Shown here: positions 1 to 64,000 of the stretch, piece by piece
How the letters are laid out: each line of letters begins with the position of its first letter
How positions within the stretch are numbered: position 1 is the stretch's first letter
Origin: Cyanobacteriota bacterium
Lineage (GTDB): Bacteria > Acidobacteriota > Vicinamibacteria > Vicinamibacterales > UBA2999
Assembly (NCBI GenBank): GCA_019752015.1
Contig: JAIEMQ010000023.1
Location: 1 to 64,000 of the forward strand
Reading direction: 5' to 3'
Length of the DNA stretch: 64,000 nt
Notes under the pieces: model-generated
Seen by the model: the letters and a program-made list of their open reading frames with translations, nothing else
What the model was told of the DNA's origin: nothing
Database searches by the model: none
Made by a program: the position numbers and the translations under genes

Positions 1-2
1 AG

Positions 3-125
3 GCGACGTCGTACGTGTACTTCACATTCGTCATGGCCGACGCCGGCCGGCAAGCCAACCCTGAATTGCCGATTCAGTCCCAGGCTTCGGGCGAGCAGAC
101 TCGCGTCACGAGATGCGCGGGTTGA
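3..125 (+). CDS. possible C-terminal end of an unidentified protein (partial)
   Basis: An open frame enters from the left edge and runs 40 codons to a TGA at 123-125. About three quarters of its third codon positions are G or C, as in neighbouring genes, which favours real coding. The residues (SYVYFTFVMADAGRQ near the start) match no family I recognise. It would overlap the 3' end of the convergent helicase gene by about 20 bases. The gene start lies outside the window, so this call is weak. Confidence 0.25.
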   Translation, partial: ATSYVYFTFVMADAGRQANPELPIQSQASGEQTRVTRCAG

Positions 126-2940
126 CGATTGTCAGCAGCTTGGTGGGCGCGCCCGACCGGTGGCTGATTGCTCTCAGAATGCTGTCCAGGACAAGATCGA
201 GCTCCTTGCCCACATCCTCGGCGAGGAACCGCAGCACCAGGTAGCCGTTCTCCTGCAACACTTGATCTTTGCGGCGATCGCGCCGATAGGCGATCGGATC
301 GGCGAGGTGTTGAGCGCCATCCAGCTCTACGGCGACCCGCGCATCGGCGCAGAGCAGATCAACTTCCAGTCGGCCGAGACCATCGAAGGCGATCGGCAGA
401 TTGGCATTGAGGCGAAAGCGGTTCTTCGTCTCAGGTAGCGTCTGCAACCGTTGGAACAGGAAGCGTTCGGTGGCGCTGCGTGCGCGCTCGGCCCCTTCCG
501 CATCCGGAGGCAGCGGTTGCGCGACGTGGACGAAGAGCGTCGCGAGCGGCACATCAACCCCGTCGCGCACAAGCCGCCGGACGCTGGCGGCATAATCACG
601 CTTCCAGAGTGGCTGCGACGGCAGCGGCACGTCCGCTGGCCAGCCCGGAATCGCGCTGGCCGGGAGGAGCAACGTATAGCCGATGGCTTCGTAGCCCCGG
701 CATCGACGATCGAACATGCGCGCCAGCATCGGCACGTCGAGATCCGCGTAATCGTAGATGCGCACCTCGCGTTTGTCGTCGTAGAGGCGGTGTAAGCGTC
801 CGGCATATTGCGCGACGGTCCCTCGCCATGACACCGGAAGTGTCAGAAACAACGTGTCCAGCCGCGCATCGTCGAAACCTTCGCCGACGTACTTGCCCGT
901 CGCGAGCAACACGCGCGGCTTGTCACGCGGGATCGCGGCCAGACGCTCTGCGACGAGTCGTCGCTGCTTCTTCCCCATTCCCGCGCGCAACACCACCAGG
1001 TGCGATACCTTCGGGGCGAGCATCTGCTCGAGCCGATGCATGTGTTCGTTGCGCTCGGTAAGGACGAGCGGCGATCGGCCGGCGCAGACCGCATCGACGA
1101 CATCGTTCGCGATACGCCGGTTTCGCTGCTCGTCGTCGACGAGTTCCTGATAAAGCGTCTGGAACTCGGCCCGCTTATCTGCGTCAGGTGCGCGAAGCGG
1201 GCGGAAGGACGTCGGCTGAACGAGGACCAAATGGTCGAAGGGCCGGGTGGCAGCTTGAGCCTTCGCGTCCACTCGATATCGTACCGGCCCGCACTGCATG
1301 AGGATGATCGGGTGGTGACCGTCCTTGCGCGCGATGGTTGCCGACAGCCCCGTCACGAATCGTGCCTTAGCCTGCCGAGCGACACGTTCAAAGCTTTGTG
1401 CCGAGAGGTGGTGGCACTCGTCGACGACAAGGTGCCCGTACTGGCCGACGCAATCGTCGACGACGCCCTTCTTCACCAGACTCTGAATGACGGCGACGTC
1501 TACCTGTCCCGTCGGCCTTGTTCTGCCCCCGCCGATGCGGCCAATAGACGATGCCGGCAGATCGAGGAATGTCGAGAGCCGCTCGATCCATTGATCGAGG
1601 AGTTGTCGGCGATGCACCAGCACAAGTGTGTTTACACCTCGCTGCGCGATGAGCCAGGCGGCGACCACTGTCTTACCAAACGCCGTCGTCGCGGCGAGCA
1701 CACCGTTGTCATGAGCGAGCATCGCTTTCGCGGCGGCCTGTTGTTCGGCGCGAAGATCACCTCGGAACGTCGCCTGCAACGGCTGTCCGGCGTTCCGTTC
1801 GTCGCGAACGGCGACACGGACTCCCAGGTTGGACAGCGTGTCCTGGATCTCCTCGAGACATCCGCGCGGGATGCCGATGTGGTGCGGGTGGTCCTCGGCA
1901 CACGCAATCACGCGCGGCTTGTTGTAGGTCGACAGCCGCATCGCTTGCGCCTTGTAGAACTCTGGATTCTGAAACGCTGCGGTACGCAGCAGTCGATTGC
2001 GAAGCTCGGGCGACACTCCTTCCTTGGCGATGTAGACTTGATTGCCGAGCACGAGATCGATCGACGTGGGCAGTTCCCCGGTGAGCGCCGGCTCGCGTGA
2101 GCGTCGAGACGGTGGCGCGGTCCAGGGCTCATCGTCGCCGTCTTCCTGCGGCGGCAGCCGAACACCGAGGATGCGACCACGCCGTTCGGCGGTCTGCACG
2201 ATGCGTTCGGCTTGCAAGCGGTTAGTCCTGTGGAGTCCAGCAAGAAACGCCCACTGATCCGTCCACGGGACGAGACGTTCGTCGAGGAACACGCTGTTGC
2301 CCTTGTCGCGAGAGGCCTTCTGCAACGGCAGCGCAATCAGGTTGCCGAATCCACCTTGGGGAAGAGTGTCTTGGCTCGGGAAGAGGCGATCGTAAGAGTC
2401 GAAGCCAACGTCAGGGCGTCGCTCCATGGTTTCTGTGAGGAGGTGAGATCCAAGACGGCGCGCCAACGCTGCCGGAACGGCCTCCTCGAAGAAGAGCCAC
2501 ACGTGACCGCCGCGACCGGACCGCGACCGTTCGAGAGCGACGTTGACTTGTAATTGCGCGCACGTCTCGATGAACGCGGTCGCATCGTCTTGCCAGTTTG
2601 CCTTGTCGAAGTCGATCGCAAGAAACCAGCACATCTCATCCTGCAGCAGCGGGTACACGCCAGCCACGAACGGCTGCCCAGCGTCATCGTGTCCCGAGAG
2701 GTGCCAGCGAATGACATCATCGGTGACAGCGAGGAACCGACGATGTTGGCAGTCGGCGCACTTGATGCGCGGTTTCTCGCAGATCCCGCGCACCCACTCG
2801 TTTGCACAGGCAGGGGCGTAGCCTGAGCGGCCCGTTTTGCGACTCTCGAACCGACGAGGATAGACGTCTACTCGCCCGCGAAACAGAGACCGGAACAGCG
2901 CAATTTTCGCCTCGACAGGCGACGTGTGAGTGACAGACAC
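106..2940 (-). CDS. TOTE-type conflict protein: primase-like domain, SF2 helicase and C-terminal nuclease
   Basis: A 944-residue fusion. Residues 12-250 resemble the archaeo-eukaryotic primase domain of TOTE conflict systems: a four-cysteine zinc site (C45, C54, C61, C64), the acidic pair in LAIDFDK (D110, D112) and the GRGGHVW motif with H146. Residues 395-735 form a superfamily 2 helicase: Walker A TTAFGKT (418-424), DECHH (507-511), GLSAT (531-535), GEGFDD (686-691) and the QYAGRLHR arginine finger (711-718). Residues 840-925 look like a DUF559/Vsr-like nuclease (EVDLLCADARVAVELDG, then RRDRRKDQ and LRF). The GTG start has a GAAGGA ribosome site just upstream. Family knowledge links TOTE proteins to defence against invading DNA; the target here is unknown. 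It lies next to parDE and a tRNA, as mobile-island cargo often does. Confidence 0.85.
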   Translation of the reverse strand: MSVTHTSPVEAKIALFRSLFRGRVDVYPRRFESRKTGRSGYAPACANEWVRGICEKPRIKCADCQHRRFLAVTDDVIRWHLSGHDDAGQPFVAGVYPLLQDEMCWFLAIDFDKANWQDDATAFIETCAQLQVNVALERSRSGRGGHVWLFFEEAVPAALARRLGSHLLTETMERRPDVGFDSYDRLFPSQDTLPQGGFGNLIALPLQKASRDKGNSVFLDERLVPWTDQWAFLAGLHRTNRLQAERIVQTAERRGRILGVRLPPQEDGDDEPWTAPPSRRSREPALTGELPTSIDLVLGNQVYIAKEGVSPELRNRLLRTAAFQNPEFYKAQAMRLSTYNKPRVIACAEDHPHHIGIPRGCLEEIQDTLSNLGVRVAVRDERNAGQPLQATFRGDLRAEQQAAAKAMLAHDNGVLAATTAFGKTVVAAWLIAQRGVNTLVLVHRRQLLDQWIERLSTFLDLPASSIGRIGGGRTRPTGQVDVAVIQSLVKKGVVDDCVGQYGHLVVDECHHLSAQSFERVARQAKARFVTGLSATIARKDGHHPIILMQCGPVRYRVDAKAQAATRPFDHLVLVQPTSFRPLRAPDADKRAEFQTLYQELVDDEQRNRRIANDVVDAVCAGRSPLVLTERNEHMHRLEQMLAPKVSHLVVLRAGMGKKQRRLVAERLAAIPRDKPRVLLATGKYVGEGFDDARLDTLFLTLPVSWRGTVAQYAGRLHRLYDDKREVRIYDYADLDVPMLARMFDRRCRGYEAIGYTLLLPASAIPGWPADVPLPSQPLWKRDYAASVRRLVRDGVDVPLATLFVHVAQPLPPDAEGAERARSATERFLFQRLQTLPETKNRFRLNANLPIAFDGLGRLEVDLLCADARVAVELDGAQHLADPIAYRRDRRKDQVLQENGYLVLRFLAEDVGKELDLVLDSILRAISHRSGAPTKLLTIVNPRIS

Positions 2941-2980
2941 GAGGTCCTTCGTGTGTCGATGCTACCAGCGAGAGGCCGAT

Positions 2981-3286
2981 TCAGCCGATCTCCTTCAGAA
3001 TCTGAGCGACGTCGCGTGCGCCGTGCAGCACTGCGATGATGGTCAACGGCTCACTGGCAGGGTCGTATACCACCAGGTAGGAATAGACGCTCCAGAACTT
3101 TAGGGGACGTTCGGTCAGATCTTCACGCGAGTGGCCGATGCCCGGCCGCGACGCTATCAGCACAAACGCATCCTCGAGCGCGAGCACGACTTTCACTGCT
3201 GCGTCGATGTTGTCAGCGGCTATGAAGTCAGTGATCGCCTCGACATCCGCCTCGGCTCGCTCTGTAAGGCGGTACGTCTGGCTCAC
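2981..3286 (-). CDS. parE: RelE/ParE-family toxin
   Basis: A 101-residue protein with the ParE/RelE layout: helical N-terminus (AEADVEAITDFIAADN), then the strand region with ERPLKFWSVYSYLVVYDP and the terminal IIAVLHGARDV segment. ParE toxins poison DNA gyrase; RelE relatives cleave mRNA. The fold is clear but sequence alone does not decide the target. The GTG start overlaps the TGA stop of the upstream antitoxin gene (GTGA), so the two are translationally coupled, as is usual for type II toxin-antitoxin pairs. Confidence 0.85.
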   Translation of the reverse strand: MSQTYRLTERAEADVEAITDFIAADNIDAAVKVVLALEDAFVLIASRPGIGHSREDLTERPLKFWSVYSYLVVYDPASEPLTIIAVLHGARDVAQILKEIG

Positions 3287-3537
3287 GTGCGCTTCTTCGA
3301 TCGGGCCGTGAGCCGCTGCTTGATGCGCGCCATCGCTGCCGGTCCGTCGACGATGCGCCCGGCCTGCGCATCCAGCCAGCCGCGTTCAATCTGCTCCCGC
3401 CAGCGGAGCCGAATCTCGTCCTGTTCCTTCAAGAGACGAAGGCCTTCACGCACGACCTCGCTGGCGTTGTTGTACAGACCACTCTCGACTTTCTCGCCGA
3501 CAAAACGTTCCAGCTCAGGTGTCAACGATACATTCAT
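3283..3537 (-). CDS. parD: ParD-like ribbon-helix-helix antitoxin
   Basis: An 84-residue antitoxin with the ParD/CopG-type N-terminus (MNVSLTPELERFVGEKV, then NNASEVVREGLRLL), which forms the DNA-binding ribbon-helix-helix. The charged tail (QIERGWLDAQAGRI) is the expected toxin-wrapping part. I place the start at the ATG at 3537 because a GAGGA ribosome site sits five bases upstream; the TTG at 3549 is part of that site. It is first in the operon, and such proteins normally repress their own promoter. Confidence 0.85.
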   Translation of the reverse strand: MNVSLTPELERFVGEKVESGLYNNASEVVREGLRLLKEQDEIRLRWREQIERGWLDAQAGRIVDGPAAMARIKQRLTARSKKRT

Positions 3538-3672
3538 CGGATTCCTCAATAACAGAGTTTAGCAATGTTTGTCGATCGGACGCTAGCCCGTGAGCCTGCT
3601 CATGGAGACATTTTGGAGACGGTTAAAGCACGGTCAGTGCAGTCAAAGCGCGACCACCAGATAGCGCGACGA

Positions 3673-3690
3673 GAGGCAGGGATTTTCGAA
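3673..3690. repeat. partial copy of the tRNA-Gln 3' end
   Basis: Twelve bases (GAGGCAGGGATT) repeat exactly the T-arm/acceptor end of the tRNA at 3739-3750. After a two-base insertion four more bases (CGAA) also match. The copy lies 66 bases beyond the 3' end of the tRNA, where integrase-mediated insertions leave attachment-site duplicates. It may be a decayed attachment site, or chance. Confidence 0.4.
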
Positions 3691-3731
3691 GGAAACTCGC
3701 CGGATGTAAGTCGTTGCTATAGCGAGAATTT

Positions 3732-3805
3732 TGGCTGGGAGGCAGGGATTCGAACCCCGATAAGCGGAGTCAGAGTCCGCTGTCCTACCGTTGAACGACC
3801 TCCCA
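3732..3805 (-). tRNA. tRNA-Gln (anticodon CTG)
   Basis: Reading the minus strand, a 7-bp acceptor stem (TGGGAGG with CCTCCCA) encloses a D arm, an anticodon stem GCGGA/TCCGC with loop CTCTGAC (anticodon CTG, reading CAG), and a T arm with GGTTCGAATCC. The discriminator is G, the first pair is T-A as typical of glutamine tRNAs, and CCA is encoded at 3732-3734. Confidence 0.95.
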
Positions 3806-3910
3806 GTAGGGTTGGAACCATCCATTATACGTAAGCGCTCGAAGACGCGGCAAGCCGGCGTTCGGTAACACTTACTTATGGCTCGACACGGCCGGCCGGT
3901 CCGATCCGCG

Positions 3911-4615
3911 CTATTCGCGCCGGCGGCGATCGAACAGGAACAGCGGATACGGTTCGGCGATTGTTGGCGCGTCGATTCGCCGCAATTGGCTTTCCGCTGC
4001 TTCGACAGCGGTCCGAATCCGCTGCACCGCGTCGTGACCTAACGCGCGAGGATCGCGCAGCCGGCTCCGCCAGTCGGGTTCCCGAAGACCCCACACCGAT
4101 TCGGGATCGCGTGGAATGCCCTGCGGTGACAACGATGGGAGCGTCGTTTCGTACCGCGCACCGAGCTTTTCTACGGCGGCGTGCGCGCGGCGATTGCGGA
4201 GCGCAATGCGCGCCTCGAGACGTTCCACGAGCAGCGTCCTGAACATGAACTCCGCGACCGCATTCGCGGCGTCGGTAAAGACTCCCGTCGACCAGAAATG
4301 AGTGCTGAGCACAAATCCCCATTCGGCGCCCGACAACGCCGGATCCAGGCGCACCTGGATGATGCCGACGGCGACTTCCATGCCGTGCGGAACAATTCCG
4401 AAGCAGACACCCTGACCTTGTTCGCGTTGCTGATACGACCATTCGATGAAACCCGCAAACTTGGCGAGCGTCGGCGGCGGCGGGGCCATGTTGGCGGTGA
4501 CCGCAGGATCGGAGAACAAGGCAAACAGCGGATAGCAGTCTGTTGCGGCGACCTCGCGGATCACCGTCAGCTCGCCACGCAGGTGTGGCACTTGATCCGT
4601 CCAGGCGGCGAGCAT
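3911..4615 (-). CDS. GNAT acetyltransferase, RimJ/RimL type
   Basis: A protein of about 234 residues with the GNAT fold of the RimJ/RimL acetyltransferases: an N-terminal substrate strand (LTVIREVAATDCYPLFALFSDP), the central VAVGIIQVRL strand, GAEWGFVLSTHFWSTGVFTDAANAV, and the RIALRNRRAHAAVEKLGA helix that follows the acetyl-CoA site. These enzymes acetylate protein N-termini or small amines; the substrate here is not evident. A C-terminal extension of about 60 residues beyond the domain is unusual. The ATG at 4615 sits seven bases after a TATCTT box and has no ribosome site, so the mRNA is probably leaderless. A TTG three codons upstream is the alternative start. Confidence 0.7.
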   Translation of the reverse strand: MLAAWTDQVPHLRGELTVIREVAATDCYPLFALFSDPAVTANMAPPPPTLAKFAGFIEWSYQQREQGQGVCFGIVPHGMEVAVGIIQVRLDPALSGAEWGFVLSTHFWSTGVFTDAANAVAEFMFRTLLVERLEARIALRNRRAHAAVEKLGARYETTLPSLSPQGIPRDPESVWGLREPDWRSRLRDPRALGHDAVQRIRTAVEAAESQLRRIDAPTIAEPYPLFLFDRRRRE

Positions 4616-4622
4616 CGTGCAC

Positions 4623-4628
4623 AAGATA
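4623..4628 (-). promoter_or_regulatory. -10 box TATCTT, leaderless type
   Basis: Minus-strand TATCTT lies seven bases before the ATG of the acetyltransferase gene. Transcription would start at or within a base or two of the start codon. Confidence 0.45.
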
Positions 4629-4696
4629 TTAACGGACTGCCGGCCCGGCGGCCATCGACTTTGCGTTACAAAGTAGAATGTGTTTAAATCGTCGCC

Positions 4697-7192
4697 ATGC
4701 TGTCGGGCCTCTGGCGCGATCTCGTGTATGCCGGCCGATCGCTGGCCAGGGCGCGAGCGTTCACGTTCGTGTGTGTGGTCTCGCTCGGCGTCGGCATGGT
4801 GCCGGTCATTGCGGTGCCGTACTTCTCGCGCGTCACCAGGACACCGCCTCCAGCAATACGGACCGAGGGTCTCGTCGAAGTCGTCACCACGCCACTCGGC
4901 TCGCGCGCCGCCACGGACCGCTGGTCCTATCCCGACTTCCAGGATCTACGCGCGGCCGATCCGGGTCTGGCCATTGCCGGATGGACGGGCGCACCGGGCA
5001 AGATCACGATCGACACTCCAGCCGGCATTGAAACGAAGCCCGTCTCGGCGATGTACGTCTCGGCCAACTACTTCGAGATCACCGGGGTCGCGCTGGCGCG
5101 TGGCCGCGCATTCGACCAGATGATGGATACGCCGGCGGCGGAGCCGGTCGCGATCCTCGGATACGAGTTCTGGCAGAAACAGTTGGGCGCCGATCCGGAC
5201 ATCGTCGGGAAGACGCTGGTCCTTGATGACATCCCACGCGTGGTCATCGGCATCACGCCGCAGCACTTCGACGGACACCTGTTTCTTCATTTCAAAGAGC
5301 TGTTTGTGCCGCTCGAGCAGCATCCGCGGCTCCGCGACATGAGTGCCGACAACAAGGCCCGTTCCGATCGCGGCGACGAATGGATCCTCACCATCGGACA
5401 CCTGTCGCCCGGTGTCAGTCTTGCGCAGGCGAGCGCGGCGGTCTCCGGCGTGACAGCACGGCTCGCCAAACAGTATCCGGCGACCAACGAGAACAGGTCG
5501 GGCATTGTCGTCGCCTATCACCCGAGCGGAGCTCTCGGGCGCGCGCAACTGCTGGCGCTCCAGGCGGTCGCGCTCACGCTGACCGGCACGGTCCTCCTCG
5601 TCGTGTGCCTGAACATCTCGGGCATGATGCAGGTTCGCAGCGCGATGCGCGAGCGGGAGCTGTCGATCCGCCAGGCAATCGGTGCGAGCCGGAAGCGGCT
5701 GGTGCAACATCTCCTCTGCGAAGCGCTGGTCCTCGCAAGCATCGCCGGGGCATTGGCGTCGACGGTGCTGTTCAATCTGCCGGCGATCATCTCCCGGCTC
5801 GCCGGGCAATCCCTGCCGCTTCAGGTGCAGCAAGCGTTGCGAGTCGATCTGCCGAACATCGCGATCTGTGTCGCGGCCTGTGGCGTCACGACTGTGCTGT
5901 TCGGATTGCTGCCGGCGACACGGTTCAGCCGGCCGGTGATCATCACGACATTGAAAGACGAAGCCGGTGCAGGTGGATCCCAGGCGGGCCGCGTGCGCCG
6001 CGTCACCGCGGCGTTGCAGGTGGCGATCGCGGTGCCGTTGATCGTCATGAGCGGCTTGTCGCTGGATCAATTTCGCGCCACGGCCACATTCGATCTTGGT
6101 TTCGAATCCGATCTCCTGTACTCCGCCCCGTTGAAGCTGCCGGAAGGCGCAGCTGACGCGGATTTTCGAATCAGGACCACGCGCGACACTCTCGAAAACG
6201 CGAGCGGCGTCGCGAGTGCGACGGTGGCCGATGGCCTGCCGCTCGATTTTCGATCGCGAACCGCGCAGGTATCGCTGAGGCCGGAAGCCGGCGCGGCGCC
6301 GCGGTTCATCGCGGTTCAGACGACACGCGTCGGTGATGGATACCTGCGCACGATGGGTATTCCGCTGCTGCGCGGCCGCGGCTTCACCGCCGATGATCGC
6401 GCCGGCGCCGAAATGGTCACGGTCATCTCGATCGCCCTGGCGCGCAAACTGTTTCCTGATACGGAAAGCGACGGCGTCATCGGCCGGCAGCTGCTGTTCG
6501 GCATCAACGAGCAAACGCCGCTCACCATCGTCGGCATGACCGCGGATTTTCCGACGGCACAAATGAGCAGCGAGCGCGAACAGTTGCTGTTGCCGCTCGC
6601 GCAACACGCGTCGCCGATTGTGTTCCTGATCGCCCGCAGTGCGGCGGGCGAGCCGCCGCAGAAGATGACCGCGGCGCTGGACAACGCGGTTCGCGAACTC
6701 GGCACCGATTTCACTCGCGACGTCTCATACGCTGACGGCTTGCCCTTCGCGAAGATCGTCACCGGGCTCTGGCTGCGTCAGAACAGCATGCGCGACTTCC
6801 TGGTGCAGTCGGCCGTCTCGGGCGGCACGGGCAGCGTCATCCTGATGCTCGCGGCGCTTGGCGTCTACGGCGTCGTCGGACTGATGGTCGCAATGCGGAC
6901 GCGCGAGATCGCCGTCCGGATCGCGCTGGGGGCCTCGCGGCGGCGCGTGATCGGCATGATCCTGGTCGACGTCGTGAAGCTCGTGGCGCCGGGAGTCGTT
7001 GTCGGCCTGATCCTGACGCTGGCACTCAATCGCCTGAACGCCGAGAACATGGGCATCTCGATCAGCCGCATGGGGCCGATCGCGTACGTAGCCGGCGGCA
7101 CGATCGCGATCATCGTCGCGGTCCTGGCCAGCCTGGCTCCCGCCCGCCGCGCGGCGTCGGTCCACCCGATGGTGGCGATGCGATCGCTGTAG
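4697..7192 (+). CDS. ADOP-family ABC transporter permease
   Basis: An 831-residue permease of the FtsX/MacB superfamily in the duplicated acidobacterial (ADOP) form. There is an N-terminal membrane segment (FTFVCVVSLGVGMVPVIAVPY), a large extracytoplasmic MacB-like domain with the SANYFEITGVALARGRAFD motif, three membrane segments around residues 280-420, a second periplasmic domain (LRTMGIPLLRGRGFTADD) and three final membrane segments ending ALASLAPARRAASVHP. No ATPase or PadR gene is adjacent; such permeases are usually orphans. It lacks the N-terminal helical prefix of many family members. A TAGAAT box at 4674-4679 may be its promoter. The substrate is unknown. Confidence 0.85.
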   Translation: MLSGLWRDLVYAGRSLARARAFTFVCVVSLGVGMVPVIAVPYFSRVTRTPPPAIRTEGLVEVVTTPLGSRAATDRWSYPDFQDLRAADPGLAIAGWTGAPGKITIDTPAGIETKPVSAMYVSANYFEITGVALARGRAFDQMMDTPAAEPVAILGYEFWQKQLGADPDIVGKTLVLDDIPRVVIGITPQHFDGHLFLHFKELFVPLEQHPRLRDMSADNKARSDRGDEWILTIGHLSPGVSLAQASAAVSGVTARLAKQYPATNENRSGIVVAYHPSGALGRAQLLALQAVALTLTGTVLLVVCLNISGMMQVRSAMRERELSIRQAIGASRKRLVQHLLCEALVLASIAGALASTVLFNLPAIISRLAGQSLPLQVQQALRVDLPNIAICVAACGVTTVLFGLLPATRFSRPVIITTLKDEAGAGGSQAGRVRRVTAALQVAIAVPLIVMSGLSLDQFRATATFDLGFESDLLYSAPLKLPEGAADADFRIRTTRDTLENASGVASATVADGLPLDFRSRTAQVSLRPEAGAAPRFIAVQTTRVGDGYLRTMGIPLLRGRGFTADDRAGAEMVTVISIALARKLFPDTESDGVIGRQLLFGINEQTPLTIVGMTADFPTAQMSSEREQLLLPLAQHASPIVFLIARSAAGEPPQKMTAALDNAVRELGTDFTRDVSYADGLPFAKIVTGLWLRQNSMRDFLVQSAVSGGTGSVILMLAALGVYGVVGLMVAMRTREIAVRIALGASRRRVIGMILVDVVKLVAPGVVVGLILTLALNRLNAENMGISISRMGPIAYVAGGTIAIIVAVLASLAPARRAASVHPMVAMRSL

Positions 7193-7198
7193 AGACGC

Positions 7199-7204
7199 TA
7201 TTCT
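7199..7204 (+). promoter_or_regulatory. -10 box TATTCT, leaderless type
   Basis: TATTCT sits exactly six bases before the GTG start of the following hydrolase gene, and there is no ribosome site between them. Confidence 0.45.
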
Positions 7205-7210
7205 TTACGC

Positions 7211-8029
7211 GTGAGCACCCTCCTTACTCTCGTCCTGACAATCGCGGCCGCGGCGCAGGCGACGCCGCCGGCGCTTCCATACGAGACGCTCTTTTACACG
7301 CACGATGGCCTGAGGCTCGAGGCATATCTCTACAAGCCTGCCGGCGAGGGGCCGTTTCCGCTCGTCGTCTACAACCATGGTTCAACGCCGCCCGATCAGG
7401 AACGAACCGAATGGCCGGCGCCGTTCGTCGCGCGCCTGCTGGTGCCGGCCGGTTACGCCGTGCTCGTGCCGGAACGGCGAGGATACGGAAGATCTGAAGG
7501 AACGCAGTTCTCTGTGGAGATCGGGTCGGACCGCGGCGAGCGCTACGTGGCTCGCATGCGCGCGGAAGCGGGCGACATCAACGCCGCGCTCGATTACGTG
7601 CGCGCGTCCAACCGATCGATCGACGCTAAACGCGTCGCAATCATGGGATGGTCCTTCGGCGGCATTGTCACCACGCTCGCGGCCGCGGAGCGCGGCCGGT
7701 ATGCGACAGTGATCGTGCAGGCGCCGGGCGCACTGAACTGGGACAAGAGCGAGCCGTTGAGAAAGGCAATGGTGGCTGCAGCGCGCGAGATTCGCGTGCC
7801 GATGCACTGCGCGGTTGCCGAAAATGACGCGACGACGGAGAGCGCGCGAGGTGTGTGCGCGGCGGCGGCCGCCGCCGGTGCGCGGACCACGCTGAAGATC
7901 TATCCAAAGTTCGCGAGCGGGCGCGAGCGGCCGGGCAATCCTCCCGGCCACGCGCTGTTTGGTCCATTCGGCGTCGAAGTGTGGGGCCAGGAGCTGTTGA
8001 TGTTTCTCGGCGGCGCGATCGCTCCTTGA
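7211..8029 (+). CDS. secreted alpha/beta hydrolase (dienelactone-hydrolase-like)
   Basis: A 272-residue alpha/beta hydrolase with an N-terminal signal segment (TLLTLVLTIAAAAQA). The oxyanion region reads VVYNHGS, the nucleophile elbow is GWSFGG (S148), and the likely acid and base are D204 (AENDATTES) and H245 (GHALF). This layout fits dienelactone-hydrolase or peptidase-like esterases; the substrate cannot be read from the sequence. The start is a GTG six bases after a TATTCT box. It converges with the outer-membrane protein gene downstream. Confidence 0.8.
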   Translation: MSTLLTLVLTIAAAAQATPPALPYETLFYTHDGLRLEAYLYKPAGEGPFPLVVYNHGSTPPDQERTEWPAPFVARLLVPAGYAVLVPERRGYGRSEGTQFSVEIGSDRGERYVARMRAEAGDINAALDYVRASNRSIDAKRVAIMGWSFGGIVTTLAAAERGRYATVIVQAPGALNWDKSEPLRKAMVAAAREIRVPMHCAVAENDATTESARGVCAAAAAAGARTTLKIYPKFASGRERPGNPPGHALFGPFGVEVWGQELLMFLGGAIAP

Positions 8030-8036
8030 GAGTTCT

Positions 8037-8558
8037 TTACCGTTTGCCGACGTCGAACGAGATGCCTTGAGCCACGCGGAACTGTTCTGATCCGTAGCGG
8101 CCAAACGACTTGAACCAGCGCGCATCGGTTCGCAAATCCAACTTCTCGTTAATCGGCATCTTCACGCCGCCGCCCGCGTTCATCGTCATCGCCAGGCGCG
8201 GCTGCGTGCCGATCGGCTGATTGATGGAGGAGAAGAGCGGCATGCCATATTGGGATAGCCCGACTCCGCCGGCGACGTACGGTGCCGCCTGACCGACGCG
8301 CGGCAGGAACCACAATAGACTCGTGTTTGTGCTCAGTGCGTGGAGGTTGCCCTCGCCACGACGATAGGCAACGTCGATCTCGACAGTGAGTGTTGAAGTC
8401 ACTGGGAACGTCACGGCCGTGCCGACGGGTGATGCCGCCTCCGAACCGATGGCCACGTAGGGTGTGATCTCGACGTTTGTTGCGTCCTGCGACATCGCGG
8501 GCAGCGCGTGAAACGTGAACGCAATGAATGCGAAGACAGCCGATCGATACACTCGCAT
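8037..8558 (-). CDS. outer-membrane beta-barrel (porin-like) protein
   Basis: A 173-residue protein with a signal peptide (MRVYRSAVFAFIAFTFHALPAMSQ) and then alternating hydrophobic/polar strands typical of a small eight-stranded barrel, for example LTVEIDVAYRRGEG, PYVAGGVGLSQYG, RLAMTMNAGGGVKMPI and LDLRTDARWFKSF. It ends in a short strand (RVAQGISFDVGKR) rather than a terminal aromatic residue. The predicted place is the outer membrane; transport or adhesion roles are unknown. The ATG is preceded by a GGAGGT ribosome site. Confidence 0.65.
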   Translation of the reverse strand: MRVYRSAVFAFIAFTFHALPAMSQDATNVEITPYVAIGSEAASPVGTAVTFPVTSTLTVEIDVAYRRGEGNLHALSTNTSLLWFLPRVGQAAPYVAGGVGLSQYGMPLFSSINQPIGTQPRLAMTMNAGGGVKMPINEKLDLRTDARWFKSFGRYGSEQFRVAQGISFDVGKR

Positions 8559-8627
8559 GAGACCTCCCCAGCCGCGTAACTGCGGCCCTGGACCTTTAGA
8601 CGGCCGAACCCACAGAATAGCCGTCCC

Positions 8628-10058
8628 TCAGCGTAACAGCACGCCAGGGAGCGTTCGCATGAATCGTCGAACGTTGCCGATCTGGGCGGAGGTCGAGATG
8701 AAGGTGAACTCGGTCGGGCTGACGGTGGTGGTGCGGCCGTCGAGGACAGCGTTCAGCGCCGCAGGTACGATCGGACATTCGTCGAGCAGGCCGATCACGC
8801 TGATCCACGCGGTCATGTCGACCATTGCGAGGACTTCGGCGGCATCGCGCGCGAGCCACGGTGCGCCGGCGTCGCGATGCTTCACGAGCGCTCGCTTCAG
8901 CGCGACCAGCCCCATCCTGACATCGCGATCGTCGCAGTGAAGACTGCTCACGATCGAGATGAGCTCGTTCGCGACGAACAGATTCACATCGCGGTGCAGC
9001 ACCGACCAGCCTGATTCGAACGCGGCCACGAGATCGTGATCCATCAGCAGGAAATCCCGCGATCCAAGCCGATACTCGAGACCAAGGCCGCAGATCGCGG
9101 CCGCGGCTTCGGAAGCTTCGAGCGGCGTGAATGCCCGCGACTGCACCGAGCAGCCGGCGAGGAGTGCGTTCGCCAGGAACGCAAGCTCGCGGCCGCGCGT
9201 GAACTCCGGGGTGTCATGCGTGACTGGCGCCGGCTGTGACGGGCCCGGTGGCAACGCCAATCGCCGCGCAGACGCATGCCACGACTCATGCGCCTCGTCT
9301 GCGGCGCGAAAATATGCCGCAACGATCGGGTTCGCGATCGATGCGTCCGGTCGTTGCTGCTTCGGCTGTCGCGCCATCTGTAGAAACGCGCGCGCGTCGG
9401 CGGCCGTCGCATAACCTCGCTGCGAGCGACGGTGTTCACGCTCGATCGTGACGCCGTGCAGGTGCTGCTCGGACGCAAGCAGCAGATCGTGAAAGCCGTC
9501 GGCCTCCGGGTTGGAGTTGGACAGCGTCCGGCAGCCCTGCATCACCGCCATGAACTCGTGCGGGTGTTCGGCGTCGAACGCGATCAGCAACGCCACGATC
9601 GCATCCCACGCGCCGGCCCGCCGCGCCCGGACAATGTAGCCGGCGATTTCGCATTCGAGCGATCCGCCGCCACCTCCTTCGAGCATCGCATCGCGGCGAT
9701 CGATCGCTTCGTCATCACTCTGCGCGGTGGGTTCGAAAATGCCGGGATCGAACACGCGTACGTAACGGGAGAGTCCCGCGATCACCAGATCCTTGTCGAG
9801 TGCGGCAACCGTTCGCGCCGCGATCGAATCACCGGCGCCGACCAGCGCTTCCAGCCACTCGCCGAATCGATCGACGTCGAAGTGTTCGTCGCGCCCAGGA
9901 GCCTGACGATGCCACAGGTCGAGATCGAGCAGCGATGTCAGCTGCGCCGGCGTCGCCGACTTGACGATCTCGGCGCACTCGTCGAGTCCGCGGGTTCGAA
10001 TGAGCTCGTGGAGCTTTTCAGGCGCGAGCGAAGGCACGATTCGCGCGAGTTTAGACAT
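8628..10058 (-). CDS. DUF6178-family protein
   Basis: A helical protein of 476 residues resembling the DUF6178 family. The opening (LAPEKLHELIRTRGLDECAEIVKSATPAQLTSLLDLDLW) and the middle RRSQRGYATAADARAFLQMA are the recognisable stretches. No catalytic motif or membrane segment is visible and the function is unknown. I start it at the ATG at 10058, nine bases after a TATTAT box; an in-frame TTG at 10091 would add 11 residues rich in arginine. The divergent neighbour is arfB. Confidence 0.65.
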   Translation of the reverse strand: MSKLARIVPSLAPEKLHELIRTRGLDECAEIVKSATPAQLTSLLDLDLWHRQAPGRDEHFDVDRFGEWLEALVGAGDSIAARTVAALDKDLVIAGLSRYVRVFDPGIFEPTAQSDDEAIDRRDAMLEGGGGGSLECEIAGYIVRARRAGAWDAIVALLIAFDAEHPHEFMAVMQGCRTLSNSNPEADGFHDLLLASEQHLHGVTIEREHRRSQRGYATAADARAFLQMARQPKQQRPDASIANPIVAAYFRAADEAHESWHASARRLALPPGPSQPAPVTHDTPEFTRGRELAFLANALLAGCSVQSRAFTPLEASEAAAAICGLGLEYRLGSRDFLLMDHDLVAAFESGWSVLHRDVNLFVANELISIVSSLHCDDRDVRMGLVALKRALVKHRDAGAPWLARDAAEVLAMVDMTAWISVIGLLDECPIVPAALNAVLDGRTTTVSPTEFTFISTSAQIGNVRRFMRTLPGVLLR

Positions 10059-10067
10059 CGGCCGGCG

Positions 10068-10073
10068 ATAATA
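10068..10073 (-). promoter_or_regulatory. -10 box TATTAT
   Basis: Minus-strand TATTAT lies nine bases before the DUF6178 start codon, leaving a leader of only two or three bases. Confidence 0.4.
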
Positions 10074-10196
10074 CCGGGCCCTTTTGGCCAAGAAACAGTC
10101 TTGAAGAATCAGCAGTGCGAGGCGATACTAATACTAATAGTGGGATTGACGTCCGTCATCCCGTTCTTACCCGCCAGGCAATCTCCATAGGCAGAG

Positions 10197-10616
10197 ATGA
10201 TTTACATCACCGACCGCATTGCGCTCGACGAACAGCTCATCGATGAGCGTTTCGTGCGCGCGTCAGGTCCAGGTGGACAGAACGTCAACAAGGCGTCGAC
10301 CGCGGTCGAGCTGCGATTCGATCTCGCGGCGGCGTCATTGCCCGAAGACGTCAAGGCCCGCCTCAAGGACTTGGCGGGCTCGAAGATGATTGCCGACGGC
10401 GTCCTCGCGATCGACAGCCGCGAGCATCGCACGCAATCCGCAAACCGCGTTGCCGCGCGAGCGCGTCTGGTCGCACTGATTCAGCAGGCGCTGGTCAAAC
10501 CTCGACAGCGCCGCAAGACCAGGCCGACGTCCGGTTCGCGCGAGCGTCGACTGTCCGGAAAGAAACTGCGGAGCGAAGTCAAACAGGCGCGCTCGCGCCG
10601 CGGCAACGACGACTGA
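10197..10616 (+). CDS. arfB: ArfB peptidyl-tRNA hydrolase (alternative ribosome rescue)
   Basis: A 139-residue release-factor-like protein with the catalytic GGQ motif in RASGPGGQNVNK (residues 22-33) and the basic C-terminal tail (PRQRRKTRPTSGSRERRLSGKKLRSE) that enters the empty mRNA channel. It hydrolyses peptidyl-tRNA on ribosomes stalled without a stop codon. The length matches E. coli ArfB/YaeJ (140 residues), and the codon-recognition domain of RF1/RF2 is absent. An AGGCAGAG stretch precedes the ATG. Confidence 0.92.
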   Translation: MIYITDRIALDEQLIDERFVRASGPGGQNVNKASTAVELRFDLAAASLPEDVKARLKDLAGSKMIADGVLAIDSREHRTQSANRVAARARLVALIQQALVKPRQRRKTRPTSGSRERRLSGKKLRSEVKQARSRRGNDD

Positions 10617-10661
10617 GCCCGGACGATATAATCAGAGATTCCGGGTTCGTTCGAGGAGCGT

Positions 10662-11873
10662 GTGGTGAGCGATCAAGAAGAAGATTTCGCAACGATGTTC
10701 GAGGCCTCGGTCAAGGCGCGGCAGTTCAAGCGCGGCGAGCCGGTCGAGGGCACGATTGTCGCGATCGGGCCGAAGGTGGCCCTCGTCAACATTGGCGGCA
10801 AGGGCGAAGCCGAGCTCGACGTCGCCGAGCTGAAGGATCACGAGGGCGACATCGAGGTGTCGGTCGGCGATCGCATCAGCGCGATGGTCGTGTCGACCAC
10901 GCGCGGCATTGTGCTGTCGCGGAAGGGCGTGCGTAACGCGGCGACGCAGCGCGAGCTCGAGGACGCGTATCGATCGGGCATGGCCGTCGAAGGGAAAGTC
11001 GTCCAGGAAGTGAAGGGCGGCTACGAAGTCCGCATCGCGCGCGGCCCTTCGACAGGCTCAGGGTCGCCCCGAGCGGAGTCGAGGGGCGAGCGCGCGTTCT
11101 GTCCGTTGTCGCAAATCGACATCGTCCGCACCACCGATACGGCGGTGCACGTCGGCAAGACCTACGCCTTCAACGTGATCGAATACAAGAACGGCGGCAA
11201 GGACGTAGTCGTCTCCCGCCGGAAGCAGCTCGAGGCGGAGCAGGCGATGCACGCGGCCGAAGCGCGCAAAGCCATCGTTGCGGGCGCGGCGATTACGGGG
11301 CGCGTCGTCTCCGTTCCGAACTTCGGCGCGTTCGTCGATCTCGGCGGCGGCATCCAGGGCCTGCTGCACGTGTCGGAAATGAGCTGGACGCGGGTCAGCA
11401 ATCCGAACGAAGTCGTCGCCCCCGGCGATCAGGTGACGGTGCGCGTGTTGCGTGTCGACGAAGCGACCGGAAAGATCTCACTCGGCCTCAAGCAGCTCCA
11501 GGAGGATCCATGGACCACGGCGGCTTCGAAGTTTCCGCTCGGCCAGGTCCGCACCGGCAAGGTGGCGCGCATCGCGGACTTCGGCGTGTTCGTCGAGCTC
11601 GACCCGGGATTCACCGGCCTGCTGCCGTCGCCGGAGACCGGCGTCGATCGCGGTGGCGATCTGCGAAAGGCCTTCCCGATCGGCAGCGACGTTGAAGTGG
11701 TCGTGCTCGAGGTCGATCAGGACGCGCGGCGCATTCGCCTCAGCAAGAAAGCTGTTGCCGAGCAGCGCGAGCAGGCCGAGCTGCGCGAATATACGGAGCG
11801 GCAGGACGCCACACCGGCGCAGTCGGTGGGATCGATGGCCGACAAGCTGCGCGACGCGCTCAAGGGACGTTGA
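10662..11873 (+). CDS. S1-domain RNA-binding protein (ribosomal protein S1-like)
   Basis: A 403-residue protein of four S1 repeats at about residues 25-90, 106-186, 206-280 and 294-365. The third (GRVVSVPNFGAFVDLGGGIQGLLHVSEMS) is the most canonical. It probably binds mRNA at the ribosome, as short acidobacterial S1 proteins do. Repeat 2 carries an in-frame insert of about 17 residues (128-144, GPSTGSGSPRAESRGE) encoded by a palindromic repeat; without it the strand would read GGYEVRIA-RAFCPLSQID as in the family. A TATAAT box lies at 10627-10632. Two GTG starts are possible; the one at 10665 has better spacing from GAGGAG. Its 3' end overlaps the convergent gene by 14 bases. Confidence 0.85.
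   Translation: MVSDQEEDFATMFEASVKARQFKRGEPVEGTIVAIGPKVALVNIGGKGEAELDVAELKDHEGDIEVSVGDRISAMVVSTTRGIVLSRKGVRNAATQRELEDAYRSGMAVEGKVVQEVKGGYEVRIARGPSTGSGSPRAESRGERAFCPLSQIDIVRTTDTAVHVGKTYAFNVIEYKNGGKDVVVSRRKQLEAEQAMHAAEARKAIVAGAAITGRVVSVPNFGAFVDLGGGIQGLLHVSEMSWTRVSNPNEVVAPGDQVTVRVLRVDEATGKISLGLKQLQEDPWTTAASKFPLGQVRTGKVARIADFGVFVELDPGFTGLLPSPETGVDRGGDLRKAFPIGSDVEVVVLEVDQDARRIRLSKKAVAEQREQAELREYTERQDATPAQSVGSMADKLRDALKGR
11043..11088. repeat. palindromic repeat family A inside the S1-protein gene
   Basis: Two consecutive imperfect hairpins (CCCTTCGAC...CAGGG and CGCCCC...GGGGCG) lie in frame in S1 repeat 2. Relatives occur at 24424, 25796 and 26171. Confidence 0.7.
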
Positions 11874-12984
11874 GGTTCGGCCGCGCCGTCCGCAGTTCCA
11901 TCAACCGCTTCAGCATTCCCATTACCTCATCGAGCGGCGGTCCACTGGACGTCACGCCGGCCGAGTGCGCGCTCGACGCGGTCTTTGACGGCGCCTCGAC
12001 GTAGGCCTTCACCAGCCGCTGATGGTGGAACGCGTAGGCAGCGCCGTGCGCTTTGCAGATCGCCAGGAACTTCGCGGCGTTCGTTTTCCACTGCGGCGTC
12101 GCACCGTTTGCATCCTGATCGGCTTTGAACATCTCCGCAATCGATCGGCGCTTCGCCAGCGATCGCAACACGCCGAGATCGTCGGGCGGCACGTGGTGCG
12201 ACTTTTCGCGAACGATTGCCGCGTAAAACGGATCGTTCATGCTGCACAACCCCAGCGTGACGTCGATCTCGTTGATCGCGGAGAAGTCGCCGGCGTTGGC
12301 GCCGCGATAGTCAGTGTCGCCGACGCGATAGGTCTTGAAGTACGGACGGATGTTGAAGAAGAAGCGCTCGACGTTGAGTTGTCTGGCCAGGTCCTGGTTG
12401 AAGCGCAGCACATCGTTCAGCGCGGCCTCGGCCTGGTCGAACAGGTAGGCGGCCACCACGCTGGACACGCCGATGTTCGCGATCGCGCGCAGGGCTTCCG
12501 CCGCGCGGTAGTAGGCGAGGACGCCAAGCGCGTTGTAGCGGATGAAAATCTCTTCGTCCGGCAACGCCGTGAAGGTGCGATAGCGCCCGCCGACGGCTTC
12601 ATTGAAGAGCGATTGATGCGCGAAGACGAATCGCGGCACGACGCCGAGGGCGTTGCCGATCTTGGTCGACACCGCCCACGCCGCCTGCCGGCCTCCTTCA
12701 CGGTCGGAAAGAGGAGATTCATGGCGCTCGCATGCCGCGAGGTAATGACCGATCAGTCCGAGCAGCCGGTAGCCGGCGTTCGGATCAACCGGCAGCGTCA
12801 TGGCGGCGAGGCGATCCATCAGCGGGCCACCTTGTTGCAGCAGCTCCCGCTTGAGCGCGTCGATCTCGGGCCGGCCTGAGATCACGTCGATGCGCTCCGC
12901 GAAGTAGGCTTCCTCGAGCGCGGTGTTGATGCGCACGAAGTCGCCGCGCAGCCAGCGATCGAGGTCGTCGATGGGATCGGCCAT
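11860..12984 (-). CDS. PrnB-like (DUF1864) protein, possible haem-dependent dioxygenase relative
   Basis: A 374-residue helical protein that resembles monodechloroaminopyrrolnitrin synthase PrnB and DUF1864 relatives, members of the indoleamine/tryptophan 2,3-dioxygenase superfamily. The shared landmarks are YRTFTALPDEEIFIRYNA and RPYFKTYRVGDTDYRGA followed by EIDVTLG. PrnB rearranges chlorotryptophan; that chemistry is not assured here and no halogenase is nearby. I start it at the ATG at 12984, because sequence further upstream belongs to an AraC remnant whose stop lies 16 bases before. Loss of that regulator may have changed its control. The family call comes from remembered similarity. 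Confidence 0.6.
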   Translation of the reverse strand: MADPIDDLDRWLRGDFVRINTALEEAYFAERIDVISGRPEIDALKRELLQQGGPLMDRLAAMTLPVDPNAGYRLLGLIGHYLAACERHESPLSDREGGRQAAWAVSTKIGNALGVVPRFVFAHQSLFNEAVGGRYRTFTALPDEEIFIRYNALGVLAYYRAAEALRAIANIGVSSVVAAYLFDQAEAALNDVLRFNQDLARQLNVERFFFNIRPYFKTYRVGDTDYRGANAGDFSAINEIDVTLGLCSMNDPFYAAIVREKSHHVPPDDLGVLRSLAKRRSIAEMFKADQDANGATPQWKTNAAKFLAICKAHGAAYAFHHQRLVKAYVEAPSKTASSAHSAGVTSSGPPLDEVMGMLKRLMELRTARPNLNVP

Positions 12985-13000
12985 CAGGCTGGCGATCCTG

Positions 13001-13126
13001 TCAGAGCCGCCGGTCTGTGTCTTGAACGAAATTGCGGTAACGCGCCGGCGTGATGCCGAAGTGGCGCGCAAATGCGCGCGTCATGTGGCTTTGATCCGCG
13101 AAGCCGGTGAGGCCGCGGAAACACAT
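13001..13126 (-). pseudogene. remnant of an AraC-family regulator (C-terminal HTH)
   Basis: The minus strand encodes GLTGFADQSHMTRAFARH followed by FGITPARYR and a stop at 13001. This is the second helix-turn-helix end of AraC-family regulators (consensus GFADQSHLTRAFRRHFG-TPxxYR). Upstream of about 13126 the similarity stops and no open frame continues, so the sensor domain and first helix-turn-helix are missing. It directly precedes the PrnB-like gene, presumably its former regulator. Confidence 0.75.
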
Positions 13127-13212
13127 GATTCGAGAACAGCGTCATCGCCTCGACGCCCGGGATTCCCGAACGATGCGGCGTGACGCGATGAATCCTCGCG
13201 GCCATGGACGGT

Positions 13213-13218
13213 TAGAAT
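13213..13218 (+). promoter_or_regulatory. -10 box TAGAAT, leaderless type
   Basis: TAGAAT lies exactly six bases before the ATG of the MauG-type peroxidase gene; no ribosome site is present. Confidence 0.5.
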
Positions 13219-13224
13219 ACGCCG

Positions 13225-14316
13225 ATGCGCTCGGCGCTGCCACTCGCGTGCGTTGCGGTCACCGTTCTCACGGCGTGCGGACCGTCACGTGCCGCGCTCG
13301 AGCAAGACAATCCCGTTCGCCCGAACGCGCCGCCTCCATTCGGCATGGAGGAGTTCTTCAAGGACGTACCGCAGAAACCCATCCCGACGCGCGTGCGCCT
13401 GGGGAGATGGCTGTTCTTCGACAAGCGGCTGTCGGCCGACAACACCCTCTCGTGTGCGAGCTGTCATCAACCCGAGTTCGCGTTTTCACAGACGACCGCA
13501 GTGTCGACAGGAATCAATGGCGTCAAGGGCACGCGCAAGGCGCCAAGCCTCGTCAACCTCGCGGCTCGCACGGTACTGCCGGACATGCCGGACGACACCG
13601 CGCAGACATTCTTCTGGGATGGCCGCGTCTCGAGCCTCGAACACCAGGTGCTCGTGCCGATCGCCAATCGAAGTGAGATGGGACTCGATCATCAAGCGAT
13701 GGTCGATCGTCTTTCGGCGCTGAAAGGTTACCGTCCGTACTTCACCGAAGCGTTCGGGTCCGGAGAAATCACGCAGGAGCGCATCGCGGGCGCGCTGTCC
13801 GACTACGTGCGCACGCGCATGAGCGGGAACTCCGCGTACGATCGCTGGAGTTATAAGGCCGATGCCGGGGCCATTTCGGAGCAGGCCAAGCGCGGCAGTG
13901 AGCTGTTTTTCTTCACCCAGCGCTGCGCCACCTGTCACGCCGGCTTCAACTTTTCCGATGGCCGCTTTCACAATCTCGGAGTCGGATGGGATCCCGTCAC
14001 ACAGCAGTTCAAGGACGACGGCCGTTTTGCGGTGACGCACGACCCGCGCGATCACGCCCGTTTCAAGACGCCCGGGCTCCGCGACGTTTCGAAACATCCG
14101 CCGTACATGCACGACGGATCGCTGGCGACGCTGCGCGATGTGGTCCAGTTCTACAACGACGCCAGGATCCCGCACCGGACCATTCCGAACAGATCGATCC
14201 GGCTGCTTGGGCCCAATCCCATGTCCGAAAGCGACATCGATGCGCTCGTCGCCTTCTTGAAAACCCTCGACGGCGAGGGCTACCAGGACCAGGCTCCGAA
14301 ACATTTCCCGCGCTAG
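13225..14316 (+). CDS. di-haem cytochrome c peroxidase, MauG/CcpA family, lipoprotein
   Basis: A 363-residue exported protein. The signal ends in a lipobox (VLTAC, lipidated C18). Two CXXCH haem c sites appear at C77-H81 (CASCH) and C234-H238 (CATCH), in the order and spacing of bacterial di-haem peroxidases; M295 in PPYMHDGS is a likely distal ligand. The family reduces hydrogen peroxide with periplasmic electrons or, in MauG, makes protein-derived cofactors. With no amine dehydrogenase gene nearby, a peroxidase role is the simpler reading. The start follows a TAGAAT box by six bases. Confidence 0.9.
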   Translation: MRSALPLACVAVTVLTACGPSRAALEQDNPVRPNAPPPFGMEEFFKDVPQKPIPTRVRLGRWLFFDKRLSADNTLSCASCHQPEFAFSQTTAVSTGINGVKGTRKAPSLVNLAARTVLPDMPDDTAQTFFWDGRVSSLEHQVLVPIANRSEMGLDHQAMVDRLSALKGYRPYFTEAFGSGEITQERIAGALSDYVRTRMSGNSAYDRWSYKADAGAISEQAKRGSELFFFTQRCATCHAGFNFSDGRFHNLGVGWDPVTQQFKDDGRFAVTHDPRDHARFKTPGLRDVSKHPPYMHDGSLATLRDVVQFYNDARIPHRTIPNRSIRLLGPNPMSESDIDALVAFLKTLDGEGYQDQAPKHFPR

Positions 14317-14324
14317 GTCATCCC

Positions 14325-14355
14325 CGCCTCCGCCAAGGCTTCGGCGAGGCAGGCT
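14325..14355. repeat. short repeat family B (intergenic copy)
   Basis: The sequence CCGCCAAGGCTTCGGCG then AGGCAGGC matches in-gene copies at 24042-24078 and 46048-46079. Here it lies between the peroxidase and nucleotidyltransferase genes. Confidence 0.5.
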
Positions 14356-14389
14356 CCGCGGCTGGCTCGATATTTGAGTACGCAGCCAT

Positions 14390-14914
14390 ATGGCTGACTC
14401 GGCAGAAGCGCAGGATGTGCAGGGTGGACTCCCGGAAGAGGAAAAGCGAAACAACGTGATCCGGCTCGCCTTCGACGGCAACGCCGATCGTTATAACGAG
14501 TTCTGCCGCATCATCGAAGAGTTCGTTCCGCCCGGCACGACGGTCATCCTGCGCGGCAGCGCGGTCACCGGACAACGATGGAAAGACGGCGTGCCCTTCG
14601 ACGGCGATGGGCCGGGCACCAGCGATCTCGACGTCACCATGGTCGGCGACGGCGGCGTGCTGTATTTCATTCCGACCGGCTTTTTCGTTCCCGGCGTTCA
14701 CTCGCGTCCGCTCAGTGACGAGGATCCCGACATCGCGCCCGACCTGGTGCCGCTCCGCAAGAAGTTGATGGACATGGTCAAGCGGCCGGTGAACCTCCAG
14801 GCCTCGCGCGACATCGTGATCAGGTTTCGCGGCGATCTGCTCGACCAGCCGTACCTCACGTTGTTCACGAAGGCACAGGGTCTGGCCTTGAATACGCCGC
14901 CGGCCCAGACATGA
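14390..14914 (+). CDS. predicted nucleotidyltransferase-fold protein
   Basis: A 174-residue soluble protein with the signature of the polymerase-beta nucleotidyltransferase fold: a helix, then VILRGSAVTG (GS motif, residues 51-60) and SDLDVTMVG (acidic DxD pair, about residues 79-87). It may transfer nucleotides to RNA, protein or a small molecule, or may be an inactive relative. The sequence between the two motifs is longer than usual. Its TGA overlaps the ATG of the next gene (ATGA), so the two are coupled and likely work together. Confidence 0.6.
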   Translation: MADSAEAQDVQGGLPEEEKRNNVIRLAFDGNADRYNEFCRIIEEFVPPGTTVILRGSAVTGQRWKDGVPFDGDGPGTSDLDVTMVGDGGVLYFIPTGFFVPGVHSRPLSDEDPDIAPDLVPLRKKLMDMVKRPVNLQASRDIVIRFRGDLLDQPYLTLFTKAQGLALNTPPAQT

Positions 14915-15660
14915 AATTCCGCCTGCTCACGTACAACATCCTCCACGGCGGCGGCACGCGCGTGAAGGAGATTGCGGCGGTGATCACGGCCTGCGAGCCG
15001 GACCTCGTCCTGCTGCAGGAAGCGACCGATCCAAAAAACGTCGCGAAGATCGCCGAGGCCGCCGGCATGGCCGATTTTCGATCGGTGAAGGGGGAATCGC
15101 TCGCGTTCGTCAGCCGCAAGAAGGTTGCGTTTTGCGAATGGGTGCGGCCAAGAGTGTCTCGGCACGCGTTCATCGACATTGTTCCTGCGGGAGAACAGAT
15201 TCGAATCTTCGGCGTGCACCTGAGCGCGGTGCATGCCGCGTGGACCGAGCAGCGCCGCGTTCTCGAGCTGCGCGCGCTGTTGAAAAAGATCACACAGCAT
15301 CGCGATCGTTTTCACGTGCTGGCCGGCGACTTCAACACCATTGCGCCGGGCGCGAAACTCGAAATCAACACGCTGCCGCTGCGATTGCGGCCGCTGCTCT
15401 GGCTCACCGGCGGGCGCGTCCGCTGGCGCACGATTCAAACCGTCCTCGACGCCGGCTACGTCGATTCGTTCCGCATGCTGCACCCGGAGGACCCGGGCTG
15501 GACGCTGCCGACGAAGGATCCGCACATTCGCCTGGACTATGTCTTCGTGCCGCACGCACAGGCCGGTCAAGTGATGATGTGTGACGTCATGAGAAGCGAT
15601 CCGGCGTCCATCGCCTCCGACCATTTCCCGGTCATCGCCGACCTGCAAATCGACGCCTGA
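14911..15660 (+). CDS. endonuclease/exonuclease/phosphatase (EEP) family protein
   Basis: A 249-residue enzyme of the EEP superfamily. The metal and catalytic motifs are in order: TYNILHGG (N9), VLLQEAT (E37), the GVHLSAVHA histidine, LAGDFNTI (D, N), RLDYVFVP and the terminal SDHFPVIADL (D, H). The family includes nucleases and phosphodiesterases. No signal peptide is present, so it is cytoplasmic. Coupling to the nucleotidyltransferase gene suggests add-and-remove chemistry on a common nucleic acid or nucleotide, which is inference. Confidence 0.85.
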   Translation: MKFRLLTYNILHGGGTRVKEIAAVITACEPDLVLLQEATDPKNVAKIAEAAGMADFRSVKGESLAFVSRKKVAFCEWVRPRVSRHAFIDIVPAGEQIRIFGVHLSAVHAAWTEQRRVLELRALLKKITQHRDRFHVLAGDFNTIAPGAKLEINTLPLRLRPLLWLTGGRVRWRTIQTVLDAGYVDSFRMLHPEDPGWTLPTKDPHIRLDYVFVPHAQAGQVMMCDVMRSDPASIASDHFPVIADLQIDA

Positions 15661-15702
15661 CAATATTTCCGCCGCTCATCCGTCTAAGAATGCAACAGGC
15701 GG

Positions 15703-16227
15703 ATGACGAGGGAACAGGAGCGGCGGGTCGCCGACGTTGTCGACCGGGAGCAGTCCCGGCTGCGCAACTTCATCCGCCGCCGCGTCGCCGATCCGCGCGA
15801 CGTCGAGGACATCCTGCAGGATGTCTTCGCCGAGCTCGTCGAGGCGAATCAGCTGTTGATGCCGATCGATCACCTCACCGGCTGGCTGTTTCGCGTCGCG
15901 CGCAATCGCATCATCGACCTCTTTCGCAGGAAGAAGCCGGATCGTTTCGACGACGAGAGTGAAGCGCTGCTGCCGTCTGCCGAGGCAGGACCGGACGCGG
16001 CGTATGCGCGCAGTGTGCTCCTCGACGAGCTCGAACACGCCATCGGCGAGCTGCCGCAGGAGCAGCGCGACGTGTTCATCGCGCATGAAATCGACGGCGA
16101 GAGTTTCAGGGAAATCTCGGTGCGGACCGGCGTGAACGTCAACACGCTGCTGTCGCGGAAGCGGTATGCCGTGATGCAGCTGCGCCGGAGCTTGCAGGGT
16201 GTCTACGACGAACTAACCAACAGGTGA
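15703..16227 (+). CDS. ECF-type RNA polymerase sigma factor
   Basis: A 174-residue sigma factor with region 2 (DVEDILQDVFAELVEANQ then LTGWLFRVARNRIIDLFRRK, binding the -10 element and core enzyme) and region 4 (LPQEQRDVFIAHEIDGESF then REISVRTGVNVNTLLSRKRYAV, the -35-binding helix-turn-helix). It is a short extracytoplasmic-function type. The next gene, three bases downstream, encodes a small membrane protein, in the place where an anti-sigma factor would be expected. Confidence 0.9.
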   Translation: MTREQERRVADVVDREQSRLRNFIRRRVADPRDVEDILQDVFAELVEANQLLMPIDHLTGWLFRVARNRIIDLFRRKKPDRFDDESEALLPSAEAGPDAAYARSVLLDELEHAIGELPQEQRDVFIAHEIDGESFREISVRTGVNVNTLLSRKRYAVMQLRRSLQGVYDELTNR

Positions 16228-16230
16228 GCC

Positions 16231-16629
16231 ATGGAAACGCCACAAACGCCAATCGAACACCGCATCGCAACCAGCATCGCGCGCCGCATTGCCAAGGGCA
16301 TCGCGATCGCGATCGCCGCGATTATTGGAATCTCGATCTTCATCTTTCTCGGCGGGACCATCGTCCAGTGGTTGTGGAACTGGCTGATGCCGCCGCTGTT
16401 CGGATGGCGCGAGCTGACGTTCTGGCAGGCGCTCGGCATGCTGGCGCTGTGCCGAATCCTGTTCGGCGGCGTGGGCGGCCGCGGCCACCGGCGAGGCAAG
16501 TGGCACAACGACAACTGGACGCCCGAAGAGAAGGCGCAGTTCAAGGCGAAGATCAAGTCGCGGTGGGGAATTGCGCCCAAAAACACCGGTTCCCCACCGG
16601 CGTCCACGACCGGGCCGGCCTCGCCGTAG
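16231..16629 (+). CDS. small membrane protein co-transcribed with the sigma factor
   Basis: A 132-residue protein with two membrane segments (GIAIAIAAIIGISIFIFLGG and WQALGMLALCRILFGGV) separated by an amphipathic WNWLMPPLFGWRELT stretch. A charged C-terminal tail carries WTPEEKAQFKAKIKSRWG. I recognise no named family. It follows the sigma factor stop by three bases and has an AGGTGAG ribosome site inside the end of that gene. An accessory or anti-sigma-like role is possible from position, but no zinc-binding anti-sigma motif is seen. Confidence 0.7.
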   Translation: METPQTPIEHRIATSIARRIAKGIAIAIAAIIGISIFIFLGGTIVQWLWNWLMPPLFGWRELTFWQALGMLALCRILFGGVGGRGHRRGKWHNDNWTPEEKAQFKAKIKSRWGIAPKNTGSPPASTTGPASP

Positions 16630-16656
16630 CGCGAGCGCGACGGCGGGGAACAAGCC

Positions 16657-16691
16657 GTAGACGCTCTACGTATGAACCGTAGAGCGTCTAC
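16657..16691. promoter_or_regulatory. inverted-repeat operator before padR
   Basis: Perfect 14-base inverted repeat: GTAGACGCTCTACG (16657-16670), seven-base spacer, CGTAGAGCGTCTAC (16678-16691). Each arm is itself a near-palindrome of the form GTAGA-N3-TCTAC, so there are two dimer sites with centres 22 bases apart, about two helical turns. The second arm ends two bases before the padR ATG and fills the ribosome-site position. This fits autoregulation by the adjacent PadR. Confidence 0.75.
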
Positions 16692-16693
16692 AC

Positions 16694-17044
16694 ATGCCAA
16701 AGAATCCCGAACCTGAGCGGTTGGAGCTACTCCAGGGCACCCTCGACATGCTGATCCTGCGAACCCTGCAGTGGGGTGCGCAGCACGGCCACGGCATCGG
16801 CCAGGCGATCAGCTCGCAGTCCGACGATCTCCTCAAGGTCGAGACCGGCTCGCTCTATCCGGCACTCCATCGCCTCGAAAAGCGCGGCTGGCTGAAGTCG
16901 GAGTGGGGCATCAGCGAAGCCAATCACAAGGCGAAGTATTACCAGCTGACCGCGGCGGGCAAGGCGCAGTTGTCGCGCGAGCGCGATCGCTGGACGCAGC
17001 TCGTCGGCGTGATCGGCAAGATCATGAACCCGGCGGCGGAGTAA
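16694..17044 (+). CDS. PadR-family transcriptional regulator
   Basis: A 116-residue winged-helix regulator. The typical PadR opening is LELLQGTLDMLILRTLQWG, followed by the recognition helix and wing (SLYPALHRLEKRGWLKSEWG, then KYYQLTAAGKAQL) and a short C-terminal dimerisation helix. PadR proteins of this length commonly sit before ADOP permeases in Acidobacteria and repress them. A striking inverted repeat lies immediately upstream. The permease gene follows after four bases. Confidence 0.92.
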   Translation: MPKNPEPERLELLQGTLDMLILRTLQWGAQHGHGIGQAISSQSDDLLKVETGSLYPALHRLEKRGWLKSEWGISEANHKAKYYQLTAAGKAQLSRERDRWTQLVGVIGKIMNPAAE

Positions 17045-17048
17045 TACC

Positions 17049-19679
17049 ATGCGTCCCGACGAACGCGAATTAGACGACGAAATCCGCGGCCATCTCGCGA
17101 TCGAGATCCAGCAGCGGATCGATCGCGGCGAATCGCCGCAACAGGCGCGCGTCAACGCGCTGCGCCAGTTCGGCTACGTGCCGCAGCTGCGCGAGGAAAT
17201 GCATCGCGTGTGGTACGGCCGCTGGTACGACATGGCCGAAGCGCTGGTGCAGGAGATGCGCGTCGGCTTGCGATCGTTGCTGCGCGCCAAGGGGCTCGCG
17301 GCTACCGTCGTCATCACGCTCGCGCTCGGCATCGGCGCCAATGCCGCGATTTTCAGCGTGGTCCGCGGCGTGCTGCTTCGCCCGCTCGTCAATCGCGGTG
17401 AAGAGCGCCTCGTTTATGTCCGCCAGAGCGCGCCCGGCCTCGGCACCGACAGCGTGTCGTTCTCCGTTCCTGAGATCAAGGACTTCCGCGAACGCGTCAA
17501 GTCAATCGACGCGTTCGGCGAGTTCTCGACCGTCGAGTTCACGCTGGTCGGTCTCGGCGAACCGCGCGTCATTCAAGCCGGCGTCGTCGACGGGCATTAC
17601 TTCGATGTCGTCGGCCTGAAGCCAATCCTCGGACGTCTGGTCGAGCCGTCGGACGAAGGCTTCAAGGCCGCGGGCGTCGCGGTGCTGACGAACCGCTTCT
17701 GGACGCAGTCGCTCAACAGCGATCCGACCGTGATCGGCAAGACCATTCAGCTCGGCACGAGGAGCGCGACGGTGATTGGCGTGCTCGAGCCCTCGGTGCC
17801 ATATCCGGCCGATACCGAGATCATCGGCAACATGGTGACGAGCCCGCATCACATGGGCGCGCAGATGGTCACCATGCGCACTCACCGCATGACGCGGCTG
17901 TTTGGACGCCTGGCTCCCGGGAAGACGATCGAGGACGCGCGCGCTGAGCTGAGTACGGTTCACGCCGGCCTCAAGTCCGAATACCCGGAATCGTACCCGG
18001 AGCGCGCGGACATGCGCGTCGATGTGACGGCGCTGCGCGATCAGATCGCCGCGCCGGCGCGGCCGATTCTGCTGATTCTTCTCGCCGCGGCGGCGGTGGT
18101 CTTCGTCATTGCCTGCTCGAACGTCGCGAACCTGATCCTGGCGCGATCGGTTCGTCGCGAGGGTGAGCTGGCCGTTCGCGCCGCCCTCGGCGCCAGCCGC
18201 GGCGCGCTGCGGCGAACGTTGCTGGCGGAAAGCCTCGTGCTCTGCGGCGCCGGCGCCGTGCTCGGCGTGCTGCTCGCGCGGCCGCTGGTCGCGATCGTCG
18301 CCAGCTTCGCCGCGAAGTTTTCCGTGCGCGCGCTCGAAGTCACCGTCGATTCAAGCCTGCTGTGGGTTGGCGCCTCGCTCGCGATGACGGCGGCCGTTCT
18401 GCTGGCTTACGTTCCGCGCCTCCCTTCGTCGCAGTCACCGCCGGGGAACGGACTGGCCGCCGGCAGCATTCGCATCACGCCCGGGACCAATCGCCGCCTG
18501 AAGGTGTTTGCGACGACGCAGGTGGCGTTTTCGTTTGTGTTGCTGGCCGGCGCCACGACGCTGCTGGCGTCGCTGATCGCGCTGCGCGGCGTGAACACCG
18601 GCTACGAAATGGAAGAAGTGCTGGCGATCGATATGCCGATGCGCGCTCTCGCCCAGAGCAACGCCGACGATCTTGCGTTCTACCAGCGCGTCACGGAACG
18701 GATCGGCCAGCTGCCAGGGGTCGAGGGCGTAGCGATCGGCAGCGTGACGCCATGGCGTGACGCCGGCAAGTTCGGCATCGGCATCACCTTCGGCGCCGAC
18801 GGCTTCACGCCTGCTGACGGTGAGGAGCTGCCACGTGCGCGCTTGCGCAGCGTCGCTCCCGATTTCTTCCACGTGCTTGGCGTTCCGTTGCTTGCCGGAC
18901 GCGACTTCACGCTCGAGGATCGCCGCGGCGCCGAGAACGTCGTCATCGTCAGCCAGAATCTCGCGCAGCGGCTCTACCCCAACGGCGAAGCGCTCAATCA
19001 CAAAATGTGGTGGGTCGATCCGTACTTCGGACCGAAGCCCATTCCGCAGCGCATCGTCGGCATCGTTGCCGACGTGGACGATGAGCATATTTCGCCGAGC
19101 CCGGTGATGACGGTGTATCACCCGCTGCATCAGATCGGGATCGCCGGACGACTGTTCGTGCGCGCGAAGGGCGATCCGTACACGCTGGTGAAGCCGATCA
19201 CGCAGGTGGTGCAGGGGCTGTCGGCGAACCAGCCGGTGGAGCGCGCGGCCACGCTCGAAGACGTGCGCGCCGAAGTGCTGGCGCCGGAACGCCTCAATGC
19301 GTTCGTGTTCTCCGGATTCGCCGGTGTCGCGCTGTTGATCGCGGTCGTCGGCGTTGCCGGCGTGCTGGCGTTCGGAGTCAGCGCGCGTACCCGCGAGTTC
19401 GGCGTCCGCCTCGCCATCGGATCGACGCCGTACCTGCTGTTGACGAAGGTGCTCTCCGAGGGCGCGACGATCGTCAGCGTCGGGATCATTTCGGGTACGG
19501 CGTTCGGCTACCTCTTTGCCGGCATCGCGTCGAGTTACGTCGAGCAGCTGCGGATGCCGGGACTGTTGGCGCTGCTCGGTGCCGCTGCCGTCCTGGTGAT
19601 CGCCGCGCTCGCGGCTTCATTGATGCCGGCCGCGCGCGCGTCGCGCTTGGACATGCTGCAGGCGCTCAGGACCGAGTAA
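17049..19679 (+). CDS. ADOP-family ABC transporter permease with N-terminal prefix
   Basis: An 876-residue duplicated FtsX/MacB-type permease. The N-terminal helical prefix (RELDDEIRGHLAIEIQQRIDRG) is the hallmark of the ADOP group, followed by a first membrane segment (ATVVITLALGIGANAAIFSVV), a MacB periplasmic domain, three membrane segments near residues 330-460, a second periplasmic domain and a final three-segment block ending SLMPAARASRLDMLQALR. It is co-transcribed with padR and with the propeller protein downstream, whose start is 33 bases beyond its stop. No ATPase gene is adjacent. It probably moves or extracts a hydrophobic compound; the substrate is unknown. Confidence 0.9.
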   Translation: MRPDERELDDEIRGHLAIEIQQRIDRGESPQQARVNALRQFGYVPQLREEMHRVWYGRWYDMAEALVQEMRVGLRSLLRAKGLAATVVITLALGIGANAAIFSVVRGVLLRPLVNRGEERLVYVRQSAPGLGTDSVSFSVPEIKDFRERVKSIDAFGEFSTVEFTLVGLGEPRVIQAGVVDGHYFDVVGLKPILGRLVEPSDEGFKAAGVAVLTNRFWTQSLNSDPTVIGKTIQLGTRSATVIGVLEPSVPYPADTEIIGNMVTSPHHMGAQMVTMRTHRMTRLFGRLAPGKTIEDARAELSTVHAGLKSEYPESYPERADMRVDVTALRDQIAAPARPILLILLAAAAVVFVIACSNVANLILARSVRREGELAVRAALGASRGALRRTLLAESLVLCGAGAVLGVLLARPLVAIVASFAAKFSVRALEVTVDSSLLWVGASLAMTAAVLLAYVPRLPSSQSPPGNGLAAGSIRITPGTNRRLKVFATTQVAFSFVLLAGATTLLASLIALRGVNTGYEMEEVLAIDMPMRALAQSNADDLAFYQRVTERIGQLPGVEGVAIGSVTPWRDAGKFGIGITFGADGFTPADGEELPRARLRSVAPDFFHVLGVPLLAGRDFTLEDRRGAENVVIVSQNLAQRLYPNGEALNHKMWWVDPYFGPKPIPQRIVGIVADVDDEHISPSPVMTVYHPLHQIGIAGRLFVRAKGDPYTLVKPITQVVQGLSANQPVERAATLEDVRAEVLAPERLNAFVFSGFAGVALLIAVVGVAGVLAFGVSARTREFGVRLAIGSTPYLLLTKVLSEGATIVSVGIISGTAFGYLFAGIASSYVEQLRMPGLLALLGAAAVLVIAALAASLMPAARASRLDMLQALRTE

Positions 19680-19712
19680 GTGGCAAGTCAATCGCACCGT
19701 AGAGGTGATGTC

Positions 19713-21554
19713 ATGACGATTCACGGCTCCGCTCGTACGCCCCTTCGCCTGTGGCCAGGCATCGCGCTCGTGGTGATGCAGATGATCGCGTTCATCGTGG
19801 TCCCGTTGCTGACCCCGGATGCCGAAGTGCCGTACGGCATGCTGGGCGGCGTGGCGGCCTCGCTGCTGATTTGGCTGTGGTGGCTGCTCTTCAGCCGGGC
19901 GTGGTGGCTCGAACGGCTTGGCGCGATTGCCCTGCTGGTGATCGCGATCATCGGTTCCAAGCCGCTGGTCGACCAATCCATCGCCGGCGCGGGCCAGGGC
20001 CTGTTGATGTACGGGCTGGGTATCGTGCCGACGGCGGTCGCGTTGGTTGCGTGGGCGGTGCTGACCCGCAACCGGCGCGGCGGGCTGCGGTGGGTCACCC
20101 TCGTCGCGGCAATGGTGATCGGCATCATGCCCTTTCATCTCGTTCGCACTCCGGGCGTCGACGGCGGCGCCATGTTTGCGATCGACTGGCGCTGGACGCC
20201 GACGCCGGAGGAGCTGTTGCTGGCGCAAGGCCCTGAACAGCTCAAGCCTCTAGATACGGGTGCATCGAGTGCAGCGGGTGCACCGAGCACTCCGACGCAG
20301 ACTCCGGCACCTTCGGCACCGGCACCCGTGGCGTCCGTCACACCCGATGCACCTGATGCACCCGACGCACTCGGCGCGGCCGAGTGGCCGGGCTTCCGTG
20401 GACGGAATCGTGACAGCGTGGTCCGCAACGTTCGCATCAGCACCGACTGGTCGGCATCGCCGCCGGTGCAGATGTGGAGAAGACCGGTAGGTCCCGGCTG
20501 GTCGTCGTTCTCCGTGCGCGGCGATCTGCTCTACACGCAGGAGCAGCGCGGTAACGAAGAGATCGTCGCGTGTTATCGCGTCTCGACCGGTGAGCCGGTG
20601 TGGCGCCATGCCGATCCGGTGCGCTTCTACGAATCGAACGGCGGCGCGGGCCCGCGCGGCACGCCAACGATCGACAAGGATCGCGTCTACTCGATGGGCG
20701 CGACCGGTGTCCTGAACGCGCTCGATGCGCGCACCGGCAAGAAAATCTGGTCGCTCGACACGTCGAAAGATACGTCGCGCGAGGTGCCGTTCTGGGGCAT
20801 CTCGAGCTCGCCCCTGGTGGTCGGCGATGTCGTGATCGTCAGCGTCGGCGGCACGCTCGCCGGTTACGACGTCGCGACCGGCAAGAAGCGATGGACCGGA
20901 CCTGCTCACGGCGGCAGCTACAGCTCGCCGCATCTCGTCACTATCGACGGCGTCACGCAGGTGGTCATTCTCAGCTCGCCCGGAGCGGTCAGCGTCGATC
21001 CTGCCGACGGAAAACTGTTGTGGGATTACAAGTGGGAAGGCGGCGCCATCATCCAGCCGGCCGTCACGGACGACGGCGATCTCCTGATCAACGCGATGTC
21101 GGCGATGGGCGGGATGGGCACGAAGCGCCTGACCATCAAACACGACGCGAACGGCTGGACGCCCGAAGAGCGCTGGACCACCAACGGGATGAAGCCGTAC
21201 TTCAATGATTACGTGATCCATAAGGGGCACGCCTACGGCTTCGACAACAACATCCTCGCGTGCATCGATCTCGCCGACGGCAAGCGCAAATGGAAGGGCG
21301 GGCGCTACGGCAACGGACAGATGCTATTGATTGCGGATCAGGATCTGCTGCTGGTCACGTCGGAAGAGGGCGAGCTCGCGCTCGTCAGCGCGACGACGGA
21401 TCAGTACAGGGAGATTGCGAAGATCCCGCTCTTCGACGCGAAGACGTGGAACCACCCGGTGATCGTCGGCAACGTGCTGCTGGTCAGGAACGGCGAAGAG
21501 ATGGCGGCGTTTCGGCTCGGTACGGAAGCGGCGCGCAACAGCATCGAGCGCTAG
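19713..21554 (+). CDS. membrane-anchored PQQ-like beta-propeller protein
   Basis: A 613-residue protein. Four or five N-terminal membrane segments (residues about 10-145) lead into a proline/alanine linker (APSTPTQTPAPSAPAPVA) and a beta-propeller with repeated PQQ-like blades (VLNALDARTGKKIWSLD, LAGYDVATGKKRWTGP, ILACIDLADGKRKWKGG). Such propellers may be quinoprotein oxidoreductases or BamB-like scaffolds; no PQQ-ligating set can be assigned with certainty. I start at the ATG at 19713, after AGAGGTGA, instead of a GTG directly behind the permease stop. Position in the padR-permease operon suggests a shared envelope function. Confidence 0.75.
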   Translation: MTIHGSARTPLRLWPGIALVVMQMIAFIVVPLLTPDAEVPYGMLGGVAASLLIWLWWLLFSRAWWLERLGAIALLVIAIIGSKPLVDQSIAGAGQGLLMYGLGIVPTAVALVAWAVLTRNRRGGLRWVTLVAAMVIGIMPFHLVRTPGVDGGAMFAIDWRWTPTPEELLLAQGPEQLKPLDTGASSAAGAPSTPTQTPAPSAPAPVASVTPDAPDAPDALGAAEWPGFRGRNRDSVVRNVRISTDWSASPPVQMWRRPVGPGWSSFSVRGDLLYTQEQRGNEEIVACYRVSTGEPVWRHADPVRFYESNGGAGPRGTPTIDKDRVYSMGATGVLNALDARTGKKIWSLDTSKDTSREVPFWGISSSPLVVGDVVIVSVGGTLAGYDVATGKKRWTGPAHGGSYSSPHLVTIDGVTQVVILSSPGAVSVDPADGKLLWDYKWEGGAIIQPAVTDDGDLLINAMSAMGGMGTKRLTIKHDANGWTPEERWTTNGMKPYFNDYVIHKGHAYGFDNNILACIDLADGKRKWKGGRYGNGQMLLIADQDLLLVTSEEGELALVSATTDQYREIAKIPLFDAKTWNHPVIVGNVLLVRNGEEMAAFRLGTEAARNSIER

Positions 21555-21883
21555 ACATCCAGCTCGCGAACGGGCCGCACCTCGATACTGCCCGCGCGCG
21601 CAGGCGGTATCTTCGCCGCGATCTGCAACGCTTCCTCGTGGGTCGCGGCGTCGATCAGATAGAAGCCGGCCAGCTGCTCCTTGGTCTCCGCAAACGGTCC
21701 GTCGGTGATTGCAACGCGGCCGTCGCGCACGCGAACGGTCTTGGCGGTATCAGCCTTGAAGAGCGGCTCCGCCGCCAGCAGCAGTCCTCGATTGCGCAAG
21801 TCGTCGCCGCAGTTGAAGCATTCGCGATCCGGAACGGCCGTGAACTTGTCGGGCTCGAGATACACCAGGCACAGATACTTCAT
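21551..21883 (-). CDS. YCII-related (DGPF domain) protein
   Basis: A 110-residue protein of the YCII-related family: MKYLCLVYLEPDKF opening and the signature TDGPFAETKEQLAGFYLIDA (residues about 60-80). These small alpha/beta-barrel dimers often accompany ECF sigma factors in other bacteria, but no such sigma gene is adjacent. Function unknown. It converges with the propeller gene, the last four bases overlapping. Confidence 0.88.
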   Translation of the reverse strand: MKYLCLVYLEPDKFTAVPDRECFNCGDDLRNRGLLLAAEPLFKADTAKTVRVRDGRVAITDGPFAETKEQLAGFYLIDAATHEEALQIAAKIPPARAGSIEVRPVRELDV

Positions 21884-21896
21884 TCGCTAAAGCTTA

Positions 21897-22034
21897 CTAT
21901 CCCTTCTTCGTCTTCCTTTTTGCTTTCTTCTTCGCGACCGTTTTGGCCGCCGGCTCGAAGTCGTAGGCCTCGCGCGTCCGCGAGAACATGATGCAGCTGC
22001 CACTGCTTGCAGTGGTAACACCGTGCGCCTTCAT
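21897..22034 (-). CDS. small lysine-rich protein coupled to the hydrolase gene
   Basis: A 45-codon frame starts with an ATG overlapping the TGA of the upstream hydrolase gene (ATGA), the arrangement of coupled genes. The product begins MKAHGVTTASSGSCIMFSRT and ends in a very basic tail (AKKKAKRKTKKG), recalling nucleic-acid-binding tails. It stops at 21897, just before the YCII gene. No family is recognised. The overlap favours a real gene; the size leaves doubt. Confidence 0.45.
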   Translation of the reverse strand: MKAHGVTTASSGSCIMFSRTREAYDFEPAAKTVAKKKAKRKTKKG

Positions 22035-23971
22035 TTCGGCATCAACGCCTTTGCGAGAAAGTCCGCCGCGGCGCCGGCATCCGCGCGATCGAGATACAGC
22101 ATCGCGGTGTCCCTGGGAATTTGATCGACCAGTCGAAACGGCTGGTATTCGGCAAACGCCAGCTTCGACTCATCGGCATTCAGCGCGGCGCCGGCCGCGT
22201 CCGTCGTGGGCGGCGAGCCGCGTCGCGCCAGCCGCACCATGACCGCTTGCTGTGCCGCCGATGGCGCGAACGACCGTCGTTCGACGCCCTGGCCATCCTG
22301 CCAGGGCTGCATCGCCGCTCCGGCCTTGATGCGCGCATCGTTCGCCGCGACAGAGACAACGTGTGCGCCGGCCAGTCCCATGCCCAGCATGCCAAGGCGT
22401 GTCGCATCGACGCCGGGCTCGCCTTGCAGAAAAGTGAGCGCATTGCGGATGTCGATCACTTGCGCATCCGGAACGATCCGGCGACGCCGCAGCGTCACTT
22501 TGGCGGTGTGCTGCGAGAAGCGCAGTCGATCGTCCCAGCGCACCGGCTCCGACAGGTAAATGAACGCGCCGCTCTTGCCCCAGCCGCGATAGTCGATGGC
22601 CATTGCCACCAGTCCGCGCTGCGCGAGGGCAGCAGCGGCCGGTTCGATTGTGCGCACCGTCTGGCCGACACCTGGCGCGACCACGACGGCGGCGGCGTTG
22701 CTGGTCGATGAGAAACCTGAAGGCAGGAACACCTTCGCGTAGGCCTTGATGCCTTCGCTGAAGAACACCACTTCACGCGCCGTTACCCCCGGCGGCATCT
22801 GCGGCGACGACTGAATCGCTGGTCCCGGTCCTGGTCCGGTGCTTCCTTGACCGAGGAAAGGCGCATCCGCCGCGACCTTTGTCGATCCCGCGTTCAGATA
22901 TTTGAGGAACCAATCGGCGGCAAGGTTTGAGCCGATCTCGAATCCCGCGTTCGAGTACGCCTGGAAGTGCGTCAGGGCGGGAAACACAATCGCCTGCGAC
23001 GGCACGCCGCGCCCCGACAGGAACTTCGCGGCCTCGATCGCGCCCGCCGCGCCTTGCGTCAGTTCATCCTTCTCTGCCGGCAGGAACAACACCGCCGTCG
23101 TCGGCCGGATTTGATCGAGCGTCTGCCCTGGACGCACGTCACGATTGCGCTGTGTCGACCACTGGTCGACCTTGCTGCGGAACGAGAAGCCGCCATCGAC
23201 CTCGGCGCCCTGTCCTTCGCGCACTCGCTTGATCGCATCCTGCAGCAAATTCGCGCCCATCTGCACCGGCGCGCGTGGCGCCGGGCGCGGTGTGGCGACT
23301 TGCGAGACTACCGCTTTCACGCGCGCATCGACTGCTGCCACCACGATCACCACTGATCCGCCATTGCTCGATCCCCAGATGCCGATCTTGTCTGGGTCGA
23401 CGCCGGGCTCGCCTTGCAGGAACGAGATCGCTGCTCGGAAGTCGGCGACCTCGTGCGCGTTGTTGAGGTTCGTGCGCTTGAGCAGGATGCGCATTTCCTT
23501 TTCGGTGACCGCGTTCGCGTCCGTCGTCGTGTCGGGCTCCAGCAATCGAATGTCGTCCGATCCGCTGCTGCTGAATCCGTAGCTTTGATAATCGATCGCC
23601 ATTGCGACGAGACCGCGCTCGGCAAATCGCGCCGCGAACTTCTCGATGCCGATCGACAAGGCGTTGATGCCGTGACCCACGACGACCGCAGGCAGTTTGC
23701 CGGTGGTGGTGAAGCCTTTCGGCAGGAACAGCTTTCCGTACAGCGCGGTGCCGCCGTCGACGTAAAAGGTCACCTGCCGCGTCCGCACTCCTTCCGGCAA
23801 CTGGTAGTCCCAGTCGCGCGGCTGCGTGCCGCCTTCGCGCTTCTGATCGGGATCGGTCGTCTGTTTCTCGAGCGCGGCCTTGTGCTTCTCGATGATGCCG
23901 GTGTCGATTTGCGCCAGCGCCGCTGCCGGCGCGCAGAGGACGAATCCAAGGATGGCGAAGTGCCGTGTCAT
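22031..23971 (-). CDS. secreted protein with two tandem alpha/beta-hydrolase domains, second degenerate
   Basis: A 646-residue protein with a signal peptide (MTRHFAILGFVLCAPAAALAQ). The first hydrolase domain (about 60-385) has VVVGHGINA, the elbow GSSNGG (S202), an acid in PAEKDEL and a histidine in PALTHFQ, so it looks active, of dienelactone-hydrolase type. The second (about 425-640) repeats the layout (VVVAPGVGQ, AIDYRGWGKSG, TFLQGEPGVDATRLG), but the elbow reads GMGLAG with glycine in place of serine, and the chain ends before a catalytic histidine. It is therefore probably a pseudo-enzyme half. The ATG at 23971 follows a TACACT box by eight bases. Confidence 0.8.
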   Translation of the reverse strand: MTRHFAILGFVLCAPAAALAQIDTGIIEKHKAALEKQTTDPDQKREGGTQPRDWDYQLPEGVRTRQVTFYVDGGTALYGKLFLPKGFTTTGKLPAVVVGHGINALSIGIEKFAARFAERGLVAMAIDYQSYGFSSSGSDDIRLLEPDTTTDANAVTEKEMRILLKRTNLNNAHEVADFRAAISFLQGEPGVDPDKIGIWGSSNGGSVVIVVAAVDARVKAVVSQVATPRPAPRAPVQMGANLLQDAIKRVREGQGAEVDGGFSFRSKVDQWSTQRNRDVRPGQTLDQIRPTTAVLFLPAEKDELTQGAAGAIEAAKFLSGRGVPSQAIVFPALTHFQAYSNAGFEIGSNLAADWFLKYLNAGSTKVAADAPFLGQGSTGPGPGPAIQSSPQMPPGVTAREVVFFSEGIKAYAKVFLPSGFSSTSNAAAVVVAPGVGQTVRTIEPAAAALAQRGLVAMAIDYRGWGKSGAFIYLSEPVRWDDRLRFSQHTAKVTLRRRRIVPDAQVIDIRNALTFLQGEPGVDATRLGMLGMGLAGAHVVSVAANDARIKAGAAMQPWQDGQGVERRSFAPSAAQQAVMVRLARRGSPPTTDAAGAALNADESKLAFAEYQPFRLVDQIPRDTAMLYLDRADAGAAADFLAKALMPK

Positions 23972-23997
23972 GGCGCGGCAGTGTATCCTACGCGGCG
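23972..23997. promoter_or_regulatory. 26-bp symmetric divergent promoter with overlapping -10 boxes
   Basis: The whole space between two divergent ATGs is 26 bases. Minus-strand TACACT (23980-23985) and plus-strand TATCCT (23984-23989) overlap by two bases, and each is followed by exactly eight bases before its start codon. Neither gene has a ribosome site. Any -35 elements must lie inside the opposite coding region. Confidence 0.55.
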
Positions 23998-24041
23998 ATG
24001 AAGAAAGCCGTGGCCATCGTTTTACTCGCGCTGGCCATGAA

Positions 24042-24078
24042 TCCGCCTTCGCCAAAGGCTTCGGCGAGACAGGCTGGG
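24042..24078. repeat. short repeat family B in the signal region of the quinoprotein
   Basis: CCGCCTTCGCCAAAGGCTTC then GGCGAGACAGGC reads in frame as NPPSPKASARQAG between the signal peptide core and the mature domain. Confidence 0.55.
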
Positions 24079-24423
24079 GCTACCCAGGGCGAATGGCGCT
24101 TCTACTCTGGGGACAATGCCGCAACGAAATACTCGCCGCTCGATCAGATCAACAAGTCCAACGTCGCAGCGTTGAAGATTGCCTGGCGCCGGCCGCAGGT
24201 TGATGCGAGCCTGATGAAGGGCCAATCGGTCCGCCTCCTCAACAACTTCCGCTCGACGCCGATCATGGTCGACGGTGTGCTCTACGCGTCGAACGGCGTT
24301 GGCCTCGCCGAAGCGTTCGATCCCGAAACGGGCAAGACGATATGGGTGCAGCGGCCCGGCATCGATGGTTCCGGTAACACCGATCCGATCCGCGGCAGCG
24401 GCAACCGCGGTGTGGCGTTCTGG

Positions 24424-24446
24424 GGCCCTTCGACTTCGCTCAGGGC
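24424..24446. repeat. palindromic repeat family A (half element)
   Basis: GGCCCTTCGACTTCGCTCAG then GGC: one hairpin of family A, in frame in the first part of the quinoprotein pseudogene. Confidence 0.55.
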
Positions 24447-25795
24447 AAGCGCCGACGAGGCGCGAATCATCACATTCCGAGGCTCATCGCTCTACGCATT
24501 GAATCCGAAAACCGGCGAGCCGATCGCAACGTTCGGCAAGAACGGCGTCGTCGATCTCGCCGCTGACGTGGGTCCGCGCAGCACCGGCTATCGCTGGAAT
24601 TCCGTCCCGCTGATCGCGCGCGACGTGATCGTGATGGGGTCGACGATGGTCGACCAGGATTCCGCAACGAAGATCGAAGGCGATCCCGGCGACGTGCGCG
24701 CCTATGACGTGCGCACCGGCAGACTGCGCTGGACGTTCCACGTCATCCCGAAGGCGGATGATACCGCCGCGCTCAAAACGTGGGTCGGCGATTCATGGCA
24801 ATACACCGGCGCCGGCAACGTCTGGGCGCTGATGAGCGCGGACGATGAGCTTGGGTATGTGTATCTGCCGACGACGAGCGTCACCAACGACATGTATGGC
24901 GGCGCGCGCTTGGGCGACAACTTGTACAGCTCGTCGATCGTGTGCGTCGATGCCGCGACCGGCAAGCGCGTCTGGCATTACCCCCGTGCCGCCGTCGACG
25001 GTGCCCGGGGAACGGGCCGCGGCGACGCAGCCGTTTCCATCGAAGCCGCCGGCGTTCGATCGGCAGGGCATCACCGAAGACGATCTGATCGACTTCACTC
25101 CGGAGTTGCGCGCTGAAGCGCTGGCGATCTTCAAGCGCTATCGCACCGGCCCGGTGTTCACGCCGCCGTCGATTGCCGGTGAAGGACCGGGCGATCTGAA
25201 AGGCACCATCGAGCTGCCGGGATCAATCGGCGGCGCCGACTGGACGGGAGCGGCATTCGATCCCGAGACCGGCATGTTGTACGTGCCGTCGATGACCAAT
25301 CCCTTTGTCGCGAATCTGGTTCCCGGCGATCCGAAGGAAACGAATCTCCGCTATCGCGCGTCGACGCGTGAATTGATCCAGGGTCCGCGCGGCTTACCGC
25401 TGGTGAAGCCGCCGTACGGACGGATCACGGCGCTCGATCTCAATCGCGGCGAATTGAAGTGGACGATCGCGAACGGCGATGGCCCGCGTTTTCATCCCGA
25501 GCTGAAGGCGCTGAATCTTCCGCCGCTCGGCCAGTCGGTGCGCGCCGCGCCGCTCGTCACGAAGACGCTGCTGTTCGTGACCGAAGGCGATCAGATCAAC
25601 GTGCGCACGCCGCCGAACGGCGGCGGCAGGAAGATCCGCGCCTACGACAAGGCGACCGGCCAGGTCCTCTGGGAGACCGCGCTCGAGGCGGGCAGCACCG
25701 GCACGCTCATGACGTATCTCCACAGAGGTAAGCAGTACCTCGTCGTTGCAATCGGTGGAGTGCAGCACCCGGCCGAGTTTGTCGCCTTCAGCCTG

Positions 25796-25845
25796 CCGTC
25801 CTTCGACTCCCGCTCAGGACGGCCCTGAGCCTGGTCGAAGGGCCG
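25796..25845. repeat. palindromic repeat family A supplying a gene end
   Basis: Two hairpins (CCGTCCTT...AGGACGG and GGCCCT...AGGGCC) cover the last codons and the stop of the quinoprotein (SFDSRSGRP) and continue into the intergenic space. Confidence 0.65.
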
Positions 25846-25937
25846 TAACCGCTCGATCTGTCTCCTGCAGGCTGCATTCCTGCCGCGAAATCGCTGGTCT
25901 GTTTCTTGCCTTGTCGATGGGTGGAGGCAAGACGACA

Positions 25938-26549
25938 ATGCGTACGGCAGCCGTGAGTGTGTTTCTGCTGGCGTTGATGGCCGGCACGTCGGAGGCGCAG
26001 GGCAACGGGCGCTACGGCCGCAACCAGGGCATTCCGCCGGGACAGATGCCGCGCGCCGGCATGTGCCGCGTCTGGTACGACAACCTGCCGGCGGGACGGC
26101 AGCCGCGCGAGACGCGCTGCGACCAGGCCGAGCGGATCGCGTCGCGCGATCGCAACGCGCGCGTGATCTACGGCCCTTCGACAGGCTCAGGGCCGTCCCG
26201 AGCATGGTCGAGGGACGGCGACGACTACTACGGATCGCGCAACAATGTTCAGCGCTATCGCGATCGTAACAACAGCAACATCTATCGCGACGATCGCTAC
26301 GGCAACAACACCAATCGCGGTAACGGATACACCACCGTGCCGTACGACAACGGCTATCGCGACGGCCTCGAGAAAGGCCGCGAGGATGCGGGCGACCGCG
26401 ACTCGTACGACCCCGTGCGACACAGCCGGTATCGCAGCGCCGATCGCGGCTACAACAGCCGCTACGGCACGAAGGAGTCGTACAAGCTCGCCTATCGAGA
26501 TGGCTTCGAGGCCGGCTACGCGCAGGCCTATCGCGGTCGCCGCTACTGA
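25938..26549 (+). CDS. secreted arginine/tyrosine-rich protein of unknown function
   Basis: A 203-residue exported protein: signal peptide (MRTAAVSVFLLALMAGTSEAQ), a conserved-looking segment with one cysteine pair (AGMCRVWYDNLPAGRQPRET, then RCDQAERIA), then a low-complexity Arg/Asn/Tyr/Asp-rich region. The C-terminus has two glycine-anchored helices of the form YRDGLEKGREDAGDRDS and YRDGFEAGYAQAYRGRRY. Family A repeat DNA adds GPSTGSGPSRAWSRDG in frame in the middle. I recognise no family. The GGAGG about a dozen bases upstream supports the ATG at 25938, though an ATG at 25917 is possible. Confidence 0.6.
   Translation: MRTAAVSVFLLALMAGTSEAQGNGRYGRNQGIPPGQMPRAGMCRVWYDNLPAGRQPRETRCDQAERIASRDRNARVIYGPSTGSGPSRAWSRDGDDYYGSRNNVQRYRDRNNSNIYRDDRYGNNTNRGNGYTTVPYDNGYRDGLEKGREDAGDRDSYDPVRHSRYRSADRGYNSRYGTKESYKLAYRDGFEAGYAQAYRGRRY
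26171..26218. repeat. palindromic repeat family A, in-frame copy
   Basis: GGCCCTTCGACAGGCTCAGG continuing to CGAGGGACGG, two hairpins. It is nearly identical to the copy at 11043-11088 and is read in the same frame (GPSTGSG). Confidence 0.7.
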
Positions 26550-26576
26550 TCGGCCAGAGCCTGTCTCGCCGTAGCG

Positions 26577-27329
26577 CTATGGCGCGTAGGCGGATGCGAG
26601 GGCGGCAAACGCCGCCTTCCACAGCGCCCGGTATTTTTCGATCGCTTCAGGACCGGGAAGATTCTGCGTCGATGCCACGATCGACGTCTTCCCGGGTCCT
26701 TTCGGGTACAAGTTGAACTGCACGGTGACGTCGTCCCACTTGTATCGATAGCGGGCCTCACCGTTCGGCTTCATCACGAAGCCTTTCGACTTCGGATTCT
26801 TGAGCCCCGTTTCGAGCGCCTTGACGAAACCGGCGTCCGCGCCGCCGCTCCACGCCTTGCGCTGCTTCGCATCGCTCAGCGATTTCACCAGCGCCGGCAC
26901 TTTCGCGGCGATCACCTTCGACACCGACACTTCGAACGAGCCGTCGCACTTCTGGTTCATCACGCGCTTGCCGCGCGCGCGCTCGTAGGCAACGACAATG
27001 CCCTGGCAGTACCAGCCGGGCACTTGGTACTTCTCGTAGAGATGTTCGGTGAGCGCGGTGTGGCCTTTGTCGACGCCGCCGAAGCGATCCATCACGTCAA
27101 ACCAGTGCGCGAGATCGTGGCCGGTCTTTTCGATGGTCTTCGCGTCAGAGAGACCGCCCTTCGCCTGCGCGACCGCCGGGATCTTCGCTCGTAGAGGCGG
27201 GTCTTCAGACCCGCCCTTGGCCGGTTGATTCAGCTCGCGAAGGATGTGACGGCGGGCGGTCGTATATCGCTCACCGGTCTTCGCGGCGCGGGCACGGATG
27301 GTTTGCTTGAGAGCTCTGGCTCGAGTCAT
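26577..27329 (-). CDS. DUF4287-like protein with C-terminal extension
   Basis: A 250-residue cytoplasmic protein. The middle (GLSDAKTIEKTGHDLAHWFD, then HTALTEHLYEKYQVPGWYCQGIVVAYERARG) resembles DUF4287. The C-terminal third (YRYKWDDVTVQFNLYPKGPGKTSIVASTQ) looks like a START/AHSA1-type strand segment. The N-terminus is basic and carries an in-frame hairpin repeat encoding AKGGSEDPPLRA. The ATG at 27329 has AAGGA eight bases upstream; a GTG seven codons before is less likely. Function unknown. The 245 bases upstream, to 27574, hold no gene I can support. Confidence 0.6.
   Translation of the reverse strand: MTRARALKQTIRARAAKTGERYTTARRHILRELNQPAKGGSEDPPLRAKIPAVAQAKGGLSDAKTIEKTGHDLAHWFDVMDRFGGVDKGHTALTEHLYEKYQVPGWYCQGIVVAYERARGKRVMNQKCDGSFEVSVSKVIAAKVPALVKSLSDAKQRKAWSGGADAGFVKALETGLKNPKSKGFVMKPNGEARYRYKWDDVTVQFNLYPKGPGKTSIVASTQNLPGPEAIEKYRALWKAAFAALASAYAP
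27191..27215. repeat. hairpin repeat family D, in frame
   Basis: GTAGA followed by a perfect 9-bp stem GGCGGGTCT/AGACCCGCC with a two-base loop. It is read as part of KGGSEDPPLRA in the DUF4287-like protein. Confidence 0.6.
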
Positions 27330-27574
27330 GACGGATCCTTCTCTGGCCACACGACCCCCAGCCCCCGCCTGCTGGTCACGTGACCGGAAAGACCCACGTT
27401 AAGAAAGCCCGGGGATGTGAACCCCTTTGCCCCGATGAACAGCCCCGCGGAGGAGGGCCAGGTCGAGGTGTGGCGCCAGGCCAGCGCCAGCCACAAATTA
27501 GACACAGATCAGGCGCGGATTTCAAGATGTCGATCTTTAGTCCCTCCGTTCGACGTGTGGGCAGGAGGCCGAAA

Positions 27575-27961
27575 ATGACAGGAAAAACTCAATATCGGAC
27601 GGGAATCGTGCTGACGGCGCTGCCGGTCATGTTCCTGATCTTCGACAGCGTCATCAAGTTTTCGGGAATGCCGATTGTCAGTCAGTCGATGACGGAGCTG
27701 GGCTATCCGGTGGATGCCGCGCTCACGATCGGGCTGATCGAAATCGTGTGTCTCGCGCTCTACGTCGTGCCGCGGACGTCGGTGCTTGGGGCGGTGCTCC
27801 TCACCGGCTATCTCGGCGGCGCGATCGCGACGCACGTGCGCGTCGGCAATCCGCTCTTCTCGCACGTGCTGTTTCCGACCTACATCGCGGCGCTGCTGTG
27901 GGCGGGATTGTTTCTGCGCGAACAGCGGCTGCGCGTGCTGCTACCGCTGCGCGCGGCGTAG
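27575..27961 (+). CDS. DoxX-like membrane protein
   Basis: A 128-residue protein of four membrane segments (IVLTALPVMFLIFDSVIKF, ALTIGLIEIVCLALYVV, SVLGAVLLTGYLGGAIATHV, VLFPTYIAALLWAGLFL), matching small DoxX-like proteins. The motif GYLGGAIATHVRVGNP is characteristic. The family has loose links to redox and thiosulfate metabolism; no specific role is evident. AGGAGG seven bases upstream fixes the ATG at 27575. It converges with the TonB gene. Confidence 0.85.
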   Translation: MTGKTQYRTGIVLTALPVMFLIFDSVIKFSGMPIVSQSMTELGYPVDAALTIGLIEIVCLALYVVPRTSVLGAVLLTGYLGGAIATHVRVGNPLFSHVLFPTYIAALLWAGLFLREQRLRVLLPLRAA

Positions 27962-27963
27962 AG

Positions 27964-28737
27964 TCAACGAACGTTGAACATCAACTCGATCGTCACGACG
28001 ACGGGGACCGGTTTGCCGTTGAGACGTCCGGGACGGAAGCGCCAGCGCCGCGCGGCGGCGAGCGCTTCCTGATCGAGGCCGAAGCGGCGATCGAGCGAGC
28101 GGATGATGCGCGCGTCGCCGACGGTGCCGTCGGGGAGGACGATGCATTCGACCATGGCAACGCCCTGGATGCGGGCCTGCATTGCCTCCACGGTGTACTT
28201 CGGCGCGACGCGCTCGATCAGTGTCGGCATCGTGACGCCGGGGCCATACGGCGTGGTGCCGTCACCGAAGCCGGGGCCGCGTCTGGTCCCGAGACCGCCG
28301 GGCTCGTCGCCGGGGCCTGTCCCGACGTTCGCGTCTCCGGGTCCAGCCGACGTGCCGTGGGTCTCGATCGCTCCGGGGATCATCTGCATTGCGTCACCGA
28401 TCGGCTTGACCGGCAGCGCGGTGATCTCGTCGGGCGGCTCGATCATCGAAGTCGTCGACTGCGATGGCGGCGCCGTTGCGGATGACTGGTCCCGGCCGAC
28501 CGCTCGCACACGCCGCGGCGGTGTGATTGCCTTCTCGCCGCCGCCGTCGCGTCCACCACCGTTGGCATCGTCGTGTGGCACCCAAATCAGCGTGCTTGGA
28601 ATGAGCGCGGTCGCGCGCGTCGCAGCGTCCTGGACAGGAGACATCCGAAAGACCGCGAGGAGCGCGCACAACACCGCAACATGTAGTGCGGCGGACGCCG
28701 TCACGCCCACGCTGCGCTCACTCGTGTGCATCGCCAT
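27964..28737 (-). CDS. TonB-family energy transducer
   Basis: About 257 residues. An N-terminal membrane anchor (VGVTASAALHVAVLCALLAVF) leads into a long Gly/Pro-rich periplasmic linker (GPGDANVGTGPGDEPGGLG) and a C-terminal TonB domain (PKYTVEAMQARIQGVAMVEC, VLPDGTVGDARIIRS, ALAAARRWRFRPG). TonB proteins transmit proton-motive force from ExbB/ExbD to outer-membrane receptors, or work with other partners; no exbBD lies here. A broken TonB-dependent receptor is encoded at 57-60 kb. The start is uncertain between the ATG at 28737 and a GTG six codons upstream; neither has a ribosome site. Confidence 0.85.
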   Translation of the reverse strand: MAMHTSERSVGVTASAALHVAVLCALLAVFRMSPVQDAATRATALIPSTLIWVPHDDANGGGRDGGGEKAITPPRRVRAVGRDQSSATAPPSQSTTSMIEPPDEITALPVKPIGDAMQMIPGAIETHGTSAGPGDANVGTGPGDEPGGLGTRRGPGFGDGTTPYGPGVTMPTLIERVAPKYTVEAMQARIQGVAMVECIVLPDGTVGDARIIRSLDRRFGLDQEALAAARRWRFRPGRLNGKPVPVVVTIELMFNVR

Positions 28738-28776
28738 GGTCTTTGGACACCGCACGGGTGAAATTGGTCTTCGTGT

Positions 28777-29313
28777 TCAAACAACCAGTCGTTGAACGCG
28801 ACCTGTGAGATTCACGTCTCCGATCGACACGTACAGCTCTCTGTCAGTGATCGACGCGCCGAACGCCATGCGTCGATCCAGGCGAGAGACGAGCTCCGCG
28901 ATCAGCGTGCGATCGATAGCGTAAATCTCCAGCGCATCAGCACGATGGATGCTGGCGGACGCGAGTCCCTTTAGCCACTGCGCATATTCCTTGTGGCAGT
29001 ACACCGCCACACGCTCGGCCGCTTTCGACGCCTTGTGCAGCCGCGCCGAGTCGGGCGTGCCGATGTCGATCCAAGTGACGATTTTTCCCGTGAGGTCGCG
29101 GACGGAGATCATCGGCTCTTCCGGCTCGGACACGCCGCGTGAGAAATCGATGCCGTCGCGAAATTCCAGCAAATACGCGAGTACGCGCCCGATCAGGTAT
29201 TCGTCGGACTCGGACGGATGCTGTGCCGCTCTGATCGAGACGGTCTCGTAGACGCCGCGATCGTTGTCGGACAAATCGACGTCAAAGTTGTAGATTGTTG
29301 CGGTGAGCGCCAT
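28777..29313 (-). CDS. yaeQ: YaeQ-family protein
   Basis: A 178-residue protein of the YaeQ family, a PD-(D/E)XK-nuclease-like fold. The opening ALTATIYNFDVDLSDNDRGVYETV, the HPSESDEYLIGRVLAYLLEF segment, GVSEPEEPMISVRDLTG, WIDIGTPDSARLHKASKAA and the late DRELYVSIGD are all family landmarks. Length matches E. coli YaeQ (about 181). Function is not settled. Its ATG shares the CATG tetramer with the start of the divergent lipoprotein-like reading frame. Confidence 0.9.
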   Translation of the reverse strand: MALTATIYNFDVDLSDNDRGVYETVSIRAAQHPSESDEYLIGRVLAYLLEFRDGIDFSRGVSEPEEPMISVRDLTGKIVTWIDIGTPDSARLHKASKAAERVAVYCHKEYAQWLKGLASASIHRADALEIYAIDRTLIAELVSRLDRRMAFGASITDRELYVSIGDVNLTGRVQRLVV

Positions 29314-29913
29314 GAAGACATCTAGTTTACGTGTTGCAGCCGTCGTCCTGGCCGCGGTCTCGGTCGGCTGCTCGATCATCTGAAGAGCCCGCGGGCGCAC
29401 ATCGTCGGCTATTCGCTTGGCGCGATGATCGCCGGACGCATCATCGTCACCGATCCCGATCGCCTGATGAGCGTCGCGTTCATCGGCGCGCATCCGCGGC
29501 GCACGCTCAACGACTACGACCGGACGTTCATCGAGGAATCGATCAAGGAGCTGGAGAGCGACCTGCCGTTCCGATCGCTCGCCGCGGTCCTGCAAACGCC
29601 CGGCGCGCCAACACCGTCGGACGGTGAGCTTCGCAAGATGGTGGCGCCTCTCGTCGCGGCGAATGATGTGAAGGCGCTGGCGGCGATGTGGCGGGGAGGC
29701 GCGTTCCTGCTGACCACCGACGCCGCGCTAAAGTCCGCGAAGTTGCCGATGATGGAGATCGTCGGCACGCTCGACCTCTCTGTGTCCGAGGTCGAGCCGC
29801 TGAAGAAAGCGCATCCGCAGATCAAGATGCTCGTGCTCGAAGGCGCGACGCACGGCGGCGAGCAGGGTGTGCTGCGCCGTGCTGAAACGCTGCCCGCGCA
29901 AATGATCTGTTGA
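29312..29913 (+). pseudogene. alpha/beta hydrolase with deleted N-terminal half of the domain
   Basis: A short frame from the ATG at 29312 encodes a signal/lipoprotein leader (SSLRVAAVVLAAVSVGCS) and stops after 23 codons. In another frame, starting at about 29360, RLLDHLKSPRAHIVGYSLGA runs on to GVLRRAETLPAQMIC. This is the second half of an alpha/beta hydrolase with the GYSLGA nucleophile elbow and a final ATHGG histidine. The part normally between (oxyanion strand and first helices, perhaps 80 residues) is gone and the frames do not match, so the gene is dead unless the assembly is wrong. Confidence 0.75.
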
Positions 29914-30004
29914 TCTTGTGACCTGATGATCTCTTGATCAGATCAACAGATCACGAGATCAACAGATCAACAGATCAACAGATCAACAGATCAACAGATC
30001 AACA
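29908..30004. repeat. GATCAACA tandem repeat with inverted arm
   Basis: Six perfect units of GATCAACA run from 29957 to 30004. Just upstream, GATCTGTTGATCTTGTGA is the near-perfect reverse complement of TCACGAGATCAACAGATC at 29951-29968 (one mismatch), so the array can fold into a long hairpin. It separates two broken genes. Confidence 0.85.
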
Positions 30005-30007
30005 GAT

Positions 30008-30577
30008 TCAAAACCTCCCGTCGCCGCCCTTGAATCGCAGCGTCTGCAGCGGCACCTGGATTTCGACGACGTAGCCGTCGCTGGTGGTTTTTGCGACGCT
30101 GTACCAGACGACGTCCGCATCGAACTGTTCGCCGGATGCCGACGTATTGATCGCGTCCATCTGGCTGCCGCTCGGATTCGAGAACAGGTGATACGCCGAC
30201 TGGCCGGTCCCGGCCGAATCGAGGCTCATCGCGATCCAGTCGTCATTGAACGAGCTGTCGCGGCGGCTGACGTTGGTACGGATCTTCGCCGGTTCGTTGT
30301 CGAAGCAATGAAACGCGAAGTAGACGTTGCGACCGTCGTAGGCAACCCGCACTTCCGTCCGGTAGGCCTCGGGCATCCGGTCGCCGCGATTCGGGCTGTA
30401 GGACGCCCATTGATCCAGCGTCATCGGCAGCGGCGCAATCTTCCACGCCTCGTCGTCCAGGATGCCGTCGATTTTCGGCGCCGCGCTGACGCGGGAGACG
30501 GGAATATCGGCGGCGGGCTGCGCCCACGCCGGTGCGGTTAGCGACAGCAGGAAAGCGACGGTCGCGAATGTTCTCAT
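30008..30577 (-). pseudogene. CBM9-like/DUF5916-type protein, cut short at the C-terminus
   Basis: A 189-residue remnant: signal peptide (MRTFATVAFLLSLTAPAWAQ) and a family 9-like carbohydrate-binding domain (APKIDGILDDEAWKIAPL, VRVAYDGRNVYFAFHCFD, NDDWIAMSLDS, VVEIQVPLQTLRFKGGD). In full-length DUF5916 proteins this domain is followed by several hundred residues of outer-membrane barrel. Here the frame ends at RFKGGDGRF, directly beside the GATCAACA array, so the barrel seems lost. It could still be a secreted binding protein. Its ATG overlaps the upstream stop (TGATG). Confidence 0.65.
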
Positions 30578-31056
30578 CACTGTTTCAAGGGCCCGAGCGG
30601 GCTCGGGTCGCACTTGCTCTCGAGCGTATAGACACCGCCGGCGATCTTCCAGCCCTCGCCGGTCTTGATCAGATCGAACTGATCGATGCCGCAGTGACTG
30701 AGCTTGCCGTCGATCCAGAAGTCGTAGGGCGCCCGGACCGACGCAATCAGGCCGCTGATACGGACTTCGGGATTCCAGATGCGCTCCTGCATCTTCTGTT
30801 TCGACGCTTTCAGGTCGGCGAAATATTCCTCGTTGGAAAAAGCGCGCACGTCGGGCGTGCCGTCGCGCATGCGCATCGCGTGGAAGCGGCCCTGCTCCTG
30901 CAGCACGGCGCGCGCGCCCTCGATGTCCTTCGCGGTCATGGTGTCGAAAAACATTTGCACAGTCTTCAACACCGCGTCCTGCTCGGTATTGGAAGATTGC
31001 GCTGCTGCCATTCCGGTCATCAACATCACAGCGGACACGATCGCGATGGTGCGCAT
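30577..31056 (-). CDS. secreted SnoaL/NTF2-like protein
   Basis: A 159-residue protein with a signal peptide (MRTIAIVSAVMLMTGMAAAQ) and an NTF2/SnoaL-like cone fold: AVLKTVQMFFDTMTAKDIEG opening helices, RISGLIASVRAPYDFWIDG strands and GEGWKIAGGVYTLE at the end. These domains bind small ligands or act as isomerases/cyclases; here function is unknown. It is first in a two-gene operon with the CBM9-like remnant (TGATG overlap). A TATGCT box six bases before the ATG suggests a leaderless mRNA. Confidence 0.75.
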   Translation of the reverse strand: MRTIAIVSAVMLMTGMAAAQSSNTEQDAVLKTVQMFFDTMTAKDIEGARAVLQEQGRFHAMRMRDGTPDVRAFSNEEYFADLKASKQKMQERIWNPEVRISGLIASVRAPYDFWIDGKLSHCGIDQFDLIKTGEGWKIAGGVYTLESKCDPSPLGPLKQ

Positions 31057-31062
31057 CGGCGG

Positions 31063-31068
31063 AGCATA
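31063..31068 (-). promoter_or_regulatory. -10 box TATGCT, leaderless type
   Basis: Minus-strand TATGCT lies exactly six bases before the ATG of the SnoaL-like gene. Confidence 0.5.
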
Positions 31069-31093
31069 GCGCATACTTGAAGACAGGTCGTTC

Positions 31094-31624
31094 GTGCCCA
31101 AGCTCCTCCCGCCACTGCGTGATCGCATCAAGCCTGGAGTCCGCATCCTCTTCGTCGGCATCAATCCCGGCATTCGCTCCTCGCTGACCGGCCATCACTT
31201 CGCCGGCTTCTCGAATCGTTTCTGGAACCTGCTGTTCGAATCAGGCCTCGTTCCCGAACGCATCACGTATCAAGACGACGACCGGCTGCCGGAGTTTGGC
31301 TACGGGATCACGAACATCGTGCCGCGGCCGACGCCGGGCATCGATACGATCGCGAAGCACGAATATCCCGCCGGCCGCTTGCGGCTGCGGCGCAAGATCC
31401 TCCGCTACAAACCGGTGATTGTCGCGATGGTTGGCGTGACCGTGTATCGCGCGATGTTTCCGGAGCGCAAAGGCGCAGTCACGCTGGGGCCGCAACCGGA
31501 GCGGATCGGCACCACGGAAGTGTTCGTGCTGCCGAATCCCAGCGGCCGTAATGCGAACTTCAGTTATGCGGAGATGCTCGCCGCATTCCGCAAACTGAAG
31601 CGACGGGCTACTTCCCGCTCGTGA
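31094..31624 (+). CDS. mug: G/U mismatch-specific uracil-DNA glycosylase (Mug family)
   Basis: A 176-residue family 2 uracil-DNA glycosylase. The active-site motif GINPG (residues 24-28, with the catalytic asparagine) and the DNA-intercalation motif LPNPSGRNANFSY (about 149-161) are both present. It removes uracil and ethenocytosine from mismatches in base-excision repair. Length matches E. coli Mug (168). The start is a GTG without a clear ribosome site. Its 3' end overlaps the convergent PEGA protein gene by 17 bases. Confidence 0.92.
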   Translation: MPKLLPPLRDRIKPGVRILFVGINPGIRSSLTGHHFAGFSNRFWNLLFESGLVPERITYQDDDRLPEFGYGITNIVPRPTPGIDTIAKHEYPAGRLRLRRKILRYKPVIVAMVGVTVYRAMFPERKGAVTLGPQPERIGTTEVFVLPNPSGRNANFSYAEMLAAFRKLKRRATSRS

Positions 31625-32588
31625 TGACTTTGCTGATGTCGCAGCCGGGACGCAGGATCGCGGCGGTCGGCGCGACGTTCCCCATGTAGCAACCGGGGAT
31701 GAAATAGATCGGCGCCTTCGACGCCGGGGCGCTCGACGGACTCGACGCGCCCGGGACCGGCACCGGCGTCGCCGGCGCCCGTTCCAATACGCCGCGATAT
31801 ACCGTCGTGCGATCCGCAACGATCGGCGTGTCGAAAACGAGCGTGCGATATCCGGGAGCGCGCAGCTCGATGCGGCGGGGGCCAGGACGCAGCTCGAACT
31901 CGTCGCCGAGATCATCCGGCGTGCCGACGAAGAGCCCATCGACGAAAATCTGCAGCGTATCTCGCGGCTCGACTTCGAGCCGCAGCCATCCGACTGCCTC
32001 TCCGGCCGGCGGCGGCGCGGGTGCAACCGTCATCGGCGGCGCCGGCGCCGGGTAGGTCGTCGGCGGCATCACGCCATACGACAGCGTGGGGTTCGGAGCG
32101 AAATAACGATACGGCGGCAGCGCGTAAACGATCGGCGGCTGACTCCGGTGGTGCGACTGCGGGGTCCTGGCGAGGCGCCGCGCGTCGCGCTCCTGATCGA
32201 GTATCACGCGCGCCGGATTCTTCTGTTCCCAGACCGGCACCTGCTTCTGCTCCCACGACGGAACCCGTTTCTGCTCCCACCAAGGCGTCTGTCGCTGTTC
32301 CCACCATGGCTGCGGCGCCGGCTGCGCGGGCGGCAGGCCCATCGGGGCCAGGCCGGATGAACGATCGCCCTGACCGCCGTTGCCGTGATCGTTCTGGCGG
32401 TCGCTCGCACGATCGTTTCGATGCTCGCTTTGCCCGTTCGTCGCATGCTGGTTTAAACGCGCCTCCGAACCAGTGGCCGAACGACTGCTCGAACTTGCGG
32501 TACTGCCGCGACCCGCGCGGATATTGGTCTGGGCGCCGATGGTTGCAGGGAGCGCGAGCAGGACGGCAAGCAGACAGATGTATCGCAT
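31608..32588 (-). CDS. secreted PEGA-domain protein with WEQK repeats
   Basis: A 326-residue exported protein: signal peptide (MRYICLLAVLLALPATIGAQ), a polar Asn/Gln/Ser region, four tandem copies of a unit like QTPWWEQKR (about residues 94-125), a Pro-rich segment, then a PEGA domain (LEVEPRDTLQIFVDGLFVG, RPGPRRIELRAPGYRTLVF) near residues 205-255. The end (YFIPGCYMGNVAPTAAILRP then GCDISKVITSGK) has two cysteines that could pair. PEGA domains bind surface glycans in other proteins. No named full-length family is recognised. Confidence 0.8.
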   Translation of the reverse strand: MRYICLLAVLLALPATIGAQTNIRAGRGSTASSSSRSATGSEARLNQHATNGQSEHRNDRASDRQNDHGNGGQGDRSSGLAPMGLPPAQPAPQPWWEQRQTPWWEQKRVPSWEQKQVPVWEQKNPARVILDQERDARRLARTPQSHHRSQPPIVYALPPYRYFAPNPTLSYGVMPPTTYPAPAPPMTVAPAPPPAGEAVGWLRLEVEPRDTLQIFVDGLFVGTPDDLGDEFELRPGPRRIELRAPGYRTLVFDTPIVADRTTVYRGVLERAPATPVPVPGASSPSSAPASKAPIYFIPGCYMGNVAPTAAILRPGCDISKVITSGK

Positions 32589-32691
32589 AGCACTACCCGT
32601 GTCGTCAGGTTGGCACCGCTAAACGACACTTCTATTGTGCCTCATTTTTTGCGATCTGCGCCGTCCCCAAACATCCGTGCGACAGGGAGAA

Positions 32692-32707
32692 AATGGGGAC
32701 AGGCACC
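32692..32707. repeat. short GGGGACAGGCACC element
   Basis: AATGGGGACAGGCACC abuts the start of the AlkB-like gene. A GTCCCC stretch 30 bases upstream is its partial reverse complement. It may be another dispersed element; only one clear copy is in this window. Confidence 0.25.
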
Positions 32708-33286
32708 ATGTCCCTGTCACTCTTCGGCGCGGATTTGCCGCCTGGGTTCTCCCACCGCGATGACTTCATCACTACGGCCGAGGAGGCGGATCTCGCGGCG
32801 CACATCGAGCGCGTCGAGTTCGCGACGTTCGAAATGCGCGGGGTCGTTGCCCGCCGGCGCGTCGCGTTCTTCGGCGCATCCTACGATCGCGCTCCGGCTG
32901 ACGGGCCGTCGCCGCCGATTCCAGAATTCCTGTTCCCGATCCGCGAGCGGCTCGCCGCGTTCGCCGGCGTCCATCCGCAAGACTTCGCCATGGCGCTGAT
33001 CAACGAGTACCGGCCGGGCACGCCGATCGGCTGGCACCGCGACGCGCCGCAATACGACATCATCGCCGGCGTCTCGCTACTGTCGCCGTGCGTGATGCGG
33101 TTGCGGCCGTACGTATCGCCGTCGCAAGCCGCCGCGCAGCAGACGCCCCGCAAAACCACCCACGAAACCGAGCTCCTGCCGCGCTCCGCGTATGTGATCA
33201 AAGGAGAGGCCCGCAGCGGCTACGAGCACAGCATTCCCGCTGTTTCCGCCTTGCGCTACTCGATCACCCTCCGCACCCTGCGCTGA
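32708..33286 (+). CDS. AlkB-like 2-oxoglutarate/Fe(II) dioxygenase
   Basis: About 192 residues with the AlkB fold. The iron ligands are the HxD of GWHRDAP and the later histidine in GYEHSIP; the 2-oxoglutarate arginine is in RYSITLRTL. The substrate lid is short (VVARRRVAFFGASYD). AlkB proteins reverse alkyl damage on DNA or RNA, or act on protein or tRNA. I choose the ATG of MSLSLFGADLP at 32708; an ATG five codons upstream lies inside a repeat-like element. No adaptive-response gene is nearby. Confidence 0.88.
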   Translation: MSLSLFGADLPPGFSHRDDFITTAEEADLAAHIERVEFATFEMRGVVARRRVAFFGASYDRAPADGPSPPIPEFLFPIRERLAAFAGVHPQDFAMALINEYRPGTPIGWHRDAPQYDIIAGVSLLSPCVMRLRPYVSPSQAAAQQTPRKTTHETELLPRSAYVIKGEARSGYEHSIPAVSALRYSITLRTLR

Positions 33287-33333
33287 CCGTTTGGGCGTAG
33301 AATGGCGCCCGCTCGTTTCTGAAGGGAGTTCCG

Positions 33334-35484
33334 ATGTCGAGGATCCTCGTCCGCATCGCTTCCGCCGGGGTCGCACTGGCCGTCGCCCTGATGTGGGCCG
33401 CGCCAGACCTCACCGGCCAATCCGGACAGCCCAGCACCGCCAAAGGCGAATGGCCGTACTACACCGGCGACGTCAAAGGCTCGCGCTATTCACCGCTCGA
33501 TCAGATCAACGCGTCGAACTTCAGCAAGCTCGAAGTGGCGTGGCGATTCAAGACCGACAACTTCGGGCCGTTCCCGGAATTCAAGCTCGAAGGCACGCCG
33601 CTGATGGTCAACGGCGTGATCTACACCACCGCCGGCACGCGCCGCGCGGTGATCGCGCTCGATGCGAAGACCGGCGAGCAGATCTGGACGCACAGCCTGC
33701 GCGAAGGCAAGCGCGCCGCCGTGTCGCCGCGCCAGTTGTCGGGCCGCGGCGTCGGCTACTGGACCGACGGCAAGGGTGACGAGCGCATTCTGTACGTCAC
33801 CACCGGCTATCGCCTCGTCGAGCTGAACGCGAAGACCGGCGCGATGATCGAATCGTTCGGCAACAAGGGCATCGTCGATCTGAAGGTCGGCGTCGTCAAA
33901 GGCCGGCTGCAGCAGATCGATCTCGAGACCGGTGAGATCGGCATTCACTCCACGCCGATCGTCGTGCGCGACATCGCGATTGTCGGATCGGCCATGCGCG
34001 AAGGCGCCACCGTCGAGACGCACGACAACACCAAGGGCCTGGTGCGCGCCTTCGACGTGCGCACCGGCAAGATGATCTGGCAGTTCGACACCATTCCGCG
34101 GCCCGGCCAGTTCGGCAACGATACGTGGATCAAGGAATCGTGGGCGACCAACGGCAACGTCGGCGTGTGGACGCAGATCACGGTCGACGAAGAGCTTGGC
34201 CTCGTGTATCTGCCGGTCGAGACGCCTTCGTCGGATTACTACGGCGGCCATCGCCCCGGCAACAACCTGTTTGCCGAGAGCCTGGTGTGCGTCGATCTCA
34301 AGACCGGCCAGCGCAAGTGGCACTTCCAGTTCGTGCATCACCCGATCTGGAATTTCGACATGTCGTCGGCGCCGCTCCTCGCCGACGTGACCGTCGACGG
34401 CACGCCGCGCAAGGTCGTCGCGGTGCCGAGCAAGCAGTCGTGGCTCTATGTGTTCGATCGCGTGACCGGCGAGCCGATCTGGCCGATCGAAGAGAAGCCG
34501 GTTCCCGCCGGCGACGTGCCCGGCGAATGGTACGCGCCGACGCAGCCGCATCCGCCGGAAGCGCTCCGCTACGCGCGCAACCGTCTCGTGCCGGAAGACA
34601 TCATCGATTTCACGCCGCAGCTCCGCGCCGAAGCGCTCGAGCGGTTGAAGGTGTTCAAGTGGGATCAGTCGGTGTTCGCGCCGCCGATTCTCGGAAAGAT
34701 CGACGGCATCCAGGGCGCCATCGTCGCCGGCACCGCCACCAACTGGCCCGGCGGCGGCTACGATCCCGAGCTGCACATCGCGTTCGCGCCAGCTGGTAAC
34801 ACACCAGGCCTGCGATCGATCGTCGCGCCGCCGAAGGAATTTTCTGACATTACCTATGTGTCGGGTGTCGGCGGCCAGCCGTTCCGCGAAGTGCTCGGGC
34901 CCGGCGATTGCTGCGCGGCCGATTCACCGCGCACCGCCGAACGCGCCCGAGAGGCGAGAGCCACTCCGCCGGCCACCAATCCCGCGCCGGCCGGCGCGAA
35001 TGCGCCGGCGCAGGTTGGACTGACCGTGCAGGGTTTACCGATCGTCAAGCCGCCGTACGGACTGCTCGCGGCGATCGATCTCGATCGCGGCCGCTTGTTG
35101 TGGCAGGCGCCGCACGGCGATACGCCGGACAACATCCGCAGTCACCCGATGCTGCGCGGCATGAACATTCCGAAGACCGGGCAGACCGGCACCGCCGGCG
35201 TGGGACTGCTCGTGACGAAGTCGCTCGTGATCATGGGCGATCCGCAGATCACGACGATGCCGAACCGGCCGAGGGGCGCGATGCTGCGCGCGTATGACAA
35301 GAAGACGGGGCAGCAGGTGGGTGAAGTGTGGATGCCCGCGCAGCAAAGCGGCTCGCCGATGACATATTCGGTCAACGGCAAGCAGTACATCATCGTCGCC
35401 GTCAGCGGCGGCGCGTACTCGGGCGAGTACCTCGCGTTTTCGCTCCCCGAGGGCTCGTCGACGACCGCGAATCAGCGCGATTAA
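33334..35484 (+). CDS. PQQ-dependent (quinoprotein) dehydrogenase
   Basis: A 716-residue periplasmic quinoprotein. A signal segment (ASAGVALAVALMWAAPD) is followed by an eight-bladed propeller with the usual landmarks: EWPYYTGDVKGSRYSPLDQI, VIALDAKTGEQIWTH, YLPVETPSSDYYGGHRPGNN, WHFQFVHHPIWNFDMSSAP and VFDRVTGEPIWPIEEKPVP. PQQ enzymes of this group oxidise alcohols or sugars and pass electrons to cytochromes or quinones. A vicinal CC pair sits in GPGDCCAAD at about residue 526, followed by an Ala/Pro-rich insert. GAAGGGAG before the ATG is the ribosome site; a TAGAAT box lies at about 33298. No cytochrome gene follows. Confidence 0.9.
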   Translation: MSRILVRIASAGVALAVALMWAAPDLTGQSGQPSTAKGEWPYYTGDVKGSRYSPLDQINASNFSKLEVAWRFKTDNFGPFPEFKLEGTPLMVNGVIYTTAGTRRAVIALDAKTGEQIWTHSLREGKRAAVSPRQLSGRGVGYWTDGKGDERILYVTTGYRLVELNAKTGAMIESFGNKGIVDLKVGVVKGRLQQIDLETGEIGIHSTPIVVRDIAIVGSAMREGATVETHDNTKGLVRAFDVRTGKMIWQFDTIPRPGQFGNDTWIKESWATNGNVGVWTQITVDEELGLVYLPVETPSSDYYGGHRPGNNLFAESLVCVDLKTGQRKWHFQFVHHPIWNFDMSSAPLLADVTVDGTPRKVVAVPSKQSWLYVFDRVTGEPIWPIEEKPVPAGDVPGEWYAPTQPHPPEALRYARNRLVPEDIIDFTPQLRAEALERLKVFKWDQSVFAPPILGKIDGIQGAIVAGTATNWPGGGYDPELHIAFAPAGNTPGLRSIVAPPKEFSDITYVSGVGGQPFREVLGPGDCCAADSPRTAERAREARATPPATNPAPAGANAPAQVGLTVQGLPIVKPPYGLLAAIDLDRGRLLWQAPHGDTPDNIRSHPMLRGMNIPKTGQTGTAGVGLLVTKSLVIMGDPQITTMPNRPRGAMLRAYDKKTGQQVGEVWMPAQQSGSPMTYSVNGKQYIIVAVSGGAYSGEYLAFSLPEGSSTTANQRD

Positions 35485-35507
35485 ATGACGCTTTAAGGGC
35501 CTTCTTT

Positions 35508-35528
35508 ATCTGGCTATAATAGCTAGAT
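35508..35528. promoter_or_regulatory. promoter-operator of the Phd/PIN toxin-antitoxin operon
   Basis: A 10-bp inverted repeat with one mismatch (ATCTGGCTAT / ATAGCTAGAT, one-base spacer) covers a perfect TATAAT box (35515-35520), which stands six bases before the antitoxin ATG. The start codon lies within the second arm. Binding by the antitoxin would block both polymerase and ribosome. Confidence 0.65.
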
Positions 35529-35814
35529 GAAGAAGGTCAGTATTTCGGAGGCCAAGAACGGCCTGAGCGCGCTCATCGATCAGGTCAAGGCGGGCAAATC
35601 GATTGTCATTCTTGACCGCGGACGTCCGGTCGCCCGGCTCGAGCCGGTGGGGAATCACGCCGAGGCTCGCCTGGAGCAGCTGGTCCGGGAAGGCATTGTC
35701 CGTCCGCCGCTGAAACCGTTTCCACGCGGGTTGATTGCCTCGCCGCCCCCCGACAGATGTGGCAAAAAGACACTCCTCGACGCGTTGCTCGAAGAACGGC
35801 GCGAAGGCCGATGA
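35527..35814 (+). CDS. Phd/YefM-family antitoxin
   Basis: A 95-residue antitoxin with the Phd/YefM N-terminal DNA-binding fold (KVSISEAKNGLSALIDQVKA, then GKSIVILDRGRPVARLEPV) and a C-terminal toxin-binding tail (KKTLLDALLEERREGR). It has no ribosome site; TATAAT six bases before the ATG implies a leaderless transcript. The toxin gene overlaps its stop codon (ATGA). Confidence 0.9.
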   Translation: MKKVSISEAKNGLSALIDQVKAGKSIVILDRGRPVARLEPVGNHAEARLEQLVREGIVRPPLKPFPRGLIASPPPDRCGKKTLLDALLEERREGR

Positions 35815-36239
35815 AGTTCTGGGACGCGTCTGCGATTGTCCCTCTGCTCGCAGGGCAGACTCAGACAGCGGCCATGCAGGAAATCATCGCCGGCGATTCA
35901 GCGATCACGGTATGGTGGGGAACCTTCATCGAGTGCGCGTCGGCCATATCGCGACTGTCGCGGGATGGTGATCTCGATGAAGCCGGCGTCACCGCGGCGT
36001 TCGCGCGGCTCGAGGCACTCTCCATGGCGTGGACCGAAGTAGAGACGGGCAGTTCGCTTCGAGCCACGGCCGTGCGCATGTTGCGCGTGCATCCGCTGCG
36101 GGCCGGGGATGCTTTGCAACTGGCGTCGGCGTTCGTGGCGGCTCGGGGAGAGACTGGCGCGCTCGACCTGGTGGCGCTGGACGATCGGCTGGCCGCCGCG
36201 GCCCGCAAGGAAGGCTTCCGCGTTTTAGGCCTCACCTAA
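35811..36239 (+). CDS. PIN-domain toxin ribonuclease (VapC type)
   Basis: A 142-residue PIN-domain protein. The acidic metal ligands are at D5 (FWDASAIV), E42 in the FIECASAI helix, and the later pair in RAGDALQLASA and VALDDRLAAAA. Such toxins cut specific tRNAs or rRNA in growth arrest. It starts inside the antitoxin stop (ATGA), so the two are translated together. A strong hairpin follows the gene. Confidence 0.9.
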   Translation: MKFWDASAIVPLLAGQTQTAAMQEIIAGDSAITVWWGTFIECASAISRLSRDGDLDEAGVTAAFARLEALSMAWTEVETGSSLRATAVRMLRVHPLRAGDALQLASAFVAARGETGALDLVALDDRLAAAARKEGFRVLGLT

Positions 36240-36250
36240 GTTCATGATGG

Positions 36251-36273
36251 GTGGGGGAGGCTGTCTCCCCCAC
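36251..36273. terminator. bidirectional hairpin between convergent genes
   Basis: Perfect 9-bp stem GTGGGGGAG/CTCCCCCAC with a five-base loop, between the PIN toxin gene and the convergent secreted-protein gene. There is no T run, so termination is inferred from position and stem strength. Confidence 0.5.
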
Positions 36274-36279
36274 GTCGAA

Positions 36280-36636
36280 TCACTTCTTCAATTCAATCGA
36301 CTTCACCGCGATCTTGAACGACGGCGTCGTCTTCGAATCGACGGCCGGCTTTCCCTTCACGACTTGGACTTCGCCGACGGGCGTTGAATCCGACTTGAAG
36401 ATCGCGACGTTGACCTTGCTGAACGGCTCGTCCACCACCGTCGCGCGGATTTGATACTCCGTCCCGTCCTTCAACTTGAGCACTCCCACGTTGCTGTCGC
36501 GGGCGACGACGTCCTGACTCTGCCCGTCAGGCGCGGTGACCGTCATCGTGACGTACGGCGAATAAGTCTGTGAAAAAGAAGGAGTTATGGCCAGCATCGT
36601 GAAAATCACGGCGGCCGTTATCTGAACCAGTCGCAT
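36280..36636 (-). CDS. small secreted protein of unknown function
   Basis: A 118-residue protein with a signal peptide (MRLVQITAAVIFTMLAITPSFSQ) and a beta-rich mature part (YSPYVTMTVTAPDGQSQDVV, GVLKLKDGTEYQIRATVVD, VNVAIFKSDSTPVGEVQVVKG) suggesting a small immunoglobulin-like sandwich. No family is recognised. GGAGGTGT six bases before the ATG at 36636 fixes the start. It is divergent from hsp20 and the two share an AT-rich promoter region. Confidence 0.7.
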   Translation of the reverse strand: MRLVQITAAVIFTMLAITPSFSQTYSPYVTMTVTAPDGQSQDVVARDSNVGVLKLKDGTEYQIRATVVDEPFSKVNVAIFKSDSTPVGEVQVVKGKPAVDSKTTPSFKIAVKSIELKK

Positions 36637-36675
36637 CACAACACCTCCAATATGATTTGAATACACTCAACATAC

Positions 36676-36705
36676 TTGACAAGTCAACCAGCACCTTTGT
36701 ATATA
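36676..36705 (+). promoter_or_regulatory. sigma70-type promoter of hsp20
   Basis: TTGACA (36676-36681) and TATATA (36700-36705), 18 bases apart, precede the hsp20 gene. The -35 box lies in a palindrome TTGAC-AA-GTCAA that may bind a regulator. Confidence 0.6.
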
Positions 36706-36741
36706 AAAAAGCAGGTCCCTTTTTCAAAGGGAAGGAGGTTA

Positions 36742-37200
36742 ATGCGTATGTTTGGTATGCCCCGTTGGACTTCTTTCGATGACGTTTTCAACCTGCACCG
36801 CGAAGTTGATCGGCTGTTCAATCAGGCGTGGAACGAAATCCCGCTCCGCCCGACTGTGAACGCGTCGCCTTCGTTTCCCTTCACGGTTCGCTCGAGCGAA
36901 GAAGGCTGGCAGATCGCCGTGCCGATGGCCGGCATCGATCCGAAGGACGTGCGTCTTGAAGCGGCCGGCAACCACCTGACGATTCGCGTCGAATCGCACA
37001 GCGGCGACAAGAGCGCGCCGGTGGCGCGCTTCGAGCAGACGTTGACGGTGCCGCAGTTTGCGGATCTCGACAAGATGAGCGCCACGCACCGCCATGGGAT
37101 GCTCACGCTGTCGCTGCCGATCAAGGACAGCGTCAAGCCGCGCCGGATTGAAATCCAGGCGTTCGACGAGCAGAAGCAGCTGACCGGTTCGGCCAGCTAA
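36742..37200 (+). CDS. Hsp20-family small heat-shock protein
   Basis: A 152-residue alpha-crystallin-type chaperone. The N-terminal arm (MFGMPRWTSFDDVFNLHREV) precedes the crystallin domain (SEEGWQIAVPMAGIDPKDVR, GNHLTIRVESHSGD, RFEQTLTVPQFADLDKMSAT, GMLTLSLPIKDSVKPRRIEI). It holds unfolding proteins in large oligomers. The C-terminal IxI anchor is approximated by IEIQ. AAGGAGGT before the ATG is the strongest ribosome site in the window, and a near-consensus promoter lies upstream. Its stop overlaps that of convergent gltD. Confidence 0.92.
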   Translation: MRMFGMPRWTSFDDVFNLHREVDRLFNQAWNEIPLRPTVNASPSFPFTVRSSEEGWQIAVPMAGIDPKDVRLEAAGNHLTIRVESHSGDKSAPVARFEQTLTVPQFADLDKMSATHRHGMLTLSLPIKDSVKPRRIEIQAFDEQKQLTGSAS

Positions 37201-38530
37201 TTATTCGAGAGCCAGGCATCGATGGCCGCCGCGGTGCGGCGGCCATCATCTATTGCCCACACGATCAGCGACTGCCCGCGCTGCATGTCACCCGCGGCAA
37301 ACACACCGGGCGCGCTTGTCATCCAATTCGCATCGCGCCACACATTACCGCGCTCGGTCATGCGGATCTGAAGATCGGTCAGCAGTGGGCTCTTCGCGGC
37401 GCCGGTGAACCCCATCGCCAGCAGTACGAGATCGGCCTTCACCTCGAACGGCGTGTTGTCGGCAACGTTGTGACCATGCAGCGATCGAACGCGGCCGTCC
37501 ACGCCGCGCAGCTCGGTCGTTGCGACGGCGTAAACGCGTTCGCCGCCTTCCTCGTGCGCGGACGAAGTGCGGAAGATGTGAGGCCACTGCGGCCAGGGAT
37601 TATTTTCAGCGCGCTGCTGCGGCGGCATCGGCATCACCTCGAGCTGCGCGACTGAGGCGGCGCCCTGGCGATGGACGGTGCCGAGACAATCAGCCCCGGT
37701 ATCGCCGCCGCCGATGATCACCACGTGCTTGCCTCTCGCGTCGATCCACGGCAGCTCATCGCCTTCGCAGTGCCGGTTCTGCTGCGTGAGGTAATCCATC
37801 GCGAAGTGCACGCCTTTGAGATCGCGGCCGGGCACGTTCAGATCGCGCGGCTGGCCGGCGCCGCCGGCGAGCAGCACCGCATCGAAATCGCGCCTCAGAT
37901 CGGCTGCGGCGAAATCCTCGCCGACGTTAACACGCGTGCGGAAGACGACGCCCTCGGCCAAGAGCAGCTCGAGCCTCCGATTGAGGACGCGCTTCTCGAG
38001 CTTGAACTCAGGTATGCCGTAACGCAGCAAGCCGCCGATCCGATCCGATTTCTCGAACACGGTGACGGTGTGCCCCGCGCGATTGAGTTGATCGGCCGCG
38101 GCGAGGCCGGCGGGCCCCGATCCGATCACGGCGACCTTCCGCCACGTGCGGTTGGCGGGCGGACGAGGAACGATCCAGCCCTGATCGAACGCGCGATCGA
38201 CGATCGCGAGCTCGATCGACTTGATCGTCACCGGATCCTTGTTGATGCCGAGGACGCACGATCCTTCGCACGGCGCCGGACAAAGCAGGCCGGTGAACTC
38301 CGGGAAGTTGTTGGTCTGGTGCAGCCGCTCGATCGCCGCCTTCCAGTTGTCGCGGTAGACGAGATCGTTCCAGTCCGGAACCAGGTTGCCGAGCGGACAC
38401 CCCTGGTGGCAGAAGGGAATGCCGCAGTCCATGCAGCGCGACGCCTGCCGCGTCAGCTCGTCGGCAGGGTACGCGTAATAGACGTGGCGATAGTCGCCCA
38501 CGCGATCTTCAACAGGCCGCGATGGCAGCT

Positions 38531-43078
<4,548 letters not shown>

Positions 43079-43084
43079 AAGCGC

Positions 43085-43090
43085 AATCTA
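43085..43090 (-). promoter_or_regulatory. -10 box TAGATT before gltB
   Basis: Minus-strand TAGATT is exactly six bases before the TTG at 43078. The region between gltB and the next gene is AT-rich. Confidence 0.4.
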
Positions 43091-43173
43091 ACTATTAAAC
43101 TTGTGCAAAAAATAGATGGATTACGAAACGCTCTCTCTATGAGAGTCGTGTCGAAAAGTGATGGATCGCCGAT

Positions 43174-45606
43174 CTACTCCGCGCGGAGCGCTGTGGTCAG
43201 CGAAACCCGCGTCGCCCGGCGTGCCGGCAGGAAGCTCGCCGCCAGGGCGATCAGCAGCAACGCCGCCGCCACGCCCGCAAACGTCAGCGGGTCATTCGGG
43301 CGCACGTCGTATAGCAGGCTCGCCATCAACCGCGTGAGCGCGTAGGCGCCGATCAGGCCCGCGACAACGCCGATACCCGCGAGCAACAGTCCCTGTCGCA
43401 AGACCATTCGAAGCACCTGCGATCGATCGGCGCCGATCGCCAGCCTGATGCCGATCTCCTGGGTCCGTTGCGATACGACGTAGGCGAGCACACCGTAGAT
43501 CCCGACCGCCGCCAGCGCCAGCGCAATCGCTGCGAAGGCGCTCAGCAGAAATCCCGTGAGGCGAGGCGTGGCCAGCGCCGTCGCCACCACCTCGTTCATC
43601 GTCCGCATGTTCGAGACGGGCAGGCTCGCATCCATCTGGCGAACCTCGCCGCGAATGGCGGCGGCGACACTCAGCGGCTCACCAGCGGTGCGCGCCACGA
43701 GGAACACACTCCGAATCGGATCGCCGCCGTTCGCGATCACTTCCCACTGCGGGTTGGGAACGAAAAACTTCTCGTCGACGACGCCGGTCACGCTGTCGTG
43801 CCGCTCGTCGGCCGCGACGCCCACGACCGTGACCCATGGACGCGGCGCCGGCCCGACGCGTATTCGTCCGCCAATCGCTGCCGCCGGATCTGCCCAGTAG
43901 GTGCGCGCCATTGTCTCGTTGACGACGGCGACCAGCATGGTGGCGGCGGTGTCGGCCGGAGTGAAAAAGCGCCCGCGCACCAGCCGTGTCTGCATGGCGG
44001 CGAACGCGCCATGCGAGACCACCTGCAGATCGCCTTGCGCCTCCCGGCCCGGCGATTCCTCGAAGCCTTCAACGTCGATGGCGAAATCGGCGACGGTAGT
44101 GGCCAGCGGCAAGGCCCGCATGATGCCGGCGGCTTCGACACCTGGCAACGTGCTCACGCGCGACTGCAGCTCGTCGTAAAAGTTGATCACCGCCTGGTGC
44201 GTTGCGTACTTCGCTCCCGGAATCGTCACGCGCATCGTCATCACGTGATCCGGGTTGAAACCGAGGTCGATATTGCCGATTGCGGTCAGCGTGCGGATCA
44301 TCAGGCCGGCGCCGATCACCAGCACGACTGCCATTGCGACCTCGAGACTGACGAGAGCGGCGCGAAGCCGTTGCCGATGATGGCCGATACTGGAATGCTG
44401 GCTGCCATCGCGCAGCGAATCCACGACGTCCACCGGCAGGGTTCGCAGCGCCGGCACCAATCCAAACAGCAGCGTCGTCACCACCGCGGTGATGAGCGTG
44501 AAGATGATCACCGTGGCGTCGAGACCGATCGGCGCGACTCGAGGCAGGCTCGTGGGATCAACGCTCGTCAGCACGCGCAGCGCCGCCGTCGCCAGCGCGA
44601 GACCCAGCGCCGCTCCGGTCAGAGCGAGGACCAGGCTTTCGGTGAAAAGCTGCCTCACCAGTCTGGAGGGTGCCGCCCCCAGCGCGGTTCTCACCGCCAT
44701 CTCGCGCATGCGCGCGTCGCCGCGGACCAGCAGAAGGTTGGCGACGTTGACGCATGCGATCAGCAACAGAAAGCCGACCGCGCCCGTCAACAACCACATC
44801 GCCGGACGCAACCCGCCGCGAATCTCGTCGTCAAGGCTGACAGCAAACGCCGTGAATTGCATCGCGGCGGGGTACTCGCCTTGCTCCGTCAGTCGAGTCG
44901 TGATCGCGCGCAGCTCGGCGGTCGCGGTGTCTGCTGTTTGACCCGGCGCCAGAACGGCTGCGCCGTACAGCGTATGCGCGTTGCGGTTCGCGCGCGCGAG
45001 TCGAAAGGGACGCCACAACTCTGTTGGTTCGGCGGCGTCGGCAGTGAAGTCGGTCGGCAGACGGAAGCCTTCCGGCATGACGCCGATCACTTCGACCGCA
45101 ACGCCGTTGAGCATGATGCGCTGCCCGACGATGCGAGCATCGCCATTGAATCGCGACGCCCACAGCGCGTGACTCAGGATGGCGACCGGCGCGCTCGTGG
45201 GCCGGTCGTCCTCTTCAATCAATCCGCGGCCGATGAGCGGGCGCGCGCCCAGCACGTCGAACAGGTTCGCGCTGATCAGACCGGCCGTCAGGCGCGCGGG
45301 TTCGCCGGATTCGGTGAGGTTGTAGGACGTGTTCGCCCAGTAGCCGACGCCGGTCAGCGTTTTCGCGAGCGCGCGGTAATCGAGCGCTTCCTGGCTCGAG
45401 ATCCACGTCTTGCCGGTGTTGGCCCACTTGCTCCACAACATCACGCGTTTTTCGGGAGCCTCGTAGGGCAGCGGCGTCAGCAACACCGCCTTGACGACGC
45501 TGAAGATGGCCGAGGTGGCGCCGATGCCGAGCGACAGCGTCAGCAGCGCGGCGGCGGCGAATCCAGGATTCTTCCGCAGACCGCGCAGCGCGCCTTTGAG
45601 ATCCAC
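43174..45606 (-). CDS. ADOP-family ABC transporter permease
   Basis: An 810-residue duplicated FtsX/MacB-type permease: membrane segment FAAAALLTLSLGIGATSAIFSVV, periplasmic domain with ISANLFDVLGARPLIGRGL, three membrane segments near residues 265-400, a second periplasmic domain (RTYWADPAAAIGGRIRVG) and a last block ending AASFLPARRATRVSLTTAL. The helical prefix is absent. It begins four bases after the P-II gene and could be read through from amt-glnK, yet a TAGAAT box inside the end of the P-II gene, six bases before its GTG, gives it a promoter of its own. Substrate unknown. Confidence 0.88.
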   Translation of the reverse strand: MDLKGALRGLRKNPGFAAAALLTLSLGIGATSAIFSVVKAVLLTPLPYEAPEKRVMLWSKWANTGKTWISSQEALDYRALAKTLTGVGYWANTSYNLTESGEPARLTAGLISANLFDVLGARPLIGRGLIEEDDRPTSAPVAILSHALWASRFNGDARIVGQRIMLNGVAVEVIGVMPEGFRLPTDFTADAAEPTELWRPFRLARANRNAHTLYGAAVLAPGQTADTATAELRAITTRLTEQGEYPAAMQFTAFAVSLDDEIRGGLRPAMWLLTGAVGFLLLIACVNVANLLLVRGDARMREMAVRTALGAAPSRLVRQLFTESLVLALTGAALGLALATAALRVLTSVDPTSLPRVAPIGLDATVIIFTLITAVVTTLLFGLVPALRTLPVDVVDSLRDGSQHSSIGHHRQRLRAALVSLEVAMAVVLVIGAGLMIRTLTAIGNIDLGFNPDHVMTMRVTIPGAKYATHQAVINFYDELQSRVSTLPGVEAAGIMRALPLATTVADFAIDVEGFEESPGREAQGDLQVVSHGAFAAMQTRLVRGRFFTPADTAATMLVAVVNETMARTYWADPAAAIGGRIRVGPAPRPWVTVVGVAADERHDSVTGVVDEKFFVPNPQWEVIANGGDPIRSVFLVARTAGEPLSVAAAIRGEVRQMDASLPVSNMRTMNEVVATALATPRLTGFLLSAFAAIALALAAVGIYGVLAYVVSQRTQEIGIRLAIGADRSQVLRMVLRQGLLLAGIGVVAGLIGAYALTRLMASLLYDVRPNDPLTFAGVAAALLLIALAASFLPARRATRVSLTTALRAE

Positions 45607-45610
45607 CGCT

Positions 45611-45979
45611 CTATTCTATGGATTCGACCGGCTGGACCGGCGTGACGGCGTCCTGATCTTCCTCGCCGGTGCGGATGCGGACGATCTTCTCGATCGGCAG
45701 CACCATGATCTTGCCGTCGCCGACTTCGCCGGTGCGCGCGCCGGCGAGGATCGCATCGATGGTCGGCTGTACGAAGTGATTCGACACGCCGATCTCGAGG
45801 CGCACCTTCTCGGCGAGCGCCATCTTCACGCTGGTGCCGCGATAGTTTTCGACGTGCTCCATCTCGCCGCCGTGACCCTGCACGCGGCTGATGGTCAGGC
45901 CGCGTACCTCGGCGTGAAACAACGCCTCCAGCACATCGCTCAGTTGTTCAGGGCGAATGACGGCGACGATGAGTTTCAT
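45611..45979 (-). CDS. glnK: P-II signal protein (GlnK/GlnB family), variant T-loop
   Basis: A 122-residue P-II protein coupled to amt. The fold landmarks are present: MKLIVAVIRPEQL, RTGEVGDGKIMVLPIE and IRIRTGEEDQDAVTP, plus the conserved K58. The T-loop differs: the usual GFGRQ is GHGGE, so Q39, which ligates Mg-ATP/2-oxoglutarate, becomes E39. The uridylylation site Y51 is V51 (NYRGTSVKM). Y46 and T49/S50 remain. It probably still gates the Amt channel, but control by GlnD uridylylation seems excluded. Confidence 0.93.
   Translation of the reverse strand: MKLIVAVIRPEQLSDVLEALFHAEVRGLTISRVQGHGGEMEHVENYRGTSVKMALAEKVRLEIGVSNHFVQPTIDAILAGARTGEVGDGKIMVLPIEKIVRIRTGEEDQDAVTPVQPVESIE
45613..45618 (-). 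promoter_or_regulatory. -10 box TAGAAT inside the end of the P-II gene
   Basis: Minus-strand TAGAAT overlaps the P-II stop region and stands exactly six bases before the GTG of the downstream permease gene. Confidence 0.45.
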
Positions 45980-47295
45980 GCGCCACCTCTGCTCTGCACC
46001 GCGATCACATCAGCGGCGCTCTGAGCCGAGACCGCTTCTTTCGGCTTCCCACCTACGCCAAGGCTACGGTGGGCAGGCACGAGGATGGCACCATCACCGT
46101 GCGTGTATGCCTCCTCGCCATGATTGGCGACGTCGAGGCCGAGCTTCTCATGTCGATCCGCAATCCGCAGCGGCATTACGAGCGCGAGCGCTTTCAGAAT
46201 GCCAAATGTCGCGGCGCCGCTGTAGGTCATCACGATCAATACGCTGGCGACCTGTGTGAGGACCTGCGCTGGATGACCGTCGATCAACCCCCTGGCCCCG
46301 CCGCTCCACGCCGCCTGCGCGAAGACGCCGGTGAGAATCGCGCCGGTGGCGCCGCCGAGGCCGTGCGCGGCGACGACGTCGAGCGAGTCGTCGAGCCTGG
46401 TTTTGGCGCGATAGATCAGCGCGAAATAGCTGGGCGCCGCGCCGAGTGCGCCCATCACGATCGCCGATATCGGGCTGATGAATCCGGCGGCGGGTGTGAC
46501 GACAACGAGACCAACGACGATTGCCGTGGCGGCGCCGACGGCGGTGACCGTGCCGCCGCGCACCATATCGATCATCGTCCACGCCGCCAGCGTCGCAGCC
46601 GGACCGAGCAGCGTATTCGTAAAGGCGAGCGTCGCGGTGGTACCCGCCGACAGCGCGCTGCCGGCGTTGAAGCCAAACCACCCGAACCACAGCAGGCCGG
46701 CACCGAGCATCGTGAACGGAACGTTGTGCGGCAGGATCGCGTGACGGCCGTAATCCTTGCGCGGCCCGATCACCAGGGCGGCCACGAGCGCCGCCGAAGC
46801 GGCGTTGACGTGGACAACGGCGCCGCCGGCGAAATCAAGCGCGCCGATCGAGGCCAGGAAGCCGCCACCCCACACCCAGTGAGCGACCGGCGCATAGACC
46901 AGCACCACCCACAACACGATGAAGGCGAGATACGCGTTGAAGCGCATGCGCTCGACGACCGCGCCGGAGATCAAGGCCGGCGTGATGATCGCGAACGTGC
47001 CCTGGAAGGCCATGAACAGCAGATGCGGAATCGCGCCCTGCGCCTCCATGCCGACGCCGCGCAGGCCCGCGAAGCTGAGCGATCCAATGGCAGGATGTCC
47101 CGGCGAGAAGGCGAGCGAGTAACCGATCAACGCCCACACCACGGCGACGGGTCCCAGCGCGACGAAGCTCATCATCATGGTGTTGAGCGCGTTTTTCGAT
47201 CGCACCAGCCCGCCGTAGAAAAACGCCAGCGCCGGCGTCATGAGCAGCACGAGCGCAGTGGATAACAGCATCCAGCCGATATCGGCGTTGTTCAT
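45976..47295 (-). CDS. amt: ammonium transporter
   Basis: A 439-residue Amt with eleven membrane segments. The signature is GGAVVHVNAASAALVAALVIGPR, containing the first pore histidine; the second is in AAHGLGGATGAILTGVF. The FYGGLVRSKN and WFGWFGFNAGSA motifs are canonical. It brings ammonium in for the GS-GOGAT route, matching the neighbouring gltBD. The C-terminal tail carries a family B repeat (VPAHRSLGVGGK). I start it at the ATG before NNADIGWMLL. Its stop overlaps the P-II start (ATGA), so the two are coupled. Confidence 0.95.
   Translation of the reverse strand: MNNADIGWMLLSTALVLLMTPALAFFYGGLVRSKNALNTMMMSFVALGPVAVVWALIGYSLAFSPGHPAIGSLSFAGLRGVGMEAQGAIPHLLFMAFQGTFAIITPALISGAVVERMRFNAYLAFIVLWVVLVYAPVAHWVWGGGFLASIGALDFAGGAVVHVNAASAALVAALVIGPRKDYGRHAILPHNVPFTMLGAGLLWFGWFGFNAGSALSAGTTATLAFTNTLLGPAATLAAWTMIDMVRGGTVTAVGAATAIVVGLVVVTPAAGFISPISAIVMGALGAAPSYFALIYRAKTRLDDSLDVVAAHGLGGATGAILTGVFAQAAWSGGARGLIDGHPAQVLTQVASVLIVMTYSGAATFGILKALALVMPLRIADRHEKLGLDVANHGEEAYTHGDGAILVPAHRSLGVGGKPKEAVSAQSAADVIAVQSRGGA
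46048..46079. repeat. short repeat family B in the Amt C-terminal tail
   Basis: CCCACCTACGCCAAGGCTAC then GGTGGGCAGGCA, in frame, encoding roughly residues 406-417 of the transporter's cytoplasmic tail. Confidence 0.55.
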
Positions 47296-47382
47296 CAGCA
47301 ACACATTGAACAGGCGAAGTGCCTTCTCTGTCCAATGACAAATAGCTCTAGGTGTGGTCGAAAACTTGCATTGAAGACCTTC

Positions 47383-47823
47383 ATGTCGAAGCTCGCCAAA
47401 GAGATCATGACTCCGGCTCCACAATGTTGCTCAGCGGAAACCCTCCTTAATGAAGTCGCGAACCTGATGGTCGAGGCGGATTGCGGGGAGATTCCGATCA
47501 CTGACGCATCCAACCGGCTCATCGGTGTCATCACCGATCGTGACATCGTCTGCCGCGTCGTCGCCAAGGGCAGGAATCCCTCGGCCGTCACCGCCGGCGA
47601 ATGCATGACCGAGCCGGTGGTCGTCGTCAACGAAGACACCAGCCTCGAGGACGTCGTGTCGGTGATGGAGGAAAACCAGATCCGCCGCGTGCCGGTCGTT
47701 GATGCGACGGGCTGCTGCTGCGGCATCATCTCGCAGGCCGACGTCGCCTTGTCGGCGTCGGAGAAAGAAACCGGCGAAATGGTGCGCGAAGTCTCGAAGG
47801 ATACGCTAGGCGTTACGCACTAG
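47383..47823 (+). CDS. CBS-domain pair protein
   Basis: A 146-residue protein made of two CBS motifs: ETLLNEVANLMVEADCGEIP to LIGVITDRDIVCRVV, and TSLEDVVSVMEENQIRRVP to CCGIISQADVALSAS. CBS pairs bind adenosine nucleotides and sense energy state. It has no effector domain, like many small stress-linked CBS proteins. A CCC triplet in GCCCGII is unusual. The ATG before SKLAKEIMTPAP is chosen. It is divergent from amt and its 3' end overlaps the GMC gene by 18 bases. Confidence 0.9.
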   Translation: MSKLAKEIMTPAPQCCSAETLLNEVANLMVEADCGEIPITDASNRLIGVITDRDIVCRVVAKGRNPSAVTAGECMTEPVVVVNEDTSLEDVVSVMEENQIRRVPVVDATGCCCGIISQADVALSASEKETGEMVREVSKDTLGVTH

Positions 47824-49401
47824 GTCTGAGGCCTTCTCGCCGATCATCACGCACGCTGCGTTGGTGGTGGCATTGACGACCTCCGGCATGATCGATCCGT
47901 CCGCCACGCGCAACCCGTCCACACCACGGACGCGCAGCGACGGATCGACCACTGCCGTCGCATCGGCCGCCGGCCCCATCTTGCAGGTGCCGGCGCCGTG
48001 GTAGATCGTGTCGCTGTCGCGGCGCGCAAAGGCCGAAAGATCCGCGTCGCTCTTCGCCGCCGCTCCCGGCAGAATCTCGTCGCCCTTGAGATCGTTGTAG
48101 GAGTCGGCTTCGCCGAAATATCGCGCCAGCTTGACGCCGCGCACGAGCGCGTCGACGTCCGCCTGTTCCTGGAGATAGTTGCCGCGGATGATTGGCGCCG
48201 CCAGTGGATCCGCCGATCGAAGCGTGACCTCGCCTCGCGATTTCGGAAACACGAGCGACACGGTGATGGTGATGAATCGATCAGGCGTCTCGACGCCCCT
48301 GCCGACATAAAACTGCAGGTCCGGCGGATCGCCGTAGTTCGCGGGATTCGATCGCAGGAACATGCCTGCCGTTACCGTCGATCCCGGCAGCTCGGTCTTG
48401 CCGTTCCATCGGATCGAGAGCTTCAAGTGATCCTGGAAATTCCTGCCGATCCCGGCCACGTCAGCAACGACAGGAATGTTGAGGGATTGCAGATGCGCCG
48501 CCGGACCAATCCCCGAGAGCATCAGCAGCTTGGGCGTATCGATCACGCCGCCGCAAAGGATGATCTCCCGACCCGCCCGCGTGCGCTCGGGTTTGCCGTC
48601 GCGCAGATACTCGATCGCCGACGCTTTCCTTCCCTCGAACACGATCTTCGTCGCCTGGCACTGCGAGCGCACTTCGAGATTCGATCGCGACAACGCCGGC
48701 GTGAGAAACGCATCGGCCACGCTGTGGCGTTTGCCGTCGAGGATGTTCTTCTGGTAGTAGCCGGCGACATTCACCGGCGTCGGCTGGTTGAAGTCGTAGC
48801 GGGCGTCGACCTTGAATTGCTGCTGCGCGACCGCGGCCAGGAACGCCTTGTGGGCCGCATGCGGATCGGTGCACATCGAGACCGCCAGCGGCCCATCGCC
48901 GCCGCGATACTCCGTCTCGCCCAGCTCGTTGCGCTCGGACTTCTTGAAATACGGCAGCAGCGCGTCGTATCCCCAGCCGGGATTGCCGGCGCGCGCCCAG
49001 CGATCGAAGCAGAACTGGTGGCCGCGGATGAACGTCATCGCGTTGATCGCGCTCGAACCGCCGTGCACCTTTCCCCGCGGGAAGGTGATGCGTCGATTCT
49101 GCAAGCCGGCTTCGGGCTCGGTCGTGTAGCCCCAGTCGTACTTCGATCCGATCAGCGACACCCACTTGCCGGGCGTCGTGATCGACGGATCGCCATTGAT
49201 CGGTCCGCCGGCTTCGAGCAGAAGAACGCGGACGGACGAATCAGCGGACAGGCGATTGGCGAGGACGCAGCCCGCGGAGCCCGCGCCAACGATTATGAAG
49301 TCGAACGGGGCTTGGGGCTTGGGACTTGGGGTTTGGGACTTGGGGCTTGGGCTCACCAACGCTCCTGCGCCAACGACCTTGATGAAGTCGCGACGATTCA
49401 T
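47806..49401 (-). CDS. GMC-family flavin oxidoreductase (choline-dehydrogenase-like)
   Basis: A 531-residue FAD enzyme. The leader MNRRDFIKVVGAGALV is a twin-arginine (Tat) signal, so export after folding is likely. The FAD site is FIIVGAGSAGCVLANRLSAD, the GMC signature is GGSSAINAMTFIRGH, and the active-site histidine is in DTIYHGAGTCKMG with the final asparagine in VVNATTNAACVMIG. These enzymes oxidise alcohols or sugars. Residues 17-32 (SPSPKSQTPSPKPQAP) come from a low-complexity repeat between the Tat signal and the FAD domain. The ATG overlaps the gltX stop (ATGA). Confidence 0.92.
   Translation of the reverse strand: MNRRDFIKVVGAGALVSPSPKSQTPSPKPQAPFDFIIVGAGSAGCVLANRLSADSSVRVLLLEAGGPINGDPSITTPGKWVSLIGSKYDWGYTTEPEAGLQNRRITFPRGKVHGGSSAINAMTFIRGHQFCFDRWARAGNPGWGYDALLPYFKKSERNELGETEYRGGDGPLAVSMCTDPHAAHKAFLAAVAQQQFKVDARYDFNQPTPVNVAGYYQKNILDGKRHSVADAFLTPALSRSNLEVRSQCQATKIVFEGRKASAIEYLRDGKPERTRAGREIILCGGVIDTPKLLMLSGIGPAAHLQSLNIPVVADVAGIGRNFQDHLKLSIRWNGKTELPGSTVTAGMFLRSNPANYGDPPDLQFYVGRGVETPDRFITITVSLVFPKSRGEVTLRSADPLAAPIIRGNYLQEQADVDALVRGVKLARYFGEADSYNDLKGDEILPGAAAKSDADLSAFARRDSDTIYHGAGTCKMGPAADATAVVDPSLRVRGVDGLRVADGSIMPEVVNATTNAACVMIGEKASDLVRNA
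49307..49353. repeat. CTTGGGG-type degenerate tandem repeat, family E
   Basis: Plus-strand CTTGGGG, CTTGGGA, CTTGGGG, TTTGGGA, CTTGGGG, CTTGGG units lie in frame behind the Tat signal of the GMC enzyme. A shorter relative occurs in gltX. Confidence 0.75.
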
Positions 49402-50699
49402 AAAGTGTGCGCCAGACGATCGAGACGTCGCATCACGGTTTCACGGCCCAGGAGCACCAGCATCTCGAACAATCCCGGACTAACCATACGACCCGTCACG
49501 GCGATCCGTGTACCGTGAATCAAGACGCCGGCCTTGAGCGTGCGCGCGTCCGCCAGTGCGCGCAACGCCTTCTCGATTTCCGCCTCGGTCCACTGGACAG
49601 CGGAGTAAGTCTCTTTAAGTGCCAACAAATGTTCCTTCGTCCCGGGCATCGACAAGTGTTTCTTGACTGCTTCTGCGTCGTAGCTCTCCGGATCTTCGAA
49701 GAACGGCCTGAGCTGCTCCGGATAATCAGTCAACTTCCTACAGCGAGGCCGCAGCAATTCAAGGATCTTTCCCGACCGTTGATCTGCGCCCAAGTCCCAA
49801 GCCCCAAGCCCGGAGTCCCGCAGGCGAGCGAGGATCTCTTCATCCGCGAGCCGCATCAGGTGTTGATGGTTGAACCAGTCGAGCTTCTCGGTATTGAAGA
49901 CCGCGTTGCCGCCGCTGATGCCTTCGAGATTGAATCTTTGAATCAATTCTTCGCGCGTGAACAGCTCGTCGTTGCTGCCGGTGCCCCAGCCGAGCAGCGC
50001 GAGAAAATTGAACATCGCTTCGGGAATGTAGCCCTGCTGCTCGTATTCCATCACCGACGTCGCGCCGTGGCGTTTGCTCAGCCGCTGCTTGTCGGGGCCC
50101 ATGATCAGCGGCACGTGCGCGAACGACGGCGGCGTCTGGCCGAACGCGCTGTAGAGCAACACCTGCTTCGGTGTATTGGAGATGTGATCGTCACCGCGCA
50201 CGACGTGCGTGATCGCCATGTCGATGTCGTCGACAACGACGGAGAGGTGATAGGTCGGATGCGTGTCCGAGCGGAGGATCACGAAGCTTTCGATGTGCCC
50301 GTTGTCGAACTCGATCGGACCGTGCACGCTGTCGGTGAACGCGGTCTTGCCGGGCGGTACTTTGAAACGAATGGCGCCTTCGTCTTCGAACGCCTGTCCT
50401 GAATCGAGCAGCTGCTTCGCTGCTGCGCGGTAGCGATCGAGACGCTCGGATTGGAAATACGGCGCGTGCGGGCCGCCGATCTCCGGCCCTTCGTCCCAGT
50501 CGATGCCGAGCCACCGCAGGCCGTCCAGAATGCCCGTCACCATTTCTTCCTGCGATCGCGCAACGTCCGTGTCTTCGATGCGCAGGATGAAGGTGCCGCC
50601 GTGGCGGCGGGCGTAGAGCCAGTTGAAGAGCGCGGTGCGCGCGCCCCCGACGTGCAGGTAGCCGGTCGGGGAGGGTGCGAATCGCAGACGAGGGGTCAC
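49398..50699 (-). CDS. gltX: glutamyl-tRNA synthetase
   Basis: A 433-residue class I synthetase. The HIGH motif is YLHVGGARTALFNWLYARR (residues 14-32), the KMSKS equivalent is KQRLSKRHG (about 229-237), and LRIEDTDVARS is present. It is somewhat shorter than common bacterial forms of 460-490, with a reduced anticodon-binding part. Residues of about 294-305 (LGAWDLGADQ) come from a family E repeat in frame. The GTG start stands nine bases after a TAAGAT box and has no ribosome site. It charges tRNA-Glu, and possibly tRNA-Gln for later amidation. Confidence 0.93.
   Translation of the reverse strand: MTPRLRFAPSPTGYLHVGGARTALFNWLYARRHGGTFILRIEDTDVARSQEEMVTGILDGLRWLGIDWDEGPEIGGPHAPYFQSERLDRYRAAAKQLLDSGQAFEDEGAIRFKVPPGKTAFTDSVHGPIEFDNGHIESFVILRSDTHPTYHLSVVVDDIDMAITHVVRGDDHISNTPKQVLLYSAFGQTPPSFAHVPLIMGPDKQRLSKRHGATSVMEYEQQGYIPEAMFNFLALLGWGTGSNDELFTREELIQRFNLEGISGGNAVFNTEKLDWFNHQHLMRLADEEILARLRDSGLGAWDLGADQRSGKILELLRPRCRKLTDYPEQLRPFFEDPESYDAEAVKKHLSMPGTKEHLLALKETYSAVQWTEAEIEKALRALADARTLKAGVLIHGTRIAVTGRMVSPGLFEMLVLLGRETVMRRLDRLAHTL
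49788..49819. repeat. family E repeat inside gltX
   Basis: CCCAAGTCCCAAGCCCCAAG then CCCGGAGTCC, the reverse complement of the CTTGGG units at 49307-49353, in frame in the synthetase gene. Confidence 0.6.
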
Positions 50700-50708
50700 A
50701 GAGAATTG

Positions 50709-50714
50709 ATCTTA
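50709..50714 (-). promoter_or_regulatory. -10 box TAAGAT before gltX
   Basis: Minus-strand TAAGAT lies nine bases before the GTG of gltX, leaving at most a two- or three-base leader. Confidence 0.35.
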
Positions 50715-50733
50715 CTGCGCCGCCGCGGATCGG

Positions 50734-51141
50734 CTAATAGCCCAGCACGCGTAAGCCGGGCAGCCGCGAAAAGTCCGTCACGTTCCTCGTGACGAGCGGC
50801 GCGTTTTCAACGACCGCGGCAGTGGCGATCAGCAAGTCCATCGACGGAACGATTCGCCGCTTATGGTTCGCGGCCGCCCACAGGCGCGCGTAGGCCGCTG
50901 CGAACCGGTGGTCGGGATAGAGAATCAGGAACGCCTCGAGGAAAGCATCGAGTTCGCGATGTGCGGCGATCGGATTTTCCCGCCGCTCCGCGCCGACACG
51001 CAGTTCAGCAGCCACGTGCACGCTCACCGCCAGCAGCTCACTGGCATCGAGCGACTCAATGAGTTTGAACGCAGACCCCGGCCGCTCGTTTCTCAACTCC
51101 AGCTGAAGGTCGATCAGGTACGAACTGTCGAACTGAATCAC
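50734..51141 (-). CDS. vapC: PIN-domain toxin ribonuclease (VapC)
   Basis: A 135-residue PIN protein: D4 in QFDSSYLIDLQ, the glutamate in HVAAELRVGAERR, and the later acids in PSMDLLIATAAV and TRNVTDFSRL. This is a complete metal site for a tRNA- or rRNA-cutting toxin. Its GTG start overlaps the stop of the antitoxin gene (GTGA), which also sets the start. It is a second PIN toxin in the window, clearly different in sequence from the one at 35.8 kb. Confidence 0.9.
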   Translation of the reverse strand: MIQFDSSYLIDLQLELRNERPGSAFKLIESLDASELLAVSVHVAAELRVGAERRENPIAAHRELDAFLEAFLILYPDHRFAAAYARLWAAANHKRRIVPSMDLLIATAAVVENAPLVTRNVTDFSRLPGLRVLGY

Positions 51142-51371
51142 AATTCCACGGGTCTCGGCGGATCGAGCTTGCGGTCCCGAATCAGCCTGCGCACGTCGTC
51201 GATGTACTCCTGGCTGACGCGCACGCCGCGCACACGCTGCAGGAGCCGGCCGGCGGTCGGCTGCTCGCCGAAATGCGCCTTGATCGTCTCCGAGAACGAT
51301 TGGCCGTCCTTCTTGTGGCGCGCCAGCAGGTTGTAGGCCTCCATGTCGATGGTGATGGTCTTCACAGCCAT
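51138..51371 (-). CDS. vapB: VapB-type antitoxin
   Basis: A 77-residue antitoxin. The N-terminus (AVKTITIDMEAYNLLARHKK) resembles ribbon-helix-helix VapB proteins, followed by SFSETIKAHFG and a C-terminal tail (RRLIRDRKLDPPRPVEL) for toxin binding. I use the ATG at 51371; an in-frame ATG five codons upstream lies within a direct repeat. No ribosome site is visible. Confidence 0.8.
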   Translation of the reverse strand: MAVKTITIDMEAYNLLARHKKDGQSFSETIKAHFGEQPTAGRLLQRVRGVRVSQEYIDDVRRLIRDRKLDPPRPVEL

Positions 51372-51391
51372 GCACTTATCATGCACTTATC
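51370..51391. promoter_or_regulatory. 11-bp direct repeat before vapB
   Basis: Two adjacent copies of ATGCACTTATC end at the vapB start codon. The position fits an antitoxin operator, and the repeat supplies two possible in-frame start codons. Confidence 0.5.
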
Positions 51392-51437
51392 CTGCCGCCT
51401 TGGCAAGCGCCGGGACGATCGCCCTGGGGGACCTTAG

Positions 51438-52457
51438 TTAGCTGGTGATGTCCTGAACCGTGACGGTCTTGCCGGTTTCCTGCGCCCTGGTTGCCGCGAC
51501 CCCAATCCGCAGCGCTTCCAGCCCATCGTCGATCGTGATCGGCGCCGGACGATCGTGCAGCACGTTCTGCGCGAAGTTCTGCAGCTGGTTCGGATAGGCG
51601 TCGCGGAACCGCTCCATGAAATACGGGACGGTGTCGTGGCTGACGCCGCCTTCCTTCGTCATGACGAGGATCGCGGTCTCGCGGATGTAGCCGATCCGGA
51701 TGGTTCCTGCGAGCCCGAGGATCTCGGTCGAGATGTCGTAGCCGTAGATGCCGCTGCGCGTCAGATCGACGACGCCGAGCTTGCCGCTTTCGAAGGTCAG
51801 GCTCGCGATCGCGTTGTCGATGTCGCCGACGGTCTTCAGCTCCGGATACGCGATCGTCGCGCCGATCGCCGACACCGTCTTGACGTCGCCCATGAACCAG
51901 CGCGCCAGATCGAAATCGTGGATGCCCATGTCGATCAGCATGCCGCCGCTGCTCCTGGGATTGGCGTACTCGAGGCTCGGGCGATACGGATCGCGCGAAG
52001 TCGCCTTGAACACGAGCGGCTCGCCGATGCGGCCGGCATCGATCGCCTTCTTCGCGGCCGCGTAACCGGGATCGAAGCGGCGCATGAATCCCATTTGCAG
52101 GAAGGCCCCCGACGTCTCGACCGCCGCTTTGATCTCGGCAATCTCCTTCAAGCCGAGCGCCGGAGGCTTTTCGCAGAAGGTCGGCTTCTTTTTCGCCGCC
52201 GCGGCGATCACGTGCTCGCGATGAACGTGCGTCGGCGTCACGATGATCACCGCTTCGACGGCGGGATCGTCGATCATTTCATGAGCGTCGGTATACGACT
52301 TCGCCGCGCCGAATTCCTCGGCAATGTCCCTGGCGAGCTTTGGAATGATGTCGCACACGGCCGCGAGCCGCGTTTCAGGAATTCGGCCCGCCAGATCGCG
52401 CGCGTAGACCCTGCCGAGACGCCCGACGCCGATGACTCCGACATTCAGCTTCTTCAT
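51438..52457 (-). CDS. iolG: Gfo/Idh/MocA dehydrogenase, inositol 2-dehydrogenase-like
   Basis: A 339-residue NAD(P)-dependent sugar or cyclitol dehydrogenase: Rossmann motif GVIGVGRLGRVYARDL, catalytic lysine in FCEKPPALG (about residue 97), and the DMGIHDFDLARWFMG motif (about 173-187) with the active-site D/H pair. The IolG-like pattern suggests myo-inositol oxidation, but other sugars are possible. It is last in the sugar-uptake operon and its ATG overlaps the stop of the binding-protein gene. The job is therefore likely oxidation of the imported sugar. Confidence 0.8.
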   Translation of the reverse strand: MKKLNVGVIGVGRLGRVYARDLAGRIPETRLAAVCDIIPKLARDIAEEFGAAKSYTDAHEMIDDPAVEAVIIVTPTHVHREHVIAAAAKKKPTFCEKPPALGLKEIAEIKAAVETSGAFLQMGFMRRFDPGYAAAKKAIDAGRIGEPLVFKATSRDPYRPSLEYANPRSSGGMLIDMGIHDFDLARWFMGDVKTVSAIGATIAYPELKTVGDIDNAIASLTFESGKLGVVDLTRSGIYGYDISTEILGLAGTIRIGYIRETAILVMTKEGGVSHDTVPYFMERFRDAYPNQLQNFAQNVLHDRPAPITIDDGLEALRIGVAATRAQETGKTVTVQDITS

Positions 52458-53404
52458 CGCGAACCCGCCGACTTCGTGATCATCTCCAGCTTCACCATGA
52501 TGTCCGGCGGCACGCTCTCGCCGGCCAGCACCTTCACCGCGCTCTCGACGGCGGCCTTGCCCATCTCGTACGGAAACTGCGCCACCGAGGCTTCCATCTT
52601 TCCCTCGGCGATCGCCTTCTTCGCATCGTCCAGGGCGTCGAAGCCGACGACCTTGATCGTGCCGGTCTTGCCCGCCGCCGCGATGGCTTCAATCGCGCCG
52701 AGCGCCATCAAGTCGCTGGCGGCAAACACAGTGTCGATGTTGTGATGCGCCTGCAGCATGTTCTGGAAAACGTTGAAGCCCTGGTCGCGCTCCCAGTTCG
52801 CCGGCTGCGACGCGACGATGGTGATGCCGTGCGACTTGGCTACCGCATCGCGGAAGCCGCGCAGGCGGGAATCTGCGGTTTCGTGTCCGGGAATGCCTTC
52901 GAGAACGCCGATCCTCGCCTTGCCGTTCGTGACTTTGATCACGTAATCGCCGGCGAGCTTGCCGCCTTCGTAATTGTCCGAGCCGATGAAGGTCTTCGCG
53001 GTGATGCCGGCATCCGCGGCCGCTTTCGGATCGAGCCGCGTGTCGACGATCAGGATCGGCACGTTCGCGGCCTTGGCCTTGACGAGCGCCGACACGATCT
53101 CGCGCGAGCCGCTCGGCGTGATTGCCAGCGCGTCGATGCCGGTCTGCAGCATGTTCTCGACGATCTGCATCTGCTTGTCGACGTCGATCTCCCGCTCCGC
53201 GGCCTGCACCTGCAGCGTGACGCCGAGACGATCGGCGGCCTCCTGCGCGCCGCGGCGCATGTCGACGAAGAACGGGTGGTTCAGTGTCTTGAGGACCAGC
53301 GCGACCGTCTTCTTCTTGTCGGCGCCGGCGGCCGGCGTGTCGCGGTTGCATGACAACGCGACGCAGGCGAGCGCGATGGCGGCGGGCACGGTGTATTTGC
53401 GCAT
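52454..53404 (-). CDS. sugar ABC transporter substrate-binding lipoprotein
   Basis: A 316-residue ribose/inositol-type binding protein. A lipobox (VALSC, lipid on C19) anchors it. The two-lobed fold shows VALVLKTLNHPFFVDMRRGA, DALAITPSGSREIVSALVKA, NVPILIVDTRLD, TFIGSDNYEGGKLAGDYV, FAASDLMALGAIEAI and VVGFDALDDAKKAI, which include the usual sugar-contacting D, N and R positions. It delivers sugar to the permease encoded just upstream. Confidence 0.92.
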   Translation of the reverse strand: MRKYTVPAAIALACVALSCNRDTPAAGADKKKTVALVLKTLNHPFFVDMRRGAQEAADRLGVTLQVQAAEREIDVDKQMQIVENMLQTGIDALAITPSGSREIVSALVKAKAANVPILIVDTRLDPKAAADAGITAKTFIGSDNYEGGKLAGDYVIKVTNGKARIGVLEGIPGHETADSRLRGFRDAVAKSHGITIVASQPANWERDQGFNVFQNMLQAHHNIDTVFAASDLMALGAIEAIAAAGKTGTIKVVGFDALDDAKKAIAEGKMEASVAQFPYEMGKAAVESAVKVLAGESVPPDIMVKLEMITKSAGSR

Positions 53405-53405
53405 G

Positions 53406-54325
53406 TCAGGTCCGGTGGCGTTTGAGGGTGGTATCGACGAGAACGGCGACCACGATGACGACGCCGATCACGATCTGTTGAAGGAAAGAAGATACACCAA
53501 GCAGGTTGAGGCCGTTGCGCAGGACGCCCATGATCAGCGCGCCGATCAGCGTCCCGCCGACCGAGCCTTCGCCGCCGAGCAGGCTGGTGCCGCCGATCAC
53601 CGTTGCGGCGATGGCGTCGAGCTCGGACATCATCCCGGCAATCGGCTGCGCCGAATTGAGGCGCGCCGTCAGCACGATCGCGGCGACCGCGCTCATCAGG
53701 CCGGAGACGGCGTAGACCGCGGTTTTGTGGAAGCGCACCGCGACGCCCGACAGCCGCGTCGCCTCCTCGTTGCCGCCAATCGCATACACGTAGCGTCCGA
53801 ACGTCGTCCGCGTCAGCGCGAAGTGCGCGATCGCGTAGACGATCAGCATCACCAGCACCGGCGCCGGGACGAAACCGAGGCTGCCGGTCGCGATCCACCG
53901 GAAGCCCTCGCTGAAGCCGGACACCGGCCGCCCTTCGGTGAAGACCAGCGCGGCGCCGCGCGCCACGCTCATCATGCCGAGCGTCGCGATGAACGGCGGC
54001 AGGCGCCCGATGCTGACGAGCAGTCCGTTGATCAGTCCGCAGCCGACGCCGGCGAGAAGCGCCGCGGGCACCGCGATCGCGGCGGGCTGGCCGGCCTGCA
54101 GCATGGCACCGAGCACCACGCCTGACCACGCGACGATCGAGCCGACCGACAGATCGATGCCGGCCGAAATGATCACGAACGTCATGCCGGCCGCGACGAT
54201 CGCGTTGATGCTGGTCTGCTGGACGATGTTGAGGAGGTTCGAGACGGTGAGGAAGTGCGGCGTCAGGATCCACAACGCGGCGCACAGGAGCAGCAGGCCG
54301 ATCAGCGTGCCGAAACGGCGTGCCC

Positions 54326-54329
<4 letters not shown>
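53406..54329 (-). CDS. sugar ABC transporter permease (RbsC-like)
   Basis: A 307-residue permease of the ribose/galactose branch with about nine membrane segments. Family motifs: TFVIISAGIDLSVGSIVAWSGVVLGAML, GRLPPFIATLGMMSVARGAALV, YAIGGNEEATRLSGV and ATVIGGTSLLGGEGSVGGTLIGALIMGVL. The single gene suggests a homodimer. It overlaps the ATPase gene by four bases upstream and precedes the binding-protein gene by one base. Confidence 0.93.
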
Positions 54330-55848
<1,519 letters not shown>

Positions 55849-55852
<4 letters not shown>

Positions 55853-57198
55853 GGAACAGGAATCTCCAGCGGCGCGCCGCCGGCGTTGATCCGCGCGGCG
55901 CCGGTCCAATGCAGCCGGCTCGCGGTGGGCTTGTAGTTCTCGTCGAGGCCGAACAGCGTATTGAGCCGCGTGAAGATCACCGGCGTCGTCGACGGCTTGT
56001 CCTGGCGCGCGAACGCGAGCACGCGGACCGCGCTGACGTTATCGACCGTGGTATTCGCCGGCAACGGCGCCGCGCCGCGGAAACAACCATCGCGCGCGAT
56101 GCGATAGCCGGCGCCGCGATCGGCGGCGATCCACTTCTCGTTGACCTCGATCGCAAACGTCAACGCGCGATTGCCGAGTGTTCCGCAGCCTTCGAGATAC
56201 GCGTAGCGACGCGGATCGGGAATCGCGCCTTTGCCGGGCGGCGGGTCGTCCCCAATCTTGCCCTCGCGCGCGAGCTCCTTCGCCGCCACCTCGTAGGTCC
56301 ACGCGTTGGTGTCCATCACCATTTCGCGAGACACGTCGGTGAGATTCGCAAGGATCGGCGCCGGCGCATACCGCACCGTGGTCGTGCCGTGATCGAGCAC
56401 CATGTTGTTCGACGTGCTCACCCACAGCAGCGGATGCCTGCCTTCGCGCGTGCCCGTGAACGGCAGGATCTTGTGCTCCGGCCCCTGCATGTCTTCACGG
56501 CGAATCGATCCGTCGTCCGCGATCTCGACGCTGTAGATGTGTTCGATGTCCGTGGTGCGTCCCCACGTCGCCATCAGGCGATCGGCCGGCGTGCCGCCAT
56601 CTTCGTTCGAGAAGATGACGGTGTATCGATAGCGTTTGCCGTTCTCCGCCGGCTCGACCTCGTACCACATCAGGATCGGCACGTCGGTGAACTTGCCGAC
56701 GGTGTCGGGCCGCGCGTAGACGAACGGCGCGCGCGACAGCGCCTCGTAGTGTTCCGAAGATGCCTCCACGAGATCGACGCCGGCTCTCCAGAGCGCGGGG
56801 GTCGAGCTTGTGAAGGCGCGTGCGCTGAGGTCGGGATCCTGGACGATGGCGAGCGTGTGTTTGCCGCTCGACACGGCGCCGAGCATGACGCGATATTCGG
56901 ACTCGCCGCCTCTGACAATCGGCAGCGAGATCGGCGCCCGACCATCGACCGCCAGCTTGAGCACCGCCGCCGCGGTCCCGGTTTTCTCCCAGGCACACTC
57001 GTCGCACGTGACGCTTACCGTCGCGATCGCCTCGGCATTGCCCGAGGCGTTGAATTCGGTGAACGCGACGCCGGCCACCGGTGCAGGCACATCGACGCGG
57101 CAGCTCGCGACTGCCGCGATCACAAGGGGCAGGAGACCAAGGACCAGCAGTCGCCCTGATCCCTGATTCCTGATCCCCGATCCCTGGCTAGAACCCAA
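55849..57198 (-). CDS. lipoprotein of unknown function in the sugar-uptake operon
   Basis: A 449-residue exported protein. A membrane segment ends in a likely lipobox (LLVLGLLPLVIAAVASC). The mature part starts with a beta-sandwich-like region (TVSVTCDECAWEKTGTAAAV, GAVSSGKHTLAIVQDPDLS), followed by VGKFTDVPILMWYEVEPAENGKRY, TDIEHIYSVEIADDG and WVSTSNNMVLDHG. I recognise no named family. Its place between the outer-membrane receptor and the ABC genes suggests capture or processing of the same carbohydrate. The TTG start and first 15 codons (SSQGSGIRNQGSG) are made of a low-complexity repeat. Confidence 0.6.
57155..57186. repeat. GATCCCTGATTCCT repeat, family F
   Basis: CCCTGATCCCTGATTCCTGA then TCCCCGATCCCT: four degenerate 7-mer units forming the leader codons of the unknown lipoprotein gene just behind the receptor gene. 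Confidence 0.6.
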
Positions 57199-59835
57199 GT
57201 CTCAGCGATACCTGCGCGACGCGCGGATCGCCCGCGAGCGACGAGATCACACCGGCGTTCGCCGCCGAAATGTTCGCCGCCGGCAAGCCGAAGTTGGCGC
57301 GGTTGAAGACGTTGAACACATCCGCGCGAATCGTCACGCTGGCGCGGCTGTTGAACGCAATGCGGCGCTGCACGCTCATGTCGAACGTGGCCCACCCCGG
57401 TCCGCGCAGGATGTTGCGTCCCGCATTGCCGAACGTGCCCGACGGCACCGCGGTGAAGGCCGCCGGGTTGAACCACTGCGCGACGGTCCGCGCGCCTTTG
57501 GGATCGCCGGTCAGGTTCGGCAGGCCGGTCTGGTCGGCGCCGACGTTATTGTTGCCTTGCGTCACGGTGAACGGCCGTCCCGAGCGCGCGCTGTAAATGC
57601 CGCTCAGCAGCCAGCCGCCGAGGATCGTGCCGGCCGCACCGCTCGACAGCATCGGCTTGCCCTCGCCGAACGGCAGCTCGACGATGAAGTTCGCGACGAA
57701 GCGATGCGTGATGTCGAAATCGCTCGGCCCTTCCCACGACTTCAGATCGCGCGTGTTCTGCGGGCGGCCGGACGACGCGTTGAGGTGCTCCGGGGCCTGG
57801 TCGCGCGCCTGGCCGATCGTGTAGGAGGCGCGGTAACCGTGGCCGGCGCTGAAGCGCTTCTCGAACGACAGGTCGACGCCGCGATACGTCGCCGCGCCGC
57901 TCATCTCGCGCGCCTGGATGTTGCCGAAGTTCGGATACGGCACCGGACCGTTGGCATCGAGCGTGCCCGGCAGCGGCTGGTTGAGATTGCGGAGCACCGC
58001 GAGGTGTTGCGTGAACGATCCGACCGCGTCGGCCGAGGCCACCAGGTTGCCGGCCAGCTCGCGTTGAACGCCGCCGCCGAACTGCTGCACCATCGTGCGC
58101 GGTGAGTCCTGGAACGCGGCGCGCAGCTTCAGATTGCGAATCACGAGGTTCGACGGATCGAGCGCAGTCCGAGGCTCAGCGTCAGCTGGTCGCCCGGCTT
58201 CCAGTCGTCCTGCACGAAGAACGAGCTCGACCACAGCTCCTGGGTGACGACGAACACGTTGGTGAGCTCGGCGCGATTCGGATAGCCGAGCAGGAAGTCG
58301 CCCAAGGCGTTGCCGGTGAACGTCGACTGGAAGCGCAGGTTGCCGCGCGTCGGCGCCACGTCGAAGTACTCGTTGGTCATCGGCATCATCAGGTCGACGC
58401 CGAACTTCACCTGATGACTGCCGCGCATCCAGGTCGTGGTGTTGAGCCACTGCACCTGGTTGGTGTGCTGGAGCTTCGGCATGAAGTTCGGCGAGCCGAG
58501 GCGGATGTAGCCGTCGATGTCGATGCCGACAATGCCGCCGGCGACGCGCGGATCCTCGGGCACGCCCTTGAAGCCGATGTCGGCCATGCCGCTCCGGCCG
58601 AACGGATCCTGCTGGCCGTCGTTGGTGCCCATCGCCCACGACACCCGGGATTCGTTGACCAGCCGGCTGCCGATCACCTTGTTCCAGCGGATGAAATTGT
58701 TCGCGCCGGTGGTGTTCGGCAGCGGCACCAGCCGCATGATCGCCGCCGCCACCGGATCGATGCGATCGGCTGGGATGGTGTGGTTCGGGAACGGCTGGCC
58801 GGTCAGCGGATCGCGCACGCTCGTCGTGAACACGCCGCGGCGCTGATCCGCCGTCATCACATTGCCGGTCCTCAGCACGCCCTGCTGGAGGCGGGTGCCC
58901 TCGTAGTCAATGAAGAAGAACGCGCGGTTGCGCATCAGCGGGCCGCCGACATTGCCGCCGAACTGGTTCTGCTTGTTCGCGGCCTTCGGCTGGTTCGCCG
59001 CCTTGGCGAAGTAGTTGATCGAGTCGAGGCGATCGTCACGGTAGAAATCGTAGGCGGTGCCGCGGAGCTGGTTCGTGCCCGACTTGGTGTTGACGATGAT
59101 CGCGGCGCCCGGCGACCAGCCATACTCGGCGGCGTACGGACTCGTCACGACCTTGAACTCGTCGATCGCATCGACCGATGGCCTCGAGATCTGCGTCGTC
59201 AGCTCCTGCACGTTGGTCGAGAAGCTGTTGTTGGCAACGCCGTCGAGGAGGAAGTTGTTCTGCAGGCTGCGATTGCCGTGCACGCTGATGCCGCCGGTGC
59301 GGCCCGCCGACGTGCCGCCGGCCTGTTCGGTGTAGCGATCGCTCTGCACGCCCGGCACCATCGCCAGCAGATCGTCCCAGTTCCGGATCGCCAGCGGCAG
59401 CTTGTCGACCTCGTTGGTGTCGACGACGGTGCCGAGCACGGCGGACTCGGTGCTGAGCAGCGGCGTCACACCTTCGACCTTGACGGTCTCGCCGATCGAT
59501 CCGACGGCGAGCGACAGATCGAGACGCGATCTGGCGCCGAGCTCCAGGCTGACGACTTGTTCGTATCGCTGGAAGCCGGTGGCCTCGGCCTGCACGAGAT
59601 ATTCACCCGGCATCAGGTTGACGACGAGATAGACACCCGCATTCGACGTCGTCGCGGCGGACGACACGCCGGTGGCAAGGCTGGTGACGGTGACCTTCGC
59701 GTTGGGCAGCACCGCGTCGGAGGCGTCGCGCACCACGCCGGTGAGCGTCGCGCGATCGACCTGCGCCAACGCCGGGGCGGCGCATACCAGCAGCGCCGCC
59801 AGGACCGCGGCCGAACACCGAGCCAATCGAGCCAT
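57188..59835 (-). pseudogene. TonB-dependent receptor with frameshifting internal deletion
   Basis: The first frame (59835 to about 58160) encodes a signal peptide, a carboxypeptidase-regulatory-like domain (ATLTGVVRDASDAVLPNAKV), a plug (VHGNRSLQNNFLLDGV) and the first barrel strands up to WKPGDQLTLSLGLR. Then the frame ends. The second frame (about 58160 to 57188) resumes at LDPSNLVIRNLKLRA and runs through many strands to the terminal VAQVSLRLGF, with its final aromatic residue. A stretch, probably over 100 residues, that normally links these two parts in acidobacterial receptors is missing. The ATG has an AGGAGG site. Assembly error is the alternative. Confidence 0.8.
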
Positions 59836-59909
59836 CATCGTCCTCCTCATGTGAAGCACGCCCAGGTAGAGGGTTATATCCGTTCGGCGTGACGAACGGA
59901 AGTCTTTGC

Positions 59910-59915
59910 TATCCT
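59910..59915 (+). promoter_or_regulatory. -10 box TATCCT, leaderless type
   Basis: TATCCT lies seven bases before the GTG of the hybrid kinase gene, without a ribosome site. Confidence 0.45.
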
Positions 59916-59922
59916 GAGATCC

Positions 59923-62109
59923 GTGACGGCCGCCGGCGATCCGATCGCGCTCATCCCCGAACGAGACGAGCGGCAGGCCCTCCGGTTGCGGCGCTACCTG
60001 CTGGCGGCGGGGACGTCATTGATGGTCGTCGTGCTGCTGTATGTCGCCTACCTGCTGGGCGGTCTGGCATGGATCGGCTTCGTCGAGGGCACTGCGCTGA
60101 TCCTGTTCTGGGTGGCGCTGTTCCACGTCATCCTGCGCACCGGCTGGAACCTGAAGTTCCGCGATCCCAGCATGACCATGGCGCAGCTGTCGTCGTCGGT
60201 GGTGACGATGGCGTTCGTGATGTATCACGCCGATTCGGGGCGCGCCGCGCTGCTGATCGTGTTCCTGGTCTCGTTCCTGTTCGGCGTGTTCCGGCTGCGG
60301 ACGCGGCAGTTGCTGTTTCTCGCCGGCGTCGCCATTTCGTCATACGGCTTGATGGTGTCGGCGCTCTATCGCAACAAACCGGACACGATCCAGGCGGCCG
60401 ACGAAATCCTCCAGTTGATCGTGCTGGTTGTCACGCTGCCGTGGTTCGCGGCCATGGGTGGGTATGTCAGCCGCCTGCGCGACGAAATGATGCGCGCCAA
60501 TCGCGAGCTGATCGCCGCGAAGAATGCCGCCGAAGCCGCCGCCCAGGCCAAGAGCACGTTTCTCGCCAGCATGAGCCACGAGATCCGCACGCCGATGAAC
60601 GGCGTGATCGGCATGACCACCATGCTGCTCGAGACCAACCTGACACCGGCGCAGCGCGAGTACGTCGAAGTGATTCGCGGCAGCGGCGACGGGCTGCTGA
60701 CGATCATCAACGACATCCTCGACTTCTCGAAGATCGATGCCGGCAAGCTGGATCTCGATCTGGTGGCGTTCGATCCGCAGGCCTGCATCGAGGACGCCCT
60801 CGAGCTGGTCGCGCCGCAGGCGTTCGCCAAGGGCCTGCACTTGACGTATCAGATCGAGACCGAGCTGCCCGATGTGATCGTCAGCGACATTACGCGCGTC
60901 CGGCAGATCCTCTTCAACCTGCTGAGCAACGCGATCAAGTTCACGCCGGGCGGCGACGTGACCGTGACCGCGGCGGCCACGCCGGGCGAAGCGGGCGCCG
61001 TCGAAGTGCGTTTCACCGTCGCCGATACCGGCATCGGCATTCCGGCGGATCGTCTCGGCCGGCTGTTTCAGTCGTTCAGCCAGGTCGATGTGTCGACGAC
61101 GAGAAAGTACGGCGGCACCGGCCTGGGTCTCGCGATCTGCCGGCGGCTTGCGGAAATGCTTGGCGGCCGCATCTGGGTCGAGAGCGTGCCGGGCCAGGGC
61201 AGCCGCTTCTCGTTCACGATCCACGCGAAGACCGGCGCGGCGGCGCAGGCGGTGCCGGCCGTGCCGATCGAGCGGCCGGCTGGACCGAAGCGGCACGTAA
61301 GCGGCAAGCGCGTGTTAATCGTGGACGATCACGCCGCCAGCCGCGCGGCGCTGCGGCGGCAGACCGAGCTGTGGGGACTCATCGCCGCGACGGCGATCTC
61401 GGGAGAAGAAGCGTTGTCGTGGCTGAGGCGCGGCGATCGCTTCGACCTCGGCCTGATCGACATGCAGATGCCCGGTATGGGCGGCGCGGCGCTGGCGGCG
61501 GAGATCGCCAAAATCGCCGGCGCCGCGTCGATGCCGCTGATCGGCTTGCTGACGCCGGGGCTGCGCGAGGCGCCGCATCCCGAAGTCTTCGCGGCATCGA
61601 TCACCAAGCCGATCAAGGCGTCGAAACTTTACGATGCGTTGATCGATGCGCTCGATCGCACGGCGCCGGCGGAGCGGCCGCCCGCAGCGGCCGCCGCGCA
61701 CGCCGGTGAGCGGCTTGCCGATCGCCATCCGTTGCGTGTGCTGGTCGCCGAAGACAACGGCGTCAATCAGAAAGTCGCGCTCGCCATGCTCAAGCACCTC
61801 GGCTATCGCGCGGACCTCGCCGCCGACGGCGTTGAAGCGGTCGAAGCCGTGCGCCGCATTCCCTACGACGTCGTGTTCATGGACCTGCAGATGCCCGAGC
61901 TCGACGGCATCGACGCCACCAGGCAGATCGTCGCCGAGCATCCGCCGGGACGCCGGCCGCGCATCATCGCGCTGACCGCGAACGCCTTTGAAGAAGATCG
62001 CGAGTTGTGCCTGAAGGCAGGCATGGATGATTACATGAGCAAGCCGCTGAAAGCGGAGACGCTGGAGGCGGCGTTGTTGCGAGCGGCGCGCATCGAAGCG
62101 CGCCGCTGA
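59923..62109 (+). CDS. hybrid sensor histidine kinase with two receiver domains
   Basis: A 728-residue membrane kinase. Five or six membrane segments (residues 25-182) form the sensor, with no large periplasmic loop. The dimerisation helix has [11 protein letters not shown] with H219; the ATPase has [16 protein letters not shown] and GGTGLGLAI. The first receiver (about 462-575) keeps VLIVDDH and the phospho-acceptor D513; the second (about 605-725) has [12 protein letters not shown]654 in [10 protein letters not shown] and the lysine in YMSKPLK. No HPt domain or separate regulator gene follows, so the output partner is elsewhere. Confidence 0.93.
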
Positions 62110-62126
62110 TCGCGGTGATAACCTCG

Positions 62127-63110
62127 CTATCGCTTCGGATGAGACTGGAAGAACCGCCACAGCACGGCGGTGGCGTCGAGATTCCGTGACGAAATGCCAA
62201 GTTTCCGGGTGACGAACCGCTCGCCCGGGCCCGCCAGCTCGCTTGGTGGCCACCGATGACCACCACCCGCAATCTCGTACCACGCCACGCCCGCATCGTC
62301 CCGGCATCCGGAGTACTCGCGCACGACGACTGATGTCCCGTCCTTTATCCGGGGCGGCTGCCGCGAGATGAGCGGCGTTCGATCACAACCATTGATCGAC
62401 GACCAGAACGCTTCGGTTGCGCGGCTGCCTTCGACGGCTCCGCCACGCGCGGCCCGCACGTCTGCCCCGACGATGCCGCCGCGAAACGGCACCACGGGAT
62501 CGTCGACACCCTGGATGGCCGCGACCGAAACGGCTGTCGCAGGACGGCAGCGCGGCACGAGATTGCTGGCCAGGCCCGCAATCACCGGCCCGATTGCGGC
62601 GAATACGTCGGCAGCGTCGCAGCCGAGGCGATGGACCATGATGCCGCCGTTCGACGGACCGGCCGCGTAGATCCGTTTCGCGTCGATGCCTTGCCGCTTC
62701 TGGATGTCGCTGATCATCGCCCTCGTGAACGCGACGTCATCAATCTGCTGGATGTCGGCCGGCGTCGCGCCGCGGCCATCGGCCCAACCTTTGTCGATGC
62801 CCTCTGGATATGCGACCGCGATTCCCTCGCGATCGGCGAGAGCGCTGAAGCCGGTCATCTGCTCCGTGTGTTCAGGAGTATCGGAGCCGCCGTGAAAAAT
62901 CAGCACCAGCGGCACGCGCCGCCCGCGGTCTACGGCGTCGCCGACGTGCAGCAAGTATCGGCGCGTGATGCCGTTGGCGGCCAGTGAAACGCCGATAGTG
63001 CTGCGGACCCCGCCGGGTGGCGTCGCGACGCGGCCGGACGGCCGCTGTCCGGCGGCCACCACGGAACCGAGTCCAACGAGGAGAATGCCGCCGGCAATCT
63101 TCGCGAGCAT
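62127..63110 (-). CDS. secreted PHB-depolymerase/feruloyl-esterase-like hydrolase
   Basis: A 327-residue exported alpha/beta hydrolase of the LpqC/PHB-depolymerase group: signal segment (KIAGGILLVGLGSVVAAGQ), VPLVLIFHGGSDTPEH, IAVAYPEGIDKGWADGRG, the nucleophile elbow AAGPSNGGIM (S153), the acid in GVDDPVVPFRGG and the histidine in GGGHRWPPSE. It probably cuts short polyester or feruloyl-sugar esters outside the cytoplasm, fitting a polysaccharide-degrading lifestyle. The ATG at 63110 gives the cleanest signal peptide. It converges with the kinase gene. Confidence 0.88.
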   Translation of the reverse strand: MLAKIAGGILLVGLGSVVAAGQRPSGRVATPPGGVRSTIGVSLAANGITRRYLLHVGDAVDRGRRVPLVLIFHGGSDTPEHTEQMTGFSALADREGIAVAYPEGIDKGWADGRGATPADIQQIDDVAFTRAMISDIQKRQGIDAKRIYAAGPSNGGIMVHRLGCDAADVFAAIGPVIAGLASNLVPRCRPATAVSVAAIQGVDDPVVPFRGGIVGADVRAARGGAVEGSRATEAFWSSINGCDRTPLISRQPPRIKDGTSVVVREYSGCRDDAGVAWYEIAGGGHRWPPSELAGPGERFVTRKLGISSRNLDATAVLWRFFQSHPKR

Positions 63111-63185
63111 GTCGATGTCATCGGCAGATGGCCGGTCGACTTGCAGGCTGGCGCGCAACGCGCTGCCCACGACGTCGCGGGCAAG

Positions 63186-64000
63186 CTACGACAGCAGCAA
63201 CTCCAGATCCTCGCGCCGCAGATCTCGGATCAAACTGTCATCCGCGCGCACAATCGCGTCGGCCAGGCGCCGTTTGGTGGCCTGCAGTTCCAGAACTTTT
63301 TCCTCGACGGTGTCGCGCGCAATCAGCCGGAAGGCAAACACCGGACGCGTCTGTCCGATACGGTGCGCGCGGTCGATCGCCTGCGCTTCGACGGCCGGGT
63401 TCCACCACGGATCCAGCAGGAAGACGTACTCCGCAGCCGTCAGGTTCAGGCCGAGGCCGCCGGCCTTGAGGCTGACCAGGAACAGCGGACATCCGGTGTT
63501 TTGAAACCGCTGCACGCGCGCTTGTCGGTCCCGCGTCTTCCCATCCAGGTACTCGTACGCCAGCTTTTCGTCATTCAGCCGCGCGCGCAGCAAGCCGAGC
63601 AGCGTGGTGAACTGGGAGAACACCAGCACCTTCCGCCCATCTTCGACGAGCTCGTGGAGCCGCGGCAGGAGCATCTCCAGTTTGGCCGCGGGATCGCCCG
63701 CGCGCGCCGGATCGATCAGCGCCGGATGGCAGGCCGCCTGACGCAGCCGCAGCAGCGCCTCGAGGATCTGCAGTTTGGCGCGGCCGAGGCCACCGCGTCC
63801 GATCTTGCCGAGCAGCGATGTTCTGTAGTGGTCTCGCAGTTGGTCGTACAGCTTGCGTTGCGCCGGCTCGAGGTCGCAGTACAAGGTCTGCTCGGTGCGG
63901 GCCGGGAGTTCGGCGGCGACCTGTTCCTTGGTGCGGCGCAGGATGAACGGCCGCAGGCCCCGTGCCAGCATCGTCAACGTCTCGCTGTCCGGCGCGCGAA
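63186..64000 (-). CDS. SNF2-family helicase, C-terminal part (runs off the window)
   Basis: The last 270 or so residues of a Swi2/Snf2-type ATPase; the gene continues past 64000. Visible are [20 protein letters not shown], helicase motif IV region [19 protein letters not shown], motif V region [20 protein letters not shown], then [20 protein letters not shown] with motif VI, and [17 protein letters not shown]. These proteins move along duplex DNA and remodel protein-DNA complexes. The true start is outside the window; a TTG near 63977 is only an internal codon. Confidence 0.92.

Follow-up and report, generated by a model that had tools for sequence, protein, structure and literature searches.

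What could a single protein that joins a primase, a helicase and a nuclease be doing beside a toxin-antitoxin pair and a tRNA gene? This question is raised by a gene at one end of the 64,000-nucleotide stretch of DNA analyzed here (the window). We examined the protein, its surroundings and its relatives. The gene most likely encodes a weapon against invaders that passes from one species to another, and it is probably not new in kind.

Domains and invariant residues of the fusion protein

The initial annotation described one protein of 944 residues with three domains and intact catalytic motifs. Open reading frame analysis and Pfam agreed with this description, and alignment and a structure model supported it. 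The gene occupies exactly positions 106-2940 of the minus strand, starts with GTG, and encodes an AEP primase, an XPB-like SF2 helicase and a DUF559/Vsr-type nuclease in 944 codons. Its composition was not odd (GC 63.1%; 19 of 115 window stretches were as low or lower).

The primase domain (residues 12-245; positions 2206-2907, minus strand) was identified with the Pfam AEP-TOTE model PF22548 (E = 1.2e-96, 323 bits against a cut-off of 27) and in the structure model, which gives the family match that the initial annotation had looked for in residues 12-250. The XPB-like SF2 helicase core spans approximately residues 395-762 (positions 655-1758, minus strand), as judged by Pfam ResIII/DEAD, the XPBII structure 5tnu and the model; the ResIII match itself covers residues 395-538 (E = 1.2e-19). 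The nuclease domain (residues 821-925; positions 166-480, minus strand) matched the DUF559 profile above its cut-off (E = 7e-14, 52 bits against 20.6), as had been anticipated, and a sequence search matched it to the endonuclease-like protein of PDB 3hrl (E = 0.00086).

The residues were then compared in an alignment of 41 proteins, the window protein among them, and all residues named here were invariant in 41 of 41. Cysteines C45, C54, C61 and C64 (positions 2749-2808, minus strand) presumably form a zinc site. We take D110, D112, H146 and D184 to belong to the AEP motifs, G422, K423, T424, D507, E508, C509 and H510 together with Q711, G714, R715 and R718 to the SF2 motifs, and E859, E872, D874, H878, D888, R889, K891 and D892 to the nuclease region. 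The data showed that the protein has the catalytic acidic residues, the motif II histidine and the fold of an AEP/Prim-Pol enzyme, as well as the Walker A, DExH and motif VI sequences and the arrangement of an XPB-like SF2 helicase. The predicted nuclease domain can be assigned to the DUF559/Vsr type by its family match and its conserved acidic, histidine and lysine residues.

The structure prediction that the initial annotation had proposed gave a Prim-Pol domain like that of CRISPR-associated Prim-Pol (CAPP), followed by an XPB-like middle part. Model residues 10-254 aligned with the CAPP structure 7nqd (Z = 24.5, 2.2 Å over 196 residues), and residues 255-762 with XPB of 7egb (Z = 25.9, 4.4 Å over 420 residues); the XPB-like fold begins at about residue 255-262. 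The structural matches listed for the model contained no nuclease chain, because one domain fills the list.

Surroundings of the gene in the window and in tRNA islands

The contig starts at window base 1, so only 105 bases remain 3' of the fusion gene and nearly all sequence downstream of it is missing. On the other side, the toxin-antitoxin pair and the tRNA noted in the initial annotation were located and proved to be relevant neighbors; a similar setting recurs in relatives. They are a ParE-type toxin gene (101 aa; positions 2981-3286, minus strand; Pfam ParE_toxin, E = 6.6e-14), a ParD-type antitoxin gene (positions 3283-3549, minus strand, starting at TTG 3549 or ATG 3537; Pfam ParD, E = 2.3e-7; NCBIfam TIGR02606, E = 1e-19), and a called tRNA-Gln(CTG) gene (positions 3732-3805, minus strand), which is an integration site in relatives according to the copies of its 3' end there. 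Such extra copies were seen at 6 of 14 relatives' loci, four of them having been picked on an earlier hint of a copy.

Comparison with other sites revealed a 19-nt junction signature between the pair and the tRNA gene (positions 3603-3621, minus strand). At other sites where a tyrosine-integrase gene is present, the signature overlaps the 3' end of its coding sequence; it may therefore be left over from that coding sequence, serve as a binding site for the integrase, or do both. Between the signature and the tRNA gene, 12 nt (positions 3673-3684, minus strand) exactly repeat a piece of the tRNA-Gln 3' end, and the extrapolated tRNA end of this partial copy sits 45 nt before the signature; a spacing of 44-45 nt was found at 9 of 34 sites. 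From the repeat and the spacing, the window is presumed to carry an att remnant at tRNA-Gln. When the window spacer was aligned to the 3' end of the tRNA with gaps allowed, the match was weak (30 of 2000 shuffles reached its score). A close relative of the integrase was not found in the window's own genome, in which the best match was 28% identical. The far end of the window's island lies off the contig, which leaves the island open on that side.

We analyzed the tRNA genes around relatives of the gene. For the tRNA and neighbor counts, four near-identical loci were removed, which left 83 loci, 76 of them from genome contigs. In these 76, the 169.6 kb of sequence up to 1.3 kb from the gene held 11 tRNA sites, compared with 7 in the 535.2 kb beyond that limit (P = 9e-4, with non-independent loci and a 1.3 kb limit chosen after an earlier result had been seen). 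The 3' end pointed towards the gene in 8 of the 11 nearby tRNAs, a bias that was not significant (P = 0.11).

In a scan of 92 loci, 29 tRNAs were in view and most loci showed none. Five loci (L021, L091, L099, L170 and L192) contained an island of 4.0-5.1 kb, closed beyond the gene by exact copies of the tRNA 3' end that were 19-30 nt long. Among the 14 loci newly added to the scan, one had such a closed island. The island of L170 comes from a genome (G001) of the same genus as the window. Each closed island held the fusion gene, which carried the nuclease in four islands and lacked it in one, together with two genes resembling a toxin-antitoxin pair, the pairing in L021 and L099 being by resemblance. 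Neither accompanying gene matched an integrase in any of the five islands, and in L091 and L170 integrase genes or pieces were located beyond the repeats. The closed islands are thus not integrative elements with an integrase of their own. The window looks like these islands in its ParDE order, its att-like junction and its tRNA-Gln.

The genes next to the fusion gene were called with a codon-based ORF caller, and 118 proteins drawn at random from 161 served as a far control. A conserved partner gene was considered and rejected: no cluster of neighbors spanned more than 4 loci once fragments of the fusion gene, seen at 5 loci, were set aside. The view of a stand-alone three-domain form therefore holds as far as the single gene and the missing conserved partner are concerned, but not as a peculiarity of this locus, since the three-domain single gene is a common form and the rule in the window's clade.

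Among 118 upstream proteins the toxin-antitoxin families were AbiEii (7), ParE (3), ParD (2) and PIN (2), the ParE and ParD counts including the window's own; among 118 downstream proteins they were DUF433 (3), AbiEii (2), DUF5615 (2), Phd (2) and PIN (2). None of these families reached 2 of 118 in the far control. They vary by locus, so they may be generic island neighbors. The PADLOC models hit by near proteins included those for AbiE, SNF2-type helicase, methyltransferase and JetD, and the models hit by far control proteins included those for PD-T4-6 and type I specificity; the contrast between near and far was not clear.

Distribution of the family and alternative explanations

In a collection with one genome per species, at least 572 matched stretches encode relatives of the fusion protein, where several stretches can fall in one gene. 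Among the matches listed, 80 relatives from 80 loci were kept, mostly full-length, from Acidobacteriota, Planctomycetota, Verrucomicrobiota, Pseudomonadota and others. In the tree, a branch with SH-aLRT 99 separated the nuclease-bearing rows from the others, and a copy from Betaproteobacteria nested inside the window's 8-row clade. Presence was patchy: the gene was found in 3 of the 9 genomes examined in the genus, and in 38 of 193 genomes of the class, 18 of these 38 having an open frame of at least 900 codons around an unbroken match. Fragments of the gene occur among the relatives. Homologues confined to housekeeping contexts had been named as a finding that would refute the initial proposal; the homologues occur in other contexts as well.

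The best placed alternative, which we consider unlikely, is a replication or mobilization enzyme of an integrative element, whose primase would start replication of the excised island while the helicase unwinds and the nuclease nicks. Satellite and plasmid primase-helicases are a precedent for such an enzyme, and tRNA-bounded islands are similarly small. Plasmids do carry homologues (209 of 72,556 records had a match, and 95 of the 209 were typed conjugative), one of which follows TniB and TniQ and another TniQ. However, the annotated plasmid settings were unlike one another among the loci fetched, gene calling in the five closed islands turned up no integrase, and the protein's motor belongs with XPB-like SF2 translocases rather than with SF3 or DnaB-type replicative helicases. 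Also against it, of the 621 phage records that matched, none covered 80% of the protein, and viral contigs yielded 1 locus.

Second among the alternatives, and also improbable, is an enzyme for DNA repair or damage tolerance, built as an XPB-Bax1-like helicase-nuclease that carries a primase-polymerase to fill gaps. XPB, also in its archaeal form in complex with the Bax1 nuclease, and RadD are among the best structural matches to the middle part, and sequence searches matched the helicase part to XPBII (5tnu, E = 1.8e-16) and RadD (E = 0.0017). The distribution argues against this explanation: the gene was not found in 6 of the 9 genus genomes nor in most of the class, and its fragments, cross-phylum placement and island settings are unlike those of a resident repair enzyme.

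The initial annotation called the protein TOTE-type. TOTE stands for TPR-OB-TBP-Effector, and PMC12458937 describes systems with TPR, OB and TBP components. It is very unlikely that the protein is the effector of such a system with its other genes elsewhere or beyond the contig end. The AEP-TOTE match is very strong and the contig does not extend to the downstream side, but TBP (PF00352) was found in none of 297 genomes of the phylum, the window's own included, while 4 of 14 control genomes, all archaeal, scored, in a scan that could overlook a TBP that lies in missing sequence or has diverged beyond what the Pfam model recognizes. TPR, OB (cold-shock) and TBP were also absent from the 25 commonest families among the 118 upstream and 118 downstream proteins of the 83 relatives, a listing to which the window's downstream side, being off the contig, could not contribute. 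The family membership of the primase domain therefore stands, and the TBP result speaks against the rest of the label.

A CRISPR-associated Prim-Pol variant aiding spacer acquisition is the least credible explanation. In its favor, CAPP is the nearest solved Prim-Pol and Cas-associated PrimPol the best PADLOC model. Against it, a simple scan found a CRISPR-like array in 0 of 84 records, the NCBIfam CAPP model scored 64.5 bits against a cut-off of 200, and no cas family was among the listed neighbor families. A CRISPR link was rejected.

Probable role and relation to known systems

We favor, with a probability of roughly 0.55, a nucleic-acid-attacking effector, likely anti-plasmid or anti-phage, carried as tRNA-island cargo with an interchangeable toxin-antitoxin-type pair. 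A defence role is suggested by the domains and the setting, and an anti-invader weapon is probable because the family is widespread and sometimes lies with toxin-antitoxin pairs in tRNA islands. Under such an effector model, the XPB-like motor would load onto the invader's duplex or forked DNA and open it, the Prim-Pol domain would engage the exposed single strand, either sensing it or laying primers or short products, and the C-terminal nuclease, coupled to the motor, would cut. The toxin-antitoxin pair would stabilize the island, which may have been moved by the integrase of another element or may have lost its own.

A more far-reaching proposal, which we put forward tentatively and regard as rather doubtful, is that the gene and an exchangeable pair make up a minimal element bounded by tRNA-3' repeats and served in trans by integrases that recognize the junction signature. 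The enzyme would attack competitors and aid persistence of the island, and the pair would be swapped, with the enzyme retained, at tRNA-Ser, -Met, -Leu, -Asp and, in the window, -Gln.

In the open-licence literature searched, no treatment of this fusion was found by title or abstract start, and no test of the primase role in such a conflict enzyme was found. The gene offers a compact single-protein target for testing that role. Instead of a fixed operon gene, it is accompanied within a small tRNA island by a toxin-antitoxin-type pair that varies, so these islands are defined units, with both ends known, for cloning and testing.

Several known systems resemble parts of this locus. TOTE conflict systems share its primase family (PF22548) and a predicted conflict role, but no TPR, OB or TBP partner recurs in the listed neighbor families, and the window gene holds three activities in one protein. 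CAPP (7nqd, 7nqe, 7nqf and 7p9j) has the same Prim-Pol fold, with 26% identity over 196 residues, whereas here the Prim-Pol domain is fused to a helicase and a nuclease, and no CRISPR array was found in the 84 records. XPB, archaeal XPB-Bax1 and RadD share the SF2 core and the XPB-like part preceding it, and differ in that the window protein is a fusion with Prim-Pol and DUF559 nuclease domains and is patchily present. The plasmid primase-helicases annotated as 'DEAD/DEAH box helicase' are 39-61% identical to the fusion protein over about 735-760 residues (12 plasmid loci) but lack the C-terminal nuclease; the best 30 plasmid rows all stop at residue 757-769. Integrase-less, cis-mobilizable islands are a recognized kind of element. 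The closed islands are like them in having direct repeats at both ends and no integrase inside; for the closed islands, mobilization in trans is a proposal.

The fusion protein and its family

A 944-codon open reading frame was confirmed at 106-2940 on the minus strand, and the primase, helicase and nuclease domains that the initial annotation had placed in one protein were all matched by Pfam profiles: AEP-TOTE at residues 12-245 (E = 1.2e-96), ResIII/DEAD at residues ~395-538 and DUF559 at residues 821-925 (E = 7e-14). In an alignment of 41 proteins (the window protein and 40 relatives with 57-78% identity to it), the residues expected to be catalytic in the three domains were invariant, which agreed with the claim of intact catalytic motifs, and the four N-terminal cysteines were invariant too. 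The AlphaFold2 model (mean pLDDT 79.9, pTM 0.66) superposed on the CRISPR-associated Prim-Pol CAPP over residues 10-254 (Z 24.5, 2.2 Å over 196 residues) and on XPB of TFIIH over residues 255-762 (Z 25.9, 4.4 Å over 420 residues).

The family already has a name, and its three-domain architecture is common. By tblastn, at least 572 stretches in one-genome-per-species contigs, from at least 586 pattern matches, encoded a relative, a number of stretches rather than genes, since one gene may hold several. The best 80 of these were 80 distinct loci from many phyla, mostly full-length and 56-79% identical. In the window's class, the primase domain was present in 38 of 193 genomes (37 above the cut-off); an open frame of at least 900 codons surrounded an unbroken match in 18 of the 38, and several others held pieces only. 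Three of the nine genomes searched in the window's genus carried the primase domain. Broken or partial copies of the fusion gene were seen in relatives (G056:C33, G041:C53, G033:C62 and others), which suggests gain and loss.

Nuclease-bearing and nuclease-less sequences were split by one branch in quick trees (SH-aLRT 99), with 41 against 13 rows and 4 unlabelled in the first tree, and 41 against 11 and 3 unlabelled in the second, which was built without the nuclease columns, two rows on long branches and one of the unlabelled rows. Matches were found in 209 of 72,556 plasmid records, and the best 30 of the 209 all stopped at residues 757-769. On Sphingobium and Sinorhizobium plasmids (L132 3932-8283, L134 4637-8274), a nuclease-less homologue comes after a TniQ gene; in L132 it overlaps TniQ by 4 bases, with TniB before. 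It is possibly a transposon component or cargo there.

TOTE stands for TPR, OB, TBP, Effector (PMC12458937). The Pfam model for TBP scored in none of 297 sampled genomes of the phylum, the window's own among them, and did score in four archaeal controls. For the 118 upstream and the 118 downstream neighbours of 83 non-redundant relatives, 25 families per set were listed, TPR, OB and TBP not among them, and no TBP was listed in the 11 annotated plasmid neighbourhoods of 12 fetched, for which the gene table is incomplete. Therefore, of the TOTE label given initially, membership of the AEP-TOTE primase family stood; membership of a TOTE system was, on this evidence, not supported.

tRNA genes and closed islands

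The ParDE pair and tRNA-Gln(CTG) lie beside the gene where they had been annotated. No conserved partner gene was found among the neighbours of relatives. Toxin-antitoxin families among 118 upstream proteins were AbiEii (7), ParE (3), ParD (2), PIN (2) and AbiEi_4 (2), the ParE and ParD counts including the window's own pair; among 118 downstream proteins they were DUF433 (3), AbiEii (2), DUF5615 (2), Phd (2) and PIN (2). None of these families reached 2 in 118 far control proteins.

Across 76 loci, tRNA density was about five times higher within 1.3 kb of the gene (11 sites in 169.6 kb) than further out (7 in 535.2 kb); the P value of 9e-4 is indicative only, because the limit was set after the distances had been seen and the loci are related. 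Independently of that limit, tRNAs per 100 kb fell over five distance bins (9.9, 4.0, 2.4, 1.5 and 0.5). T-arm pieces outside full tRNAs thinned out likewise, with 6 in the two inner bins and 5 in the three outer ones. The tRNA 3' end faced the gene in 8 of 11 cases, which was not significant. A tRNA-Gly called within the gene in L190 was taken as spurious.

In 5 of 92 loci examined (29 tRNAs), 19-30 nt of a tRNA 3' end were repeated exactly on the opposite side of the gene. These closed islands, about 4.0-5.1 kb long, each consist of the gene and two other called genes: DUF433 and a protein without Pfam match, PIN-like by eye, at tRNA-Ser(CGA) in L021; DUF6088 and AbiEii at tRNA-Met in L091; a DUF6036 nucleotidyltransferase and a protein matching MarR/PaaX below the cut-off at tRNA-Leu in L099; DUF433 and DUF5615 at tRNA-Ser(GGA) in L170 (G001, same genus as the window); and DUF433 and PIN_10 at tRNA-Asp in L192 (G064). 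The L192 homologue is without the nuclease, its match to the window protein stopping at residue 755. L021, L091 and L099 came from the first scan and L170 from a later one; L192 alone qualified among 14 newly added loci. Copies of the 5' end, which served as a control, were found for 5 tRNAs from 4 loci. Two of these tRNAs are neighbours in L051; in L078 and L195 the copy is less than 100 nt from its tRNA and on that tRNA's side of the gene; and in L192 it lies across the gene, adjoining the 3' copy.

No integrase was among the genes called in the five islands; an integrase gene or a fragment of one stood directly outside the repeats in L170 and L091. L192 2054-17466 holds tandem tRNA-Asp-bounded segments: one carries PIN_10/DUF433 and the primase-helicase gene, and the segment after it ABC-transporter-like genes (named by eye). 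In the accessible portions of the open-licence literature searched, no earlier description of tRNA-island residence with exchangeable toxin-antitoxin-type pairs was found.

The window junction

Between tRNA-Gln and parD, 12 nt (3673-3684) exactly repeat a piece of the 3' portion of the tRNA; the sequence occurs once more in the 64 kb, in tRNA-Gln itself. The same interval holds a 19-nt signature (3603-3621), found in the window's genome (G000) four times at up to one mismatch and five at up to two, with sites beyond the window at G000:C1:145835, 247321 and 255772. Among 43 genomes of the family, 19 held its pattern, at 43 sites, and the reversed control occurred 0 times. Part of the 43 sites became loci, and 33 fetched loci gave 34 distinct sites. 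A same-strand T-arm lay within 400 nt upstream at 13 of the 34, compared with 56 of 1700 random positions; at 9 it stood at 54-55 nt, that is, 44-45 nt from the tRNA end, and 21 had none within 400 nt. At the window, the intact tRNA-Gln is 111 nt from the signature, and the extrapolated end of the partial copy is 45 nt away.

A tyrosine-integrase gene or piece lay over or beside the signature in 6 of 33 loci (L209, L211, L215, L220, L224, L229) and in L160; L162 and L244 hold short pieces as well. The signature marks the 3' end of this integrase. No integrase was in view at the window or the other G000 signature sites, nor was it found in view at the majority of examined loci; the closest G000 match to the signature-associated integrase was 28% identical. 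We interpret the window as the tRNA-proximal end of an island that lacks an integrase and is designed like the closed ones, the distal end being out of view because the contig begins at base 1. The signature could serve as a probe for such integrase-less islands.

Extra copies of the tRNA-Gln(CTG) 3' end (up to 2 mismatches in 20) were found in 6 of 14 fetched loci of relatives, one to four in tandem; L161-L164 had been fetched owing to a prior hint of a second copy, and L158 and L172 without one. A paired-cysteine 200-aa protein recurs in L158, L161, L164, L172, L243 and L246; in L161, L164 and L172 its neighbour is ERCC4-nuclease-like (named by eye). A stretch of 33-55 nt that separates the GNAT gene from tRNA-Gln (window 3856-3896) is found again in several other G000 contigs, three of which have it about 42 nt after their start, and in G018 and other relatives; it is possibly a mobile-element end.

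Candidate functions

We infer a restriction-like enzyme against invading DNA, which would fit a motor, a nuclease and a primer-making domain preserved whole in different phyla by a gene of patchy occurrence; the primase domain would engage the single strands that the motor produces. There are two main rivals to this restriction-like activity. Replication of the island is favoured by the plasmid and transposon settings of homologues, and DNA repair by the similarity of the fusion protein to XPB-Bax1 and RadD.
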